From a virus: a stretch of DNA of 64,000 bases. The translations under genes were made by a program, and so were the position numbers. The notes beneath the pieces were generated by a model, which was not told the origin of the DNA, did no database searches, and was given only the letters and a program-made list of their open reading frames with translations. This document shows positions 1-64,000 of this stretch, in pieces (position 1 is the stretch's first letter; each line of letters opens with the position of its first letter). The stretch covers positions 1 through 64,000 of the IMG/VR virus record IMGVR_UViG_3300021137_001014, one strand, 5' to 3'.

Positions 1-2892
1 TGATGTACCTGAAGAACCTGATGTACCTGATGTGCCGTCAACGCCATCAGTACCATTTGTTCCATCTTCACCACTTGTCCCAGAAGTACCTGATGTACCA
101 CTTGTTCCATCTTGTCCAGATGTTCCAGAAGTACCATCTTCGCCACTTGTTCCAGAGGTGCCTGATGTACCATCAATACCATCTGTTCCAGAAGTACCAT
201 CTTCACCACTTGTTCCAGAGGTGCCTGATGTACCTGAAGTACCATCTTCACCAGATGTACCATTTGTTCCATCCTCACCAGACGAACCTGATGTACCTGA
301 TGTGCCGTCAACGCCATCAGTACCACTTGTCCCAGAAGTACCTGATGTACCTGAAGAACCTGATGTACCTGATGTGCCGTCAACGCCATCAGTACCATTT
401 GTACCATCTTCACCGCTTGTTCCAGACGAACCTGATGTACCTGAGGAACCACTAATTGCAGAAATGCCATCAGCGCCATCAATACCAGTCGTACCACTTG
501 TGCCTGAAGTACCAGAAGAACCTGATATACCATCATGCCCTGATGTGCCATCCTCACCACTTGTACCTGAAGTACCTGAACTACCACTTAGTCCAGAAAT
601 ACCATCAGTACCATCAATACCAGATGTTCCGCTCGTACCTGAAGTTCCAGAAGCACCACTTGTTCCTGATGTACCATCTTCACCACTTGTTCCTGATGTT
701 GCACTAATACCTGAAATACCATTAACACCATCGATACCTGAAGTTCCAGAAGTACCACTTGTGCCGCTTGAACCTGAAGTTCCAGAAGTACCATCTTCGC
801 CACTTGTTCCTGATGTTCCACTTGTTCCTGATGTTCCACTAAGTCCAGAAATGCCGTCAATACCATTTAATCCATTCAAACCAGATGAACCTGAAGAGCC
901 TGATGTACCTGATGTGCCGTCAACGCCATCAGTACCATTTGTACCATCAATACCAGATGTACCTGTACTACCACTTGTTCCTGAGGTGCCATCTTGACCT
1001 GAAGTACCATTTGTTCCATCTTCACCTGATGTGCCAGAAGAACCAGATGTACCCTGGCTACCACTGGTTCCTGATGTACCTGAACTTGCAGCTAAACCAG
1101 AGGTTCCTGATATACCATTAGTTCCTGATGTACCAGATGTACCTGAAGAACCATTTGTACCATTCGTTCCTGATGTACCAGATGTATTGCTTGATCCTGA
1201 TGTACCAGCAGTTGTGCTCGTACCAGATGTGCCTGAAGTACCGCTTGTTCCAGCAGTACCATTTGTTCCTGAAGTATTACTTAAACCGCTTGTACCAGCT
1301 GTTCCATTTGTTCCGCTTGTTCCTGATGAACCTGAAGAACCTGAAGAACCTGATGTACCTGAACTACCATTTGTACCAGATGTTCCGTTTGTTCCTGAAC
1401 TACCATTTGTACCTGATGTTCCGTTTGTTCCTGAACTACCATTTGTACCTGATGTTCCGTTTGTTCCTGAACTACCATTTGTACCTGAAGTACCATTCGT
1501 GCCAGATGTTCCACTAACACCTGATATACCATTTGTTCCATCTTCACCTGATGTGCCAGAAGAACCACTTAAACCAGATGCACCATCAGCACCATCAATA
1601 CCTGATGTTCCACTTGTTCCTGAGGTTCCAGAAGAACCTGAAGTACCATCTTGACCAGATGTACCAGATGTTCCTGAAGTACCACCTGTTCCTGATGTTG
1701 AATTATATGGGGCTAAAGAATATGCAAAATATACATCTGTACCAGAACTAAATGTTCCATTTTGAGCAATTATATTACCATTAAGGGAATAACCTGCTCC
1801 GTAATTATCGGATGTTAAAAGATATGTTATAAAATTGCTTACATTATTTTTATCAACTAATGTTATAATAACATTTTGATTTGAATCTAATAATGTGTGT
1901 ACTGTATCAATCCAATCGTTGGCATTTCCGTTAACAGCATCATAAGATACTGTTGTAGAGATTGAACTACCTGCTATTGAATAATTAAAATGTGTTGGAT
2001 TTGCGGTTCCGTCATAATTCCATATTAATGCTGAACCAAAATTACTAACACCAGATGTACCTGATTGTCCAGATGTGCCTGATGTTCCTGATTGAAATGG
2101 TGAAACCCATTGTGAGCTATTACCATCATTTATAAAAACATATTCGTTACCTGTTGTAAGATCATACCATCTATCACCATTATGAGCTGGCGAAGGTGCT
2201 GGAGGAGCTTGTATAAAATATCTTAAACCAGAACCACCATTACCAACTGTGATAACACTGATATCATAATTTTGTGTGTCAACAAAATTACCATTCGTTA
2301 CAACTGGTGTAAGAGTATTTGTACTATAAGCAGAACGTGAAACTGTACCACCTGTAAATTGATATATACCGAAATTTCCAGGATTATTAGTGTCAGTTAC
2401 TTGAATTAAACCAGAACTTGTATTATTTGAAATATTTTGAAAAAATGATTCCCAATCAGCAGATGTGGAATCATAATTATTAATTTTTAATCTTTCTAAA
2501 GAGGCAAAATCGGTTTGTGCTAAATTCGATGCAATATAAAACGAACCTGGATTGTAAGCTGGTGGTACGGTAGTTAAATCAAGTTGCCATCTACCTGTGA
2601 GAGGCGATCTACCAATAGATGTACCACCACCACCACCAATTAATTTCCAAAGTAATACCGTGTTACCGTTAACAACTCCAGAAATAGAAAATCCACCAGT
2701 ATATGCAGTTTGATCGTGATCGATCAAACATACATATAATGATGTAATATGTGTTGATGAATCTGTATGATATACAAATTCACCTTGTAAATAACTCTGT
2801 TGAACCCATTCTGTAATGTGCAAAAAGGTAAAGTTACCATCTGCCTCATGTGCTGTAAGGGGTCTATTTAAATTCTGTCGTAATATTAACAT
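1..2892 (-). CDS. Collagen-like tail fibre protein (3' end outside window)
   Basis: The frame opens at ATG 2890-2892 (start [10 protein letters not shown]) and stays open to position 1, so at least 964 residues are present and the C-terminus is missing. Residues 1 to about 267 are a non-repetitive, probably globular N-terminal region. A short Gly-X-Y stretch (about 2049-2090) and a second globular segment (about 1700-2045) follow. From about 1697 to position 1 almost every third residue is Gly, in triplets such as GTS, GSS, GTD and GQD, giving roughly 185 triplets. There is almost no proline, so any triple helix would be of the bacterial or phage type. A few Gly positions are replaced, for example by Ala near 450, 715 and 1089 and by Asn near 1173. 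A host-contacting fibre is the likely role by analogy with other phage collagen-like proteins. The exact attachment point on the virion is unknown. Confidence 0.85.
1361..1489 (-). repeat. 36-bp tandem repeat inside collagen-like gene
   Basis: A 36-bp unit starting gaactaccatttgtacc begins at 1361, 1397, 1433 and, degenerating, 1469. It encodes four Gly-X-Y triplets per unit. The near identity at the DNA level, compared with the more diverged triplets around it, points to recent tandem duplication. Confidence 0.85.
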
Positions 2893-2893
2893 C

Positions 2894-2930
2894 TATCAGT
2901 AGCTTTTTTTTCATATAATACTTACTGATA
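2894..2930 (-). promoter_or_regulatory. Inverted repeat in leader of the fibre gene
   Basis: tatcagta (2894-2901) and tactgata (2923-2930) are exact inverted repeats of each other and end one base before the fibre start codon. A hairpin here would hold the translation start in or next to a stem. On the minus strand the sequence aactatttat just upstream resembles the AT-rich motif seen before other genes of this phage. A regulatory role is inferred. Confidence 0.35.
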
Positions 2931-2935
2931 AATAG

Positions 2936-2958
2936 TTAAAAATTGGGTAACCGTACCC
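2936..2958 (-). terminator. Weak intrinsic terminator after clpP
   Basis: On the minus strand GGGTA-CGGT-TACCC (2945-2958) is a short GC hairpin followed by AATTTTT. It lies 11 bp after the clpP stop codon. The stem is only 5 bp, so termination may be partial. Confidence 0.5.
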
Positions 2959-2969
2959 TAAGACCTAAC

Positions 2970-3635
2970 TTATTTTTTCCTATTTCCCATTACATCGTCA
3001 ATCATACCATATTTTTTCGCTTCAGCGGCTGTCATCCAGTAATCTCTATCACTGTCAGCATAAACTTTTTCATAAGATTGTCCTGAATGAGTAGAAATTA
3101 TGTCATATAATTCTTTTTTTAATTTGACAATTTCACGTGCTGTAATTTCGATATCTGATGCTTGACCATCTGCACCACCGAGTGGTTGGTGAATCATAAT
3201 TCTTGAATGTGGTAATGCAAATCTTTTATTTTTTTCACCAGCACATAGTAAAACTGCTGCCATGGAGGCTGCTAAACCTGTACAAATAGTTGATACATCT
3301 GGTTTTATATATTGCATTGTGTCATAAATACCCATTCCAGCGTAAACTCCACCACCTGGAGAATTAATATAGATTTGAATATCTGCTGTGGGGTCTGTTG
3401 ATTCAAGGAATAAAAGTTGAGCTTGGATAATATTTGATACTTGATCATTTATTCCTGTACCCATAAAAATGAGTCTTTCCATCATTAAACGTGAAAAAAC
3501 ATCCATTTGGGTTACATTCAATTGCCTTTCCTCAATAATATACGGTGTAATTGAGCTTTCAAAGTTGTGTAGTGTTAAACTACTGATACCCTGTCCTTTT
3601 ACAGCGTATTTTCTAAATTCTTGTCCTAAGGTCAT
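2970..3635 (-). CDS. clpP: ClpP-type serine protease
   Basis: The 221-residue product matches ClpP over its length. The catalytic Ser124 is in GLAASMAA, His149 in MIHQPLGG and Asp198 in DSDRDYW, in the normal order and spacing. INSPGGGVYAG supplies the oxyanion region. ClpP forms a double-heptamer degradation chamber that works with an AAA+ unfoldase. No Clp ATPase gene is in this window, so it may use the host's, or act as a virion prohead-type protease; the full-length ClpP layout favours the first. It stands alone between a terminator and a 432-bp gene-free region. An N-terminal extension of about 25 residues precedes the usual ClpP start of the fold. Confidence 0.93.
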   Translation of the reverse strand: MTLGQEFRKYAVKGQGISSLTLHNFESSITPYIIEERQLNVTQMDVFSRLMMERLIFMGTGINDQVSNIIQAQLLFLESTDPTADIQIYINSPGGGVYAGMGIYDTMQYIKPDVSTICTGLAASMAAVLLCAGEKNKRFALPHSRIMIHQPLGGADGQASDIEITAREIVKLKKELYDIISTHSGQSYEKVYADSDRDYWMTAAEAKKYGMIDDVMGNRKK

Positions 3636-3743
3636 AATTTTAATAGATAGTTTTTACGTTAAATTTATTTTAGTAATACAATATTAAGAAATATTTTTGA
3701 TAATAAACATACTTAACCAGTATTATTTTGATAAAATGTGGAT

Positions 3744-3782
3744 AAAAAAAACTGACCGTTATATTGCATAACAGTCAGTTTA
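3744..3782 (-). terminator. Strong intrinsic terminator
   Basis: aaactgac and gtcagttt pair around a loop, extended by cgttat/ataaca with one mismatch. On the minus strand the stem is followed by a run of eight T (3743-3750). It would end transcripts that come from the Ro-like gene through the gene-free region. Confidence 0.85.
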
Positions 3783-3855
3783 AAAGGATAAAATAAAACT
3801 GAAAGGTTGTTTTTCTTATGTCAAAAGATAAAAGAATTGCTGAAGCCTTTCACAA

Positions 3856-4064
3856 ATAAACGTTTCTCGGAATAGTTGATTTTTTGAATAGTGAATATCT
3901 AAACTATAGAACTTTTGAATAGTATTATCTAAACTATAATGATTTTTTTGTCCTTTATACTAACAATTAAGTTAGCAATTTTAAGGTGAAGAAACATCAT
4001 CAAAAACTCCTATCGCCATGATAATTGTATAGTTAATCTTGCCGAATCTATTCCCAACGTTTAT
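3856..4064 (-). ncRNA. Candidate structured RNA downstream of the Ro-like gene
   Basis: The stretch 3636-4067 has no convincing gene. Its two ends are complementary over two consecutive blocks: ATAAACGTT (minus strand, 4064-4056) with the complement at 3856-3864, and GGAATAG (4054-4048) with the complement at 3869-3875, separated by a small asymmetric bulge. This would close a domain of about 209 nt with a bulged terminal stem. Inside it are a ctaac/gttag hairpin (3960-3975) and two near-repeats. A strong terminator follows at 3744-3782. A bulged terminal stem formed by the two ends is the layout of Y RNAs, which bind Ro proteins, and the Ro-like gene ends 3 bp before this domain. The complementarity is seen; function and Y-RNA identity are inference. 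Confidence 0.45.
3881..3938 (-). repeat. Two direct repeats in the gene-free region
   Basis: tttttgaatagtgaatatct plus aaactata (3881-3908) and cttttgaatagtattatct plus aaactata (3912-3938) are near-identical with a 31-bp offset. A shorter third copy of gaatagt lies at 3870-3876. The gaatag element is also one arm of the long-range pairing, so alternative pairings are possible. Confidence 0.6.
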
Positions 4065-4067
4065 ATC

Positions 4068-5465
4068 TTAGACTGTTACTGGTTCGTATCTTTCGCTATA
4101 TACGGTTTTATTCATAATAGCTACTGGTGTCATATCTTCACCAGATAACAGTGATTTTAAAATTGCAGGTGAAAATCCGCTCACCAATGCGGTACCATTA
4201 TCGGTAATTTGTACTGGAAAGTTACCAGAATGTCTGCTTTGAATATTCCAAAATATAATTTTTGGCATTTCATATCCAGCTTGTGAATATCTGTGCTTAA
4301 TCATATCAAGGGCTGTTTTACGACATGCATAGTTAAATTCCATATCAGACATAATCAAAATAGCTGTTGGCATTTCTGATTGTGGTAAATTATTAGTTTG
4401 AGCCTTATTCAAAATCAAACTAAATGTAGCTTCAAGGTTAGTTGAACCTCCCCATTCAGCACATTCCAATTGACGGAATCTATCTGATAAATTACCAGTA
4501 AGATATTGCAATTTTGGATGATCACTAAAAGTTAAGAAAGCATTTTTAAAGATACCTTCGTTTCTTTCAGAAATGTATAGACCAAGTGATATACAAACAT
4601 CCATACATGTTAAATTTGGATTACCACCAGCAGATATTGACATTGAACCAGATACGTCACATACTGGCAATAAACGTTCATTGTTATTTTCTAACCAATT
4701 AGGTAGCGCTTCCCATTGCTTTACAGCTAAGGTTTTATCACCCATTCTTAATGTTTTAACAACATCGTATGGATATACCGCACCAGCGTTTATCTTTGTA
4801 TCACCATTTTTGTACATGTCAAATCTTGTGCTATCGTTTTTAGCGAAAGCTTTAGAATAACGTGCCATAGCTAATGATGGTACATGTTCGTATGTAATAT
4901 TAGTCCAACCCTTAGAACACATAAGTTGCTCAACAACTTTTGTATTTGTAACCAACAATTTACGATATTGTTTTGGTGAAAGCTTCATAAAACGTTCCAA
5001 AGCAATAGCTTCTTTACCTTTACGTGGCATCCACTTAGCGCAAAGACCATCACCGTTGTTTAATGCGGTTTGGATCAATTCTTTTGCTTGAGTGTCAAGC
5101 TTTGTACCAAACAATACAAGTAAGTCATCCCAACGACCATAAAACGGAACTAACTCAAGGTTTTTAGCCAAGGTAGATGTTTTATTTTCTGCAAGATATG
5201 ACATAATATCTTTAAAGATTTGTCTTTCACCAGCGCCTTGACGAGCATCACGCACCCAAAACAAAATTTTCATTGCTGTTAATGGATTTTCTACAAAAGC
5301 TTTAGAAAAATTTGCAATTAAGAGATTTTTATCTTGACCTCTCATAGCACCAATAGTGAAGAATAAATCAACACATGAATTAAGTGTAGAACTGTTTGTA
5401 ACCATACCATTTTCAGTACGGTTGTCTCTTGTACGCATAGCGTTTAATAATTGTGATTGTGACAT
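4068..5465 (-). CDS. Ro60/TROVE-like protein with C-terminal vWA domain
   Basis: Starting at ATG 5463-5465 (MSQSQLLNAM), the 465-residue product has an N-terminal helical region with FWVRDARQGAGER, a signature of TROVE/DUF2828-type proteins, and a C-terminal von Willebrand A domain. The vWA MIDAS motif DVSGSMS is intact, with later T (GGSTN) and D (IMSDMEF) positions. Ro60 proteins bind misfolded small RNAs and Y RNAs on a helical-repeat ring, and bacterial homologues act in RNA processing with exonucleases. A longer frame to 5486 would need a TTG start and is less likely. The gene is followed by a 432-bp gene-free stretch with strong folding potential. Assignment to Ro60 proper rather than the related DUF2828 group is uncertain. 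Confidence 0.75.
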   Translation of the reverse strand: MSQSQLLNAMRTRDNRTENGMVTNSSTLNSCVDLFFTIGAMRGQDKNLLIANFSKAFVENPLTAMKILFWVRDARQGAGERQIFKDIMSYLAENKTSTLAKNLELVPFYGRWDDLLVLFGTKLDTQAKELIQTALNNGDGLCAKWMPRKGKEAIALERFMKLSPKQYRKLLVTNTKVVEQLMCSKGWTNITYEHVPSLAMARYSKAFAKNDSTRFDMYKNGDTKINAGAVYPYDVVKTLRMGDKTLAVKQWEALPNWLENNNERLLPVCDVSGSMSISAGGNPNLTCMDVCISLGLYISERNEGIFKNAFLTFSDHPKLQYLTGNLSDRFRQLECAEWGGSTNLEATFSLILNKAQTNNLPQSEMPTAILIMSDMEFNYACRKTALDMIKHRYSQAGYEMPKIIFWNIQSRHSGNFPVQITDNGTALVSGFSPAILKSLLSGEDMTPVAIMNKTVYSERYEPVTV

Positions 5466-5544
5466 AAGAAATAAATTATTTAACAAAAGTAATAAACTTT
5501 TTCTCTAAAACCAAATTTTTTGATAAAAAAAGTTAAATATTTTT

Positions 5545-5895
5545 TTATTTAATATCTTTATTACTTTTAATAGCCTCAACCGCTTTATCCGTAGGTGCAT
5601 AAACACAATCACCACTTTCATCCATTCCAACAATATCAATAAGTCCTTTATCGTATAGAGAGTTTATAGTAGCCAAAATTACATCATGGGTTGTACGATT
5701 TATAACTTCCTCTAATTGTTCTTTATCAACTGTTGGTTCACCAAGTTGTTTCATATTTTCTTCACAAAAAACAAATAAATGTTTTTCAAAAATATCTTTT
5801 TCCATCATTGGGTTTATATTTGGAATGAAAAATCCATCATTATCCAATTCCTGGATTAGATTTTTTGCGTAGATGATTATATCAATATTTTGCAT
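5545..5895 (-). CDS. Small protein of unknown function
   Basis: Not recognised. The ATG at 5893-5895 (MQNIDIII) gives 116 residues; the frame extends to 5913 only with a TTG start. The protein is acidic. Its C-terminal part (VILATINSLYDKGLIDIVG, then a short beta-like stretch) reads like a winged-helix unit, but this is only a visual impression. TTTATAAATAG lies about 30 bp upstream on the same strand. Confidence 0.6.
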   Translation of the reverse strand: MQNIDIIIYAKNLIQELDNDGFFIPNINPMMEKDIFEKHLFVFCEENMKQLGEPTVDKEQLEEVINRTTHDVILATINSLYDKGLIDIVGMDESGDCVYAPTDKAVEAIKSNKDIK

Positions 5896-5929
5896 ATTAT
5901 AATTTTTAAACAATAGTATTAAAAACTAT

Positions 5930-6274
5930 TTATAAAGTCAAATTTTTGCTTGAAAAAACTGTGTTGATGTCTTGAATAAAACTATTTTCCCAGGATTCTT
6001 TTCTTTTATGATACTCGATAAAATCCTTTTTATTCTTTGCACTCAATTCAAATTTACTTATAGGATTATCCTCGAAAACTCTATTATTCATCAAAATCAA
6101 AGAACCAATTTCACATTCGGAAGAATTCTTTCCCAAATCAACACTCAGATAGTGATGATCTTGATCTGGTGAAAAATAATATACTTTTAACTTATGTGAA
6201 TTTTTATCATATGATGCATAATTGTATAGAAATAACCCCTCATACTTTTTTAGTTTTGTTATAAAGTCCTTCAT
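5930..6274 (-). CDS. Small protein of unknown function
   Basis: Not recognised. Start chosen at ATG 6272-6274 (MKDFITKLKK, 114 residues) because the longer frame to 6292 begins with TTG and an A-rich leader (aaaaag) precedes this ATG. The sequence is lysine- and aspartate-rich, with a central beta-rich stretch (KVYYFSP, HYLSVDLG) and no membrane segment. It lies between another unknown gene and a divergent plus-strand gene. Confidence 0.6.
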   Translation of the reverse strand: MKDFITKLKKYEGLFLYNYASYDKNSHKLKVYYFSPDQDHHYLSVDLGKNSSECEIGSLILMNNRVFEDNPISKFELSAKNKKDFIEYHKRKESWENSFIQDINTVFSSKNLTL

Positions 6275-6323
6275 CTTTTTAAGTTTTATCAACTATTTAT
6301 TCATAAGCACAAGAATAAAAGAC

Positions 6324-6336
6324 TTTATATAAATAC
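6324..6336 (+). promoter_or_regulatory. Promoter-like TTTATATAAATAC element
   Basis: This sequence lies 7 bp before the start at 6344, one of only two plus-strand genes. TATAAATAC matches the T4 late-promoter core. Similar TTTATATAAA elements sit before several minus-strand genes. If it is a -10 element, the transcript would begin at or within a few bases of the ATG. Confidence 0.35.
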
Positions 6337-6343
6337 TTGAGTT

Positions 6344-6700
6344 ATGAAAGAAAAATTGACAGTAAATAAAAGCGACATAAATAAGTTGATCGAAAATGAA
6401 ATAAACCATTATAGACCAAAATTAGAAGATATGGCTGGTGGACTCGGTGCAGATGAGGATCGTGTAATAGATTACTCTCAAAAACCAGAGGGGTCTGGTG
6501 AAAAAACTAAATTCGAGTTAAAAGAACCTATTCCTGAATTACTTGAGTATTTAAGCAAGCTCGAAGAAGCAAGAGGTATTTTAAGTAAGGTTGCGGCTAA
6601 ACACGCTGAAGACGAGGTGAAAAAAAGAATTTATCACCACTACAAAAAAAATCAAGATACGTGTTTAGAAATGATTAAAGAGTTTAATATAGTACACTAA
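6344..6700 (+). CDS. Small plus-strand protein of unknown function
   Basis: Not recognised. It has 118 residues and is hydrophilic, with a probable coiled or helical C-terminal half ([20 protein letters not shown] and on). The N-terminus ([20 protein letters not shown]) resembles the helical starts of other small proteins in this genome. It is one of two genes on the plus strand. Its stop overlaps the stop of the convergent dnaJ-like gene by 4 bp, leaving no room for a terminator between them. Confidence 0.6.
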
Positions 6701-7659
6701 CTCTTAAAATTATCTTCTTTAGATAATTTATTCAATAATTCAATTTCTTTATCGTTTACACCTATTGGCATTGTTGGTATAATTTCAACAAATAGATCTC
6801 CTTTTCCAGACATAGATTTCAAACCTCTTCCTGGAATTCTATATTTTTGTTTCAACTCACCATTTGATTTATATTTCATTTTAATATCACCATCAAAATG
6901 ATTTATGATTGTATCACTACCAATTATAAAATTGACAAGTGGTACCTTTTTTTGATATAATAAATCTTGGCCAACAATTTTAAAATTAGGATCGTCAGTA
7001 ACTTTCAATATAACAATTAAATCGTTATAGCTACCATTTTCTAATTGGTTACCTTTACCTTTCAAAAATATTTGATCTATGGTTAAGTTAAAATCAATGC
7101 TTTTCTTTTCACTGACATAATCTACAGTATATCCTTTACCAAAACAAGAACCACACATTTCAGCATAATCTGTATTACCATCTTCATCATTGATGTGTGT
7201 TTTTACAAATCCAACACCATTACATTTCGGACATTTTTTTCTACCACCATTGGTTAATATTAATCTCTCATAATTTAATGTTGAAGTTTTGTTCAAATAC
7301 AGATCTTTTAAAGAACACGTATAATATATTTTTTGTGCTGGTTGTCTATTAGAAAAACCGAAAAGATCGTTTATATCAAATCCACCCATATTGGCACCAG
7401 AAAATGGGTTTGAGCCTCTAAAACCGCCCATAAATGGATTACCTTGTTGTGATTGTGGATTATCATATTTTTGTCTTTTTTGATCGTCTGATAATACCTC
7501 ATAGGCCTCTGCAACTGCTTTAAATTTTTCCTCTGCGCCAGGTTCACTATTTCTATCTGGGTGATATTGCATAGAAAGCTTTCTATAAGCTTTTTTAATA
7601 TCATCTTTACTTGATTTTTTATCAACTCCAAGTATATTGTAATAATCTTTACGACTCAT
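6697..7659 (-). CDS. DnaJ/Hsp40-type co-chaperone with reduced zinc finger
   Basis: Residues 1-70 are a J domain with the essential HPD at 33-35 (QYHPDR). A Gly/Phe-rich linker (about 72-103) follows. A zinc region has only two CxxCxGxG units, CPKCNGVG at 143-150 and CGSCFGKG at 169-176, where classical DnaJ has four. The rest is a DnaJ-type C-terminal substrate-binding fold ([36 protein letters not shown]). At 320 residues it is shorter than a typical type I DnaJ of about 375. J proteins stimulate DnaK ATPase and deliver clients. No DnaK gene is visible here, so it probably works with host DnaK. Its start is directly adjacent to the start of a divergent plus-strand gene. Confidence 0.92.
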
Positions 7660-8292
7660 ATGTATAAAATAATTTTATATAATAACGGTAACCGAAAAAA
7701 ATGTATGGGGTCATTTAGACTCTATACTGATGCTTTGAACAAATATAATAAGATTTTGGATCAAAACCAAGTTTTTTTTCCAAAACAGTATATGTGGAAT
7801 GGTGTTAAAACTGATTATGAATTAGTTTTAACTGCACCGAATACCAATAATAAAAAGATTGAACATTTTAGAAATGAATTTGGTGCTTTAGTACACATAG
7901 TTCCAAAAGGTGATTTTGTTATAAAAAAAATTCAACCATATCTTGTTGAAGAAGAAATTACGCATAAGAATTCGGATACAAAACATGATTTTAAGTCTTT
8001 TATCAAAAATTTTATATTGAAGGATAATACAACCAAAGTAATTACAACAATAAATAATAAATTGGTTATAGAATATTATGAGAATGATAATGTAGATCTT
8101 TTTATCCTTAAAAATAATTCAGATTCTATTAGATTAAATGACTTAACAAGTAACTTTGTTCAAAGTAATTCTTTAGGAAATTTTATGTTTTTCAATGAAC
8201 CAAGTAAAGATAATAAAATCAGATTATATGATAAGATTCAGGAACAACTTGGTCTGGACAGACATTATCTTATAAAGATATCAACAAGATAA
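7660..8292 (+). CDS. Plus-strand protein of unknown function
   Basis: Not recognised; 210 residues. The N-terminus ([20 protein letters not shown], then [12 protein letters not shown]) suggests a small alpha/beta domain. The remainder is lysine- and asparagine-rich and soluble. The ATG at 7660 directly abuts the start codon of the divergent dnaJ-like gene, so the two genes share no spacer and their control sequences must lie within each other's coding region. The stop at 8290-8292 abuts the stop of the next minus-strand gene. Confidence 0.65.
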
Positions 8293-8520
8293 TTATTTTA
8301 TTTTAAAGATAAACTTAATATCCAACAAAAGTAATTCGAAAGATTTTCTTGATGTATATTTATCTAAAGCAAATGTGTTATTTATTTTTTTAAAACATTC
8401 TTGTTGTAGTTGTTCGTGTTCAACTGGCTCCAGATAATATGTTATTTCAATACCAGGTCTGTAAAAATTATTAACCTTTTTTATATTTTTAGCAACAAGA
8501 TATAAATCATCTAATCTCAT
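8293..8520 (-). CDS. Small protein of unknown function
   Basis: Not recognised. 75 residues starting at ATG 8518-8520 (MRLDDLYLVAKNIKKV). It contains a possible beta stretch (GIEITYYLEPVEH) and a basic C-terminus. It overlaps the upstream gene by 4 bp, indicating translational coupling. Confidence 0.55.
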   Translation of the reverse strand: MRLDDLYLVAKNIKKVNNFYRPGIEITYYLEPVEHEQLQQECFKKINNTFALDKYTSRKSFELLLLDIKFIFKIK

Positions 8521-8714
8521 AATACACTGAATAATTTTTTGAAGAATCTTTTTATCTTATTATCTTTTTTTATTTGTGTATACACTTTAGCCATTTCAGA
8601 GTTATAATTAGTGTTTATTTCTGATGCTAATTTTTTTCTTAACATAACGTCTTGGTATTTGTCTTTTGCAATTTCATTTTCAAAAGCACGTTTTTCATAC
8701 TCATTTGAGGTCAT
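8517..8714 (-). CDS. Small basic protein of unknown function
   Basis: Not recognised. 65 residues, rich in Lys and Glu, probably one long helix (YEKRAFENEIAKDKYQDVML) with a basic C-terminal tail ending FKKLFSVL. It overlaps both neighbours, by 14 bp upstream and 4 bp downstream, which places it in the same operon as the methyltransferase-like gene. Confidence 0.5.
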   Translation of the reverse strand: MTSNEYEKRAFENEIAKDKYQDVMLRKKLASEINTNYNSEMAKVYTQIKKDNKIKRFFKKLFSVL

Positions 8715-9309
8715 AGTTCAAAGGTTCTTTTGTAATATAAATAGTGAAATCATCATGCAGATATCCTGTGATTAAATACACATTATCATAAACTTTTTTC
8801 AATTCCGTTAATACTTGGTATGGGTCAAAAGAATTAAATCCATATTTTTCAAATTCTTCATCATATAATAATAGATTAAACGCAAAACCTTTTTTTGATA
8901 AAGAATAAGCTTTACTAATCTTATTTGATATTTCTTCACCAGCTAAATCAACAGTGAAAACACCAGAAGCAATAACCCAATCATATTCTTCATCAACATC
9001 TTCAATTTCATTTGTTATGAATGAATAGTTATTATATAACTCACAAGCTTTTTGTATATATTTGGGATTTATATCAATACCTGTGTAATTCACATTTAGA
9101 TTTTTAGATTCTAAATAATCCACAAGATGACCTAAACCACAACCATAATCAAGTATTTTATCACCATCTTTTACACCGACATTTAATAAAATAGCAAATC
9201 TTGTATATTGCTCTTCCTTAGAAGTCCATCCAACTTTTAAAGAACTCTTTGGATCGGTGGTTGTATCTATGTTAAAATATGTGTTATAAAAATCTACAAT
9301 TGAACTCAT
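8701..9309 (-). CDS. SAM-dependent methyltransferase-like protein
   Basis: A 202-residue class I methyltransferase fold. Motif I is ILDYGCGLGHL (about residues 52-62), followed by the acidic ribose-binding position in YTGIDINPKYI and a motif IV-like stretch YDWVIASGVF. There is no target-recognition domain, so it looks like a small-molecule or protein methyltransferase rather than a DNA modification enzyme. Substrate unknown. It overlaps the preceding gene by 4 bp. Confidence 0.8.
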   Translation of the reverse strand: MSSIVDFYNTYFNIDTTTDPKSSLKVGWTSKEEQYTRFAILLNVGVKDGDKILDYGCGLGHLVDYLESKNLNVNYTGIDINPKYIQKACELYNNYSFITNEIEDVDEEYDWVIASGVFTVDLAGEEISNKISKAYSLSKKGFAFNLLLYDEEFEKYGFNSFDPYQVLTELKKVYDNVYLITGYLHDDFTIYITKEPLNYDLK

Positions 9310-9647
9310 AATTCTCTTTTTAAATTATCTTCTATTAAACATTGTATTAGATAAACAAACCAAACAAAACCTACAACAGAAAAAGAATCAAATAATATTG
9401 AGTATATTATTTGAAATAGACTAATATCATCTATATTAGGTTCTGAAATAATATATGTTAATGATGGTGAAAACTTTAGAAAAATAACACTAAATAAACC
9501 AACCCAAAAACTTGTGCACATCATGCAGTTAAGTAAATTATGGAAAAATCCATTACTAAAATAATCTCTTAATGGCTTAAAAATTTTACTTTGTACTATT
9601 AATGTTGTTAAACCATAACAACCGATATAAAATATGATCAAACCCAT
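9306..9647 (-). CDS. Small membrane protein with CxxC-like loop (DUF1360-like)
   Basis: Starting at ATG 9645-9647 (MGLIIFYIGCYG, 113 residues) puts the start 1 bp after the previous stop; ATG codons at 9657-9662 are alternatives. Three hydrophobic segments are visible: residues about 2-20, 40-60 and 85-108. The second is led by LLNCMMCTSFWVGLF, which resembles the CxxC-x-S-x-W signature of DUF1360 membrane proteins. Function of that family is not established. Confidence 0.6.
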   Translation of the reverse strand: MGLIIFYIGCYGLTTLIVQSKIFKPLRDYFSNGFFHNLLNCMMCTSFWVGLFSVIFLKFSPSLTYIISEPNIDDISLFQIIYSILFDSFSVVGFVWFVYLIQCLIEDNLKREL

Positions 9648-9648
9648 T

Positions 9649-10080
9649 TTATTTATCATCATCTTTATTAACCGTAACTGGTGCGTTATCAATTTTTTTG
9701 CTAATCAACTTATCAGTGGTTAAATCAAATTTTAATGTTTTCAAATCATTAAACTCAGTTTCCAGAAATATTCTTTTTAACTCATTCATTTTCTGTGCAA
9801 ACAAATCTTGTTTCTTCTCAATCTCAAGATTGTATTCAATTATATTAGATACAATATTGAACAAATCAACAAATGTGGTTGTATTTGAATAAAGTATATA
9901 ATATATTGTACCATCATCATTATCCTTTTGCTTTTTAAGGATAGTTTCTGAAGATACTTTATCCTCAGGTATAGCCCAATCCTTTTTAATCATAAAGTCG
10001 ATAACCTTGAATTCTGAGCTATTGATTCTCAAACCAAAAATATTATCTGGATATTTTTTAAATAATTCATCTATGCTCAT
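9649..10080 (-). CDS. Protein of unknown function
   Basis: Not recognised; 143 residues starting MSIDELFKKYPDNIFGLRIN. It is soluble, with a long central helix (FNIVSNIIEYNLEIEKKQDL) and an acidic end (VNKDDDK). It is coupled to its upstream neighbour by a 4-bp overlap. Confidence 0.6.
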   Translation of the reverse strand: MSIDELFKKYPDNIFGLRINSSEFKVIDFMIKKDWAIPEDKVSSETILKKQKDNDDGTIYYILYSNTTTFVDLFNIVSNIIEYNLEIEKKQDLFAQKMNELKRIFLETEFNDLKTLKFDLTTDKLISKKIDNAPVTVNKDDDK

Positions 10081-10280
10081 ATTCCAATTCCTTTTATTAG
10101 TGATGTTATTATAATAGATAATGATATTGCAATATACACCAAATCTTTTGACGTATACTTTAATTTCACAGGCTCTGGTTTTATAAAATTAGATATGAAT
10201 ATAAAACCATGCCTAAATATAACAAAACAAGAAAGAAAAAAAATTACATATAGTAATTTATTTAATATTAATTGTACCAT
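10077..10280 (-). CDS. Small two-helix membrane protein
   Basis: 67 residues with two hydrophobic segments, about 4-32 (LILNKLLYVIFFLSCFVIF) and 46-64 (LVYIAISLSIIITSLI), joined by a proline- and lysine-containing loop. The size and layout fit a small phage membrane protein. There is not enough to call it a holin. Confidence 0.55.
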   Translation of the reverse strand: MVQLILNKLLYVIFFLSCFVIFRHGFIFISNFIKPEPVKLKYTSKDLVYIAISLSIIITSLIKGIGI

Positions 10281-10317
10281 ATTTTTATTTTAAAAGTAAG
10301 AAATTAAATCCAGTAAG

Positions 10318-10794
10318 TCAAGTTTTGATATTAAAATATTTACTTTGGATCTTGTAGAGTTCGATAAATATGTCGTATTCTGACCTTGTTTTAATTTTGT
10401 CTATAGATATAATGTCAGACCAGAAATCACAAATTTTTGCCAGTAAGATAGCGTCTTTGATTTCAGAATTGTAGAATATATCCACAAAATAGTTTAGGTG
10501 ATAATAATAATGTTCTCCTTTTTCTTTGAACATTAATTTTTCCTTTTCGAATTCTTTTATTGTTTTATCCCAACACCATTTGAAATGTGTTGATATAAGT
10601 TCATCATTTATGATTATATCATCACCGAGGTATGTTTCATTGATAAGTTTAGCTAAAGAGATAGTAAAATCTCTAAATAACTCAACCTTTTCTATGCTTA
10701 CACCGTTTAAATTATTCAAATAATTTAATTGATCATAAGTCAATGGCCTTGAGAAATAATCAATAAATTTATTTGCTGGTTTATGATTGTCCAT
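10318..10794 (-). CDS. Protein of unknown function
   Basis: Not recognised; 158 residues from ATG 10792-10794 (MDNHKPANKFIDYF). A longer frame to 10830 would start with GTG inside a strong hairpin and is rejected. The protein appears all-helical with many aromatic residues (HFKWCWDKTIKEFEKEK; YYYHLNYFVDIFYN) and no membrane segment. It starts just after a terminator-like hairpin, so it may be the first gene of a transcription unit. Confidence 0.6.
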   Translation of the reverse strand: MDNHKPANKFIDYFSRPLTYDQLNYLNNLNGVSIEKVELFRDFTISLAKLINETYLGDDIIINDELISTHFKWCWDKTIKEFEKEKLMFKEKGEHYYYHLNYFVDIFYNSEIKDAILLAKICDFWSDIISIDKIKTRSEYDIFIELYKIQSKYFNIKT

Positions 10795-10805
10795 ATAAAT
10801 AAATA

Positions 10806-10829
10806 TGGACTTCTTTTTCAAGAAGTCCA
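10806..10829 (-). terminator. Perfect 10-bp hairpin, probable terminator
   Basis: tggacttctt (10806-10815) and aagaagtcca (10820-10829) are perfect inverted repeats with a 4-base loop. On the minus strand the stem is followed by TATTTATTTAT, an interrupted T-rich tract. It lies between the genes at 10856 and 10318. Confidence 0.65.
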
Positions 10830-10855
10830 CATTATTTAAATAAACATGTTTAGGT

Positions 10856-12553
10856 TTAGAATAGTTTTCTCATTCTTTCTATTTGCCTGTCGATTTTTTC
10901 GTTCAAATCACCACCACCTGGCTTCTTTTTACCACCTTTTGATTTACCAGTAATACTTGTTTCTTCGTAAGGCTCATCTGTAACAATAAGTGGATTTGGT
11001 TTGAAGAACGAATCTCTTTGACCTTGATTAGCAATAGAAGCATTTATTATAGCTTCACCTGTTTTCTTAGTGCTTTCGTGATCAACATTAGCTTCTTCAC
11101 CTACCTTAGATACGTCACGTTTTCTTGAGTGGCCAGTTTTAACTTCCATTTCAACTCTATCTTTATATGATTTTGGTACATCATTTTGGAAATCAAGATT
11201 CAAGTTATTAAAAGCACCCAAATATTGTTTGTCAATATCTTTTTGGTGATCGCTTTCCATGTCTGGATTGAATTTATAATTTACTCTATCTTCAGCTTTT
11301 TGCTGAACAGTCTTTTGACTATCCTCAGCGGCTTTCATACCATCTTTAGATTCTTTTGAAGACTTTTTGTTTTCAGCGTCAACATTCTTTCCTTTTTTAG
11401 GTGTGAACTTAGGAAGTTCATTTTCAGCCAAACCTAACAATGAAAACTCAGGTTTTACCATAACGTCATGTTCAGCTGTTTCTGGTGTATTAACGCCAGA
11501 TATTTCTTCACCTTCATAATATAAAGCAACCCCAGCAAGGTTTTGATAACTCATAGTTATTTTATCTTGAATCCATGGCTCAAGATCAGCATCTGGTTGA
11601 ATTTTATCTAAGATTTTTTCAACAAATTCTTGAATTTCATGCAATTTTGCTATTGACATATGACCTTCTGGTTCTTCATCTATTTGTTGTGTTAACATAG
11701 GTGAACCTTCCCAACCCTCTTTATTTAAAAACTTCTTAGCAAATGGATCAGATTGACGCATATGCTGTGCGCTTACTGTATGTACATGACTTTCATCTGT
11801 ACCTTCTTCTTTAATAGGTGCCATAGCCATTGATTCATCAGGTAATTCTTTAGTCTGGATATCTTTAATTAAACGACCAATCATTGGTTTTACATTATCA
11901 GGTATACTACCATGCATAATTTTATTACCTTTCTTGGTTACTGCTATTTTAATATGGTTTCCATAATTATGAAAACTCAACATAGCATATGGAAATGGTT
12001 TTTCCCCACCATGTTGTACACTTTTTTCAATATGACCCTTTGTATTATTACCAAAAGCATCAGCAATTTTATCAACCATTTGTTTGATCTCAGGTTGTAC
12101 ATGTTTTGCAAAAGTACCTGCCTGATTCATTGATTTAATACGGCCCATATCATCGCCATTTTTTTCTTGATCAGGATACTTTAACATGGCGGTATTGTGA
12201 GCAGCATATTTTACTTCTGGTGATAATTCATCCATAGGTTCTTCTTCAAGAAAAGGACTATAATTTTCATCAGCCATGTCCTCATCCATTTCAGTAGATT
12301 CGTTCCAATTTTCATTGATCCATTCTCTTAAGTAAGAACCACATTCATTTTGGCTCGACATGATAGATTCGTACATATCTTTACAGATATCATCATCTTC
12401 AAGCATAGCTGCGCAATGACCTTCATAGGTATCGCCTTCTTCAAGAGATTCAGGTAAAAACCCCTCTTGTTGCATAACTTCATACATACATTCGTTCAAA
12501 GCTTCATTTGTAGCCATTTCACTCATGCAGTGTCTCATTGTTTCTAAATTCAT
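10856..12553 (-). CDS. Large acidic protein of unknown function
   Basis: Not recognised; 565 residues starting MNLETMRHCMSEMATNEALN. The N-terminal 100 residues are very acidic and methionine-rich with several cysteines. A middle part (about 120-230) has a conserved-looking segment (FPYAMLSFHNYGNHIKIAVT). A glycine- and lysine-rich linker (GKSKGGKKKPGGGDLN) and a short basic helix (KIDRQIERMRKLF) end the protein. The charge pattern resembles phage internal or scaffold-type proteins, but nothing identifies it. Confidence 0.65.
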   Translation of the reverse strand: MNLETMRHCMSEMATNEALNECMYEVMQQEGFLPESLEEGDTYEGHCAAMLEDDDICKDMYESIMSSQNECGSYLREWINENWNESTEMDEDMADENYSPFLEEEPMDELSPEVKYAAHNTAMLKYPDQEKNGDDMGRIKSMNQAGTFAKHVQPEIKQMVDKIADAFGNNTKGHIEKSVQHGGEKPFPYAMLSFHNYGNHIKIAVTKKGNKIMHGSIPDNVKPMIGRLIKDIQTKELPDESMAMAPIKEEGTDESHVHTVSAQHMRQSDPFAKKFLNKEGWEGSPMLTQQIDEEPEGHMSIAKLHEIQEFVEKILDKIQPDADLEPWIQDKITMSYQNLAGVALYYEGEEISGVNTPETAEHDVMVKPEFSLLGLAENELPKFTPKKGKNVDAENKKSSKESKDGMKAAEDSQKTVQQKAEDRVNYKFNPDMESDHQKDIDKQYLGAFNNLNLDFQNDVPKSYKDRVEMEVKTGHSRKRDVSKVGEEANVDHESTKKTGEAIINASIANQGQRDSFFKPNPLIVTDEPYEETSITGKSKGGKKKPGGGDLNEKIDRQIERMRKLF

Positions 12554-12582
12554 ATTATATATAATTTATATTTTTATTTATT

Positions 12583-13080
12583 TTAATATTCGTATGATAA
12601 ATATTCTTTTCTTATAATTTCTGCAATATATTCTGGTGTCTTTTTAGAAATATTAGCGATTTCACAAATTTGCTCATAGCAGCTTTCACACATATGTTCT
12701 TTCGACTCACCTATCAATTTAACAGGATGATCGATTGCACCTTGGCTACAATATGGAAAAGACTGACATTTTGATTTAATTTGTATCAATTTACCTCCGT
12801 TCCACGATGGTTTAACAGTTTTATCAACATCGAACCATTCGTTTATATCTTTTTGTGTAACTTTTGTACCATCAGTCTTATATAGAAATTCTGGACTTTT
12901 ATAACCCTCACTTTCTTTCAAATATCCTTGTGGTGGGGTAACTATTTTACCGCCAGGAGAATTTTTTCTTTTGGGGTACATAATCCTTGAATTGAATGCA
13001 CGTTTACTAACACCCATAAGTGGAACCTCGAAAGATCCACCTACAGAACTTATAGTAGTATTTTCATTCAATTTATTCAT
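12583..13080 (-). CDS. Cysteine-containing protein of unknown function
   Basis: Not recognised; 165 residues. The N-terminal half is proline- and glycine-rich (YPKRKNSPGGKIVTPPQGYL). The C-terminal half contains C-x5-C (CQSFPYC) and CESCYEQIC, which could form a metal site, and ends in a helical stretch. It overlaps the upstream gene's stop by one base. Confidence 0.6.
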   Translation of the reverse strand: MNKLNENTTISSVGGSFEVPLMGVSKRAFNSRIMYPKRKNSPGGKIVTPPQGYLKESEGYKSPEFLYKTDGTKVTQKDINEWFDVDKTVKPSWNGGKLIQIKSKCQSFPYCSQGAIDHPVKLIGESKEHMCESCYEQICEIANISKKTPEYIAEIIRKEYLSYEY

Positions 13081-13406
13081 TAGTTAGAAGAATTTTTTAA
13101 ATCATTAGACCAGAAATTTCTTCTTGTCCATAGGTTTTTATACATTTGGATAAGAACATTTTTTGATATATCAACCATATGTTTTTCCAAATCTTTGTCA
13201 TTTTTAATGGCTTCTTTAACCATTTTTTTAACTTTTTCGTTTATATCGCTGGTATTTGTCATACCTAAAAATTCTTTTATTTCCTTCTTTACAATAGACT
13301 TTACATCATCTTTTGTAACATTTGAACTTTCGTTTATAACTTCTTTACCTTCGAGAACCTCTGAAAACCATTCGGTTAGTTGTTTGTCTGTTACTTTAAC
13401 TTTCAT
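13080..13406 (-). CDS. Small helical protein of unknown function
   Basis: Not recognised; 108 residues. It looks wholly helical and charged (VKSIVKKEIKEFLGM; NEKVKKMVKEAIKND), with a basic C-terminal end. TTTATATAAAAT lies 8 bp upstream of the start, a motif shared with several other genes here, so it may begin a transcript that continues into 12583 and 10856. Confidence 0.6.
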   Translation of the reverse strand: MKVKVTDKQLTEWFSEVLEGKEVINESSNVTKDDVKSIVKKEIKEFLGMTNTSDINEKVKKMVKEAIKNDKDLEKHMVDISKNVLIQMYKNLWTRRNFWSNDLKNSSN

Positions 13407-13413
13407 GACATTT

Positions 13414-13429
13414 ATTTTATATAAATATT
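13414..13429 (-). promoter_or_regulatory. Promoter-like TTTATATAAA element
   Basis: On the minus strand AATATTTATATAAAAT lies 7 bp before the start at 13406. It is the same palindromic core (TTTATATAAA) as before the genes starting at 16428, 51563 and 6344. Confidence 0.35.
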
Positions 13430-14256
13430 TATTTTTTTCCGAAAGTGATAAAATATCCTACACCTATACTTGGTGTGAACTTAAAACCTATTCCATTATT
13501 TTGTTGAACCGCTCCAACTGCTAAAGGTGTTATGCAAAGACCCCATCCAGCATGATATTTTTCTTTAACTGGCGGAGGACAAGGTTTGTTTTCTTGCCAT
13601 GGTTTATCAAGTATTTCAGCGTTTCTAAAATTAAATTTCATCATTTTTTCTGAAATAGGGTTAGTTGCTTTACCTGTACTATCTACATAAAACGGAACTA
13701 TTTTAGTTCTGGTGAATTTATTTTTAGGATCTTCGTATTGACTAATTACAAAAGTAAAATTGAATCCAAAATTTTTAATCAAGGTTGTATCTGGAGAAAT
13801 ATCCAAAACATCATTGTTTTTATTGATCTTGAAAAATGAAACCCCATCGATTGTTCTTACACTATCCCATGAATGAAATTCCAAACCATATTTCTTACTG
13901 ATAGAATCATATTTTAATTTATTTAAAACCGTCATATCAACAGGAACATATTGTGGTTTAACAACAGTTATTTGTTTTGTTTTTGCTTCTTGTAATGCAT
14001 CAACTTTGTCAACCATTTTAAATAACTCAGAATCAACTGTTGCCAATTGTTCTTTAGTCGTTTTCAATTGAATTGTGCTATCTTTCATAGCCGCTAAGTT
14101 TTGATCAGCAATGTGTGTTGCCTCATTAAACTTATTTTCCAGTTGTTTTGCTTTATTGCATTGTTGTAATAATAAAGCAAAAAGAGCCACCATGACAACC
14201 ACCATGATGACTTTGATATTTTTTAATAAAAGATTGATTAATGTAATAATTCCCAT
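13429..14256 (-). CDS. Membrane-anchored coiled-coil protein, possible spanin or envelope protein
   Basis: Start chosen at ATG 14254-14256 (MGIITLINLLLKNIKVIM), 1 bp after the preceding stop. Residues about 3-30 form one membrane segment, followed by a cysteine (QQCNK). Residues about 32-90 are coiled-coil (LENKFNEATHIADQNLAAM). A middle domain of about 150 residues follows. The C-terminus (GWGLCITPLAVGAVQQNNGI then FTPSIGVGYFITFGKK) has alternating hydrophobic residues like outer-membrane beta hairpins. An inner-membrane anchor, a periplasmic coiled coil and an outer-membrane-like end fit a spanin-type role next to amidase-fold and membrane genes. This is inference. Confidence 0.6.
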   Translation of the reverse strand: MGIITLINLLLKNIKVIMVVVMVALFALLLQQCNKAKQLENKFNEATHIADQNLAAMKDSTIQLKTTKEQLATVDSELFKMVDKVDALQEAKTKQITVVKPQYVPVDMTVLNKLKYDSISKKYGLEFHSWDSVRTIDGVSFFKINKNNDVLDISPDTTLIKNFGFNFTFVISQYEDPKNKFTRTKIVPFYVDSTGKATNPISEKMMKFNFRNAEILDKPWQENKPCPPPVKEKYHAGWGLCITPLAVGAVQQNNGIGFKFTPSIGVGYFITFGKK

Positions 14257-14257
14257 A

Positions 14258-14764
14258 TTATATATTTGTTTGCGAAATTTGTACCAAGTTGTTTCTACCA
14301 ACTTGCGGATCATTATATGTTTTTATTAGTGTACCTATTAATGTCATATAATCTGGATTAATTTCGACATTACCAGGAATTAATTCAAGTTTAGGACTTT
14401 CTAACTTTGTATCAATAACAATATCCTTGATGAAATCAACACCAGGGTTTTTAATAGTTGCAGATGTTATGATAATTCTACCATTCATTACCTCAACATT
14501 AACAACATCCATTATTAGGCCAGATGCCTTAAGAAAAGCACCAACACCTTCAATAACCTGATTTCTATATTCATCAGACATTTTGGAACCAGTGGAATTC
14601 TTCAAAAATCCTGTGGCTTTTACATCATTAAACGCAACCCTTTCACTATTAGAACTCTGATCACCACTCATTGGATTTTGAGATTCTATACCCTCGTTCA
14701 AACCATTTTTCATTTTCCTTGTTATATTCAGAAAATGTTTCATCGAATCGTATTCTCTACTCAT
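14258..14764 (-). CDS. Protein of unknown function
   Basis: Not recognised; 168 residues. The N-terminus (SREYDSMKHFLNITRKMKNG) is helical and resembles the short helical openings of other small proteins of this phage. The C-terminal half is beta-rich (IMDVVNVEVMNGRIIITSAT). It overlaps the amidase-like gene by 8 bp. It may be a minor virion protein. Confidence 0.55.
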   Translation of the reverse strand: MSREYDSMKHFLNITRKMKNGLNEGIESQNPMSGDQSSNSERVAFNDVKATGFLKNSTGSKMSDEYRNQVIEGVGAFLKASGLIMDVVNVEVMNGRIIITSATIKNPGVDFIKDIVIDTKLESPKLELIPGNVEINPDYMTLIGTLIKTYNDPQVGRNNLVQISQTNI

Positions 14765-15359
14765 TAGATATTAAATTATTTGTTATATATTCAAAATCCA
14801 TTGCTGGACTTAGATCATAATAATTTTTATTATAGTTACTTCTATTTAAAACTCCTTTAAAGGATTTTGGTCTTGTTATTGTGACGTTATTCCCAGTAAA
14901 TTGTTTTTCAATAGAGTATCTATCACATAAATAGTTTAATAATTGCAATAAAACCTCGATTTGTGGCTTTGTGTAGGTCGCCCAGTGCTTTTTATTTTTC
15001 CAAGAACGTTCAGTTATTTCATCATCATAAACATCACCTTTCCAATCAATAAAAACATTCTTTTTGATATCCTTTTCAACCCATCCAATATTTTCAAGAC
15101 ATATTATTATCGAATAATTGTCAGAATCCTCAAATGACATAAAATTGGTCACTAATTCTGGGTTAACATGTTGATAAACATCACCTTTACGAGAAATGGT
15201 ATAATGAGGTATTCTATCGTATTTACCATTAAATCTTGACTGTAATTTGATAAAATGGTTTTCTAATATAGAAGATGTGTTACAAAGTATAATTTGTTTC
15301 TTCTTATGCTTTGTATCAAATAAATTTGAAAAATCATAATCTATATTGAAGTTAATCAT
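14757..15359 (-). CDS. Amidase_2-fold protein with degenerate zinc site
   Basis: The 200 residues follow the AmpD / T7 lysozyme amidase fold: IILCNTSS (23-30) aligns with the first strand, PHYTISRKGDVYQHV (51-65) with the conserved HY-x(4)-DG-x-Y segment, SIIICLEN (83-90) with the IELEG strand, and YYDLSPAMDFE (180-190) with TDPGPAFDW. The three zinc ligands of AmpD are His, His and Asp. Here the first is Cys26, the second Asn172, and only Asp182 is kept. The zinc site is therefore probably lost or changed, so the protein may bind peptidoglycan without cleaving it. It overlaps both neighbours by a few bases and sits among membrane and coiled-coil genes. Confidence 0.7.
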   Translation of the reverse strand: MINFNIDYDFSNLFDTKHKKKQIILCNTSSILENHFIKLQSRFNGKYDRIPHYTISRKGDVYQHVNPELVTNFMSFEDSDNYSIIICLENIGWVEKDIKKNVFIDWKGDVYDDEITERSWKNKKHWATYTKPQIEVLLQLLNYLCDRYSIEKQFTGNNVTITRPKSFKGVLNRSNYNKNYYDLSPAMDFEYITNNLISNE

Positions 15360-16141
15360 TTAAAAACTCTGATTCTATCTAATATTTTATTTTTTTCTAT
15401 TTGTTCTGGCGATAAATTTTCAATTTCTATGATTGGTTGTCCCTCAACCTCATTTGTAACTTCATTTTCTTCTTCTGGTTCTGTTTGGTCAGCATATTGA
15501 GAATTAGCTAAAGCTGTTGGTTCATCTTCATATGTTTCACCAACGGCATCCCTTTCAGCTCTTTTTTTAGCAACAGTTTCCATGATTTTTGCAAATTCCA
15601 CCTCTTGGCCAGCTTTTATCATTGCATCATAATCATTTTTTGCCTCAACTAATTCTGAAGATGGTTCAGGATAATTTTCATCATCTACCTCAATTTGAAT
15701 TGTGTTTTCTTCTGGTCTTAAATAATCAACTAAAGATTTAATGAATCCAAGAGCCACAAGAGGTAATACTGCACCGCTAACAAGAGATAGTATTCTTTTT
15801 TGTTCGATAACTTCGTAATCAACCATACCGAATAACTCTATCCAACCTTGGTAATTTGCAAGGTGCATGTATGCATAATAGGTATTACCCATTGCTTGCA
15901 TTAATGTTAACAAAATGAACAAAGACCATACTATGCCTTTGTTCATCTTTTTTAACGCTATTATTGAAGCTAATGATGCTGCTGCACCTACTTCAAAGGC
16001 TATTGCCAATGTTATAGCTAACCAATCTGGATTTGATAGTTTAAAAAATTCAACCACATGGATAGTGGATATTGTACTTACTAAAGCGTACAATGTAACA
16101 AATACCCATATAATAAAATTTCTTGTTAACTTATTTTCCAT
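15356..16141 (-). CDS. Four-helix membrane protein with acidic tail
   Basis: Not recognised; 261 residues. Hydrophobic segments lie at about 8-30, 40-62, 69-92 and 118-140. The remaining 110 residues are soluble and acidic (DDENYPEPSSELVEAKNDYD; QTEPEEENEVTNEVEG), probably cytoplasmic. The gene lies between a one-pass coiled-coil protein and the amidase-like protein. A holin role is conceivable, but the long tail is unlike typical holins. Confidence 0.6.
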   Translation of the reverse strand: MENKLTRNFIIWVFVTLYALVSTISTIHVVEFFKLSNPDWLAITLAIAFEVGAAASLASIIALKKMNKGIVWSLFILLTLMQAMGNTYYAYMHLANYQGWIELFGMVDYEVIEQKRILSLVSGAVLPLVALGFIKSLVDYLRPEENTIQIEVDDENYPEPSSELVEAKNDYDAMIKAGQEVEFAKIMETVAKKRAERDAVGETYEDEPTALANSQYADQTEPEEENEVTNEVEGQPIIEIENLSPEQIEKNKILDRIRVFK

Positions 16142-16428
16142 TATTTACCGATTGTTTTTAGTTCTTTATCAATCTCAGACATACGGTTAACATCCATCAT
16201 TTTTCTATCTGTAGATTGAATCATTCTTTTTTCAGATCTTAGACCTTCGGCTTGTATAGCTTTTATCATTTCTGTATTTAAACTATCGTTTTTAGCTTCA
16301 AGTCTAACAACTTCTTTTCTTAAGGTTTTTATATCAGATGAATTAGAACATCCTTTGAACCATACTAAAATAAATAATACTAACACCCAAATATTAGTAT
16401 TTTTAAGATACGTGATTAAATTTTTCAT
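16141..16428 (-). CDS. One-pass membrane protein with coiled coil
   Basis: 95 residues: one membrane segment (about 12-25, WVLVLFILVWFKGC) followed by a coiled-coil region (IKTLRKEVVRLEAKNDSLNT) and a charged end. The layout matches inner-membrane spanin subunits (Rz-like). No overlapping outer spanin gene with a lipobox was found, so the role is open. TTTATATAAAA lies 8 bp upstream. Confidence 0.55.
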   Translation of the reverse strand: MKNLITYLKNTNIWVLVLFILVWFKGCSNSSDIKTLRKEVVRLEAKNDSLNTEMIKAIQAEGLRSEKRMIQSTDRKMMDVNRMSEIDKELKTIGK

Positions 16429-16435
16429 AAAAATG

Positions 16436-16451
16436 GTTTTATATAAATATT
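16436..16451 (-). promoter_or_regulatory. Promoter-like TTTATATAAA element
   Basis: On the minus strand TAATATTTATATAAAAC precedes the start at 16428 by about 8 bp. It separates the sigma-factor gene from the membrane-protein cluster. Confidence 0.35.
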
Positions 16452-17238
16452 ATAGTAATTCAAATAATTTATATGAATTAAATCTCAATTTTTTTATAGC
16501 TTTTTCTTTGATTTGCCTAACTCTTTCTTTAGTTAGATCCAAATCTTCAGCTATTTCTTGTAAAGTACTTTCTTTATCATATAACCCAAAGTACCTGGTA
16601 ATTACTTGTTTTTCATCAACATTGAGTGAATCAAGTAATGAAATTAAAGCAAAATTCAAATTTTCTTTTTCTACCTCAAGTGTGCTATCGGCAAGAACCG
16701 CATCCTGGTCGGCTATAACATCATGTAATGCATATCCCTCATCATCTGATGGTTTATCCAGAGTTTCAACAACAGGTATTGTTATTTTAACAAAGTCTGG
16801 GTTAAATTCACCTATTTTATCAGCCTGTTTATCCAATTTATACATGTCGTTTATGACATTTACAGGCAATCTTATTGAACGTGATTGTTCGTTAAGGGAT
16901 TGTAGGATTGATTGTCTAATCCACCAAACAGCATAAGAAAGAAATCTTACATCTGTTTGATTTGTGTCATATTTTTCTAATGCCTTCATCAAGCCATAAT
17001 TACCTTCTGATATGAGATCTTTAAGATCCATCCCTTTATGAAGATATTGTTTAGCTACTGAGATGACAAATCTTAGGTTGCTGACAACCAATAAATCTTT
17101 GGCTTTTTCATCACCTTTATTTATTTGTCTAATAACTTCGTTTTCTTCCTCTCTTGTTAATACGTTAAATCTTTTAATGTCTGTTAGGTAGCTTAAAAGT
17201 TCGCTCTGATTAATCCAATGTGATGTGTCTAATTTCAT
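16450..17238 (-). CDS. Sigma-70 family RNA polymerase sigma factor
   Basis: 262 residues covering regions 1.2 to 4 of a primary-type sigma factor, without region 1.1. Region 2 is nearly canonical: NLRFVISVAKQYLHKGMDLK, DLISEGNYGLMKALEKYD and FLSYAVWWIRQSI. SIRLPVN marks region 3, and STLQEIAEDLDLTKERVRQI is the region 4 helix-turn-helix with the usual EKAIKKLR end. It would redirect host RNA polymerase to phage promoters. This is much closer to bacterial RpoD than T4 gp55 is. It overlaps the upstream gene by 4 bp. The palindromic TTTATATAAA elements in this window are candidate targets. Confidence 0.93.
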   Translation of the reverse strand: MKLDTSHWINQSELLSYLTDIKRFNVLTREEENEVIRQINKGDEKAKDLLVVSNLRFVISVAKQYLHKGMDLKDLISEGNYGLMKALEKYDTNQTDVRFLSYAVWWIRQSILQSLNEQSRSIRLPVNVINDMYKLDKQADKIGEFNPDFVKITIPVVETLDKPSDDEGYALHDVIADQDAVLADSTLEVEKENLNFALISLLDSLNVDEKQVITRYFGLYDKESTLQEIAEDLDLTKERVRQIKEKAIKKLRFNSYKLFELL

Positions 17239-17831
17239 TTTTTAAAAATTTTGTTATAAAGTGTTTTTTCTTCCTCTGTTAAATTGTCGAAGCCGACCTC
17301 TTTTATTTTATCTATAATAACATCTACTTGTTCCATATCTATGTTTTCCATAGACATTTCATTGAAGTTCGAATGTTGTTCCATGTCATTATCTAATTTG
17401 ATATGCGTAAGAATTTCTTGCGCAATCTCTTCCCTCATCTTATGTATCAAACCAATGAAAAAATGTATTTTTTGAAGTTTTTCTTCATTTGTTATTTTAA
17501 CATTTGATTCATCATAAAGGTTTTTGTTAATTAAATCATTGCAAAATCTACCATAATTATTTTCTGTTACATCAAATAGATAGAAAAGGTCTATATATTC
17601 AGAATAAACTTTATTGAATACAAGATTTAAGTCTTTTAATGATTGTTTTGAATTAAATATAACTATTAAAGATGCAGGGCCGAATGTGAATCTTAAATCA
17701 TGTTCATTATCCACAACTGGTTTGATACCATGTTTAAAGTTTTCTGGATATCTACCAAGAAACATTAACATGTATCTTTTAGATTTCTTTTTAAATAAAT
17801 TTTTTATTGTCATATATAAATGATATCTCAT
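17235..17831 (-). CDS. Protein of unknown function between gp46-like and sigma genes
   Basis: Not recognised. The frame reaches 17894, but that begins with TTG inside the gp46-like gene. ATG 17829-17831 (MRYHLYMTIKN) leaves a 16-bp gap, and ATG 17811-17813 is the alternative. The N-terminus is strongly basic (KNLFKKKSKRYMLMFLGRYP). A middle alpha/beta part (LRFTFGPASLIVIFNSKQSL) and an acidic helical C-terminus follow. The position between recombination and sigma genes suggests a regulatory or DNA-metabolism role, without direct evidence. Confidence 0.55.
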   Translation of the reverse strand: MRYHLYMTIKNLFKKKSKRYMLMFLGRYPENFKHGIKPVVDNEHDLRFTFGPASLIVIFNSKQSLKDLNLVFNKVYSEYIDLFYLFDVTENNYGRFCNDLINKNLYDESNVKITNEEKLQKIHFFIGLIHKMREEIAQEILTHIKLDNDMEQHSNFNEMSMENIDMEQVDVIIDKIKEVGFDNLTEEEKTLYNKIFKK

Positions 17832-17847
17832 TAAAAATAGTGCAAAA

Positions 17848-20244
17848 TTAATTGTCTTCATGTATAATCTTGGATATGTTATCTTTCTTAGCAACTTTAA
17901 TGGTATTATCAGCCCATTCTTGTACCAATGGATTGTGACTAATTAACCAAATGTGTTCAAAGTATAATTTTATTTTATCAAAGAATGAGCCAAGTCTTTC
18001 AAGATTTTCATTGGCAACTTTACCAGTAACTTCATCAAAGATAATGATATTTGGTTTAGGTAACGAACAAACTTTTCTTAAAACACATCTTAGAGCTAAA
18101 GAACTAACTGTTCTTTCATAACCAGAACCAGCATACAAAGGTTTTTCAATGTCAGTTATAGCATCCACCATCCAAAATTCAACATCCCCTTTTTCATCCA
18201 TTCTTAACTCCAATACGAACTCCGCAGTATCGACCAATAACATTTGTAGGTAAGAGTTAATTAATGGGATCATTGTACTCAAAATCATCTTTGATATACC
18301 GTTTTTACCAAATAACTCAAGATATACCTTATATATTTTATCAATCAGCTCATCCTTCTTCAATTCTTTTATCAACAAGTTATAGTCATTGATCAATTTT
18401 TCTGAAGACTCTACATCTTTTTCCAAACTCTTAATCTGTAACATACACAAATCTCTTTCATTATTTGCGTTAGTTATTTTGATTCTCAGGTTTGTCAATT
18501 CTGTGTCAATCTTTTTGTTGTTTTCAATATTCTTAACATTTGCTCTATAGTCATTAAGTTTTTGGGTTCCTCTACTCAAACTCTCATTGTAGGTTGCAAG
18601 TTCACCTTTAGCTTTACTAACAAGTAATTCGTTTTTATTGAAGTCATCCCATTGTTTTTTAATGTCTTCAAACAAAGTAATCTTCGCATTCAAATCATTT
18701 AGTTCGACTCTCTTATTATTGTTATCATTTTCTAAAGCATTGATTTCATTATTAATTGAATCAATTTTATCAGAGTTATCAACGCCTTCAAGTGGTCTAC
18801 TGCAAGTTACGCAAAGTTCACTATCTTTTAGCATTTTTATTGTTTCTTTTTTTGAAGAAATTTGAAATTCATTTTTTAATAAAATTGTATCAATTTCTTT
18901 AGCTTGCATACTCAAACTCTGGTATGTATCAACATCAAAATTTTCAGATGGTTGTGGTACAGCAATTTCAAGCTTAGTAAGTGCATCGTTTTTATCAGCA
19001 ATCAATTTATTCAATTTATCGATACCCTCAATAATTGTCGATTCGTTGATTTTATATTGTTCTGTGTCAACATTGTTAACACGCATACTCAACAAATTAT
19101 CTTTAGTTTTTTCTAACTCCTGAATATTTGCATTTATTGTGATAAGTGATTGTTTGTTAGAATCATTAAGCTTATTATTTTGAACAATCCTATCTTTTTC
19201 TTTATCAATTTTGGTTTGGACTTCAGCAACATTTGTTATAGCTAAATGAGATTTTTCTTTCCATTCAGCATAATGTTTTTTACCAATTTTTTCTTTTTCT
19301 CTATAAAATTCAAGACCAATAAATCTGGTTAACAATCTTCCTCTTTCTGTTGGTTTTGTTTTGATTAAATCATCCAAATTATCACCAGTGGCAAGAATTG
19401 TTAGTAAGAAATCATCATAAGTACCAACATAGTTTTTAATTAAGTCGTCAGTGTATTTTCTTTGTTCACCATTTAATTGCTTGGTACCACCTTTTGGTAA
19501 AATTTGGTAAAAATCAACTTCTGATTTACACACCATACCCTTACCTTTAGATTCTTTTCTACTTATGGTTCTTTTGATAATATATTCATCGCCTTCAATT
19601 TCTACAGTACCTTTAACCACAACCAAATCTTTGTTGGTGAATTTGTTAAAAATACCATCGAGTTTATCTGTTTTACTTGTTACACCAAAAAATAAAAACG
19701 ACAATAAATCAACAGTTAAAGTACTCTTACCAGAAAAATTTGCTGGATTTGATATTATGGATGTGATGCCAGGTTTATCAATCTTGATAATATTGTTTTC
19801 ACCATAAGACAGGAAATTTGAAAATTCGATTTCCTTTATCTTAAAATTCTTATACTTACCGTTTTGTTCTTTGTAATCGGTAAGTTCTGAATTGATAGTA
19901 TCGTCAAGCTTTTTAAGGAAATCACGATTTACCTCAATATTATTATCTTTAAGATACTTATCAATTAATTGGTCTTGGTAATTATCGTCAAGAATCACAT
20001 CACTTGCATCAGCATGTGCTTCGAGATCTACATCTATTTCAGATGTTTTATTTGCAATAGGTTTAAAAACTACCTTAACCTTATTGGTATTATATTTATC
20101 CTGAAAATACTTTTCAATCAATTTTTCATTTGATTTATTGTAATTATCAAGTGTATCTTCCCAATAAACTCTTATGTAATTATTCTCATTATATAAATCG
20201 ACATTATAATCTGTCATATAACTCATTGTATCTGTCATCATCAT
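17848..20244 (-). CDS. Rad50/SbcC-type recombination ATPase (T4 gp46-like)
   Basis: 798 residues. The ABC/SMC core starts at about residue 135 (FKIKEIEFSNFLSYGENNII), with the P-loop SNPANFSGKST at 166-175. Two long coiled-coil arms flank a zinc hook CVTC near residue 481. The C-terminal half has the signature AGSGYERTVSSLALR and the Walker B region NIIIFDEVTG, then a switch-like WLISHNPL. With the Mre11-type gene at 20472 it forms the nuclease that resects DNA ends for recombination-dependent replication. The first 134 residues before the ATPase core are extra compared with T4 gp46. The start at ATG 20242-20244 overlaps the previous gene by 41 bp; Met7 and Met10 are alternatives. Confidence 0.92.
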   Translation of the reverse strand: MMMTDTMSYMTDYNVDLYNENNYIRVYWEDTLDNYNKSNEKLIEKYFQDKYNTNKVKVVFKPIANKTSEIDVDLEAHADASDVILDDNYQDQLIDKYLKDNNIEVNRDFLKKLDDTINSELTDYKEQNGKYKNFKIKEIEFSNFLSYGENNIIKIDKPGITSIISNPANFSGKSTLTVDLLSFLFFGVTSKTDKLDGIFNKFTNKDLVVVKGTVEIEGDEYIIKRTISRKESKGKGMVCKSEVDFYQILPKGGTKQLNGEQRKYTDDLIKNYVGTYDDFLLTILATGDNLDDLIKTKPTERGRLLTRFIGLEFYREKEKIGKKHYAEWKEKSHLAITNVAEVQTKIDKEKDRIVQNNKLNDSNKQSLITINANIQELEKTKDNLLSMRVNNVDTEQYKINESTIIEGIDKLNKLIADKNDALTKLEIAVPQPSENFDVDTYQSLSMQAKEIDTILLKNEFQISSKKETIKMLKDSELCVTCSRPLEGVDNSDKIDSINNEINALENDNNNKRVELNDLNAKITLFEDIKKQWDDFNKNELLVSKAKGELATYNESLSRGTQKLNDYRANVKNIENNKKIDTELTNLRIKITNANNERDLCMLQIKSLEKDVESSEKLINDYNLLIKELKKDELIDKIYKVYLELFGKNGISKMILSTMIPLINSYLQMLLVDTAEFVLELRMDEKGDVEFWMVDAITDIEKPLYAGSGYERTVSSLALRCVLRKVCSLPKPNIIIFDEVTGKVANENLERLGSFFDKIKLYFEHIWLISHNPLVQEWADNTIKVAKKDNISKIIHEDN

Positions 20245-20479
20245 CTTTATCTATTTTTGTTTCTATAATATTTTCTTGTTTAACAATTTGCTCTTGCGTT
20301 TTTTCTTCGACTTTAACTTCTTCCAATTTTTTATTATCTCCACTTTTCAACATACCATATTTTTCTATGTTGAATCCATTTACAACAATTTTATTAATGA
20401 AGAATTCAACATCTGCTATATTGTTTAATTCACAATATGCCTCAATTTCTTTATATATTTTTTTATTGATATTAACCAT
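20204..20479 (-). CDS. Small protein between the gp47-like and gp46-like genes
   Basis: Not recognised; 91 residues from ATG 20477-20479 (MVNINKKIYKEIEAYCELNN), whose ATGGTTAA overlaps the end of the Mre11-type gene. The N-terminal 45 residues resemble a small helical unit (ADVEFFINKIVVNGFN). The rest is a charged helix ending in an acidic patch (DKDDDDRYNELY). Its position suggests a partner of the recombination nuclease. Confidence 0.55.
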   Translation of the reverse strand: MVNINKKIYKEIEAYCELNNIADVEFFINKIVVNGFNIEKYGMLKSGDNKKLEEVKVEEKTQEQIVKQENIIETKIDKDDDDRYNELYDRL

Positions 20480-21281
20480 TAACCAGTACCTCCGAATCGT
20501 TTTCAATATCAGACATATCAGATATTTTAAAAGTTAAGTATTTCACAGGATTATCTATGTTTTCAAACTGGTATGTACATTTAGATTTGTCTTTAGGATC
20601 TAATGTTATAACACAATATCCATGTTCTGAAATTGATTCACCATAGTTCTGTTGTATCAGACTTCCTACCATTATAATAGGTTGGTTATTTTTGTTAAAA
20701 AATACTTGTCTTTTATGAATATCACCACATAATGTTAAATCACATTCATCAAACTTGTTTGGTTCAGTTCCATGATTGAATGAAAAACCATTGTCGTTTT
20801 TAGCGCCCATGATAACACCGTGAAATAAACCTATATAAGTTTTATCTTTGTAAGGTTTTTTATAAAGTTGCACTGGCGGTGTGTTGTTATTGTAAATACT
20901 ATATACAGTCCAAACAACATTATCATCTGGGTACAATTCACTTTCTTTATAGTAGAAAATATTTGGTTTACCCAAAGCAGACAAGATTGGTGTCAAAGCA
21001 TCTAATCTTTCTTTATTTTGTTCAACTATATCATGATTGCCAGGAATGATGATGAGTTTCTCACAATTATCTGAACATGAATCAAGAAACCATTGAACTT
21101 CGTTAACAAGCTCTGGTGTTAGTTGATTTCGAGAGTGTACTATATCACCAGTAATAACAATTCTATCTGGTTTTAGTAGTTTCATTTTATCAATGAAATA
21201 CTCAGCAATTGATCTGAATTCTGTATGCCTCTGATACGTTCTGTAATGTATATCGGCCAAATGTACGATTTTGTTAATCAT
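20472..21281 (-). CDS. Mre11/SbcD-type nuclease (T4 gp47-like)
   Basis: 269 residues with calcineurin-like phosphoesterase motifs in order: DIH at 10-12, GDIVHSR at 45-51, GNHD at 81-84, FHGVIMG near 153 and CGDIHKR near 190. These are the metal ligands of Mre11. It lacks long accessory domains, like T4 gp47. It would pair with the Rad50-type product of 17848-20244 to process DNA ends. It is in one operon with the downstream recombination genes. Confidence 0.92.
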   Translation of the reverse strand: MINKIVHLADIHYRTYQRHTEFRSIAEYFIDKMKLLKPDRIVITGDIVHSRNQLTPELVNEVQWFLDSCSDNCEKLIIIPGNHDIVEQNKERLDALTPILSALGKPNIFYYKESELYPDDNVVWTVYSIYNNNTPPVQLYKKPYKDKTYIGLFHGVIMGAKNDNGFSFNHGTEPNKFDECDLTLCGDIHKRQVFFNKNNQPIIMVGSLIQQNYGESISEHGYCVITLDPKDKSKCTYQFENIDNPVKYLTFKISDMSDIENDSEVLVNG

Positions 21282-21283
21282 GA

Positions 21284-22021
21284 TTATACACCTAATTTTA
21301 ATTTATAATGTTGAATAATTAATTCCGCTTCTTTTTTCATGTATGGAACAGGTATTAATTTAAATATTTCAAGATTTTTATCCCAATAAAATAAACCACC
21401 TCTGTTGAATCTTTTACCAGTTTCTTTCTCGTACATTACACCATAGATTGAGATTTGTAAACAATAAGTTGTGTATTGAGAATATACAAGGTGATCTACA
21501 GGAAAATACATGTATTGGGCAAAATCATTATCGTAATTGAACTTTTTATTTGTCTTAAAATCCCAAACATTAAATCTGTCCTTATCAATATCTTCTATAA
21601 TATCCGATGTTCCAGCAATACCAAGTTCATCATTAAATTCAATAGACATAATTCTTTCTGGATGTACGCTATTAGAACCAATTATTGATAATTTTTCATC
21701 CATGCAACATTCCCTAAACGCCCTGATAACAGTCTTTTCAAAGTTATCTCTTGGTGTATAAATGTTATTTTTAGCAAGTAAATATTTCTCTAATATTGCG
21801 TGTAAGTTAGTACCGTATTCATTGGCAACTCTATTAATTTCTTTCCACTCCGCAAGTATTTGCTCCTTTTCAACGCCTTTCCTATCAGCGACCCTTTGCG
21901 CATGAAAGTGTTCATCAAATTTTTCTTTGTATTCACCAAGTACAGTAGTTACCGAAGTATATTTTACATTTGGTTTTTCATCGTTAAAATATGTATGGGT
22001 TTCGTGATTTAAATTTATCAT
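21284..22021 (-). CDS. PD-(D/E)xK exonuclease (RecB/Cas4-like)
   Basis: 245 residues. The nuclease motifs are visible: an upstream H in NEYGTNLHAILEKY, an acidic IEFNDELGIAGTSDIIED segment carrying the metal-binding Asp, WDFKTNKK as the D-x-K core, and YCLQISIYGVMYEKETG as the Q-x(3)-Y motif IV. Such enzymes trim DNA ends in phage recombination. No Cas4-type cysteines for an iron-sulphur cluster are visible. It is directly followed by the gp47-like gene, 2 bp away. Confidence 0.85.
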   Translation of the reverse strand: MINLNHETHTYFNDEKPNVKYTSVTTVLGEYKEKFDEHFHAQRVADRKGVEKEQILAEWKEINRVANEYGTNLHAILEKYLLAKNNIYTPRDNFEKTVIRAFRECCMDEKLSIIGSNSVHPERIMSIEFNDELGIAGTSDIIEDIDKDRFNVWDFKTNKKFNYDNDFAQYMYFPVDHLVYSQYTTYCLQISIYGVMYEKETGKRFNRGGLFYWDKNLEIFKLIPVPYMKKEAELIIQHYKLKLGV

Positions 22022-22022
22022 A

Positions 22023-23000
22023 TTATTCTTTTAATCTATAACTTTTTATTAATAATTTTTTTATTTCTTCTTGCCCATACAATTGATTATATAACGACAA
22101 ATCATATCCTTCAGGTAAATTATTTATTAATACTTTATTAAATAACCTACCAGCATTTAATTTATGATAAATTTTTTTTGCATCATCCCAGGCATCAGGG
22201 TCTAATATAATCACAACGTAATTATTAGCCTTTTTATATAAAACATCGTAGATTTTATCATATAGTTTTTTTCCGAGTAATGGGATACTATTTGGGACAG
22301 GAATATGATCGAAACAACCCTCTACAATGAATACAGGTTTATTCCAATCTATTAAATTCTCATTAAAGATAATACTTGTTTTATCCGCTTGAGAATTCAA
22401 ATATTTAAATTTTTTTACTTTTGGTGATACGGCTCTGGTTACAAAATAATTTAATTCACCATTAGCATCATAGGAAGGTATAACAATTCTATATTGATAC
22501 AATCCTTCAAGACAATACCCTATTTGATATTTTTCAATTTGCTGGTCTGTAATTCCACGGTTATAGAGATATTTAAAAGCATTTGTAAAAACCTTCATGC
22601 TTTGTCTACCGTGTAATTTTATGTATTCATCTGGCAATTTAAGTTTTTCTTTTTGAAATGAATCATCAATATTAGCATAATACTCAGATTCACCAAAACT
22701 TAAATTTAGTTGCCTAAAACGTCTATAAATATCATAATTAGCATGTTCCCTAAACAATCTGTATAAAAAACCTTTGGTACCATCAATCTCTCCACATGAC
22801 CAACATTTATACACACCAAGCTCATAGTTTATCTCAAGATTACCTTTACCATCGTTAGTAACACCCTTCATTGCAGAGCAAACAGGGCAATCAAATGATA
22901 TTTGTGCCCTTGTAGCGTAATGCCTACTTGGCCCCCCAAGGAACTGCTCTAATAAATCGATTAATTCATCGACCTTTTCTTGTAAATCGTGAGATAGCAT
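22023..23000 (-). CDS. DNA primase (zinc finger plus TOPRIM)
   Basis: Start at ATG 22998-23000 (MLSHDLQEKVDEL, 325 residues); the longer frame begins with TTG. An N-terminal CHC2-type zinc finger uses CPVC (38-41) and CWSC (66-69). The catalytic TOPRIM domain shows FIVEGCFDH with its Glu, then VVIILDPDAWDDA as the DxD-type motif. It makes RNA primers for lagging-strand synthesis with the DnaB-type helicase at 55330. It is smaller than bacterial DnaG and lacks a clear C-terminal helicase-binding domain, as in T4 gp61. Confidence 0.9.
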   Translation of the reverse strand: MLSHDLQEKVDELIDLLEQFLGGPSRHYATRAQISFDCPVCSAMKGVTNDGKGNLEINYELGVYKCWSCGEIDGTKGFLYRLFREHANYDIYRRFRQLNLSFGESEYYANIDDSFQKEKLKLPDEYIKLHGRQSMKVFTNAFKYLYNRGITDQQIEKYQIGYCLEGLYQYRIVIPSYDANGELNYFVTRAVSPKVKKFKYLNSQADKTSIIFNENLIDWNKPVFIVEGCFDHIPVPNSIPLLGKKLYDKIYDVLYKKANNYVVIILDPDAWDDAKKIYHKLNAGRLFNKVLINNLPEGYDLSLYNQLYGQEEIKKLLIKSYRLKE

Positions 23001-23043
23001 GGTTTTCACCAAAACTAATAAAAATAAATGACAAAACCAAACT

Positions 23044-23640
23044 TTATACCGTTTCGGATATAAAATTATTTTTGCGCATAAATGCTAAAGAAACACAATA
23101 AGCATCACTTGCGTCATACATTTCTTTTTTAAGGTCACCTTTTTTGTCTTTTTGCCATTCAATATGTGGTTCTCTTTCAGCAACTTTTTTCCAAATGACA
23201 GCTTTTTTATCAATATCCTTAGGATACCCACCAAAAAGTACTTTTGTACCTTTTGCGTTTGGTTGCATCAAGTCTGGGAAAGCATTCTTTCTTGCTTCGT
23301 ATGTACTAATGTATTCTGGTACTACACCAAGTTTATCATAACATATTTTAGTTACCATACCATTAAAACGTAACAAAGTACCAACAGTGTTTACGTTGTT
23401 GGATCTCAGAAGAGGCTCTTCGATAACAATATATTTTATATTCATTCCAACATATTTGTCGATAAAAACCGAAAATATATCAGCTTTTTTTATTAACTCC
23501 TCAGTCTTATTTTCTGGAAGTGGTTTAGCTTTTGGGGATATGTGTGTTAATTCCAATAATTCACCTGTTATATCTAACAGTGATACACCTATAGTTTTTG
23601 TCGATACGTCTAATCCCAGTATTAATTCTTTTTTATTCAT
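23044..23640 (-). CDS. RuvC-like Holliday-junction resolvase
   Basis: Start at ATG 23638-23640 (MNKKELILGLDVSTKTIGVS), after which the fold begins at once; the frame upstream overlaps the previous gene. The 198 residues contain the RNase H-fold acidic set: Asp11 in LGLDVS, Glu74/75 in IVIEEPL, and Asp176/Asp179 in YDASDAYC. RuvC-type enzymes cut branched recombination intermediates, a job done by gp49 in T4. It lies between the structural operon and the primase gene. Confidence 0.85.
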   Translation of the reverse strand: MNKKELILGLDVSTKTIGVSLLDITGELLELTHISPKAKPLPENKTEELIKKADIFSVFIDKYVGMNIKYIVIEEPLLRSNNVNTVGTLLRFNGMVTKICYDKLGVVPEYISTYEARKNAFPDLMQPNAKGTKVLFGGYPKDIDKKAVIWKKVAEREPHIEWQKDKKGDLKKEMYDASDAYCVSLAFMRKNNFISETV

Positions 23641-23648
23641 AAATTCTA

Positions 23649-25577
23649 TTAAAGTCTTATCTTGACGTTGAAACTCACAACATCGTACCAATATTTTTTT
23701 ATTGGTTGTGTTGGTTTACAAACAGCCAATAGATTACCGTCAGCATCATGCAAACCTAATTGCGAGATAATTACAGGATAATTTGGTGTTTGTGTACTAC
23801 CAAAACTTACAACATCTGTAGAAGGATCAACATTCAATAATTGTTTTGCTGTATCGTTTGTTGTTGTATAAAATTCATTTGTTGATGCTAAGCAAACAAT
23901 ATTTAAAGATTTTTCTGTGTTATAACTTAAGTATTCTATATACGGTATTGAGCTTGAGTGAGCGGAACCAGTGACACCTGTGTATATAAATTCTGTATTT
24001 TCCCACTGAGTGTTTCTATTTTTATCTTCAGTAAATATCATTGTAGTTGTATGTCCTGAAGGATATACTCTAAGACCAGCCCCAGATGTACTATTGTGTC
24101 TATACTTGTTTGTATTTAATGCTGTATTTCCGTAAAAATCATATTCTTTGATAGGTTGTGTTAAAGTACCACCAGTATACATTTCACCATTAAACGCATT
24201 TACATAGAAACTGTCCACAATTTTTGGATGTGTAATAACAATAAACCCTTTGTCAAGATATGCTATACCAACACATGTGTCATTAAGGTTATCATACAAA
24301 CTTTTAGCTCTTGTTGTTGTGTTGAATACTCTAACACCATCGATTACGTCAAGGTGACCATCTGACCAACTACCAGTTGGATTTTCATATGGTTCACCAA
24401 AAGTGTCTGAGAATAATAAACAAACATTACTTTGATAATTCGAAACTGGTTGTGATAAATCTATTTTTTGGCCAAGATCTTTAACTGTTAAATCCTTTTC
24501 AGATGTGGTTGTATCTAAATCGTATCCAGCAATCAAACCTGATTTGTTGTATGTACCATACAATTCAATAGTTTTAGGTGAACCTGCCCATGAATCATAT
24601 ATACCAAGGTATTGTTTTGTTGGACTTGTTGTTGTACCAGACCAATATGGTAATGTAATCTTCAAAGATTTACCATCAATAATTTCACCATATTGATTTG
24701 GTTGTATTTCCATAACCAAATATAGGTTATTTGGTACAGGTAATTTACCATAATCAGTAACATATTCATAAGAACCAATCGTTTGTAATACAGTATCGTA
24801 GTGCTCACCAGTAGAACCTGATATATTTGGGTTTGTTATCAAATCTGTTGCAGAAACACCAGATGGTAATGTGCTTGTTGTTATTGGGTTCCAAACATAT
24901 GAAATACCATTTTCATAAAATGTATTGCTTGTTGTACCAACACCAGCGGTTTTATAACCCCACTGAGTTCTGGTATATTTCATCAATTCAGCATCAGAAA
25001 CAGGTAAGTTTAACCCTTTCAAAGTGTTTGCAAATATACTATTAGTTGCATCTCTTTCAATAAAGAACATTGGTGCAACATTTTCTGTTGAACCAGTAAA
25101 TCCGTTTTGAGACGCATAAAGAGAATTAAAACCTTCTTCCAAATCATAAGGAACAACATCAGTAACAACTGCTGTAGCTTCAACGTTTTTCAATATTGTA
25201 TAAGTTGTTGGATTAACATCATATTCGATGAAGCCTGCACAATCACCCCCACCATACACATCAATAGCCAATTTACTATCAAGATAATTCAATATTATGA
25301 ATACACTATAATAATCATTTGTTTGTAATGTGAATGTATCAGATGCTGGTGTTGTTGGAGGAATTGATGATACTATTGCTCCAACAGTATTTGTTGACAA
25401 AGCTGATAGTCTACTCGCAAGATTACTATTACTTGGAACCTCAGTATGGGAAACTAAGACAGTATCGCCATTTTGTGGCCAATTAGCTGGCGCAGTTTTT
25501 AAATAAAATGTAGCGGTACCATCACTATTTAATTTTCTTCTATAAAATGGAAGCCTATATTTCAATATATTGTTCAT
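23649..25577 (-). CDS. Structural protein, probably tail or fibre-associated
   Basis: 642 residues, Thr-, Ser- and Gly-rich and beta-rich, with no catalytic motif. The last 50 residues (QLGLHDADGNLLAVCKPTQP then a Y-rich strand) match the C-terminus of the protein at 28033-30834 (EVGIYDASDNLVAIGKFSQP), so the two share a C-terminal module. It is the last gene of the structural operon before the resolvase. Confidence 0.75.
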   Translation of the reverse strand: MNNILKYRLPFYRRKLNSDGTATFYLKTAPANWPQNGDTVLVSHTEVPSNSNLASRLSALSTNTVGAIVSSIPPTTPASDTFTLQTNDYYSVFIILNYLDSKLAIDVYGGGDCAGFIEYDVNPTTYTILKNVEATAVVTDVVPYDLEEGFNSLYASQNGFTGSTENVAPMFFIERDATNSIFANTLKGLNLPVSDAELMKYTRTQWGYKTAGVGTTSNTFYENGISYVWNPITTSTLPSGVSATDLITNPNISGSTGEHYDTVLQTIGSYEYVTDYGKLPVPNNLYLVMEIQPNQYGEIIDGKSLKITLPYWSGTTTSPTKQYLGIYDSWAGSPKTIELYGTYNKSGLIAGYDLDTTTSEKDLTVKDLGQKIDLSQPVSNYQSNVCLLFSDTFGEPYENPTGSWSDGHLDVIDGVRVFNTTTRAKSLYDNLNDTCVGIAYLDKGFIVITHPKIVDSFYVNAFNGEMYTGGTLTQPIKEYDFYGNTALNTNKYRHNSTSGAGLRVYPSGHTTTMIFTEDKNRNTQWENTEFIYTGVTGSAHSSSIPYIEYLSYNTEKSLNIVCLASTNEFYTTTNDTAKQLLNVDPSTDVVSFGSTQTPNYPVIISQLGLHDADGNLLAVCKPTQPIKKYWYDVVSFNVKIRL

Positions 25578-25588
25578 ATTAATAATTT

Positions 25589-25855
25589 TTATTTATATAT
25601 TATTGGATTACTTATTGTTACATTATTAGATAATGAATATATAATATCATCATAATCACCAGTTAAATCATTCGTAACCTGGTTTAATGTTTGATTACCC
25701 AAATAGTTTACATCCATGTCAGATATTGAAAATTGTGTTGGGTTAAAACCATTGTTTAACAATGCTTCCCTACCTGCCATTGTGAGGTAAACCGTCATTT
25801 CTCCACCAGGGATTGGTGGTGTTTGAGGTAAATTATTAATGTTTATAAAGCCCAT
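25589..25855 (-). CDS. Small structural protein with shared LTxxG module
   Basis: 88 residues. The segment VYLTMAGREALLNNGFNPTQ followed by FSISDMDVNYLG matches the N-termini of the proteins at 26820-28031 and 28033-30834 (LTD-x-G, then F-S-L-x-D-x-E-x-x-Y). It therefore consists of little more than that module, possibly a subunit that occupies the same docking site as its larger paralogues. Confidence 0.65.
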   Translation of the reverse strand: MGFININNLPQTPPIPGGEMTVYLTMAGREALLNNGFNPTQFSISDMDVNYLGNQTLNQVTNDLTGDYDDIIYSLSNNVTISNPIIYK

Positions 25856-25925
25856 TTCTATTAAATTTAATTAATTATTTATTTATTTAAAGTATATTTT
25901 ATTATAAATATCACAGTTTTTAATT

Positions 25926-26816
25926 TTAAACACTTAATGTTGGTACACCACTAATTGCTGGTAAGTATCCAGTACCAGTCGATGGTGGTGTAAACGTATA
26001 GTTGTAAACTGGTGGTATATATCCAGTATTTACAAGATTTATTGATACAACCAAATCCTGTGATGAAATATTAGGTGTTGATGTTATACTATTTGGATCA
26101 CTATCATATGTTTGTACAGAAAAATTGAAATCGAATGTACCAACTTTTCTATTTGGTGCATCGGAAGTTTGCCCATAAATTTGTGTTGTAAGATCGCCAA
26201 CTCCAGAAACCTGGTAATTCACCGAAATAGGTACACACTCAAAAGGATTTATCTTTAACACACTTCCACTATAATATTCTATTGGATATCTCACTTGTAA
26301 ATAACCAATCAATATTGATGTAGGAGCTACAAGTGAACTTATTGAACGTGTGTTTATAGTTGTTCTTTGTTCATTTTTTGACACACTATAAATTTCATAT
26401 GCATAATTATCATCATATGTTGTATCTGTTTTTGTTACTATAAGATTTTTGTTGTAGCTAACGTAATTTGGATTCCTAACAGTGGCATTATTAAAAACTA
26501 AACTTTTATAATATATTATTTGATTAGTTTTATTCATAATATTTAATGTGCCGTCCTCTATATTTGTTGCGGATTTTGCGACACTGGCAACACTCACGCC
26601 AGGAGTATTCAAGTAAAATTCTGAATTAGGAATATAAAATTCAAATACTGGTTCAAATATATTTGTTTGGACTAATGTTGTAATAGTATATGTTGATGGG
26701 AATGATATTGGCGTAAACCCCCAAACAGTCGGTAATGTTGTACCACCAGAACTGCTGCCACCTGTCGTTGTTCTTGAAACTGAACTCAAACCAACACTTA
26801 TTCTTTTTTTTGCCAT
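25926..26816 (-). CDS. Structural protein of unknown function
   Basis: 296 residues, beta-rich, with a Gly/Ser/Thr linker near the N-terminus (TTTGGSSSGGTTLPTVWGF) and a proline-rich tail (PPVYNYTFTPPSTGTGYLPA). No recognised domain. Composition and position in the structural operon point to a virion protein. Confidence 0.65.
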   Translation of the reverse strand: MAKKRISVGLSSVSRTTTGGSSSGGTTLPTVWGFTPISFPSTYTITTLVQTNIFEPVFEFYIPNSEFYLNTPGVSVASVAKSATNIEDGTLNIMNKTNQIIYYKSLVFNNATVRNPNYVSYNKNLIVTKTDTTYDDNYAYEIYSVSKNEQRTTINTRSISSLVAPTSILIGYLQVRYPIEYYSGSVLKINPFECVPISVNYQVSGVGDLTTQIYGQTSDAPNRKVGTFDFNFSVQTYDSDPNSITSTPNISSQDLVVSINLVNTGYIPPVYNYTFTPPSTGTGYLPAISGVPTLSV

Positions 26817-26819
26817 ATA

Positions 26820-28031
26820 TTATAATGTGTATGTATGTGTTACATACGTATTTTTTATATAATTATCGGATAGTTTCGAATACTGTACAAGTATTGAAAA
26901 ATCTTTAGTATTTTTACATTGATTCAATGAGAAAAATTGAGATAAATCCAAACTTGCTTTGACTCTGAAATTATATCCAATAGGTGATTTATTGTAATCA
27001 TCAAAATGGTCTTTAATCATATATGAATTCGTTAGATACGAATAACTTCTTTCCGAATAATTTAATGTTATTTGTTGATTAGAGCCTGACAAGTAAACTA
27101 ATGGTTGTCTATAAGGTGGATCAGTACCTATTGTATAAGGGTTTGGTATCCATCTATATAATATATCGTTTGTGAAATTATATGTTGTACCAGTAGTTCT
27201 ATATTGTTGCAAATTACTCAAAGTCATAGGTACTTTATTAGTACCAAGAACGATAAATAGATTGATAGTCAAATTTTCAGATGTACCTGTTGGGTTATAA
27301 ACCAAATTTTCGGCACCATAAAACCTGAAATAAAAATCAAAATATGCATGATAATTTTCACCCATTACTAATTCATCACCCTTTATAATTTGACTATATG
27401 CCAAATTATCTGTAGATTTAGCCAATGCATTTGAACCTATAAAGGATAAATCAAATATATTAGTTTGTTGTTGCAACTTAGAATTGATATAATGATATTT
27501 GTTCACCGCAATATTATCTACAGGATATAAGTCAAAATTTTGAATTAAATCACTTAAAGTTACAGAGGAACCGTAGGCTGTTCTTAAGTATATACCATTT
27601 AATCCAGATAAATCATATTGTCTATACGGATCAACATCTTTATATGTCATTGCGGCATAACTACTGTAAATATTTAATTCTGGATTATATAATATAAAAT
27701 CTCTGAAATTAGTTTTGTTTATACCCAACAATGCATGGTTTACATTTTTGTTATCAATAATATCTCCACGATTTTTGAGTACAGTGAATACTTCTTTAAA
27801 CCCATTAGTATAACCACTTGAATTGGTAATACCAATTACATTTTGATTAACTAAATTTGGATCAAAAGAAGAATCCGCTAAAACATTATAATTTGTTTCC
27901 GTATCCGATAAAGAAAATTGGGTAATAAGGTCGGCCAATCCACCAACATTATTATTTCGATATAAAGCATCTTTACCTGCATCTGTAAGATACACAACAA
28001 ATTCATTAGTATTTCCTGTAATATAACCCAT
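26820..28031 (-). CDS. Structural protein with shared N-terminal LTxxG module
   Basis: 403 residues. The N-terminus (VVYLTDAGKDALYRNNNVGG, then ITQFSLSDTETNY) is shared with the products of 25589-25855 and 28033-30834. The remainder is beta-rich and aromatic-rich without known motifs. It starts 1 bp after the stop of the preceding gene. Confidence 0.7.
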   Translation of the reverse strand: MGYITGNTNEFVVYLTDAGKDALYRNNNVGGLADLITQFSLSDTETNYNVLADSSFDPNLVNQNVIGITNSSGYTNGFKEVFTVLKNRGDIIDNKNVNHALLGINKTNFRDFILYNPELNIYSSYAAMTYKDVDPYRQYDLSGLNGIYLRTAYGSSVTLSDLIQNFDLYPVDNIAVNKYHYINSKLQQQTNIFDLSFIGSNALAKSTDNLAYSQIIKGDELVMGENYHAYFDFYFRFYGAENLVYNPTGTSENLTINLFIVLGTNKVPMTLSNLQQYRTTGTTYNFTNDILYRWIPNPYTIGTDPPYRQPLVYLSGSNQQITLNYSERSYSYLTNSYMIKDHFDDYNKSPIGYNFRVKASLDLSQFFSLNQCKNTKDFSILVQYSKLSDNYIKNTYVTHTYTL

Positions 28032-28032
28032 T

Positions 28033-30834
28033 TTAAAAATCTATTGTTGCTTGTAATGAAATAATATCCGAATTATATTTTCTTGTTATTGGTTGACTAA
28101 ATTTACCAATAGCCACCAAATTATCGCTTGCATCATAAATACCGACTTCCGTAAAAGCTACTTTATTTCTATTAGAGTCAAAAGTAGGGTTTTGTGATGT
28201 TACAAATGTATTAGGTAACACATTAAATGTAAAGATTGTTTTATACGTTGTGGCTTTAATATCTGTTTGCACATTACCGTAAAAGAATACCTCATCACCA
28301 AATGTTAATCCTGTAATATTTGTTGGTGTTGGTAAAGAAACAATAGTCCCAATATCATAGTAATCATTTACACTATTATCTATTATGGATTTATCAATAT
28401 ATGCTAATAAATTATTTATATTTGATGCCGTCATTGGAGCGGTTGTTGTATAAGCTCCACTATTATCGAGGTAATAAAGCGTAAGAACATCACCAGCTGA
28501 TGGTGTAAAAGTAGTTAGCTCAACCCTTCTATTAGCAGTTGTACCTGTAGTAAAAACACCATAGTTATTATCCGATACCAAATTACCATTTTTGAATAAA
28601 TAAACCGTATTATTATTAGGTTGGTAATCTAATGTAAGACAAACATTACCAGAACCATTTAAATAAATACCATTCAAATATGTATATCCAGAAAACGATG
28701 ATGGTGTTGTAACACTTTGAGTAATTGTACTCGCTGTTGTTGTAGAACCATATAAATAACCAAGTTCAACGTAATAACCAGATGTATTAAAAATTGGATT
28801 AATTTTGAAAATAGGTGTTCCGTTTGTAGAACCAGTCACACTTAATGGATACTGCCAATAATCGCCATCAACACCAACATTTGCCGCTGATGATGCTTGT
28901 TTCAATAAAGAACCTGTCGATGCAATAGAACTTATAAAAACCAAAACATCACCTATTGGTTGATATGTTGTTGTTATATTTGATGGACTTTTTGGTAAGT
29001 AAATTGTATCTTTTCTGAAATAAAATTGTTGTTGTGAAGGTATTCCAACAGGCAAACATCCATTTGTACCAATAAATTGACCTAAATTATATTTTCTCCA
29101 TTCTGTTGGATCTGGAACTTCACCTATTGCTGTTTTTTGCCATAATAAATAAATATTATCAGCGCTAAAGCCTAACCCATTTTCAGAACCATAATCTTTC
29201 AAATATGAAAATTCAGAATATGTGGTTGTTGTTGCCTTTTTAGGGAATTGGAATAATATATCTTGAGCTTTAGTATAAACATTTTCCATTGTCTGATAAT
29301 TCTCACATTGGATGCCAGTAACATTTTTTGAATTTGTTAAATAATAGCTCAAATGTATAGCTTCATTTGGTTGTAAAGCCCCACCTATATTAGCTCCCAC
29401 ACAATGTCCAACGTCAACAAGTGACACTTTTGGAGTTGGTAATGTCCAGTTTCTATTTGCTTTATATGACATCGCAGTTATTAATTCTGGATCTTCAATC
29501 AAAATAATTTTTTCATTAATTAAAACTTTACCAACAACATTAGCATCAGCTTCCTGATCAATCAAATCGTAATATTGAACAGTTCCGTTTATTGTTTTCA
29601 GTGTTGAGTCACAAATGAAGGTATACCCTATAGTATTACCCAATCCAGTACCGCCAAATTGTTGTTTATGCCACATTAAATATGGTAAAGTGAGCGTCAA
29701 TGAATTTTCATAAAAACCCTCGCCATAAAAATTATCAATTGTGTTATTTGTATAGTGAATTATACCAACTTTATTTATTGTTTGTGTATACCCTGTAACT
29801 TGTGAGTTACCTTTTGTTGTACCTGTAACTATTGTAAGAGGGTTAACTGTTAAATACACATTCGATAAATACTGATATTCAATTACAGTACCTTCATAAT
29901 TTTTACCGTTGGAATACTCAGAATCTTTATATTTGGTTAAATCAAGACCTGCTAAATCTCTTATATTAACAATGTTCATATTCCAAACAGGAACATCAAC
30001 TTTTGTTCTTTGGCTTGGATCGCTTGTGAAATCTAATACTCCATTTGACCAATAAGCTATTGGTGTTGTTTTATCATAATAATCTGGTATCGTATTTGTA
30101 CCAGGATAAATAAAACCTTTGACACGACAATTTTTAGCAAATGGTGGTAAATTTCTATCAAGACCAAAATTAATCATTTGGTTGTTTGTTATACCAGTTA
30201 AAACTAAATCTGTACCAGAATTTACACTTGTAATCTGATACATCAAATATTGTATAGGATCCGCATCTATATATGGTGTTAGATTAGCGGTATGACCTGT
30301 ATAATAATCGTGCTGTAAGAATTTTAAAAATAAATAATCACCTTGTTTTACATTTTGAGTATAACCAGTATTCATTAGGCTTGTGGTATAACCTGTACCA
30401 ACACCGAAATCAACAAAGTTTGGAGATATGGTGGTATCAACGTATTTTAAGTTTATTGAATTTGTATTACCAGATATAATACCAGTAAGGTTATACAATG
30501 ATGTTAATGTATAGTCAATTAAGTTGTGAGTTGACCCACTGAAAAATCCTCTATCCTTAGCTGTTGCTGTTGATATTATTGGATATGGTGTTATTGTTGT
30601 TATAGGTACTTTATATGTTGAACCGTTATAACTTACAGGAAATAATATATCGTGGTTATTATCAACTGGCCTCAATATATTTACAGATGGAATATTACTA
30701 TTCGTATAATCCATTTCTCCATCTCCAAGACTAAATGTTGAGAAGTCCAACTCTCCAGATGCAAGGTTTATTCTACCCAAATCTGTGAGTTTTACATTCA
30801 CTAACGGTTGATTTCTTTTTAAAATATAGCTCAT
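28033..30834 (-). CDS. Large structural protein with shared terminal modules
   Basis: 933 residues from ATG 30832-30834 (MSYILKRNQPLVNVKLTDLG). An in-frame ATG at 30912 would overlap the giant upstream gene by 50 bp, and this start aligns exactly with the starts of its paralogues. The N-terminal module LTDLGRINLASGELDFSTFS then DGEMDY is shared with 26820-28031 and 25589-25855. The C-terminal module is shared with 23649-25577. Between them are beta-rich Thr/Gly/Asn repeats. It is probably a tail appendage. Confidence 0.75.
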   Translation of the reverse strand: MSYILKRNQPLVNVKLTDLGRINLASGELDFSTFSLGDGEMDYTNSNIPSVNILRPVDNNHDILFPVSYNGSTYKVPITTITPYPIISTATAKDRGFFSGSTHNLIDYTLTSLYNLTGIISGNTNSINLKYVDTTISPNFVDFGVGTGYTTSLMNTGYTQNVKQGDYLFLKFLQHDYYTGHTANLTPYIDADPIQYLMYQITSVNSGTDLVLTGITNNQMINFGLDRNLPPFAKNCRVKGFIYPGTNTIPDYYDKTTPIAYWSNGVLDFTSDPSQRTKVDVPVWNMNIVNIRDLAGLDLTKYKDSEYSNGKNYEGTVIEYQYLSNVYLTVNPLTIVTGTTKGNSQVTGYTQTINKVGIIHYTNNTIDNFYGEGFYENSLTLTLPYLMWHKQQFGGTGLGNTIGYTFICDSTLKTINGTVQYYDLIDQEADANVVGKVLINEKIILIEDPELITAMSYKANRNWTLPTPKVSLVDVGHCVGANIGGALQPNEAIHLSYYLTNSKNVTGIQCENYQTMENVYTKAQDILFQFPKKATTTTYSEFSYLKDYGSENGLGFSADNIYLLWQKTAIGEVPDPTEWRKYNLGQFIGTNGCLPVGIPSQQQFYFRKDTIYLPKSPSNITTTYQPIGDVLVFISSIASTGSLLKQASSAANVGVDGDYWQYPLSVTGSTNGTPIFKINPIFNTSGYYVELGYLYGSTTTASTITQSVTTPSSFSGYTYLNGIYLNGSGNVCLTLDYQPNNNTVYLFKNGNLVSDNNYGVFTTGTTANRRVELTTFTPSAGDVLTLYYLDNSGAYTTTAPMTASNINNLLAYIDKSIIDNSVNDYYDIGTIVSLPTPTNITGLTFGDEVFFYGNVQTDIKATTYKTIFTFNVLPNTFVTSQNPTFDSNRNKVAFTEVGIYDASDNLVAIGKFSQPITRKYNSDIISLQATIDF

Positions 30835-30862
30835 ATCTTTATAATAAATATTTTGTTTTTGA

Positions 30863-33800
30863 TTATATTGTAAATTGGTTTGGTATTGTAAAATGGCTTG
30901 TTTTTGTTCCATTCAAACCATTAATGTTTAATGTTATTAATTCATTTCTTGTAACATTTGGTAATATTACAGTTCTTGTTTCATTTGTACCACTTATACT
31001 TGATGATGATACCACCTGAGCTGTACTTATAGGATTGTTTGTTGTCTTATCAAATAATGAAACCGAATTGTAATATGCACTATCAAATATTGATGAAGAA
31101 TTTAAAATACTATAAGTAAAGGTTAATGTCAATGTGTCATTAGGTGCCACGTTGATTACCTGGTCAAATACAGAACCACTATTTAAGGTAGATGAACCTG
31201 AAACACTTCCAGAAGAACTTGTCCACACAGCATAAACTGGTGAAGCACCATTTTGATTCACGATGACTCTGATGTTGTAACCATATACAAATGTTGATGG
31301 TGAGGATACAACATTTTGAGCCATTAAGCTCGAATTTAACGTAGAAAGTAAAGCAACGTTTGATTGGAATAGAATACCAAAAATTATGGACGCACTATGA
31401 GAACATGGATCGCTTATACTTAATTTAGCGATAAATTCGCCTGTTTTAGGTAAACCAACAACATCTATATCAAAATAATAATCCAAGATAATATCGCTTC
31501 CAGCAAGTCTGTAACCCACAGAACCGTATTTCTTGACACCATTTAAAGTGTTATCTTTTGCATCATAATATTTATCCAACGCATTTTTTAATCTCGCATC
31601 TACACCATTATTAACCACACCATTTATTGTGGTACCTGTAAAATCATGATTAGTGAAATTTGGTTTTAACGTTAAATTATTTCTGTAGATATACAAATTA
31701 TTTTTAACAGCATCAGTTAAATCGTAATTGTCTGATTCATAAACACTTACTTTAGTTCTATCTTTATAGAATTTGAATGATTCAACAAGACAGAAATCAG
31801 ATTTTGACCAATTTGCCGTATCCTGGAATGGTAATAATGTCATAACAGAAGCAACATTACTGATGTAACTATAAAGAACACCTCTTGATACAGCATATTT
31901 ATAAACATGATATAAAGAATATTGATTATATGTTCTTGTTAATGAAAACTCTCTCGGACAATTTATAGCACTACCGTTGCATAAATATTCAAATATTGGT
32001 GAAAAGTTTTCATTATAATAATCACTTACAAAACATCCAGGCAACCCAGAAGGATCATAATCATAACTTCTATTATAGGTTGCATTTATATTATAGTAAT
32101 ACCTATTAGGTATTGATGATTCAGTATAACCAGTTATTAAATTATTATTAGTTGTAAAACCAGCATGTGTTATATCAGAATTGTTCATGATATAATCACC
32201 TACCACGAAAGGTGTATTAAAATAAGTTGATGAATTGGCGAATTTATAATATTTGAGTACGTTAATTTGGTTAATTTCACCTATATCAATATATGTGGAA
32301 TAAGATGCAATTGTTCCTGTAGAACCTGTCGGTACCTGAGCATCGTAATCTGAACCACCTACATTAGTAAGTTCTTGTAATTTCCATCCTTTCAAATTTC
32401 CTAACGAGTCTGCTGGAATTAAATTTGGTAAACGTATTGCTGTATTAAAATCTCTTCGTGGTGTACCAGAGTAAGGCCCAGGGTAACTGTTGAAAGGGTT
32501 TGTTGCATTAAATACTGTACCACCAGTGGTTAATGAAGTCCAGTGGCCGTAAGTGTTAGTAATAGGATCATCTGAAAATGAAAATGGTACAGAACTACGT
32601 ATATTTTTATACAATTTATAATCATTTACATTCAAAGCTATAACAGTATCATGACTATTCCATATTCTACCGTTTGAATTTCCAGTTACACCAGTATAAT
32701 ATATCATTGGTTTATTATATATAAACCTATATATGTTACCAGCATATAAAACTAAATTACCAAACGATAAATTAAGTGTGGAACCTGTTTCGATATAATT
32801 TATTGTATTATCGTTTGTGAATGGATATATATTAGTTTGGTTAACATGATAATGAAAAACTCTTTCATAACCCCAAGGACTAAAATTCTTTGGATCAAAT
32901 TTCGTTAATTCTTCAAAACATGAATGTGAACCATTAGGTTGATATATTTCATTAATCTTGTATGGTACAACCGTAGTTCCAGATGTAATTTTATAACAAT
33001 GGTATGGTGTAATATCTTCAACGCAAACATATAATCTATCAACGTTTACTGTTTTAATACTATAAGTCCCACCTGTACTTACAACAACCGTTTTGTAATT
33101 GTTAATTGTCACTTTAACAATGTCATTGAGATTATAATTCATAATTGCAGGATTGAAGTATTCAGCTACAGATAACATTTGTTGATATATATCTGTACTG
33201 TAAACTTCATTTTCCAACTCATAAGTTGTGCCTGTAATTTGAACTCTTCTTGTACCATAAATATTATTGGTGTTATTCAAGTCAAGTCTTGTATAATCTA
33301 AAATACCAGAATCATATGCTTGAAAAAGTTGTACACTTTGAGTGTTACCAGTACCAATAATAGTTTTATTATTTAAAGTTGATTTAGACGGTTCGTATGT
33401 GCTATAATTATCAACTGTAAAGTATCTTCTACCAATTTGTTTACCAATTATGATATTATTTGTAACCGAACCACCTTCGTAGAATTCTGGTACATTACCA
33501 AGATAATAATCAGCTGCTGTTATATTATAAACGCTATCAGAGGCATAATATCCTTTAGTTGACGGTATACTATATGGTAATTTTTTCGTTATAATATTAA
33601 AATTGAAATCTACTTTATCATATTTAATATCTTTATCATATAATGTTTTTTGTTGATCAGTAATTACAGGATCATTTGTTAGTTTTTTATAGTAATCAAC
33701 ATACAATTTATTATACATCAATACAGGATCTGTTGAGTGATTATATGCAACTCTTGGTGTATTTAAGAAATAATAATTTGTATATGGTGAACTATCACTA

Positions 33801-36800
33801 TATGTGTAATTATCCACACCAACAATAGAATTTGTTGTAGTTGTACCTGTTTGAGCATCATATTTAGCAATTAATGGTGCAATCGATAAACCATATTCTA
33901 TATCCGTACCGTAATTCACTTTACGTCCAGTGTTGAAAGCTACTCTAAATCTACCGTCATCAACTGGGTTATATAAATTTCTATCAGGTTCATTATATAC
34001 ATAATCAATAACCTCATATCTTGACAATGTACAATCATTTGTAACTGGTTCTATTGCAAAATATAACTTTTGATTTTTTTGGAACCCACCTTCGTATATA
34101 AAATTATATATTCTATTATCAGGTAAATCATTTCCAGAAAAAGAAAACTGTTGAGCTTCTACAGCAATACCATTAGAGTCAAGTAAATATAAATTCACTG
34201 TCTGTGATATATTTAACGATGATTCAAAATAAAGTTGGAAATCAAATTTTAAATATGAATTATATTTGACAAGAAAAAATCCAGGGTTAGAAACAGATAG
34301 AGCTATATTATCAGATACGGTTGAAAAATTGGTATTCAATGATTGTATCGACACATAATTCTTTTCATTTGCAACCAATGGTAGACTATCATTTAATGTT
34401 AATATTAAAGCTTCATCAGCACGAGGTTCATAAAACGGCCCTACATTATCAGGATTAATAGTATAAAAACCATCAAAATCGAATATAAAATTATCATTCA
34501 TATATAGAACATGGTCAAGAACCGTGTCTTTTACAACAAGTGTTGTTCCTGATGTTGCACCAGAATAAACATATTGTAAGTTAAATGCTTTATTTAAATT
34601 TATCGAAATTAGATTTTTTGTTGGGTCAAGGTTGATTTTATTAATATAAGCTGGATCTATATGCATCAAAGGGTCTGTAGTTGTTCTACCAGAATAATTT
34701 TGATACATATCACCAAGATATGTTGTACTAACTTTCAAACCACTTGTTGGACTTACCACAGGTGTTGTTGATGTTCCTGTAATTACGGTTGTACCTGTTA
34801 CAACATATGTTGTATTTGGTGTTGGTAAATATTCAATTAAATCCCCATTATAATAGGTAGTACCTAAAGTCCATATTTTACGTTTTTTATATGGTGTAAT
34901 CCAATTACCAGACTTACCAAAAACGTAGTCTGAAGGTTTAGATGTTCCGATATTTTTAGAGTAACCATAATATTTGGGTTGTCTAATCGTTCTATGTGTT
35001 CCGTATTCATCAACATAATTTGCTATTGATGGGTATGTAGTTCCAGTACGTGAGTTGAATGAACTTAAACTAATTGTTCTACCAGAGTAATCATAAAAAC
35101 AAACGTGTGGTGGAGGTGATGGACATGTAAAATTAATACCAATATCAATATGAGCAAACCCCATACTAATAGATTTCAAGAAATACTCACGTTCATCACT
35201 ATTTGGTAATGGGTTATTGACACCATCACAATCTGGGAAAGTTATTGTTTTAGCATTAGTATATCTTGGTATGTGTGTATATAATGGACTACCACTATAA
35301 GTTAAAACAACAGCATTTGTTGAGTTGTTTTTATAAATAAAATGTGAGTGATCTGGTGTTTGGTAATATGTTGTACCTGATGTAACAATAGTTGTTAATG
35401 GTTCAATTGTACCGACACTATTATAAAATGATGTACCAAAAGGATAATTTGCCGCATAAGTTCTTATAGCAGCAACCGTGTTCAGACGATATAATTCTCC
35501 ATGATATGTTACAAATACACCATATCTTCTAAGTTTTGTTGTATCTAAATTATACAATAAACTTGTTGATGTTGTGGCACCTGAAGGACTTGTAATGTTA
35601 CCTTTGTAATCAGATGTTGTGTAATCTTTATTTGAAATCCACTTGAAAAAATTAAATCCTGTACCACAATATTCTGAATTGGAATATTGAACACCGAAAT
35701 ATTGGTTGATTGTTGGATCGATACCTTTAATTTTTTTACCGATTAAACCTTCCAAACCAACACTAATTGGTGTTGCTGTGATTGATTGTCTTAATGTTCC
35801 AACTGAATTTACAGCTGAAGATCCTTCATAAACTGGTTTTTTAGCAGTCGTTTGGAATTCTGAACCTTCAGTACCTAACCAAGCTAAATCGTTATTTTCA
35901 CCGTGTTTGTAAACAAATTTATTATCAAGATGTGAGCTATTTCTTATCTTTTTACCAGTATTAATTATTGATGTTGCTGGAATAAACTGTTGTATAAGGT
36001 TAACCCAATGAGTATCAAACAACCCAAGGAACTCAAGAGCTTTAGCATTTGTTACATAATCTCCACTTAATTTCAAGAAATCAAAATAAATTTTTGATAA
36101 AGTTGGATATGTAACAATCGTTTTTCTTGTCTCTACAGGTATGTATTTTTCTAATACCTCTCTTAGATATTGATTAAATGTTATTGAATTCGGTGTTATT
36201 GGATTTGTATATCCAGTGCTCAATGTTGAATCAATATTAATATTATTACTCGCATAATATTTGTATATTGTGTGGTCTATAATTCTATCACTTGACAAAT
36301 AAACCTCAAGTTCTTTTGTATTGATAGACAATCTTGAGTCTTGTTCGTAATAATAAGTTGAGTATGCATCAGAGTCATTTTCTCTATACAATGGCGTTTC
36401 AGTATAAACCCATGATTTTTGGTTATCAATGGTTCTAAATATATCAAAACCTTTTACACTATCAAAATTTCTGAACGCATCAAGATATTTCTTACCAAAG
36501 TCATAAGGCCCTACATTTTGGGAATCTTGTGTCAAATATCCGCCAGATTCTTGAAATGCAACATTTGATGGTATTGTAGGATAACCATCTCCATCAAAAG
36601 GATATACACCAAGTAAATATGTAGGATCTACAACATCTGATAAATTATAGATTTTGTTCAATTTATCAATCGGATCAACTTTATCTGACGCTAAGTAAAC
36701 ATATTCAGTTATTTCTGTTATATAATCAGGGATACCAGCTATTTTTAAAATGAACTCTATCGATTTTCTGGTACCTTTTGATTTAAATAAATAAAATGCG

Positions 36801-38350
36801 TTAATAGCAATTCTTCTCCACAATTCAATATCTAATTCAACTGGAGTGATATCTGAAACTAATTTATAATCCGATGTGTTAAAAAATGATTGTATTAATG
36901 TATCTTGATCTTCTATTTCAAAAGTTTCAAGACCTAACATATGAGCAAAGTTTTTTACTAAAACATCTGGGATATTTTCAACCTTATCATATGTTAAATT
37001 GGTCATATAGGTTAAGCCGTCAACATATCTTTTAACGTCATCAAAGTATCTACCATATAAGTTGAAAATAATTTGTGCTTTTTTATCTACTGTATCAAAA
37101 TCTTTTAAAGAGTCCGTTGTTAAAAATCTTGATATTAAATTTGTTTTATATGCATCGAAGTCGTCTGATATTGTATTTAGTTGTGTTAAAAAATCATCAA
37201 ACTTAGAATCAAATAAATTTACGTTTACTTCATCATAAACTGGAAAATATATTGCTCTTTTGTTCAATACAGTATCACCATTATCATTTGTTTCAGGCAC
37301 AACAAATTCAGATTTGTATGCTTGTGTTGTTTCATCATAATTCAATAAAAATTGTCCAAGATCTGATATATTTTGGAAAAATTCATTAAATTTTTCAGCT
37401 GACGGTTTTATATAAAAAAGAACGTTTGCTTCGTTGTTTGTGTTTAATTTATCTAAGAATGGCCTTCCGTTGGTTGTAATCACCAAACCATTAGCTAAAT
37501 CAGATGTAGATGTTGGTAGTGATACACTAATGATTGGGTATTCTGTACCATTGTAATAAATTACAAAATCTGTGTAATTTTTACCGAAATTTCTCAATGG
37601 GGTAAGCGTAGGATCGTCAACTTTTGTAAGTGATTTTGATGTGTAATCAATTCCAAATGGGTTAAACAGATTACCTATATTAACTTTGAATGTTGCTCTA
37701 TTAGTTGCTGTTAAATTAACATAATTAGTTACAGACGGATATAATATTGAAATTGGTGACGCTTTGATACCGCCTGGGAAATCTTGTGTGATTTCAATAA
37801 TTGTATTTTTTATTCTCTCTTTTAACGATGAGAATAAAACATAGTTTTCAAGTTTGCGTTTGTCAAACAATATTGTTGCGGTAAGATTACTTTGAACGTT
37901 GTTGTTTACAAAATCAACTAATTGTGATGAATTTATCCCAGCCTTTTGACTTATAATATTGGCTGTGAACTTTTGAGTTGGGTCTGCTTGAGAAACTTGT
38001 GTTGCAGTTGTGTTTTGAACAATATAACTTTTACCAAGTGTAAAATTGCCAAGAGTAAAAAAAGGATCTCCTTTATCTACCTCAGTTGTTGAGTTAGCAA
38101 ATTGTAAACCAACCAATTTATCACCAAAAACGTCTTTACCGAACGCCGCAAGTTTACCTTGTTGAACGTAATATCTTAATGTTTTATCGTACTCAAGATA
38201 TGTTGAGCATGGTACATATTTTGTTTGACCGTTAACTATATAAGTTCTGTAACCGCTACAACCTAATTCGGCTGAACGTGTAAGCGCCTCTTGTGCGGTA
38301 TCAAATAAATCACCAATTATTGGTGTACTACTAAAACTCAAGTCAGCCAT
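30863..38350 (-). CDS. Giant baseplate/tail protein (2495 residues)
   Basis: The largest gene in the window. Residues about 500-550 (IELWRRIAINAFYLFKSKGT, RKSIEFILKIAGIP) resemble the helical KGT-x(3)-IRx-type segment of P2 gpI-like phage tail proteins, which join the baseplate to fibres. The N-terminal 900 residues have alternating helices and strands. The last 1500 are beta-rich with frequent GTTY/TGTT patterns, as in fibres or adhesins. It seems to fuse a baseplate-connecting domain to a long appendage. It starts one base inside the previous stop. No sequence of a protease or hydrolase domain was recognised. Confidence 0.75.
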   Translation of the reverse strand: MADLSFSSTPIIGDLFDTAQEALTRSAELGCSGYRTYIVNGQTKYVPCSTYLEYDKTLRYYVQQGKLAAFGKDVFGDKLVGLQFANSTTEVDKGDPFFTLGNFTLGKSYIVQNTTATQVSQADPTQKFTANIISQKAGINSSQLVDFVNNNVQSNLTATILFDKRKLENYVLFSSLKERIKNTIIEITQDFPGGIKASPISILYPSVTNYVNLTATNRATFKVNIGNLFNPFGIDYTSKSLTKVDDPTLTPLRNFGKNYTDFVIYYNGTEYPIISVSLPTSTSDLANGLVITTNGRPFLDKLNTNNEANVLFYIKPSAEKFNEFFQNISDLGQFLLNYDETTQAYKSEFVVPETNDNGDTVLNKRAIYFPVYDEVNVNLFDSKFDDFLTQLNTISDDFDAYKTNLISRFLTTDSLKDFDTVDKKAQIIFNLYGRYFDDVKRYVDGLTYMTNLTYDKVENIPDVLVKNFAHMLGLETFEIEDQDTLIQSFFNTSDYKLVSDITPVELDIELWRRIAINAFYLFKSKGTRKSIEFILKIAGIPDYITEITEYVYLASDKVDPIDKLNKIYNLSDVVDPTYLLGVYPFDGDGYPTIPSNVAFQESGGYLTQDSQNVGPYDFGKKYLDAFRNFDSVKGFDIFRTIDNQKSWVYTETPLYRENDSDAYSTYYYEQDSRLSINTKELEVYLSSDRIIDHTIYKYYASNNINIDSTLSTGYTNPITPNSITFNQYLREVLEKYIPVETRKTIVTYPTLSKIYFDFLKLSGDYVTNAKALEFLGLFDTHWVNLIQQFIPATSIINTGKKIRNSSHLDNKFVYKHGENNDLAWLGTEGSEFQTTAKKPVYEGSSAVNSVGTLRQSITATPISVGLEGLIGKKIKGIDPTINQYFGVQYSNSEYCGTGFNFFKWISNKDYTTSDYKGNITSPSGATTSTSLLYNLDTTKLRRYGVFVTYHGELYRLNTVAAIRTYAANYPFGTSFYNSVGTIEPLTTIVTSGTTYYQTPDHSHFIYKNNSTNAVVLTYSGSPLYTHIPRYTNAKTITFPDCDGVNNPLPNSDEREYFLKSISMGFAHIDIGINFTCPSPPPHVCFYDYSGRTISLSSFNSRTGTTYPSIANYVDEYGTHRTIRQPKYYGYSKNIGTSKPSDYVFGKSGNWITPYKKRKIWTLGTTYYNGDLIEYLPTPNTTYVVTGTTVITGTSTTPVVSPTSGLKVSTTYLGDMYQNYSGRTTTDPLMHIDPAYINKINLDPTKNLISINLNKAFNLQYVYSGATSGTTLVVKDTVLDHVLYMNDNFIFDFDGFYTINPDNVGPFYEPRADEALILTLNDSLPLVANEKNYVSIQSLNTNFSTVSDNIALSVSNPGFFLVKYNSYLKFDFQLYFESSLNISQTVNLYLLDSNGIAVEAQQFSFSGNDLPDNRIYNFIYEGGFQKNQKLYFAIEPVTNDCTLSRYEVIDYVYNEPDRNLYNPVDDGRFRVAFNTGRKVNYGTDIEYGLSIAPLIAKYDAQTGTTTTNSIVGVDNYTYSDSSPYTNYYFLNTPRVAYNHSTDPVLMYNKLYVDYYKKLTNDPVITDQQKTLYDKDIKYDKVDFNFNIITKKLPYSIPSTKGYYASDSVYNITAADYYLGNVPEFYEGGSVTNNIIIGKQIGRRYFTVDNYSTYEPSKSTLNNKTIIGTGNTQSVQLFQAYDSGILDYTRLDLNNTNNIYGTRRVQITGTTYELENEVYSTDIYQQMLSVAEYFNPAIMNYNLNDIVKVTINNYKTVVVSTGGTYSIKTVNVDRLYVCVEDITPYHCYKITSGTTVVPYKINEIYQPNGSHSCFEELTKFDPKNFSPWGYERVFHYHVNQTNIYPFTNDNTINYIETGSTLNLSFGNLVLYAGNIYRFIYNKPMIYYTGVTGNSNGRIWNSHDTVIALNVNDYKLYKNIRSSVPFSFSDDPITNTYGHWTSLTTGGTVFNATNPFNSYPGPYSGTPRRDFNTAIRLPNLIPADSLGNLKGWKLQELTNVGGSDYDAQVPTGSTGTIASYSTYIDIGEINQINVLKYYKFANSSTYFNTPFVVGDYIMNNSDITHAGFTTNNNLITGYTESSIPNRYYYNINATYNRSYDYDPSGLPGCFVSDYYNENFSPIFEYLCNGSAINCPREFSLTRTYNQYSLYHVYKYAVSRGVLYSYISNVASVMTLLPFQDTANWSKSDFCLVESFKFYKDRTKVSVYESDNYDLTDAVKNNLYIYRNNLTLKPNFTNHDFTGTTINGVVNNGVDARLKNALDKYYDAKDNTLNGVKKYGSVGYRLAGSDIILDYYFDIDVVGLPKTGEFIAKLSISDPCSHSASIIFGILFQSNVALLSTLNSSLMAQNVVSSPSTFVYGYNIRVIVNQNGASPVYAVWTSSSGSVSGSSTLNSGSVFDQVINVAPNDTLTLTFTYSILNSSSIFDSAYYNSVSLFDKTTNNPISTAQVVSSSSISGTNETRTVILPNVTRNELITLNINGLNGTKTSHFTIPNQFTI

Positions 38351-39249
38351 TATTGTATAATATTGTTATAAGCTTTCGAATTATCTATAGTTGTTCTTTT
38401 ACGTCTAACCTCGTATAATTTATTATTTAAATTGTCTCTAATTTCATAAAGATCGTATTGGGCATATATATTTTTATTTGAGTCATATAACGTGTAAATA
38501 CCATCATCGATAGATTTTGTTTGATCGCCGTATAGTGCGATAGCCAATGACTCAAGATCATAATTTACAAGCTCAACCTCAAATATTTCTGGTGCAAAAT
38601 TGGTATTTGTTATAATAACACTTTGACCTTTTTTACCAATAAAAGGGGTCGCTGTAGGTTTAAAACTTGGGGCTGCATTAGGTGTTACAGTACAAAATAA
38701 CATATTACCTGTATTATTGTAAATGTATTTAATGCTTTTTTGAGAAGAATTAGCTGTATTTACTTGTACTGGTTCAGATATAAATGAGGATGTTATAATT
38801 CTATAAAGATTTCTAACTTTAGTACCATCAGCATTTAAATATTCTACTCTATAACCATCAAGGCCATTATTAGTAAATTTACTAATATATTCAGTTGGTA
38901 CAGAGTTTCTATCGAAAACTAAACCTTGTACATCCGAATATGTTGCAAGTTGGGCACAATCAGCTATTGTAACCCTTATTTGAGTTGGTCTTACATATAT
39001 TGTATAAAATCCTTTAGCATTGAATGTTGTTACTGGAAGTTTAAGGTTGTATAATCCACCTAAAACTTCAACGTTTGTGCCACCAAGCGTTGAATTACTA
39101 TAAACTGGTGTCAAAACATCACTACCATTTAATTTTGTAATTATTTGGTTTTCTGTAGCATTTCTGGTTGGCGTGTAAATTACTATAACCTCAACATCTA
39201 TCGGATCCACATCTGCTGGTCTTTTTACACCATAAACTCCTATCGCCAT
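38350..39249 (-). CDS. Baseplate-region protein of unknown function
   Basis: 299 residues, starting MAIGVYGVKRPADVDPIDVE. Beta-rich throughout, with an Ig-like look near SFKPTATPFIGKKGQSVIIT. The C-terminal part (SIDDGIYTLYDSNKNIYAQY, then YEVRRKRTTI) is charged. No known motif. It is coupled by a one-base overlap to the giant gene, suggesting direct partnership. Confidence 0.65.
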   Translation of the reverse strand: MAIGVYGVKRPADVDPIDVEVIVIYTPTRNATENQIITKLNGSDVLTPVYSNSTLGGTNVEVLGGLYNLKLPVTTFNAKGFYTIYVRPTQIRVTIADCAQLATYSDVQGLVFDRNSVPTEYISKFTNNGLDGYRVEYLNADGTKVRNLYRIITSSFISEPVQVNTANSSQKSIKYIYNNTGNMLFCTVTPNAAPSFKPTATPFIGKKGQSVIITNTNFAPEIFEVELVNYDLESLAIALYGDQTKSIDDGIYTLYDSNKNIYAQYDLYEIRDNLNNKLYEVRRKRTTIDNSKAYNNIIQ

Positions 39250-39269
39250 ATTAAAATATTTTTTATATT

Positions 39270-40259
39270 TTATTTTACATTTTTAAAATTGAACCCTTGC
39301 GAATTCATTTTATAATAATTTATACCAATTTTCATAAGTTCTGACACCGATTTAACGTTTTTCAGTCTTATAACTGGTTCGAAAGCGTTATTTACACCTC
39401 TATCAATAAATACTTGATTAAAGATTTTAGGTTCCTCAATTAATCCAGGATATAAAACAACATTTGCATTATTTTGCGGAGTGTCGTCAGCTCGTCTATA
39501 CATAAAGGTAGTTGTTCCATCAGGAAAATCAATATATTTTATAGGATAGTTAGAATCAATATACAAAACATATTCAAGATAATCGCCAATATTCAAAATC
39601 ATACCATATTGGTCGGTACCAGATATTTTGATAGGAACATGTATTTTTTTCAAATTTGATGTCGTATTTGTATTTGTCTGGGTTTTGGATGAATTTACAG
39701 CGTTATTCAACTGACTTATAGAAGAAAATCCTTTGACAGAATTAGTATTATATTTATATGGTGAATTTACATCAACAGATTTTACCACATTTGCAGAATT
39801 ATAAAAATTTGCCCCAGAAGAATTTGTTATCAAAATTGTATTTGGTCGGTTATTTACATCCAAATCGATATCCGAATAAGAATTATATAGGTTACTAAAT
39901 TTACTTGTGGTTGTACCAGTAACAAAAACATACTTTGTTGTATTAAAATAATTTTTAATATATTCATATGATTTTAAGTCTACAGGTGTTGTTGTTAAAC
40001 TTGCTGGTACGGTAGTTTGGTTTACTACTTTTACGTTTAATGTGGCACTATCGTTTTGTGTTGTTGTATAACTATTTAAAACCGATTTATCTAATGCGTA
40101 TCTATTTGGTGAAATTGCTGTATTATATGATTTATCCAGCATATTTTCTATTGTATCAATTGTCAATTTATTAGCATTAATATATGATCCAGTTATTGAT
40201 ACAACTGATTCCAAACCAATTAAGATATTATAATCTGTATTTCCTATTAATATTTGCAT
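39270..40259 (-). CDS. Baseplate-region protein of unknown function
   Basis: 329 residues, starting MQILIGNTDYNILIGLESVV. Asn/Ser/Thr-rich in the first two thirds, with a more compact C-terminal domain (YLEYVLYIDSNYPIKYIDFP; KSVSELMKIGINYYKMNSQG). A 20-bp spacer separates it from the next gene. No family recognised. Confidence 0.65.
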   Translation of the reverse strand: MQILIGNTDYNILIGLESVVSITGSYINANKLTIDTIENMLDKSYNTAISPNRYALDKSVLNSYTTTQNDSATLNVKVVNQTTVPASLTTTPVDLKSYEYIKNYFNTTKYVFVTGTTTSKFSNLYNSYSDIDLDVNNRPNTILITNSSGANFYNSANVVKSVDVNSPYKYNTNSVKGFSSISQLNNAVNSSKTQTNTNTTSNLKKIHVPIKISGTDQYGMILNIGDYLEYVLYIDSNYPIKYIDFPDGTTTFMYRRADDTPQNNANVVLYPGLIEEPKIFNQVFIDRGVNNAFEPVIRLKNVKSVSELMKIGINYYKMNSQGFNFKNVK

Positions 40260-40262
40260 ATC

Positions 40263-42833
40263 TTAGCTCAATTTAAGTGTATAATTTATTGGGATGGTAT
40301 ATTCCATTTTATTTTTAACCGAATCTTTCAATTCCAAATTAAGATTAGCTGTTATTGTAATTTCATTATATGGGTTATAAATAAAGTATGCAGCAAATTC
40401 ACCAAGAAAAAATTTAAGGTTTATATCTATACTATCATTTGGTTTTATTGATGTGGTATTTTCGAATTCGTACTCCGCAGTTATACCCAACATGAAAGTT
40501 CTAAGATTACCAATTTCTGATTGCACTGAATAATTATTGGTATCTTTAACTATATTGTTTTGTATATAATTGGTAAGACCTTGTAACGTACTACCATGTA
40601 TATAATCGGTAAGACCTTGTAACGTACTACCAGTTGTAATTCCTGAATTTCTATATTCGAATTCATAATATTTTGTCAAATCAGAGTTACTATAATTAGT
40701 ATTAAGCGATGTAAAATCGATATCATTTGACAAATGTTGTGTCAAGTTAACAAAGCCAGGAAAATTAGTTTTAAATTTATTTAAGATATAATCACTATAC
40801 CCTATTATATTATCACCACCATATACAAGAAAAAATAGTTTCTGCAACATTTTATCACTACTTAAATAATAATCAAACAATCGATTCAAATCATTCAAAT
40901 CTGTTAGGTCAATATTAAAGATATTATTATAATAAGTTTCATTATCCATTGTTGCGGTTTGAATTGCATCATCAATAAGATTTTGTAAAGTTTGGCCATT
41001 TGGGATTACATAATAAACCCAATTATAATTTTCATCATTTGACTTATAATAATTTTTATTTATATAATCTGCCAACCCATTCAAGACACTTGAATCTTCT
41101 CTATACGTATTTATCAAAGAATCGTCTGAGATGAAAGCAGTAAATTGATCTGAAAAAAGATTATTTTTTGTAGTATATATATCAGAATATGTAATATATG
41201 ATTCTGCAATAATTCTTTTTTTATTGTATTTGTCTATTGAATAGACGTTATTATCATTAAAAACAATTTGTTGGGTGTTACCTGGAAACTGGTAATTATC
41301 AAGATATTGTAATGGATTATGATTTATAGTGCAATTACTAAGTGACAATTTATTTATATAAAAACTATCTGAAGTTCCATTATTTGTTATTTTTATACTA
41401 TCTATCAAATGTTCATAGCAATTTACATCTATAGTTGTTTCACCAAGATTTTGATAACTAATAATTTTATTTGTAAAAGGGAACATTTTTTTGATGGATA
41501 TACATGATTGATTATTCACCAAATTATTCTTTAATGTTGTTTTTATGAACCCAGATGTTTTATCATCATTAATTACAGTATGTTTACCAATACTTCTGTT
41601 TGCTATATTAACATCATAATCAAAATCAGATATTTGGGAAAAATAATTATTTATTTGATCATTATCTAAATACAATAACTGCTTAGTATCTGGTATTTGA
41701 ATATTTGTTTTATTAACAGACGGTTTGAATATTCGTGTATTATCAACAGTGGTAATTATTGGTTCATTTAAATTTATAGGTCTTGTATTAGGTACAAGTT
41801 TACCAGCCCAATAATCATCGTAATATAATTGGTAAAGATCAATATCATATGCCTCAATTATATAATCACCAATAGCCTCGTTATACTCATATATACCATA
41901 TGTTTTATTATTATAATTGAAGCTATAATTCAAGTATTCATTTTTGTGATTAAAAGTTGTTTGAGATTGTACACCTTTTTTTTGCGGACTATGTATTGAA
42001 GATGGGATTAATGGAATTTTATTACCAGAAAGAGCATCCCAAAAACTGAACTTCACATAAAAACTTTGTGTTGTATAACTATTCAAAAAATTAATTGAGA
42101 ATCCTTCCACTCCATCGATTAAAGAGAACGATGGTCTTGCTTGATAAATCCCATTTACAGATTGTTCATGATACATATATCTATCATTAACAAAAATTGG
42201 TATAAACATGATTCTTTTTTGAGTTGTTGGAATTGGTGTTGTATAGAATTCCATAGTCAAAAAAGAGTTATATAGGAAAGCCGATTTACTAAAACCATTT
42301 ATATCATTTTTCCACGTTTCGATTTTTTGAGAAAATGGAAATGTAAAAGAATCATAAAATAATGGTAAACCACTCTGTAATGGTTTAATTTTTATAAACT
42401 CCTCGATTGGATTAGTAACTAAATATGGTCTTGTGATATTGATTTGTTGTGGTGTTAAATTAGCATCAAGTGGTGTTAATGGTGCCAAATTATTGTTATC
42501 CTGTTTAATTTCATATGGGTTCAATATAGTAATATTAGTATCTAATATACTCTTAGCTGAACTCAAATATGTTGAGAATGCTGGTTCAATATTCTTAACT
42601 ATATCTGGATTCAAATCCATATTTTTAAATGACAAAAAATATGTAAATAAATTTATAGTGTTAGATTTGGGTTTAAAATTATATATCTCACTGTCAAAAA
42701 TAGCATTGATTGTTTTATCACCAGCTTTATTCAAAAGATTTTGGTAATAAAAATCCGTATCCGAACTTTGATCTTGATTTGTTATATTGGCAACAACATT
42801 CAAATCTATATTATTTAATACTGATGTTAGCAT
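40263..42833 (-). CDS. Large baseplate-region protein
   Basis: 856 residues, Asn-, Tyr- and Ile-rich, with no recognised catalytic domain. Residues around 730-756 contain a 12-residue tandem duplication (GSTLQGLTDYIH / GSTLQGLTNYIQ), and a weaker relative occurs earlier (VLNGLADYINKN). The C-terminus is a beta-rich domain with NLELKDSVKNKMEYTIPINY. It overlaps the next gene by 7 bp in the operon. Confidence 0.65.
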   Translation of the reverse strand: MLTSVLNNIDLNVVANITNQDQSSDTDFYYQNLLNKAGDKTINAIFDSEIYNFKPKSNTINLFTYFLSFKNMDLNPDIVKNIEPAFSTYLSSAKSILDTNITILNPYEIKQDNNNLAPLTPLDANLTPQQINITRPYLVTNPIEEFIKIKPLQSGLPLFYDSFTFPFSQKIETWKNDINGFSKSAFLYNSFLTMEFYTTPIPTTQKRIMFIPIFVNDRYMYHEQSVNGIYQARPSFSLIDGVEGFSINFLNSYTTQSFYVKFSFWDALSGNKIPLIPSSIHSPQKKGVQSQTTFNHKNEYLNYSFNYNNKTYGIYEYNEAIGDYIIEAYDIDLYQLYYDDYWAGKLVPNTRPINLNEPIITTVDNTRIFKPSVNKTNIQIPDTKQLLYLDNDQINNYFSQISDFDYDVNIANRSIGKHTVINDDKTSGFIKTTLKNNLVNNQSCISIKKMFPFTNKIISYQNLGETTIDVNCYEHLIDSIKITNNGTSDSFYINKLSLSNCTINHNPLQYLDNYQFPGNTQQIVFNDNNVYSIDKYNKKRIIAESYITYSDIYTTKNNLFSDQFTAFISDDSLINTYREDSSVLNGLADYINKNYYKSNDENYNWVYYVIPNGQTLQNLIDDAIQTATMDNETYYNNIFNIDLTDLNDLNRLFDYYLSSDKMLQKLFFLVYGGDNIIGYSDYILNKFKTNFPGFVNLTQHLSNDIDFTSLNTNYSNSDLTKYYEFEYRNSGITTGSTLQGLTDYIHGSTLQGLTNYIQNNIVKDTNNYSVQSEIGNLRTFMLGITAEYEFENTTSIKPNDSIDINLKFFLGEFAAYFIYNPYNEITITANLNLELKDSVKNKMEYTIPINYTLKLS
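40563..40634 (-). repeat. 36-bp tandem duplication within the 856-residue gene
   Basis: tataatTggtaagaccttg and tataatCggtaagaccttg, each followed by taacgtactacca, repeat with an exact 36-bp period (second copy ggtaagacc at 40608 against 40572). The reading frame is kept, adding one 12-residue unit. Confidence 0.85.
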
Positions 42834-44590
42834 GGTTTATCTGTATATGTTTGGAATGGATTATTATCAAGGTTTTGTTGGTTTGTTGTATCACCAATTA
42901 GTGTATCAGTTATAGAATTTAAATCATTTATAAGATTGTTCAAATCATTTATTCCGCCATTGTTCAATAAATCGGCCTGGCTAATATCGTTGATATTCAA
43001 ATCGTATTTTGTTGTTTTATTTTTTTCAATATTCAAAATAAAGTTAATATTATTAAAAACATAATATGAATTATTCATGAATGGAAAATCAACAGTAACA
43101 CCATTTTCATCAGCAACGCCAATATCATAAAGATCCCTCCATAAATATGTTTTTTTGGTTAAACTATATGATGCGTAATCTGGCATATTCAATACATTAT
43201 TACCAGTTTCAACATAGCTCGATAAATGTTTTATTGTTATATTTGTGAACGGATTATAGTGAAATAGAACATCATTATGTATAAATCTATGATACATAGG
43301 TGTTATTTCGGTTTCTGTTAAATTTTCAAGACTGTATTCACATAATGATATCATGTGTATATCACCAACTTTAGGCTTTGATGCTAATAACGTGGTTTTA
43401 GCTGGCGATACCATTTCAAAACCATCTGAATCTGTTGTGAATTCTATTAAATTATAAAAATTTGCTTCAACATCACCAAAAGTTGCATCGCTTGTACTAC
43501 CGTTTTTGAATACCCCTATATACAAATTATTTAATGGATAATTTAAATTATCTCTTAATAAATCTGTATTTATTGTTTGCTTAAAAATGAAATTTTTATT
43601 AATACTACCGTAAGTTGATTGGGAAAATGCACAATCATCAAAATTATCAAGAACCGCCAAAACCTGTGCTTTCTTCACATAATATTCTAATATTTCATTG
43701 TTTTGTATTTTTCTTATGAAATAACTTGGTTTTGCAACTTTATATATACTTGGTCTATTTGATACAAAGTTTTCTATATCTACAGGTGTAAAATTAAAAT
43801 CTATATTTCTTATACTAAATTTTAATGTGTTAGTTGTTGTAGTAGAAACTTTTTGAGTATTATTGATTAAAAATGATTGTAGCTTTTTTGGACTAACATT
43901 TACCTTTATATTGTTATAACCATTTTCAGCATTCATCAAAGCAACATTATTCAATGGTGAATATACTTTGGTTGGTGTAATAAATTTATTATAATTAAAT
44001 GATGCGTTAACCGTTATAAGATTACCATTAACACTTGTTATTTCATATATACCTGAACCTAAATATTGAGCATTATTTGGATCTGTATTTGTTATATACA
44101 CACTGTCACCTTGGGAAAAATTATGACCAAGATATAATAAAAAACCAGCTGTATTATCTTTAAGACTTTGAGTTTTTGTTAAAGCAGGTAAACCATTATT
44201 TAGATCGTATGTGACATCATTTTTAACATTATTCAATATTTTTTGACCTTTAAATCCGTTATCTTGAATAGGTTGTAACAACACAACACTCCAATTCTGG
44301 TTTGTAAAATCCAATAAGTTTCTATTGATAGTTATTGGTGTTACCGCAACTGGTTTGGATGATTTATTTACAGGATTGGTATTAATGATTGGGTTAATTT
44401 TACCATATATTCTAAAATTATTAGAGGATTGTTTTTCTAATATAAATTGGCTGTCTTGACTAATCTCAAGAAATAAATTTGTTTCTATAGTATTAGATGA
44501 CGGTTGTTCCAATATAAGTCTTGTACTCAAATCAACATTTGAGTTTGCCGTGCTTTTATACTGTCCTAATACTTCTGTTAAATTATCCAT
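42827..44590 (-). CDS. Baseplate-region protein of unknown function
   Basis: 587 residues from ATG 44588-44590 (MDNLTEVLGQYKSTANSNVD), 1 bp after the previous stop; the longer frame begins with TTG. The middle has a compact beta-rich domain (FLLYLGHNFSQGDSVYITNT, GSGIYEITSVNGNLITVNAS). No family recognised. It is one of the conserved-looking run of large genes after gp6. Confidence 0.65.
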   Translation of the reverse strand: MDNLTEVLGQYKSTANSNVDLSTRLILEQPSSNTIETNLFLEISQDSQFILEKQSSNNFRIYGKINPIINTNPVNKSSKPVAVTPITINRNLLDFTNQNWSVVLLQPIQDNGFKGQKILNNVKNDVTYDLNNGLPALTKTQSLKDNTAGFLLYLGHNFSQGDSVYITNTDPNNAQYLGSGIYEITSVNGNLITVNASFNYNKFITPTKVYSPLNNVALMNAENGYNNIKVNVSPKKLQSFLINNTQKVSTTTTNTLKFSIRNIDFNFTPVDIENFVSNRPSIYKVAKPSYFIRKIQNNEILEYYVKKAQVLAVLDNFDDCAFSQSTYGSINKNFIFKQTINTDLLRDNLNYPLNNLYIGVFKNGSTSDATFGDVEANFYNLIEFTTDSDGFEMVSPAKTTLLASKPKVGDIHMISLCEYSLENLTETEITPMYHRFIHNDVLFHYNPFTNITIKHLSSYVETGNNVLNMPDYASYSLTKKTYLWRDLYDIGVADENGVTVDFPFMNNSYYVFNNINFILNIEKNKTTKYDLNINDISQADLLNNGGINDLNNLINDLNSITDTLIGDTTNQQNLDNNPFQTYTDKPC

Positions 44591-44591
44591 A

Positions 44592-46892
44592 TTATTTCTT
44601 AACTTTATAATATAATTCAATATCTTTTAATGCATTATTTGGTTCAAATCTTCCAAAATAATAGAAATTGTTATTGAATAAGTTAGCTTTATAGTTAGTT
44701 GTTGAAAACGAATTGATTGATTTTGAATAATCGGTTTCTGCCTGAGTAATGTCACCTTTTCTGAATGAAGAATAAACACCATTAGATATTAACACATCAA
44801 GATCATCTGTAATATCAACAACATTAAAATCCATAAATTCTGTCAAGAAGATATCTTCAACTGAATTTATAAAAGGGCCGTATGTATATTGTAAATTTAC
44901 GGCTTGAGTATATGGATTCTGTATACCATAAGAATTCGCTGTGGAACCAACAACATTTTGAAGTTCCAAAGCATAACCAGTCAAAAATGGTGCTGGTAAT
45001 GTTGTATTGTCACCATAATCCCATGTTAGGTTTTGACCGTATGTGGATACGCCATTAGAATTAAAAAAACTACCTGCACTATATAGCTCTCTGAAAACAT
45101 CCCCTGAATTAACACCATTCAATCCAACACCAATACCCAAGTATTTTTCGTATTCTTTTATTGGTGTGTTATATGTAACCGAACCATCAATATATGGTAT
45201 GTTAATAATTGCAGCTGGTGATATTATATCATCGGTACTATTTGGTGCAGGATATGGATATGCTGTTGGTTGTAAATCAATTTTTATCCTTGGCATTAAA
45301 ACCGAACCAATTATATCAATACTATTTGTATCATTTGTAATATTTGGAATATCTCTGAAATCAACTGGATAATTCCAATAGATGTCATTAGATACTTTAT
45401 ACGGACTTGTATACGGAAACCACGATACATAATTACCTGATTCCCTAACATCATCAATTGTATGTTTATAATAAGTTGTTTTTAATGTATAAAACCTTCT
45501 TTTTCTATCGTGTATATCATATTCGAATAAAGAAGTCGATATATCATTCCAACCACCAAGATTCGGATCTCCATCATTTGTTGATGGAACTCTAAAACCA
45601 GGTAATATTGGATTGGAATACCAGCCCTCTGGTTGTCTTCTACCGTACCATGATTCGGAATTTTCATAAAATTCAAATGTATAATGTCCTTTTGTAGGAA
45701 TACCTGTCTTTTTATCTTTGGATGGTAAAAGATCACCAAACTCATTATAGGAATAATAATCCTCATACATTGGTAATGCTAATCTAAATATACCATTATT
45801 AACAGATAATTCATATACACCAGTTCTTTGTCTACTCACCCCATCATCCGCCAATTTATAGACAACAACTTTAGGATTTTGGAATGGATAAATATCACCA
45901 TTCATATATCCAAGAGATGAATCTGTTGCAAGTATCTGTGGTTGATTTGGAAATGCTTTGGTGTTATCTTGTAATTGTGCCATCTTGTATGTTGCCGAAT
46001 CAATAGTAAATCCACCTGACAAAGAATCAAGATAACCAAAAAATACTGCTGACGGCGTGTATTTAAAATTGACTGTAAAATCACATCTTGTTATACCCAC
46101 ATCGCAAAAATTATCATCACCCCAGAATGGTGCAACGTTAATTGTTTTTTGCCCATGAAATATATTTGGCATAGATGATATGTCCAACTTTATCTCCACA
46201 GCAAAGTTGTTATTACCGTAATAGGTATAATCTGGTATTTTATTAGGATCTACTGTTTGACTTGTTGTTGTACCAAATGCACTTATTAATGTACCAAGAC
46301 TATCTAACGCATTATTAACTGTTGTTAATTGTACAAGATCATTAGCTGAAATATCAAATGATTCTGTATCGAAAACATCGAAATCCATAACAACATCTTG
46401 TTTACCTAATGGTACACCAAATATCATATAATCACCAGCATGGTTAGTTATGGTTGTATATTTATAATATTTTTCAAAAACCTCAACAGATTGTGGATAA
46501 TGAACAAAATCATTTATATTAGGGAAATTACCAACCGCTCTATGACTTGGGTTCGCACCTCTAACTCTTGGTAACAAGTTATATCTTACACCATTTGGAT
46601 ATGTATCTGTCAATGATGTAAATGGATATAGTTGTGTTATTTCTGGTCTTTCTTGATCGTCAGCAGATATTGGTACAAATACAGTAACTTTAGCATTTTG
46701 AACCCCAAATCCATTTGTTAATGTAACTCTACCGACAATAACACCAAAATCCGAACACATTCTTCTATATGCATCGGTACTTGTAATTTTCAAACTCAAA
46801 ACATCAAGAGTTTCAAACTCTTGTTCTAAGTTTACTCTTACAACTTTTTCATTTTTATTATTTAAATTTATCGGTATTCTTATATCACTCAT
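44592..46892 (-). CDS. Baseplate-region protein with transthyretin-like domain
   Basis: 766 residues. Residues about 48-75 (FGVIVGRVTLTNGFGVQNAK, VTVFVPI) and 150-170 (GDYMIFGVPLGKQDVVMDFD) have the pattern of a carboxypeptidase-regulatory / transthyretin-like beta sandwich, interrupted by an insertion. The rest has many Tyr/Trp/Pro motifs typical of baseplate proteins. Position directly after gp6 suggests a wedge or peripheral baseplate role. No enzymatic motif seen. Confidence 0.7.
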   Translation of the reverse strand: MSDIRIPINLNNKNEKVVRVNLEQEFETLDVLSLKITSTDAYRRMCSDFGVIVGRVTLTNGFGVQNAKVTVFVPISADDQERPEITQLYPFTSLTDTYPNGVRYNLLPRVRGANPSHRAVGNFPNINDFVHYPQSVEVFEKYYKYTTITNHAGDYMIFGVPLGKQDVVMDFDVFDTESFDISANDLVQLTTVNNALDSLGTLISAFGTTTSQTVDPNKIPDYTYYGNNNFAVEIKLDISSMPNIFHGQKTINVAPFWGDDNFCDVGITRCDFTVNFKYTPSAVFFGYLDSLSGGFTIDSATYKMAQLQDNTKAFPNQPQILATDSSLGYMNGDIYPFQNPKVVVYKLADDGVSRQRTGVYELSVNNGIFRLALPMYEDYYSYNEFGDLLPSKDKKTGIPTKGHYTFEFYENSESWYGRRQPEGWYSNPILPGFRVPSTNDGDPNLGGWNDISTSLFEYDIHDRKRRFYTLKTTYYKHTIDDVRESGNYVSWFPYTSPYKVSNDIYWNYPVDFRDIPNITNDTNSIDIIGSVLMPRIKIDLQPTAYPYPAPNSTDDIISPAAIINIPYIDGSVTYNTPIKEYEKYLGIGVGLNGVNSGDVFRELYSAGSFFNSNGVSTYGQNLTWDYGDNTTLPAPFLTGYALELQNVVGSTANSYGIQNPYTQAVNLQYTYGPFINSVEDIFLTEFMDFNVVDITDDLDVLISNGVYSSFRKGDITQAETDYSKSINSFSTTNYKANLFNNNFYYFGRFEPNNALKDIELYYKVKK

Positions 46893-46893
46893 A

Positions 46894-48729
46894 TTATATT
46901 AATGTTCTAATTGGTGTTGATACAACTGGTATTACAACTATATCACTATTAGGGTTTCTTAATTGTAGAATTTGATTTTCGTCACAATTTAATATACCTG
47001 TTGTTATATCTATCTCCCCTGTTGAGGTGTCTAAAATGTTTTGATTAATAGTATTTTGTGAATATCCTGAAGTTGTTTCATTAAAAACCTTGATATAATT
47101 TAAATTAAGAACACCTTGTATTTGGGAAATTATTTTATTCAAGTTGTAAACATAATAACTTTGACCCATTTGTCTATTAGTTGAAACAAATTCATTGGTT
47201 ACAGCAGAAATTATTTGTGTTACTGTTGAAAGTTGTGATGTTGAATCTACAACAACAGATATTTCAAAACCCAAATCAACAACTTCGCCAGGTTTTACAA
47301 CAACATAATCATTTATCATCCTATATTCTGAAAGATATGTAGCTATATTTTCGAGTATAACACTTGTTATTTGTGAATCGAAAGCGCCACTACTATCAAC
47401 AGTTATTGGATTAACTTCTATTTTATTTTGATTTTGTCTCACACCTACTCTTGCTGGGGTACCAAATTTACTTGGCATACCCAGTAATATTGCTTTATAA
47501 TCATTTAATGTTACAGCTCTGTTTTGAGCAGCGAAATTATATGATATATAATTTCTCAATTCCTCAATTGATGGAGCTTCACCTCCACCCACAGCTGGTG
47601 TAATGTTAGTAACAGTCAAAGAGCCTTGTACGATACCATTAAGCTGCGCATCAGGGCCATTCAAAGTTATATTCAAATATCCAAATGATGTAATCACATT
47701 AGCGCCAACATTACTTGAGGATCCACCACCAACTCTATATTTTACATACATTGTTGTATTTGTTAGTGGTGCATAACCTAAACTATTATTGTTCAATAAA
47801 TTACTTAATGAAATACTATTACCAGATAGAAATGAATCAAGTATATCGAATGCTTGGTTTGTTTGTCCACCGAATGTTAAAGTACAAAAACCTGTAGGTG
47901 TAAATTCTCTCACAAATCTATAGTTTGTATCTAACCATATACCTTTGTAAATACCATCACTTGTTGGCGGTACAGTTGTATCGTATACAAAAACTGAATT
48001 TTCAGCTAATGAATTTACCTCATACCATTTGTTTGTTGGTGAAGCAAACTCGTTATCTGTAGGATTAGTTGTGAAGTTTATACCGTTTTTGTGAATCACA
48101 GACTCAATATCAAGAACATTATTTTCTGGTAATGTTATTTGATAAAAAGGTGTTGGTGGTGTATTGTTAAATACTTGCGTATATATTCTCGTTGTACCAG
48201 CGACAACTATACCTGTTTTGGTAATCAAATATGCTGTTAATATACCATTATTGAAAACTGGTGTTTTTGTTCTATCTAAAGCACCAGAAGAGTTCAGGTT
48301 ACTACTAAAATCAACATCATACAAAAGTTCAAAAGTTTGGCCATTACCTTGTACTTGGGTACCAGCTTTTAAAACAGGTAAATATCTTGTGTCTTCAGCA
48401 TCACCAAAAACTGGTACTTGAACTGAGAATTGGCATACGGCTATACTTGCTGATAATGTTGGTAATTTTAAACCATAAGTTTTAGCTATATTAAACAGCG
48501 ATCTTCCTTCTTGAGCAAAATCAAGTACAGTTTCCTGTAATGACCTATCAATATTAAAATGTAGGTTATCCGCCAATGCCGCTCCAAGGTCAAGAAAGAC
48601 AGACATAATTGATCCATCATTAAAGTTTTGGATTACATCAGGATAATATTTATTTATATAATCTATCTGCTCTTGTCTTAAAGTAGCAAAGTCTCTACTA
48701 CCGTATGATATTGTATTTGTTGTTGCCAT
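46894..48729 (-). CDS. Baseplate wedge protein, gp6/baseplate J-like
   Basis: 611 residues. The N-terminus (SYGSRDFATLRQEQIDYINK, then a DGSIMSVFLDLGAALADNL segment) and the C-terminal half (GEAPSIEELRNYISYNFAAQ, NRAVTLNDYKAI) are hallmarks of the T4 gp6 / baseplate J family. In T4, gp6 forms the inner iris ring of the baseplate with gp53 and gp25. It directly follows the gp25-like gene. Confidence 0.9.
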   Translation of the reverse strand: MATTNTISYGSRDFATLRQEQIDYINKYYPDVIQNFNDGSIMSVFLDLGAALADNLHFNIDRSLQETVLDFAQEGRSLFNIAKTYGLKLPTLSASIAVCQFSVQVPVFGDAEDTRYLPVLKAGTQVQGNGQTFELLYDVDFSSNLNSSGALDRTKTPVFNNGILTAYLITKTGIVVAGTTRIYTQVFNNTPPTPFYQITLPENNVLDIESVIHKNGINFTTNPTDNEFASPTNKWYEVNSLAENSVFVYDTTVPPTSDGIYKGIWLDTNYRFVREFTPTGFCTLTFGGQTNQAFDILDSFLSGNSISLSNLLNNNSLGYAPLTNTTMYVKYRVGGGSSSNVGANVITSFGYLNITLNGPDAQLNGIVQGSLTVTNITPAVGGGEAPSIEELRNYISYNFAAQNRAVTLNDYKAILLGMPSKFGTPARVGVRQNQNKIEVNPITVDSSGAFDSQITSVILENIATYLSEYRMINDYVVVKPGEVVDLGFEISVVVDSTSQLSTVTQIISAVTNEFVSTNRQMGQSYYVYNLNKIISQIQGVLNLNYIKVFNETTSGYSQNTINQNILDTSTGEIDITTGILNCDENQILQLRNPNSDIVVIPVVSTPIRTLI

Positions 48730-48731
48730 AA

Positions 48732-49148
48732 TTAGAATGTAATTGTTACGTCATCAGAAACCTCAAAAGTTCTGGAAGTTATTGTATAATCAATTGTTAC
48801 TGTTACTTTATGATGTGATTGTTGATCATTAACATATGCTGGATCAGTATCATATCGTTTTATATTAATTGTATTAATTTTTAAATTTGGTAAAAATGCT
48901 GTGCAAGCATCCTTTATTTCATTTTGGATTGCTGTTGTTACATTATCCGTCAATGGTTCAAATATATATTGATATAAATTTGTACCAAATTCTGGTAAAA
49001 AATATCTTGATCCCTTTCTTGTTAATAAAAGGTGTACCAAATCAGATTTTATTTCTTTCTCAGGATATGTTGTTAAATCCAAAAAATCACCGTTTGTAGA
49101 ATCCTGGAAAGGAAAATTTATACCTATTGTTTTTTGCCTGAAATTCAT
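48732..49148 (-). CDS. Baseplate wedge protein, gp25-like
   Basis: 138 residues of the gp25/W family: HLLLTRKGSRYFLPEFGTNL YQYIFEP is the conserved R-G-x-R-x-x-x-P-x-x-G core, followed by the helix TTAIQNEIKDACTAFLPNLK and a final beta hairpin. It nucleates sheath assembly and the wedge core. It is the first gene of the structural operon, right after a strong terminator. Confidence 0.92.
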   Translation of the reverse strand: MNFRQKTIGINFPFQDSTNGDFLDLTTYPEKEIKSDLVHLLLTRKGSRYFLPEFGTNLYQYIFEPLTDNVTTAIQNEIKDACTAFLPNLKINTINIKRYDTDPAYVNDQQSHHKVTVTIDYTITSRTFEVSDDVTITF

Positions 49149-49156
49149 GTCAAATA

Positions 49157-49190
49157 TTTAATATAAATAGTAATCAAAATAAAATTATAG
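49157..49190 (-). promoter_or_regulatory. Candidate promoter of the structural operon
   Basis: On the minus strand a TTGACT box (ending the T-run of the terminator, about 49187-49192) is followed after about 18 bp by CTATTTATATTAAA (49170-49157), which lies 8 bp before the gp25 start. A promoter is expected here because a strong terminator closes the previous unit. The element resembles those before several other genes. Confidence 0.4.
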
Positions 49191-49194
49191 TCAA

Positions 49195-49226
49195 TAAAAA
49201 AAACCACCCAGAGAACTGAGTGGTTC
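49195..49226 (-). terminator. Strong intrinsic terminator between HNH gene and gp25
   Basis: On the minus strand AACCAC-TCAGTTCTCTGG-GTGGTT forms a stem followed by eight T. It separates the reductase/HNH transcription unit from the structural operon. Confidence 0.85.
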
Positions 49227-49252
49227 ATATTTAAAATATTTAAATATTTAGT

Positions 49253-49810
49253 TTATATTCCTGAATTACATTCAGCAACCAATTTACACATGTATATAAA
49301 ATAATCTTGTGAATAAATCCGTTTCATCATATTAATATCTTTATGTACCCATTGTACATTTTCTTCAATATAACCTTTATTATTATCAATTCTGTCTAAA
49401 GACATTGTCATATTATTATATGTACTTTCTAACAACAAACCACTTAAAGAGCATAATTTATTCTGTTTTATAAACAAATCGTTTAGATAAGATATTGTTA
49501 GTTTAAATTCTATATTTCTAAGTTTAGCATCTCTTTTTATTTTACTAAAAACTTTACCAGGTATATTATTAAACCCTTTCCATGATGGGTTATTTTCTTT
49601 TTTTAATGAGTTACCACAATTTAAACATTTTGTTGATGTACCTTTGATTAAAGAGTAACACGATACTTTTTTTATTTCACCACAAGAGCATTTACATGTT
49701 ACTTTAGCTTCTTTTTCAATTATAATTTTTTCATCAATAATAGAATATTCGCCATATTTTTGACCAATAGTAAATTTATTTGAATATTTAGATGTATTTT
49801 TACGTCCCAT
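49253..49810 (-). CDS. Free-standing HNH homing endonuclease
   Basis: 185 residues. The N-terminal part has CKCSCGEIKKVSCYSLIKG and KCLNCG, a zinc-ribbon-like set. The C-terminal part has the HNH core: LCSLSGL, SLDRIDNNKGYIEENVQWVH and a final helix. Such genes are mobile and insert next to conserved phage genes. It sits between the reductase 3' end and the shared terminator. CTATTTATT lies 5 bp before the start. Confidence 0.85.
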   Translation of the reverse strand: MGRKNTSKYSNKFTIGQKYGEYSIIDEKIIIEKEAKVTCKCSCGEIKKVSCYSLIKGTSTKCLNCGNSLKKENNPSWKGFNNIPGKVFSKIKRDAKLRNIEFKLTISYLNDLFIKQNKLCSLSGLLLESTYNNMTMSLDRIDNNKGYIEENVQWVHKDINMMKRIYSQDYFIYMCKLVAECNSGI

Positions 49811-49836
49811 ATTAATAAATAGTATAGTATTTCCAT

Positions 49837-49865
49837 AAGGTGTTGGTAGATGATACCAACACCTT
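49837..49865. other. Perfect 12-bp inverted repeat after the reductase gene
   Basis: aaggtgttggta (49837-49848), loop gatga, taccaacacctt (49854-49865). The hairpin begins 8 bp after the reductase stop. It has no T-run on either strand, so it is not a standard terminator. It may be a terminator whose T-run was displaced when the HNH gene inserted, a processing site, or a transcript-stabilising hairpin. Confidence 0.6.
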
Positions 49866-49873
49866 AAGAAAAT

Positions 49874-50551
49874 TTATCTTACTTCGCACCCATTTGCACC
49901 ACATGCAACCTCGCCTTTTTGGTCAGTATTGTCTTCATGTTCGATTATTTTTGTTAAATCGATAGCTGTTAAATGATTTATCATTTCATCGTATTCTTCT
50001 TTAGTGATGTCAGTAAAGGGGGCTTGGATATAACTTCCACCATCATAAGGTAATACAGATAATCCATTATAGAATTCTTTATTATCCCACATCCATGTAC
50101 CTACTGTATCCCATTCATCTTCCTTGATTGCAATAGTAGCTGATACGTTATGTGTGTTTTCACCCTTTCTATGGCCAGGTTTAATCCATTCTTTGCTAAT
50201 TTTTTTAACTCTTTCCAACAAATTTATAGCTGATTCAGTTCTATAAATTGAGTTTTCTGGTGCTTTTTGAGGAACACTGATAACAGCCGTATCGTGTGGT
50301 CTAAAATATTCATCTTCAATAAGTTCTGGATGATACATATATAAATAATTATATATTGACTCATTTTTACCAACACGGATTCTACGGATGTAATAATCAT
50401 TGTGCCATGCGTGAATACCTGAAGATGTACCAAGAACTAATGAGCTTGTATTATGCGATACAATACCGTTCTTTAATTGATAGTTTGGTGTATCCTCAAC
50501 TTCAATATCCACCGTAAAGTTTTTCTTAATTTCCTTTTTAATTATTTTCAT
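49874..50551 (-). CDS. nrdJ: Split-intein C-half plus C-terminal part of class II ribonucleotide reductase
   Basis: 225 residues. Residues 1-34 (MKIIKKEIKKNFTVDIEVED, ending GIVSHN) are a C-intein with the canonical penultimate His and terminal Asn. The extein begins with Thr35 in TSSLVLGTSSGIHAWHND, which continues exactly from the KPSG end of the extein in 51613-55254. The last residues (ACGANGCEVR) carry the C-x4-C redox pair at 217 and 222, with the same spacing as Cys731/Cys736 of Lactobacillus RTPR. Protein trans-splicing with the N-part would give an unbroken reductase. The gene starts 14 bp inside the end of the Vsr-like nuclease gene. Confidence 0.9.
   Translation of the reverse strand: MKIIKKEIKKNFTVDIEVEDTPNYQLKNGIVSHNTSSLVLGTSSGIHAWHNDYYIRRIRVGKNESIYNYLYMYHPELIEDEYFRPHDTAVISVPQKAPENSIYRTESAINLLERVKKISKEWIKPGHRKGENTHNVSATIAIKEDEWDTVGTWMWDNKEFYNGLSVLPYDGGSYIQAPFTDITKEEYDEMINHLTAIDLTKIIEHEDNTDQKGEVACGANGCEVR
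50450..50551 (-). other. C-intein of split intein 3
   Basis: 34 residues, block F (FTVDIEVEDTPNYQL) and block G (GIVSHN) of an intein, starting with its own ATG. The next residue is Thr, which can act as the splicing nucleophile. The matching N-intein is encoded at 51616-51948. Confidence 0.9.
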
Positions 50552-51563
50552 ATATTTTATTTTTTAATTCAATTATTATATTTTCTTTGTTTTTTTGATA
50601 ATCATTCTCCCATACAGTGATAACCGCATAACCACGATTGATATATAGGTTGTCTTTCTCATTATCAATTAATCTCACTTCTTTTACTGTTTTATTAACT
50701 CTTGGTATTATTAGGTTTTCGTTATTAAAGATATTTTCCGAACCATGCCAAAAATCACCGTGATAATTGATAATTACTTTTATGTCTGGCAATATTATAT
50801 CTGGATATAATATACTATTTTTAATTTTATAATTTTTCTTTTCTGAGTTGGTTAATATTATACCGTACTTCTCTTGATAACCTAAAATAGTCCCTTTGTA
50901 GAATTGTCTTATATCATTTTCCAATAATATTTGTCCTTTAGAAACATTATCACCACACATTATGGCTTTAGTTGTTTGTATAACCCAATCATTATATTTA
51001 ATTACACCATCAACTTCACCATATTTAGCTTTCCACCATTCAATATTTCTACTTTGGTGTTCGGTTAATTTATGTTTTGCTTCTTCGATATTACCTTTAC
51101 ACTTCTCAATCCAATAATTTAATCCCCAGGAAGATGTTAATCTATTTTTTTCACGATAAATATTATACTTCTCAACACCCTTATCGTAGTTACCACACTC
51201 TTTAGCAAAATTATCAATCGACCTAATGGATTTTACTTGATGTTTAGTTCTAATAATATCTATTTCTTCATTAGAGAACCCATTATTTTTTAACGTATCT
51301 TCACTAACAGATAATTTAGAGTTTTTTTCTAACCATTTGCTTGTACCATCTTTATCACCAAATTTATCAACGTACCATTTCTTAGTACCACGAATTTTTA
51401 GTTTATTTTTGTAACTTAACCATCTCAAAGAACCCTCTTCTAAACCATATTTTTTAATTAAATTATCTTCTGTAATAGCTGATAATTTTTTACGTTCTTC
51501 CCAGAGCCTTAAACCCTCAAATTCACCATACTTTTTAATCCAAGATTGTTTCACTGATGCCAT
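50538..51563 (-). CDS. Vsr-like (EDxHD) homing endonuclease between split-intein halves
   Basis: 341 residues. The N-terminal 200 residues contain repeated KYG-x(2)-EG-x(3)-W motifs (WIKKYGEFEGLRLWEERKKL; LIKKYGLEEGSLRWLSYKNK; WWKAKYGEVDGVIKYNDWVI), probable DNA-binding repeats. The C-terminal domain is of the very-short-patch-repair type: YPDIILPDIKVIINYHGDFW HG, then a DNEKDNLYINRGYAVITVWE segment. Nucleases of this family have been described between halves of split inteins in metagenomic phage sequences. It would cut the uninterrupted reductase gene and spread the split arrangement. It begins 49 bp after the N-part and overlaps the C-part by 14 bp. Confidence 0.85.
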   Translation of the reverse strand: MASVKQSWIKKYGEFEGLRLWEERKKLSAITEDNLIKKYGLEEGSLRWLSYKNKLKIRGTKKWYVDKFGDKDGTSKWLEKNSKLSVSEDTLKNNGFSNEEIDIIRTKHQVKSIRSIDNFAKECGNYDKGVEKYNIYREKNRLTSSWGLNYWIEKCKGNIEEAKHKLTEHQSRNIEWWKAKYGEVDGVIKYNDWVIQTTKAIMCGDNVSKGQILLENDIRQFYKGTILGYQEKYGIILTNSEKKNYKIKNSILYPDIILPDIKVIINYHGDFWHGSENIFNNENLIIPRVNKTVKEVRLIDNEKDNLYINRGYAVITVWENDYQKNKENIIIELKNKIYENN

Positions 51564-51571
51564 AACTATTC

Positions 51572-51587
51572 ATTTTATATAAATAGT
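51572..51587 (-). promoter_or_regulatory. Promoter-like TTTATATAAA element before the Vsr-like gene
   Basis: On the minus strand ACTATTTATATAAAAT lies 8 bp before the start at 51563, in the 49-bp spacer. It could provide independent expression of the nuclease and of the C-part of the reductase. Confidence 0.35.
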
Positions 51588-51612
51588 CTAACAACAGTGA
51601 AACGAACTGAAT

Positions 51613-54600
51613 TTAGAAAATTTTTATTAAAAAGTCATCATTTTCTGTGATTTCCTTAGCCTCTTTCCATGTACCATCAACCATCATAAATTTATGGTTT
51701 GGTGTACATTCAATAACAGTACCATCTTCCATAACAAATTCTATTGTTTCCTCATAACCATTTACAAACAACTTAGTTATAGTTTTTTCTTCATTTAGGT
51801 AATTATAAACTTTAATATCTTCTGTAACATCGTACCATTCACGATATTCATTTAGTTTAGTACCCAAGTCAACACCATTTAATTTGAATATATCATCAAG
51901 TGATAACGTACCCCTATTTGTTCTAATTTCAGTAGATGGTATTTGGCAACCTGATGGTTTAACTGTTGTTGTTCTTGCGGCAGCATTTATACCTATAATT
52001 GCCGCAACACGAGCATTTTCTTCTTTTACAAGTTTAGCTGCTCCCTTAATATCGTAGTTTAATACAATACCAGAACCGATACCTGTCATTCCTACACCAA
52101 TTAGAGCCTCTTTTTCAGTAGTTCTTTTCCAAATCTCACGAAGATAATGGAAGTCTGTATAACCAGCCTGTAATGTACCTATAAATGCGGCAGCTTTAAC
52201 TCTTTCGTTGTAGTCTTCCTGAGATTCAATATTTGAAACATTTACCTCACATAGATTACAGAATTGATATGGTCTTAGTGCAATTTCGCAACAGTTACCT
52301 GTAATTAATTTAGAAATTTGAAAACAATGTGTTGAATCAAATACAGAAATATCCCAAACATCCTCATATATATTTGTTAATTCAACGGATTCAACCTTTA
52401 TTTGTTTATCATCATGAATATTATATCTAAATTTATAAGAATCTAAAATATCTTGTTTATATTTATTTGTTAATTTAAACAAGGAAATAAAGTGTTTTAT
52501 TGAACTTGTTTCACATATTCTTAAATCATATCTTGTAAATTCACTATCATAACCATCTAATTTAGATTTAGATGTTTTTATTTTAGATTTTATACCGTAG
52601 AAACCTAATAATTCAGATAAATCATCCACTAATTGTTTATGTGAAGATGTAAATGTTATTCTTTTTTGTGTTTTACTTACATTTCCATCTGAACTGAATA
52701 ATGCATCAACTAAGCCCTTTCTAAAATTTTCTGAACCATCAACCCAAACCGACTTAGGTAAACCATAGTTTTTATCCACATTACCAAACTTTTTAATATA
52801 TAAATCAACCTCTTTATTATTTATAGATATCTCTTTTGTGTGTGTATCAACAAGAACTATTTGCATCTCCTCCTCAATATTTTGGTGTTCCTTTTTGAAT
52901 CTACGATTAAAATTACCATTAAATGTTATAACATTTGTTTTTAATGTATTTAATAATTTATCGGATATATTAGATTCATCATCAGTGTCGGATACTATCA
53001 TACCATATTCTGAATGTTCTTTTCTATTTGAAACCCAACCATCACCAATAATCCAACCACATAAGAAACCATCATCATACCCACCTAAATTACCATCAAA
53101 AAGTTTATTCTCTCTAATTATTGGTAATTTATCACCGTTTGTTAAATCTGGTGTTTTAACTTTAACATACTTTTCACCATCCCAAACGGGCCATTCATGT
53201 TCCTTAGTTGCAAAATATTCGGTACCATCTTCAAGTGTTAACTTAACAAGTTGCTGATTTTTACCAGATAACCAACATTTTGCATCAGATATTTCACCAT
53301 TTAAATTTTTAACTTTAAAACTTTTATCTTGCAACTCCTCAATAGGAAAAATCCCTTCTGTTGTTAACACTTTTGTACCTGCCCTTAACGATGGGTTGGT
53401 ACCCCAATCCTTATCATTTGTGAAATAAATACCAGGTTCTCCAGAACCAGACAACTTGATTCTCAACCAAAGATCATCAAAGAATTCTTTAGTTATTTTA
53501 TGTCTTAGTAACACGGCAGAATTATTCGCTCTACCTCTTTGAGGGTTATTTTCCCACCATGCACCAGATTTACAAGAAATCATTTCATCATCGTCAGCGG
53601 AGAATAAACAAATTAGTGCCGCTCTACGGATACCTCCTGCAAGTACTGCATCTGCAATATAACATACAATATCATGAACTTGAATTGGCGTTAATTTTTC
53701 ACCATCTTCTATAGTATCTAATATTTTTTTAATATTATGAATACAATCTTTAAGTGGTTGAGGCCCTGGAGCTTTACCACCAGATGTAATCAATCTTGCA
53801 CCTTTTGGTCTAATATCTGAAAAATCGAATACTGGTGTTGAAGAAATATCACCTGTATATGATTTTAACAAGGTTTTGATAGCGTCAGCCCATCCTTCAA
53901 TTGAATCAGATATCAAAAATCTTCTGTTTCTTGTTGGGTTTGGTTTTCTTATTTCTGGTAATTTTTCTACGTGATGTCTTTGTACTGAGTAACCAACACC
54001 AGTACCACCAAGCAATAAAAACATTACTTCACTAAAGCAATCAATGTAGTCTATTGGTAAATAACAACAGTTACCAGTCACAATACCACCAGATAAAACA
54101 AAACTTTTATCATCCTCAACTTCAAGACACCACACATCTTCTGATACAAATGAATCATTAACTTCAGTCATAGACCAAGATGTGTTTGGTCTACTACCAA
54201 TGTGATTTGTTATTGAAAAATCTTTAGTTAATGGTCGTTCACCAAAATTTGTTATTTCACCTGTTAAATCAGAAATATTTGTAATATAATAACCACAAAC
54301 CTCCAAATATTTTTTAAGAAAATCTATATGATCTTCCTGTGAAGATTGTATAGATTTATATTTAGATAATGTATTATTTTCATACCAATCTGGGTTTTTA
54401 GCACCGTCAGCGGATAAATAGCCATCCATAAAGGCTTTTATCATATTTAAACCATCTATATTTATATCTGGTGTTGTTTTTAAATATTTACCAGTATAAA
54501 CCATAATATCCCCATCCAAACTATTAGAGGTAGATGTTTCAAACCCCATTTCTTTGAATCTGTAAAGATATTTAGTTGCCTCATCTCCACACAATCTAAC

Positions 54601-55254
54601 CATAGAATATTTAGCTTCACCATTCTTTTTAAGAAGTGTACCATCGCCAAATACATAACCATAACACCAATATAATCTTTCCATAGGTGTTGCACCATTA
54701 TAGTCAAAATTTTCATTTTTTTGTGTTGGAAAGAGTGGTTTATTCAATTCAAGTTCGGTTGTTTCAGAACCATCAAATAAAATCCATCTATGGTTTTTGG
54801 TAACTCTGATGGTTTTTTTACTTTTACCCCTACTAAAGGTGGCTGTTGATAGAAACTGTTTACCATAATTTTTAACAACGGCTGATTTCCAACTACCAGT
54901 ATGTGTTAAAACAGTTATAATATCTCCATGTTCAAAATCCTTAAATGATTTTGTTCCCTCCGATGTAATAAATTCAGTTTCCCTACCAAAACAGTTGTAT
55001 ATTCTGTTTGGTGAAATTTCAATTGGTTTACCGCCAAATTGAAGTGATCTCATAGAAGGTAATACTTTTTTGTCATATACAAATTTGTATTTTTCTATAA
55101 TTTCATCTCTTAACATAGGAAATTTCTTAATATGCATTTCCATGTTTCTTGTTACTAAATCTTCCCAGCTTTCTCTTCTTTCTTTCTCTGGTAAGTACTT
55201 GGCATACTTCATGTATACCGTAATGTCGCTTAAAATTTTTTGTGATATATCCAT
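51613..55254 (-). CDS. nrdJ: Class II ribonucleotide reductase N-part with two inteins and an N-intein
   Basis: 1213 residues. Extein segments are 1-87, 396-621 and 988-1102. They read as an adenosylcobalamin-dependent reductase: VLPSMRSLQFGG, RIYN-CCYLP, LGGTGVGYSVQRHHV, GGIRRAAL, NNSAVLL, NP-CCEIALRPYQFCNL and TTVKPSG. The thiyl-radical Cys is 988 in N-x-C-x-E; the redox partners are Cys396 or 397 and Cys999. Cys988 to Cys999 is 11 residues apart, as is Cys408 to Cys419 in Lactobacillus RTPR. Intein 1 is 88-395, intein 2 is 622-987, and residues 1103-1213 are an N-intein that ends at the stop codon. After all splicing with the 49874-50551 product the enzyme would be 619 residues. It makes deoxynucleotides for phage replication and needs B12. 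Confidence 0.92.
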   Translation of the reverse strand: MDISQKILSDITVYMKYAKYLPEKERRESWEDLVTRNMEMHIKKFPMLRDEIIEKYKFVYDKKVLPSMRSLQFGGKPIEISPNRIYNCFGRETEFITSEGTKSFKDFEHGDIITVLTHTGSWKSAVVKNYGKQFLSTATFSRGKSKKTIRVTKNHRWILFDGSETTELELNKPLFPTQKNENFDYNGATPMERLYWCYGYVFGDGTLLKKNGEAKYSMVRLCGDEATKYLYRFKEMGFETSTSNSLDGDIMVYTGKYLKTTPDINIDGLNMIKAFMDGYLSADGAKNPDWYENNTLSKYKSIQSSQEDHIDFLKKYLEVCGYYITNISDLTGEITNFGERPLTKDFSITNHIGSRPNTSWSMTEVNDSFVSEDVWCLEVEDDKSFVLSGGIVTGNCCYLPIDYIDCFSEVMFLLLGGTGVGYSVQRHHVEKLPEIRKPNPTRNRRFLISDSIEGWADAIKTLLKSYTGDISSTPVFDFSDIRPKGARLITSGGKAPGPQPLKDCIHNIKKILDTIEDGEKLTPIQVHDIVCYIADAVLAGGIRRAALICLFSADDDEMISCKSGAWWENNPQRGRANNSAVLLRHKITKEFFDDLWLRIKLSGSGEPGIYFTNDKDWGTNPSLRAGTKVLTTEGIFPIEELQDKSFKVKNLNGEISDAKCWLSGKNQQLVKLTLEDGTEYFATKEHEWPVWDGEKYVKVKTPDLTNGDKLPIIRENKLFDGNLGGYDDGFLCGWIIGDGWVSNRKEHSEYGMIVSDTDDESNISDKLLNTLKTNVITFNGNFNRRFKKEHQNIEEEMQIVLVDTHTKEISINNKEVDLYIKKFGNVDKNYGLPKSVWVDGSENFRKGLVDALFSSDGNVSKTQKRITFTSSHKQLVDDLSELLGFYGIKSKIKTSKSKLDGYDSEFTRYDLRICETSSIKHFISLFKLTNKYKQDILDSYKFRYNIHDDKQIKVESVELTNIYEDVWDISVFDSTHCFQISKLITGNCCEIALRPYQFCNLCEVNVSNIESQEDYNERVKAAAFIGTLQAGYTDFHYLREIWKRTTEKEALIGVGMTGIGSGIVLNYDIKGAAKLVKEENARVAAIIGINAAARTTTVKPSGCQIPSTEIRTNRGTLSLDDIFKLNGVDLGTKLNEYREWYDVTEDIKVYNYLNEEKTITKLFVNGYEETIEFVMEDGTVIECTPNHKFMMVDGTWKEAKEITENDDFLIKIF
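51616..51948 (-). other. N-intein of split intein 3
   Basis: 111 residues starting with Cys1103 (CQIPSTEIRTNRGTLSLDDI), block A, and including block B TPNHKFMMVDG. It ends ENDDFLIKIF at a stop codon, with no endonuclease domain and no C-terminal blocks. The insertion point is after KPSG, before the extein Thr. Confidence 0.9.
52294..53391 (-). other. Intein 2 with LAGLIDADG endonuclease
   Basis: Residues 622-987 (366 aa). It starts with Ser (SLRAGTKVLTTEGIFPIEEL) and ends ISKLITGN before extein Cys988. Block B is ATKEHEWPVW. The two DOD motifs are FLCGWIIGDGWV and GLVDALFSSDGNV. The terminal pair is Gly-Asn instead of His-Asn. The site splits the catalytic N-P-C-C-E motif. Confidence 0.9.
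54070..54993 (-). other. Intein 1 with LAGLIDADG endonuclease
   Basis: Residues 88-395 (308 aa). It starts CFGRETEFITSEGTKSF and ends SGGIVTGN before extein Cys396. Block B is VTKNHRWILF. DOD motifs are WCYGYVFGDGTL and AFMDGYLSADGA. The site is right before the redox Cys pair of the reductase. The penultimate residue is Gly rather than His. Confidence 0.9.
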
Positions 55255-55329
55255 TTTTTTTTATCGGTTTTAAAAATAAATATAACCATTTTTGTCAAGG
55301 TTTATATATATTTTTTTATAGTTTGTTAT

Positions 55330-56724
55330 TTACTGGGTTGCGCCATTTTTTTCCCATTTAGATCTTAAATTTTCGTTCAAGCTTTTCTGACGATTTTGCT
55401 TATCTTTATCCTCGAAACCATGTATAGATATGACATCTTCGGTATCAATAAGCATACGTTTATTGTCAAAAAGGCAGTTTTGGAAAATCATTCCATCAGA
55501 ACCCATACGATTTTTCAATATGGTTATAGTCGCTCTACCATTTTCTTTCTGTTCCAAAGTTTTACCAACACTTACAATAAGGTGAGCAATTTGTGCTTTT
55601 TTCAAGTTTCCACCCATATTTTCGGTTTTTACAACCTCAACACTTGTGGATGATCTATTACCTTGTGTAGCTACCCAACTGGCAATGTTTAATTCTGCTG
55701 TCATTGATTCTACTTGGCGCATAATTTTACCTTCATTAGACCAATCTTCTGCTCCAGCAAATTCTTTTTCTGCTGATAAACAATCAAGATAATCAAGAAT
55801 TAATACATCTATTTTATCGCCTTTAGAATTGATTCTTTTGATTGTATTCTTAATTACACCAACGGTACAACCATCTGCGGACAATTTAAGTATATATAAT
55901 TTACCAATACCTTCTTGATTATTGATAATCTTGATTTTCTTTTTAACCTCATCTTTACGCAAAGATAATTCAGGTAACGGAATTTCTGTAGAACAAGAGT
56001 AATGTTTTCTCTGAACATCTTTAGGACTATCCTCAAAAAATATTTGTAATACATTCCTACCTGATCTATAGGCAGTATTAGCTATTTTGGTAAGCATTGT
56101 TGTCTTACCTACTCCAAGTGGCGCTATTATAAGTGCTAATTCACCCCTTGCTAAACCACCATTTGTAATGTTATCTATTCCAGTGATACCAGTTGGAATA
56201 GGTTCTCTATAATCATCAGATAAAACATTATCTATTTCAAATTCAAGATCGATAGGTTCATCTACTTGTCTGAAAGTTAAAGCTTTCTTCAATGTTTCCT
56301 CGATATTATCAATATCTTGTAGAATACCTTTATCAAGTTTGCTTTTGATACTGTTTACAGCATTTTTCAAAGATTGCATTTTACAGAATCTTTGCGCTGT
56401 ATCTTGTACATTTAGATTATTGATTTTACATTTTTGTATGTTATCAATGGTATCTAAAAGTTGTTGTTTAAATGTTTCTGCGTTCATCGGAATATTCATA
56501 TTGACTTCCGTTCTCAACGCAGGGAAATTTAAAAGGCAATTATGTTCTTTGTAATATTCCTTAATAATGTGGGCTATCTTTGAAAAGGCCTCATTTTGAA
56601 AATATTGTTTATCAATAATATCAATAATTGATAAACCAAATTTGTGGTCTGTTATTATTTCATTAAATAATTGTAATTGATATTCAGGACCAAGATCACT
56701 TAAATTTGATATCTTTTCAACCAT
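55330..56724 (-). CDS. DnaB-type replicative helicase (T4 gp41-like)
   Basis: 464 residues. The N-terminal 150 residues are helical, as in DnaB/gp41. The RecA-type motor has Walker A APLGVGKTT at 201-209, the conserved LQIFFEDSPKDVQRKHYSC segment (motif H1a position), Walker B DVLILDYLDCL and the SWVATQGNR sensor-like motif. It unwinds the fork and works with the primase at 22023-23000. Its 3' side is followed by an AT-rich spacer and the reductase gene. Confidence 0.92.
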   Translation of the reverse strand: MVEKISNLSDLGPEYQLQLFNEIITDHKFGLSIIDIIDKQYFQNEAFSKIAHIIKEYYKEHNCLLNFPALRTEVNMNIPMNAETFKQQLLDTIDNIQKCKINNLNVQDTAQRFCKMQSLKNAVNSIKSKLDKGILQDIDNIEETLKKALTFRQVDEPIDLEFEIDNVLSDDYREPIPTGITGIDNITNGGLARGELALIIAPLGVGKTTMLTKIANTAYRSGRNVLQIFFEDSPKDVQRKHYSCSTEIPLPELSLRKDEVKKKIKIINNQEGIGKLYILKLSADGCTVGVIKNTIKRINSKGDKIDVLILDYLDCLSAEKEFAGAEDWSNEGKIMRQVESMTAELNIASWVATQGNRSSTSVEVVKTENMGGNLKKAQIAHLIVSVGKTLEQKENGRATITILKNRMGSDGMIFQNCLFDNKRMLIDTEDVISIHGFEDKDKQNRQKSLNENLRSKWEKNGATQ

Positions 56725-56727
56725 AAA

Positions 56728-57174
56728 TTAACCAAGTTTATATTCTAAATAATTCAATTCAAGATTTTCTGTTTTAGAACATAACACTCGTTGTACACTT
56801 GTGATTATTTTATAGATATGCTCTCTGATGTCTACACTATATCTTACAGTAGCTGGATATATTCGTGCATCAAATTCACGGTGAGCAATTTCTTTACCAT
56901 TCATTTTTATTGTAAAAACAAACATATCACTATGTTCATTTTGTTCAAATGATGGGTTGTTAGTGTAATTGTTTCTGTTTTCATTCATAAAATCAAGAGT
57001 CTTATTTTTAAGGGATTCCTGAATTAGTCTTATGTTATCGTCAATAACATATTTAAAATCTAAACTGTTCACAGCTTTATTATTAAAACCGAAAACATTA
57101 AACAATCTTTGAACAATAATATGTTCGTTGAGTTTCAACGTAAACTCAAAATTACGCTCTTTTCTTTCTTCCAT
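56728..57174 (-). CDS. Protein of unknown function upstream of helicase
   Basis: Not recognised; 148 residues (MEERKERNFEFTLKLNEHII). It looks alpha/beta with a repeated pattern: a strand FEFTLKLNEHIIVQRLFNV and later FVFTIKMNGKEIAHREFDAR, suggesting an internal two-fold repeat, followed in the second case by a helix. It is 3 bp from the helicase gene, and its start lies 4 bp from the displaced nuclease 3' end. It may serve the replisome, for example as a loader, but there is no direct support. Confidence 0.6.
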   Translation of the reverse strand: MEERKERNFEFTLKLNEHIIVQRLFNVFGFNNKAVNSLDFKYVIDDNIRLIQESLKNKTLDFMNENRNNYTNNPSFEQNEHSDMFVFTIKMNGKEIAHREFDARIYPATVRYSVDIREHIYKIITSVQRVLCSKTENLELNYLEYKLG

Positions 57175-57178
57175 AATC

Positions 57179-57250
57179 TTATATTTTTTTAGTTTTGAAG
57201 TAATTTTGTTCCTTCTTTATAATAGTAATAAAAGTTGACCAAAAAACAAA
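57179..57250 (-). pseudogene. Displaced original 3' end of the 5' nuclease gene
   Basis: This stretch encodes 23 residues beginning FVFWSTFITIIKKEQNY and ending KTKKI-stop, identical in amino acids to the C-terminus of the 5' nuclease (58004-59029). Eleven of the 23 codons differ synonymously, for example tca for agt and act for acg. There is no start codon, and the copy begins 1 bp after the GIY-YIG stop. The next gene begins 4 bp after its stop, as expected for the ancestral operon. It is the remnant left when the mobile gene inserted. Confidence 0.9.
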
Positions 57251-57251
57251 A

Positions 57252-57956
57252 TTATTTGTTTTTATTTTTTGCCCATCTTTCTTTAGCTTTCAAAGACATT
57301 TTTTTCTTAGTCTCTTCAGACATATTTTTTTTAGATTCAGACATTTTTCTTTTAGTACCTTCACTCCTTTTTTTTCCAATATTACTTTGAGAAATTTTTA
57401 ATTTAACATCTTCAGTTATGATAGTACCTTTTTTAATATCTGACATCTTTTTTTTATATTCTTCACTTCTGTTCAAAGCGGAAAATCTAATTTTTTCTTT
57501 AGTTTCATCCGACATCTTTTTTTTAGATTCAGACATCTTTTTTTTCGTATCTTCAGAGTGTTTTTTACCTAACTGACCATCAGACATTCTTTTTTTAATA
57601 TCGTCAGAAACAATCTTACCTTTTCTTGCCTCAGACATCTTTTTTTTTGTATCTTCATTATGCCATCCACTCCAACCACCATCACCATTTTCAATTTTTA
57701 GGTTTGCCCACTCTTCTGATTCAACAATATTATATAATTGACTGTAATAAGTACCTTTCTCTTTTATCTCATCATTATTATAACCCACAAATAAAATTTC
57801 AGTTATAATATCTTTTGTTTTTATTTTGTGTTTTTTTATATGATTTAGCCAAACTAAACCACTACCTATATATTTGAAGGGGTCTTTTATGGTTTTTCCC
57901 AAATATTTTAAACCTTTTGGACTTGTTTTAATATAAAGATATATTTTTTGTTTCAT
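57252..57956 (-). CDS. GIY-YIG homing endonuclease with NUMOD3 repeats
   Basis: 234 residues. The N-terminal domain is a degenerate GIY-YIG (IYLYIKTSPKGLKYLGKTIK, then DPFKYIGSGLVWLNHIKKH), of the Seg-like type found in T4-like phages. The rest consists of about six NUMOD3-type DNA-binding repeats (HNEDTKKKMSEARKGK; HSEDTKKKMSESKK; SEGTKRKMSESKK). It lies inside an operon of replication genes and carries with it a recoded 3' end of the neighbouring 5' nuclease gene. Confidence 0.88.
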   Translation of the reverse strand: MKQKIYLYIKTSPKGLKYLGKTIKDPFKYIGSGLVWLNHIKKHKIKTKDIITEILFVGYNNDEIKEKGTYYSQLYNIVESEEWANLKIENGDGGWSGWHNEDTKKKMSEARKGKIVSDDIKKRMSDGQLGKKHSEDTKKKMSESKKKMSDETKEKIRFSALNRSEEYKKKMSDIKKGTIITEDVKLKISQSNIGKKRSEGTKRKMSESKKNMSEETKKKMSLKAKERWAKNKNK

Positions 57957-58003
57957 ATTTATAATTTATTATAAATATAAGATGACCAGTAAAAGATTAA
58001 AAG

Positions 58004-59029
58004 TTAGATTTTTTTAGTTTTAAAATAATTTTGTTCTTTTTTGATTATAGTTATGAACGTACTCCAAAAAACAAAATATTCATCGTCATAACTTGGAATA
58101 TAATTTATAATTCCATCTTCTTTTATCATTTTCATTACTGAATTAATCCCACCTCTACCTTCTGGATCCATTGGCTCATTAACCATAACACTTATTGTTT
58201 CCATTAACTCTTCAGTTACATTCGGCGATTCAAGATTAATAATCTTGTTCATTACAGCAAAGTAATCGTTACCATATGTACCCCATTTTGTTTTACCTTC
58301 AACAATTGTTTTCAACATATTATTGTCAGGTTTTTCACTTAACAATTCATTTGTACGTTCAATTATCCAATCAGAATCTTTTTTTTCTTTTCTCAATTCT
58401 GGAAATAATTTCAACGTTTTTTCTTCACCAATGTTTTGTAAACCAGAAATATTATCACTGCTATCACCAGCAATCATTTTTATTAATCCAACATTACCTT
58501 GATGATAATCAAAATAAGTATGAAAATTTTTATCTGTTATCACAACCTTTTTATTCAAAAGATATATTTTAACATCTTCAGATATTAATTGTAATAAATC
58601 TTTATCCGAACTCAATATTAATTTGATTTCGTTTGGTGAATTTTTACAGTAATAAGCAATACCGTCATCAGCTTCACATTCAGCAACTTCAACTTGGCGA
58701 ATATATAACTCCTCAAGGTATTGTTTAATTCGAATACGTTGTCTACCAAGATCATAAATTTGTTCTTCAGTATATTGTGAGTTTCGATTTTGTTTGTAAT
58801 ATGGATAATATCCTTGACGATATTTTTTTGAGTTTTCACCTTCCCAAAACACCACAACCTTTGTTATCCCATATTCGGAATAAAATCTTTTTATGGTGTT
58901 TATAAAATGAAAAATGGCACCAACACTACCATTTTCTGTTTGGGTATTTTTGGTGCCATGAAATCCAATCTTTAGCAAATTCTCACCATCAATCAACAAA
59001 CTGTTAACCTTAGGTTTCTTAATCTTCAT
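58004..59029 (-). CDS. 5'-3' exonuclease / RNase H (T4 rnh-like, FEN family)
   Basis: 341 residues from ATG 59027-59029 (MKIKKPKVNSLLIDGENLLK); the longer frame begins with TTG inside uvsX. FEN-family acidic motifs are present: LLIDGEN, VVVFWEGENS, AECEADDGIAYY, LSSDKDLLQL and AGDSSDNISGLQNIGEEKT (helix-hairpin-helix start). In T4 this enzyme removes RNA primers from Okazaki fragments. The last 23 codons were supplied by the inserted GIY-YIG element; the original copy is at 57179-57250. It overlaps uvsX by 11 bp. Confidence 0.9.
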   Translation of the reverse strand: MKIKKPKVNSLLIDGENLLKIGFHGTKNTQTENGSVGAIFHFINTIKRFYSEYGITKVVVFWEGENSKKYRQGYYPYYKQNRNSQYTEEQIYDLGRQRIRIKQYLEELYIRQVEVAECEADDGIAYYCKNSPNEIKLILSSDKDLLQLISEDVKIYLLNKKVVITDKNFHTYFDYHQGNVGLIKMIAGDSSDNISGLQNIGEEKTLKLFPELRKEKKDSDWIIERTNELLSEKPDNNMLKTIVEGKTKWGTYGNDYFAVMNKIINLESPNVTEELMETISVMVNEPMDPEGRGGINSVMKMIKEDGIINYIPSYDDEYFVFWSTFITIIKKEQNYFKTKKI

Positions 59030-60080
59030 AATCAATTGTTCCTCTATCTTCTGTTTCAATAATTTCTAAATCATCAACATTATCAATTACCTCACCCATT
59101 TTTGCAAATTGAGATGCGATATAATTCATATGTTCTAATTTATATTTTGCGATTGCTTCTTTACCCTCATTATTTTCTTTACTACCACGTCTGTCACTTT
59201 TTAGGAAACCTTGTGGTGTAATTATAATGTTTGAATCTTTATATCCAAGACCAGTGATGTGATTTTTATCTACAGTGATTTTACTTCTAACAGCTATGTT
59301 AATAGTTCTACCGTTTTTAGTTGCATCAATCTTTGAAATACCAGATTCAGCTTCATTACCAAAGCGGAAAACAAGTGTAGATGATTGGTATAATGCTTCA
59401 CCACCTTTTGGTTTCATCTTAGGTTGTGCACCATAAACCAATGGAATTTGTACCCAAGGTAAATTACATACAACTAACCCAGCAAGATAAGGTGAATTTT
59501 CTTTTCTTGTTTTATTGATTCTTTGGTTTATACCCATATTGATTTTCTCAGCAAGAACACCAGCGGTATGTTGTTTACCACCTTTACCTTCATAAGTCAT
59601 TTTACATGGTACTGAACCGACAGAATCCCAAAAGAAACAAACATCTCTTTTTAATTTACCTGATTCTTGTGCATCAAGAACTTTATTAATTTTTTCAGTA
59701 ACTAATTCTATCCAATCAAGTTCATCGAAATAAAGAAAGTCACCAATCCAATCTTGTTTTTCTTCATCCCAATCAACCTGGAAACCCATCAATTTAGCAT
59801 GTTCCCATGACCATTTCTTTTCAGTTATAAGAAACACAGGCATGATACCTTTCTTTTGCGCATCCACCGCTGAAGCAATAAGTGCACTTGTCTTACCAGC
59901 ATTTGAATGCCCTATAAACATGTTAATGTGTCCCATTGCAGGGCCTGGGAGACCTGTTGCTTCTAAGAATGCTTCACCACATTCAAGAAATAAATCTGGT
60001 TTATATTTAGTTGTACTCACACCAAGTTCTTTCTTTAAATCATCAAGTGAGTATTCAGTTTTTTTAATGCCTTTAGCCAT
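59019..60080 (-). CDS. uvsX: UvsX/RecA-type recombinase
   Basis: 353 residues. Walker A GHSNAGKTS is at 57-65 and Walker B in CFFWDSVGS. FLITEKKWSWEHAKLMGF, AEKINMGINQRIN and GGEALYQSSTLVFRF follow the T4 UvsX/RecA order. It forms filaments on single-stranded DNA for strand exchange, working with the SSB encoded upstream and the gp46/gp47 resection pair. It begins a group separated from the SSB gene by a terminator. Confidence 0.9.
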   Translation of the reverse strand: MAKGIKKTEYSLDDLKKELGVSTTKYKPDLFLECGEAFLEATGLPGPAMGHINMFIGHSNAGKTSALIASAVDAQKKGIMPVFLITEKKWSWEHAKLMGFQVDWDEEKQDWIGDFLYFDELDWIELVTEKINKVLDAQESGKLKRDVCFFWDSVGSVPCKMTYEGKGGKQHTAGVLAEKINMGINQRINKTRKENSPYLAGLVVCNLPWVQIPLVYGAQPKMKPKGGEALYQSSTLVFRFGNEAESGISKIDATKNGRTINIAVRSKITVDKNHITGLGYKDSNIIITPQGFLKSDRRGSKENNEGKEAIAKYKLEHMNYIASQFAKMGEVIDNVDDLEIIETEDRGTIDYED

Positions 60081-60108
60081 AACAATTTTTTATAATTTGT
60101 ATTAGTTT

Positions 60109-60137
60109 AAAAAACCCCCAAATTGCTTGGGGGTTTT
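60109..60137 (-). terminator. Intrinsic terminator after the SSB gene
   Basis: On the minus strand AACCCCCAA-GCA-ATTTGGGGGTT pairs through the C5/G5 stem and is followed by six T. It lies 18 bp after the SSB stop codon, so SSB can be expressed at a higher level than the following uvsX unit. Confidence 0.85.
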
Positions 60138-60154
60138 GGTATGTTATTATTTAC

Positions 60155-61066
60155 TTAGAAAGGTAAATCGTCAATATTCATTACCTCGTCTTCAACATCA
60201 ACGTTGTTATTCGCAGTAGGTGCGGATGTTGGGTAGTTAGTAGTTTGTGTTGGTGTTGGAAGGCTTTCATCATCTGATTGCGCAACAAACTTTTTAAGTT
60301 CTGAACTCCATACAGGTACTGAACCTTGTGCAACAATTCTCAAATATTCAACAGATTTCTTAGAATAAACATCTTTCCATGTTTTAGAATCATTCAACCA
60401 AGTATTCATTTGGTTTTCATCTGTAGAAAGTGGTGATGTTTCTTCAACCATGATTGAAGCGATTTTGGTAAATTCTTTTCCTTTACCTTTAGATGTGTCT
60501 TTTACAAGACTGATATAGATATCACGACCAGCAATAGGGTTCCATATAGCGCCAGCGCCACGACCTTTTGCTTCTTGTCTTTTGATGATTGCTTGTAATT
60601 TGTCCATTACACCTGTACCGTTACTAACGTGTGCAAATCTCCAGAATTTAACACCCTCAGCTTCTTTTCCTCTTAAGATACATCTAACGATGTAATAATC
60701 AGAAGCTCTATATTTTTTTGCATTTTCTTGGTCGATTTTGTCACCGCCTCTCAAGAACTGATAGGCATCGTTAAGTGGTGATTCTTCTCCATCCTGAGCA
60801 GGATCATAGAGTTTTACATAATTTTTCCCAACTTTAATGTTGTTGAATCTTTTCTTTTCGTAGAATTTGTACGGATCATCTTGGTTAGGTAGAATCCTAA
60901 CAATCACTTCTCCTTCGTTTACACCTTCTGGTAAACTTAATGAAAGGTACTGTGTTAAATCAACTTTTTTACTTTGTGAAAAGTTTGAATTGTCCTTTGC
61001 TTTTGCATAATCTGTTGTTACGTCTTCGGTGGCTTTGCCCCAGTCTAAATTTTTGTAGTCTAACAT
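60155..61066 (-). CDS. Single-stranded DNA-binding protein (T4 gp32-like)
   Basis: 303 residues. The core (GEVIVRILPNQDDPYKFYEK; ASDYYIVRCILRGKEAEGVK FWRF; NPIAGRDIYISLVKD) follows gp32-type phage SSBs, although the CxxC zinc site of T4 gp32 is not evident. A Pro/Thr/Asn linker leads to an acidic tail ending MNIDDLPF, the usual protein-docking tip of SSBs. It sits just before uvsX and has its own terminator. Confidence 0.88.
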   Translation of the reverse strand: MLDYKNLDWGKATEDVTTDYAKAKDNSNFSQSKKVDLTQYLSLSLPEGVNEGEVIVRILPNQDDPYKFYEKKRFNNIKVGKNYVKLYDPAQDGEESPLNDAYQFLRGGDKIDQENAKKYRASDYYIVRCILRGKEAEGVKFWRFAHVSNGTGVMDKLQAIIKRQEAKGRGAGAIWNPIAGRDIYISLVKDTSKGKGKEFTKIASIMVEETSPLSTDENQMNTWLNDSKTWKDVYSKKSVEYLRIVAQGSVPVWSSELKKFVAQSDDESLPTPTQTTNYPTSAPTANNNVDVEDEVMNIDDLPF

Positions 61067-61134
61067 AATGTTTTAATTTTATACTACAATAGTAAGCATT
61101 ATCAAAACAAAAGTCAAGTTTTTTAAAAAATTTA

Positions 61135-61524
61135 TTAGAACATTTGTGTCTGGTAAGCCTTTCCGAATACTAAAACACCTGGATTTTGTGATACAGAACC
61201 GCTCGTACTATCTTGAGTAACATATGAACCACCAGCACCTAATAATGTATAGTGATTTAATGTTATTGAACTAAATGGCATTGAAATCATATTACCGCAA
61301 GCAAGATCAAAAGTAACACCGTCAACTGTAACATTGATAATGTCACTACCAGTACCGCAACCGATAAAACCAATTAAACCAATATTCCATTTTGGTGTTG
61401 TTGAGGAACCTTGATATGGTGTATTTTGGGGTGTATTTCCTTGTAGGAAACTATTTGTTGAATCTGTATTACTGTCTGTTAAAGTTTGACCCAAAGTCAA
61501 ACGTTGCATAAAATTTTGTATCAT
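61135..61524 (-). CDS. Small probable virion protein of unknown function
   Basis: Not recognised; 129 residues. The N-terminal 45 residues are low-complexity (Ser/Thr/Asn/Gln). The rest is a beta-rich, Gly-rich domain (WNIGLIGFIGCGTGSDIINV; LNHYTLLGAGGSYV). Composition and small size suggest a virion or decoration protein. Confidence 0.6.
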   Translation of the reverse strand: MIQNFMQRLTLGQTLTDSNTDSTNSFLQGNTPQNTPYQGSSTTPKWNIGLIGFIGCGTGSDIINVTVDGVTFDLACGNMISMPFSSITLNHYTLLGAGGSYVTQDSTSGSVSQNPGVLVFGKAYQTQMF

Positions 61525-61526
61525 TA

Positions 61527-62270
61527 TTAAAAAGTTTTTGCTTCTCTTGCATCTTCATCATCATTATCAATATAGAAACTCTTTTTAACATCGTTTCTAT
61601 CATAATTTGACATTAATGCGTCCATCATGGACATTTTATCTGGCTTACCTTCAAGTTCGGTTTGGTTCTTATAACCATTACCTTCCAAATAATCATCATC
61701 TGTTAAATTATAAGGATATGACTTTGCAGCCATTGCTTTTCTTCTTTCATCTTCTGTTGGTGGGCGCATTAATTCAACTTGCTTTTCAAGATCATTCATT
61801 TTCTGAATAATTCCATCCATTTTGTTTAATTTACCATCAATGTCGTTAATCTTGTCAAATACCATTTGTAATCTATTCAAACTTCTGTGAGTTTGTTTTA
61901 CAAGTTCTTTTGTATCATTTACAATATCAGTAACATCGATTTCAACGTCAGGTTCGCCACCCATCTCTGGTTGAGCAGTCATATCTGGAGCTACTGGAGC
62001 TGCGGCATTAGGATCAGCTGTACCAGCATCTGGCATAGGTGTTGCATTTGGATCTGTCATACCAGCATTAGGGTCTGCTGAAGCATCTGGTGCCATTGCA
62101 GTTGTGTCACCAGCTGCATTAGGATCAGTAGCTGGTTCAGCTGGTTGTTCCTCATCAGCTTCATAAAACTTATAAACAGTTTCCTTCAAAAGATTATCAT
62201 TATAACCAAGAATTTGCTTATATCTCTTAACCTCATTTTCAAGTAACTTTTCCGAAATATTCTTTCTCAT
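61527..62270 (-). CDS. Protein with Pro/Ala/Asp-rich linker, unknown function
   Basis: Not recognised; 247 residues. A short helical N-terminus (KNISEKLLENEVKRYKQILG) is followed by about 65 residues of repeated DPNA-type units (TDPNAAG, ADPNAG, TDPNAT, ADPNAA), then a coiled coil (VKQTHRSLNRLQMVFDKIND; KLNKMDGIIQKMNDLEKQVE) and an acidic end. The linker plus coiled coil suggests a flexible scaffold. Its role is unknown. Confidence 0.65.
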   Translation of the reverse strand: MRKNISEKLLENEVKRYKQILGYNDNLLKETVYKFYEADEEQPAEPATDPNAAGDTTAMAPDASADPNAGMTDPNATPMPDAGTADPNAAAPVAPDMTAQPEMGGEPDVEIDVTDIVNDTKELVKQTHRSLNRLQMVFDKINDIDGKLNKMDGIIQKMNDLEKQVELMRPPTEDERRKAMAAKSYPYNLTDDDYLEGNGYKNQTELEGKPDKMSMMDALMSNYDRNDVKKSFYIDNDDEDAREAKTF

Positions 62271-62278
62271 ATTATAAA

Positions 62279-62506
62279 TTATCTAATATATGTTCTTCTT
62301 GTGTGGCTTATAGGCATATCTTCTCTAAGAAGTTCTCTACCATCTTCTACCACTAATTTTTTTTCAATAACGGTTCTTTCTATAAGTCCGTCCTGTGTTC
62401 TGATATAACATTTACCAGTAACTGCATCACAAACCTCTTCACCAACTTGATTATTTGCTGGAGTTTGATTTATGAAATTATTTAATTTGTTATCAAAATT
62501 GTTCAT
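62279..62506 (-). CDS. Small protein of unknown function
   Basis: Not recognised; 75 residues. A beta hairpin-like centre (EEVCDAVTGKCYIRTQDGLI) contains two cysteines, and the C-terminus is basic (ISHTRRTYIR). An AT-rich element CTATTTATAGTAAA lies about 11 bp upstream. Confidence 0.55.
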   Translation of the reverse strand: MNNFDNKLNNFINQTPANNQVGEEVCDAVTGKCYIRTQDGLIERTVIEKKLVVEDGRELLREDMPISHTRRTYIR

Positions 62507-62516
62507 AACAGTATTA

Positions 62517-62532
62517 TTTACTATAAATAGTT
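62517..62532 (-). promoter_or_regulatory. Promoter-like AT element
   Basis: On the minus strand AACTATTTATAGTAAA precedes the start at 62506 by about 10 bp. It differs from the TTTATATAAA palindrome by one substitution in each half. Confidence 0.3.
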
Positions 62533-62547
62533 ATAATTTAACTAAAG

Positions 62548-64000
62548 TTAGGCTATATTAGTATTAGTATTTAATATGTTTGCCGCATATTTTGCTTTAT
62601 CTGCCCAACCTGATTGCGGTGACCCTTCATATATTCTGAAAACCCAATCATTTGTATAATTAATATCAGTACTTGTTTTAAAAGTATTAAAATTTTTATA
62701 TGATGGTAATTCGAGAAGGGTATATTCTAATTGTACCTGCAATGTCATATTAGAAAATGCGGCTGTAATAAGGTTTTGAGTATTTTCTGTTTTAGGTATT
62801 TCTACTAATTTACTAACACCACATCTACTTAATAAATCAAGCCAAAATTTATCTTTATTTGGATTCCAATTAGAATATGTACCAGCGGCTTGTTCAAAGT
62901 TAGGTATTTCAATACCTTTACTTTTTGCATAGATAAGTACTTTAGATCTTCTACCGTCAGCACCTACCCATTGAACTATACCAGCAGCATAAGTTTGTTT
63001 TGGGTCATTATAACTTAACTTTTTATTATATTTTGTTACAATTTTCGGATTGAAATTAGATTCCACTTTAAAGTTTCCAACTAATGATGCCGCCGCTTCT
63101 TTACTAAATCCATTTTGGATATAAAAATTATATGCCAATATAGCTGAGTTTTTATCATCAGAAACATTGGTATCTTGTGGTACACCTGCAAATGGTGGAA
63201 GTTCTTTCATGTTCGGTGCAATAGTTTTTCCATAACTAATATTATTTTCGTTATTATTTATACCATAAAACACAATTCCATTTTTTTGGTCATAACAACC
63301 TAAATATCTATAATTTGCCCCAGCAAGTGTATCAAATTTTAAATCATTGTTTGAGCTAACATTTAGAAAAACATATTCTTCAGAATTTTCATTATTAACC
63401 GTTATCGTATAAATATTATTCGTATCACTTGCAGTTTGTGATACGTTTTTATAGTACAACATATAATATGCTTGCCATATATTACTCTTACTATAATCTA
63501 TAGCATCGGTGTAATCATTTATAAAATTGATTTTAGGGGTTGTTTTTTTGTTTGGGTCAAATAAATCTGAACCATATGTTGATGCGGCATCTGAAACCAA
63601 TAATTTTTGCTGTTTTAATTTATTACTTGGCGTTAACAATTTCAAAACATCGTCATTAGTCTTAGCTAAACCCAAGGCTGTAATTGTTTTACCTATTTCA
63701 TTTGTTGATAAATCATCTTTATGAGCATTTAAAAGGTCTTGTAATGAGTCAGTTGCTGGGTTGAAAAAATATGTTGTTTCTTGTCCTTCCCAATTAGCTT
63801 TCAACTGTAATACTATATCAACCATATATATCCTTATCACAGAAGGATCTGGATTAGCAGTTGCACCATTAGCAAAATATTTTGCTCTATTATAAACCAT
63901 AATTAAAACAATCTTATAAATCTCATTTGTTAATGAAAAATGAGATACAAGCCAAGAATAAAGTATTTGCATACCATCAAAAGACACATACGTTCTGTTA
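62548..64000 (-). CDS. Phage tail lysozyme-type protein (5' end uncertain, probably outside window)
   Basis: The frame is open to the right edge. In-frame starts inside the window are GTG 63985-63987 and ATG 63898-63900. The coding-like sequence before the ATG (SWLVSHFSLTNEIYKIVLIM) suggests that the gene begins upstream. The middle has AILAYNFYIQNGFSKEAAAS, LVGNFKVESNFNPK with the likely catalytic Glu, and AAGIVQWVGADGRRSKVL, which match phage tail lysozyme domains of the lysozyme-like fold. The later LQVQLEYTLLELPSYKNF is also typical of that family. It would open the cell wall during DNA entry. A 9-bp inverted repeat (atctcattt / aaatgagat, about 63926-63952) lies within it. Confidence 0.75.
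   Translation of the reverse strand, partial: NRTYVSFDGMQILYSWLVSHFSLTNEIYKIVLIMVYNRAKYFANGATANPDPSVIRIYMVDIVLQLKANWEGQETTYFFNPATDSLQDLLNAHKDDLSTNEIGKTITALGLAKTNDDVLKLLTPSNKLKQQKLLVSDAASTYGSDLFDPNKKTTPKINFINDYTDAIDYSKSNIWQAYYMLYYKNVSQTASDTNNIYTITVNNENSEEYVFLNVSSNNDLKFDTLAGANYRYLGCYDQKNGIVFYGINNNENNISYGKTIAPNMKELPPFAGVPQDTNVSDDKNSAILAYNFYIQNGFSKEAAASLVGNFKVESNFNPKIVTKYNKKLSYNDPKQTYAAGIVQWVGADGRRSKVLIYAKSKGIEIPNFEQAAGTYSNWNPNKDKFWLDLLSRCGVSKLVEIPKTENTQNLITAAFSNMTLQVQLEYTLLELPSYKNFNTFKTSTDINYTNDWVFRIYEGSPQSGWADKAKYAANILNTNTNIA

What the first reader, a model, noticed from the sequence alone, without database searches (positions are those of the whole stretch)
49874..55254. Fractured reductase gene: split intein with a Vsr-like nuclease gene between the halves
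Seen: the reductase reading frame stops after KPSG plus a 111-residue N-intein. It resumes about 1.06 kb later as a separate gene that begins with a 34-residue C-intein ending in SHN, followed by the exact extein continuation (TSSLVLG). Between them lies a complete Vsr-like nuclease gene. Known: split inteins with intervening Vsr-type homing nucleases were described from environmental phage sequences (gp41, NrdA, NrdJ, IMPDH types). Inference: this is a natural trans-splicing pair in a complete genomic context, and the nuclease copies the whole arrangement into intact alleles. The short C-intein and Thr+1 site make it a distinct split-intein candidate.
Basis: partly seen in the sequence, partly recalled or inferred. 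Interest (0 to 1): 0.88.

Follow-up and report, generated by a model that had tools for sequence, protein, structure and literature searches.

The report
Split phage reductase gene carrying nuclease
A virus of bacteria encodes its DNA-building-block enzyme as two separate pieces, each tipped with half of a self-cutting protein tag that should join them after synthesis, and a gene for a DNA-cutting enzyme sits between the pieces and seems to spread the whole arrangement from virus to virus; this is a new branch of a known kind of mobile element, and its relatives show how such elements spread and decay.

Summary
A phage class II ribonucleotide reductase (nrdJ) is broken at KPSG|TSS into an N-half ending in a 111-aa N-intein and a C-half beginning with a 34-aa C-intein, with a 341-aa Vsr-like (EDxHD-type) endonuclease gene between them. 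Removing all three inteins gives 619 residues that align without a gap to intact phage NrdJs. The arrangement is the known "fractured gene" kind (Dassa et al. 2009), so the mechanism is not new. The intein is a distinct lineage: those at this reductase site form their own clade, apart from NrdJ-1 and gp41. New here: (i) a transfer footprint against a close relative (nuclease and C-intein dS 0.26, C-extein dS 1.33); (ii) interrupted alleles scattered among intact ones; (iii) relatives at successive stages: nuclease present, nuclease deleted (unmistakable remnant in one), nuclease replaced by HNH, and one continuous intein nested among split ones; (iv) reductases in three pieces with two split inteins. 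Splicing and DNA cutting remain untested. Thr+1 and the short C-intein are not what makes it distinct.

The parts
51613..55254 (-). nrdJ N-half ORF (1213 aa): exteins a, b and c plus two cis inteins and the N-intein
54070..54993 (-). cis intein 1 (308 aa), NRIYN|CFGRETEF...IVTGN|CCYLPID
   Evidence: boundaries from alignment to intact NrdJ; same-site intein in L096, 75% nt
52294..53391 (-). cis intein 2 (366 aa) with LAGLIDADG endonuclease domain, TNP|SLRAGTK...LITGN|CCEIAL
   Evidence: Pfam LAGLIDADG_3 7.3e-15; boundaries
51616..51948 (-). N-intein (111 aa) of the split intein: Cys1, block B TPNH; follows extein KPSG
   Evidence: Intein_splicing PF14890 over 1147-1206 of the N-half; TIGR01445 5.7e-12
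51564..51612 (-). 49-bp spacer between the N-half stop and the nuclease start
50538..51563 (-). Vsr-like (EDxHD-type) homing endonuclease gene, 341 aa: N-terminal repeats (KYGxxEGxxxW), C-terminal nuclease domain
   Evidence: TIGR00632 4e-6; AlphaFold2 pLDDT 80; Foldseek to Vsr (prob 1.00) and I-Bth0305I (TM 0.69 by target length)
50598..50948 (-). predicted nuclease domain (residues about 206-322) with PDI...GDFWH core
   Evidence: alignment A4: P254, D255, I256, G269, W272, H273 invariant in 10 alleles
50538..50551 (-). 14-nt overlap of nuclease stop with the C-half start codon
   Evidence: an overlap of 4 to 29 nt in all 10 nuclease-bearing alleles examined
50450..50551 (-). C-intein (34 aa), MKIIKKE...NGIVSHN, followed by Thr+1
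49874..50449 (-). nrdJ C-extein (TSSLVLGTSSGIHAWH...CEVR*)

Best explanation
This is a mobile fractured gene. The two nrdJ pieces are translated separately; the N-intein and C-intein assemble into one Hint domain and splice in trans (Cys1 acyl shift, transfer to Thr+1, Asn cyclisation next to the penultimate His), joining KPSG to TSS at a conserved loop of the reductase and restoring a 619-aa enzyme, after two further cis inteins remove themselves. The nuclease gene between the pieces is the mobility module: it is expected to cut intact nrdJ alleles at the KPSG|TSS codons so that repair copies N-intein, nuclease and C-intein together. The C-half start codon lies inside the nuclease 3' end, which suggests coupled translation. 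Over time the nuclease is deleted or replaced while the split intein stays, and in one lineage the halves are one continuous intein again. Shown: anatomy, exact junctions, homology, selection, horizontal spread, nuclease-deletion remnants. Inferred: splicing activity, cut site, coupling, and direction of the last step.
For: All splice-critical residues present in the window and its relatives. Fused cis homologue L204 models as an intein (pLDDT 94.9; best PDB match NpuDnaE intein, E 6e-8). Spliced product gap-free against intact alleles. dN/dS 0.04-0.15 for N-intein, C-intein and exteins and 0.17-0.21 for the nuclease. Window vs L007: nuclease 92%, C-intein 96%, C-extein 78%, flanks 67-70% nt; dS 0.26 vs 1.33 with the step at the junction. 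Extein tree: at least 6 changes forced; window sister to intact L042, L009 (as L193) sister to intact, syntenic L089. Nuclease fold matches Vsr and I-Bth0305I. Nuclease remnant in the gap of L199 (0 of 1000 shuffles; L201 2, L209 2, L206 9).
Against: No splicing, cleavage or expression data. L007 lacks the sequence upstream of the nuclease, so only one edge of the transfer footprint is seen. The transfers could have used ordinary recombination without the nuclease. No Shine-Dalgarno signal was scored for the C-half. Remnants in L097, L194 and L203 are weak or not significant (121, 25 and 733 of 1000 shuffles).
Confidence: 0.88

Rival explanations
1. The gene is simply broken: a pseudogenised reductase with dead intein halves and a hitch-hiking nuclease.
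For: No expression data; two other inteins in the gene add load.
Against: Purifying selection on both intein halves, both exteins and the nuclease; catalytic residues kept across many lineages; no second nrdJ C-extein in the 78.7-kb own record or the 190-kb record.
Confidence: 0.04
2. The two pieces work as separate subunits without ligation, as may be so for the split nrdJ reported in Thermus phage phiYS40.
For: Two-piece nrdJ is known in Thermus phage phiYS40 (PMC3653736).
Against: Here each piece carries an intein half with all catalytic residues at the break, in a conserved loop; intein halves left in place would sit there. Selection on the intein residues themselves is strong (C-intein dN/dS 0-0.04).
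Confidence: 0.03
3. Split intein and trans-splicing are real, but the nuclease does not drive the spread; the cassette moves by ordinary phage recombination and the nuclease is a passenger or a free-standing element.
For: Several split alleles lack the nuclease, one has an HNH nuclease instead (L207), and a putative HNH-type gene also flanks nrdJ in the window.
Against: KPSG-site nucleases form a lineage of their own (L005, L009, L094 100/99; with L118, L119 93/86) and are under purifying selection; the one visible edge of the footprint lies at the insertion junction.
Confidence: 0.12

Closest known systems
Fractured genes with split inteins and Vsr-like/EDxHD homing endonucleases
   Same: Gene broken between two intein halves, free-standing Vsr-like nuclease gene between them, phage nucleotide-metabolism gene.
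   Different: Insertion site KPSG|TSS and a separate intein clade; whether this site was among the two nrdJ cases of that study could not be checked.
NrdJ-1 split intein (PDB 8ubs)
   Same: Also a split intein in nrdJ, split at the usual endonuclease position.
   Different: The NPC| site (NrdJ-1's own site is from memory; NPC-site relatives tested here) lies over 100 residues upstream; different intein clade; the nucleases at that site are another family without the Vsr core. Both kinds occur together in L094, L096 and L119, giving three-piece reductases.
I-Bth0305I, the characterised EDxHD homing endonuclease (PDB 3r3p; PMC3943268)
   Same: Catalytic domain fold (TM 0.69 by target length); [quoted passage not shown]
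   Different: Sits between intein halves; own N-terminal KYG repeats; about 11% identity.
MIJ3 polB and Aes123 PolB1 split inteins
   Same: Split intein with a free-standing nuclease in an isolated phage (MIJ3); an Aes123 'putative VSR endonuclease' is the best viral structural match.
   Different: Different host gene and site; Aes123 PolB1 is a cysteine-less intein.
Cis inteins of Campylobacter phage NrdA (L111, L112)
   Same: Homologous reductase site (within one residue) and same intein clade.
   Different: Continuous inteins in class I NrdA, without a nuclease inside.

Membership tests
Split intein (Hint fold, canonical split) | Cys1, TxxH in block B, penultimate His, terminal Asn, Cys/Ser/Thr+1 | tested here: met
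   C1, TPNH, SHN|T in the window; kept in its relatives
Split intein (Hint fold, canonical split) | Hint fold and intein profile match | tested here: met
   PF14890 2.5e-10, above cut-off; L204 fused homologue best PDB match NpuDnaE intein, E 6e-8
Split intein (Hint fold, canonical split) | Trans-splicing activity | not testable with these tools
   needs co-expression
Fractured gene with EDxHD homing endonuclease | Two extein-intein ORFs flanking a free-standing nuclease gene | tested here: met
Fractured gene with EDxHD homing endonuclease | Nuclease of Vsr-like/EDxHD type | tested here: met
   TIGR00632 4e-6 but below its cut-off; Foldseek Vsr prob 1.00, I-Bth0305I TM 0.69; PDI and GDFWH core
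Fractured gene with EDxHD homing endonuclease | Horizontal transfer into intact alleles | tested here: met
Fractured gene with EDxHD homing endonuclease | Site-specific cutting of the intact allele | not testable with these tools
   needs purified nuclease
NrdJ-1 split-intein allele | Insertion at NPC| and same intein clade | tested here: not met
   site KPSG|TSS; clade separate from NrdJ-1
Vsr mismatch-repair endonuclease (proper) | Score above curated cut-off | tested here: not met
   27.1 bits vs 97.85 (TIGR00632); 20.1 vs 27 (PF03852)
Class II (B12-dependent) ribonucleotide reductase | RNR barrel and class II insertion domain in the spliced product | tested here: met
   PF02867 42.3 bits (cut-off 23.9), PF21995 31.5 (cut-off 27); NCBIfam TIGR02505 3.6e-76 but under its equivalog cut-off
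Group I/II intron | Intron RNA at the break | tested here: not met
   no Rfam intron match, E up to 0.5

The most novel reading that the evidence does not exclude
This reductase site hosts a long-lived split-intein lineage that passes through a life cycle of its own: empty site, split intein with homing nuclease, nuclease deleted but gene still fractured, nuclease replaced (HNH), and re-fusion into a continuous intein that keeps the former start methionine of the C-half (L204). In some phages it co-exists with a second, distinct split intein, so one enzyme is built from three polypeptides by two trans-splicing reactions.
Probability: 0.5. Interest if true: 0.68.

Novelty: new member of a known kind. 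Interest (0 to 1): 0.52.

Why it matters
Split inteins are widely used protein-ligation tools and few lineages are characterised; this one is a separate clade with about 20 natural variants, a Thr+1 site and natural partners (NrdJ-1-site type) with which it must not cross-react in the same protein. The allele series (empty, nuclease-bearing, nuclease-deleted, nuclease-swapped, continuous) makes the fate of fractured genes testable: whether splitting is reversible, and why the gene stays fractured after the selfish nuclease is gone. The nuclease 3' end holds the start of the C-half in every case examined, which may explain what deletions leave behind.

Tried and rejected
Assembly error: rejected, other contigs 99.9-100% identical and diverged relatives share the layout. 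Intron: no Rfam match. Matches at the site in Streptomyces, Roseobacter and Methylophilales phages looked as if they reached into the C-intein but are intact genes there; CRP-7 is split elsewhere around another ORF. Relatives in prokaryote genomes: none found with nuclease or N-intein patterns; these patterns reach close relatives only. PDB sequence search with the nuclease: nothing relevant. Thr+1 and C-intein length as distinguishing marks: rejected. Dassa 2009 could not be read, and no held paper has 'NrdJ-2' with intein, so earlier description of this site is not excluded. The PDB structure matches of the nuclease all have E above 0.001; they were accepted only because they agree with the sequence profiles and the conserved core.

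Full report
OBSERVATION. The minus-strand gene order in the window reads DnaB-like helicase (55330-56724), nrdJ N-half (51613-55254), nuclease (50538-51563), nrdJ C-half (49874-50551), a putative HNH-type gene (49253-49810; no Pfam or NCBIfam match), gp25-like (48732-49148) and gp6-like (46894-48729; the last two named from sequence likeness only). The N-half ends in KPSG followed by a 111-residue N-intein; the C-half starts with a 34-residue C-intein ending SHN and continues TSSLVLG. The N-half holds two more inteins in cis, so the gene has three inteins and one of them is split. Cutting all three out gives 619 residues that align without any gap to intact 619-residue phage NrdJs, 78% identical. 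The spliced protein carries reductase barrel and class II insertion domains.

The window lies in a 78.7-kb viral record. The region is 99.9-100% identical in two other IMG/VR contigs, one of 190 kb, and partly in a third. That, and the same layout in diverged viruses, rules out assembly error. No second nrdJ C-extein was found in the own record or the 190-kb record.

SPLIT INTEIN. Cys1, the TPNH of block B, the penultimate His, the terminal Asn and Thr+1 are all present. The fused N+C sequence matches Pfam Intein_splicing above its cut-off and DnaE inteins of the PDB by sequence (E 2e-9). A natural continuous homologue (L204) is predicted with pLDDT 94.9 and matches NpuDnaE, RecA and gp41-1 inteins. 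The split is at the usual endonuclease position.

NUCLEASE. The NCBIfam Vsr model matches with E 4e-6, far below its cut-off, so it is Vsr-like, not Vsr. The AlphaFold2 model (mean pLDDT 80) matches E. coli Vsr (probability 1.00) and the catalytic domain of the homing endonuclease I-Bth0305I (TM 0.69 by target length), though with weak E-values, as only the C-terminal third is shared. P254, D255, I256, G269, W272 and H273 are invariant among ten alleles. The best viral structural match is a putative VSR endonuclease of Aeromonas phage Aes123. Its stop codon overlaps the C-half start codon in all ten nuclease-bearing alleles examined, by 4 to 29 nt (for L144 the ATG is 3 nt after the position printed).

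A DISTINCT LINEAGE. Scans with the nuclease and N-intein gave a wide set of fractured genes. In a tree of intein sequences alone, all inteins at this reductase site form one group: support 95/97 with 10 rows, 94/87 with 20 rows, apart from the NrdJ-1-site and gp41-site inteins. The group spans class II reductases (KPSG, KPAG), other reductase subfamilies in large phages (APTG, APAG, QPTGN) and cis inteins of Campylobacter phage NrdA (APTA, PPAGN). In L146 and L111 the insertion is one residue later. The nucleases of the nearest alleles also cluster (100/99), and with L118 and L119 at 93/86; nucleases at the NPC site are a different family.

SPREAD. Against L007 the nuclease is 92% and the C-intein 96% identical in DNA, but the C-extein 78% and downstream genes 67-70%. 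dS is 0.26 in nuclease and C-intein and 1.33 in the C-extein, with the step at the splice junction. L007 begins inside the nuclease, so the other edge is unseen. On a tree of exteins from 76 intact and 11 interrupted alleles, the interrupted ones are scattered; well-supported branches force at least 6 changes. The window's extein is sister to intact L042, and L009's to intact L089, which has the same gene order. L094 carries an intein of the window's group in an extein that groups with L119 and L210 (90/82). The intact alleles were chosen by likeness to the window, so the counts are not frequencies. dN/dS is 0.04-0.15 for intein halves and exteins and 0.17-0.21 for the nuclease.

DECAY. Seven split alleles lack the nuclease (L097, L194, L198-200 as one, L201/202, L203, L206, L209). 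The gap in L198-200 holds 26 codons aligning to the nuclease C-terminus (WDSDWQTN; 0 of 1000 shuffles as good); L201, L209 and L206 give 2, 2 and 9 of 1000; L194, L097 and L203 are weak or not significant. So in the clear cases the nuclease was deleted and the gene stayed fractured. L207 has an HNH gene in the gap (PF01844). In L204 the intein is continuous, with a Met exactly where the split forms start (TEDDDI|MKIVKKE), and lies inside the split group, sister to L207 (99/91). Re-fusion is the simplest reading, but the direction is inferred.

THREE-PIECE REDUCTASES. L094/L093, L096 and L119/L120, and with another reductase L206, carry this split intein and a second one at or next to the NPC site, so that the middle piece has a C-intein at its start and an N-intein at its end. 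L096 is cut off inside the second N-intein.

KNOWN OR NEW. Fractured genes with split inteins and a Vsr-like nuclease family were described by Dassa et al. 2009, which could not be read here; a later paper reports that two nrdJ cases were among them (PMC3653736). An isolated phage with a split intein around a nuclease gene is also known (MIJ3). This is therefore a new member of a known kind; whether its site was seen before is not excluded. What is added is the site-specific lineage, the transfer footprint and the allele series. Splicing, cutting and translational coupling are inferred, not shown.

Noticed in passing
G001 (190-kb record of the same virus) 127800-135000, locus L240 with L243: Terminase large subunit is also fractured: about 30-aa N-intein after NQELN, a Vsr-like nuclease ORF, then a long C-intein ending ILSHN|CAFIGSG. 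Resembles atypically split inteins.
   Followed up: partly
G001 149000-157500, loci L242 and L241: A ClpA/B-like AAA gene is fractured at its Walker A motif (GDPGVGK|TAIVEG) with a roughly 35-aa N-intein, a 497-aa Vsr-like nuclease ORF and a long C-intein; so this virus has three fractured genes.
   Followed up: partly
window 49253-49810: Putative HNH-type gene directly after the nrdJ C-half (no Pfam or NCBIfam match); L007 has a diverged one at the same place (66.5% nt) and L009 a short remnant.
   Followed up: partly
window 52294-53391: Cis intein 2 sits at NP|CCEI, one residue before the split-intein site NPC|CEI used in L094, L096 and L119; it starts with Ser and has Gly before the final Asn.
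   Followed up: no
L093 1732-2199, L094 345-812: The DnaB-like helicase gene of these relatives is itself split at QGNR| by a gp41-type split intein with no nuclease between the halves.
   Followed up: partly
window 57252-57956: ORF with NUMOD3 motif (PF07460, 4.8e-12), probably another homing endonuclease.
   Followed up: no
L176, L179, L188, L132, L143, L149: Further fractured phage genes found by the nuclease scan, with sites MTIH/LSIH|C, KLDG|C, VSGG|S and IVDE|C; host genes not identified.
   Followed up: no
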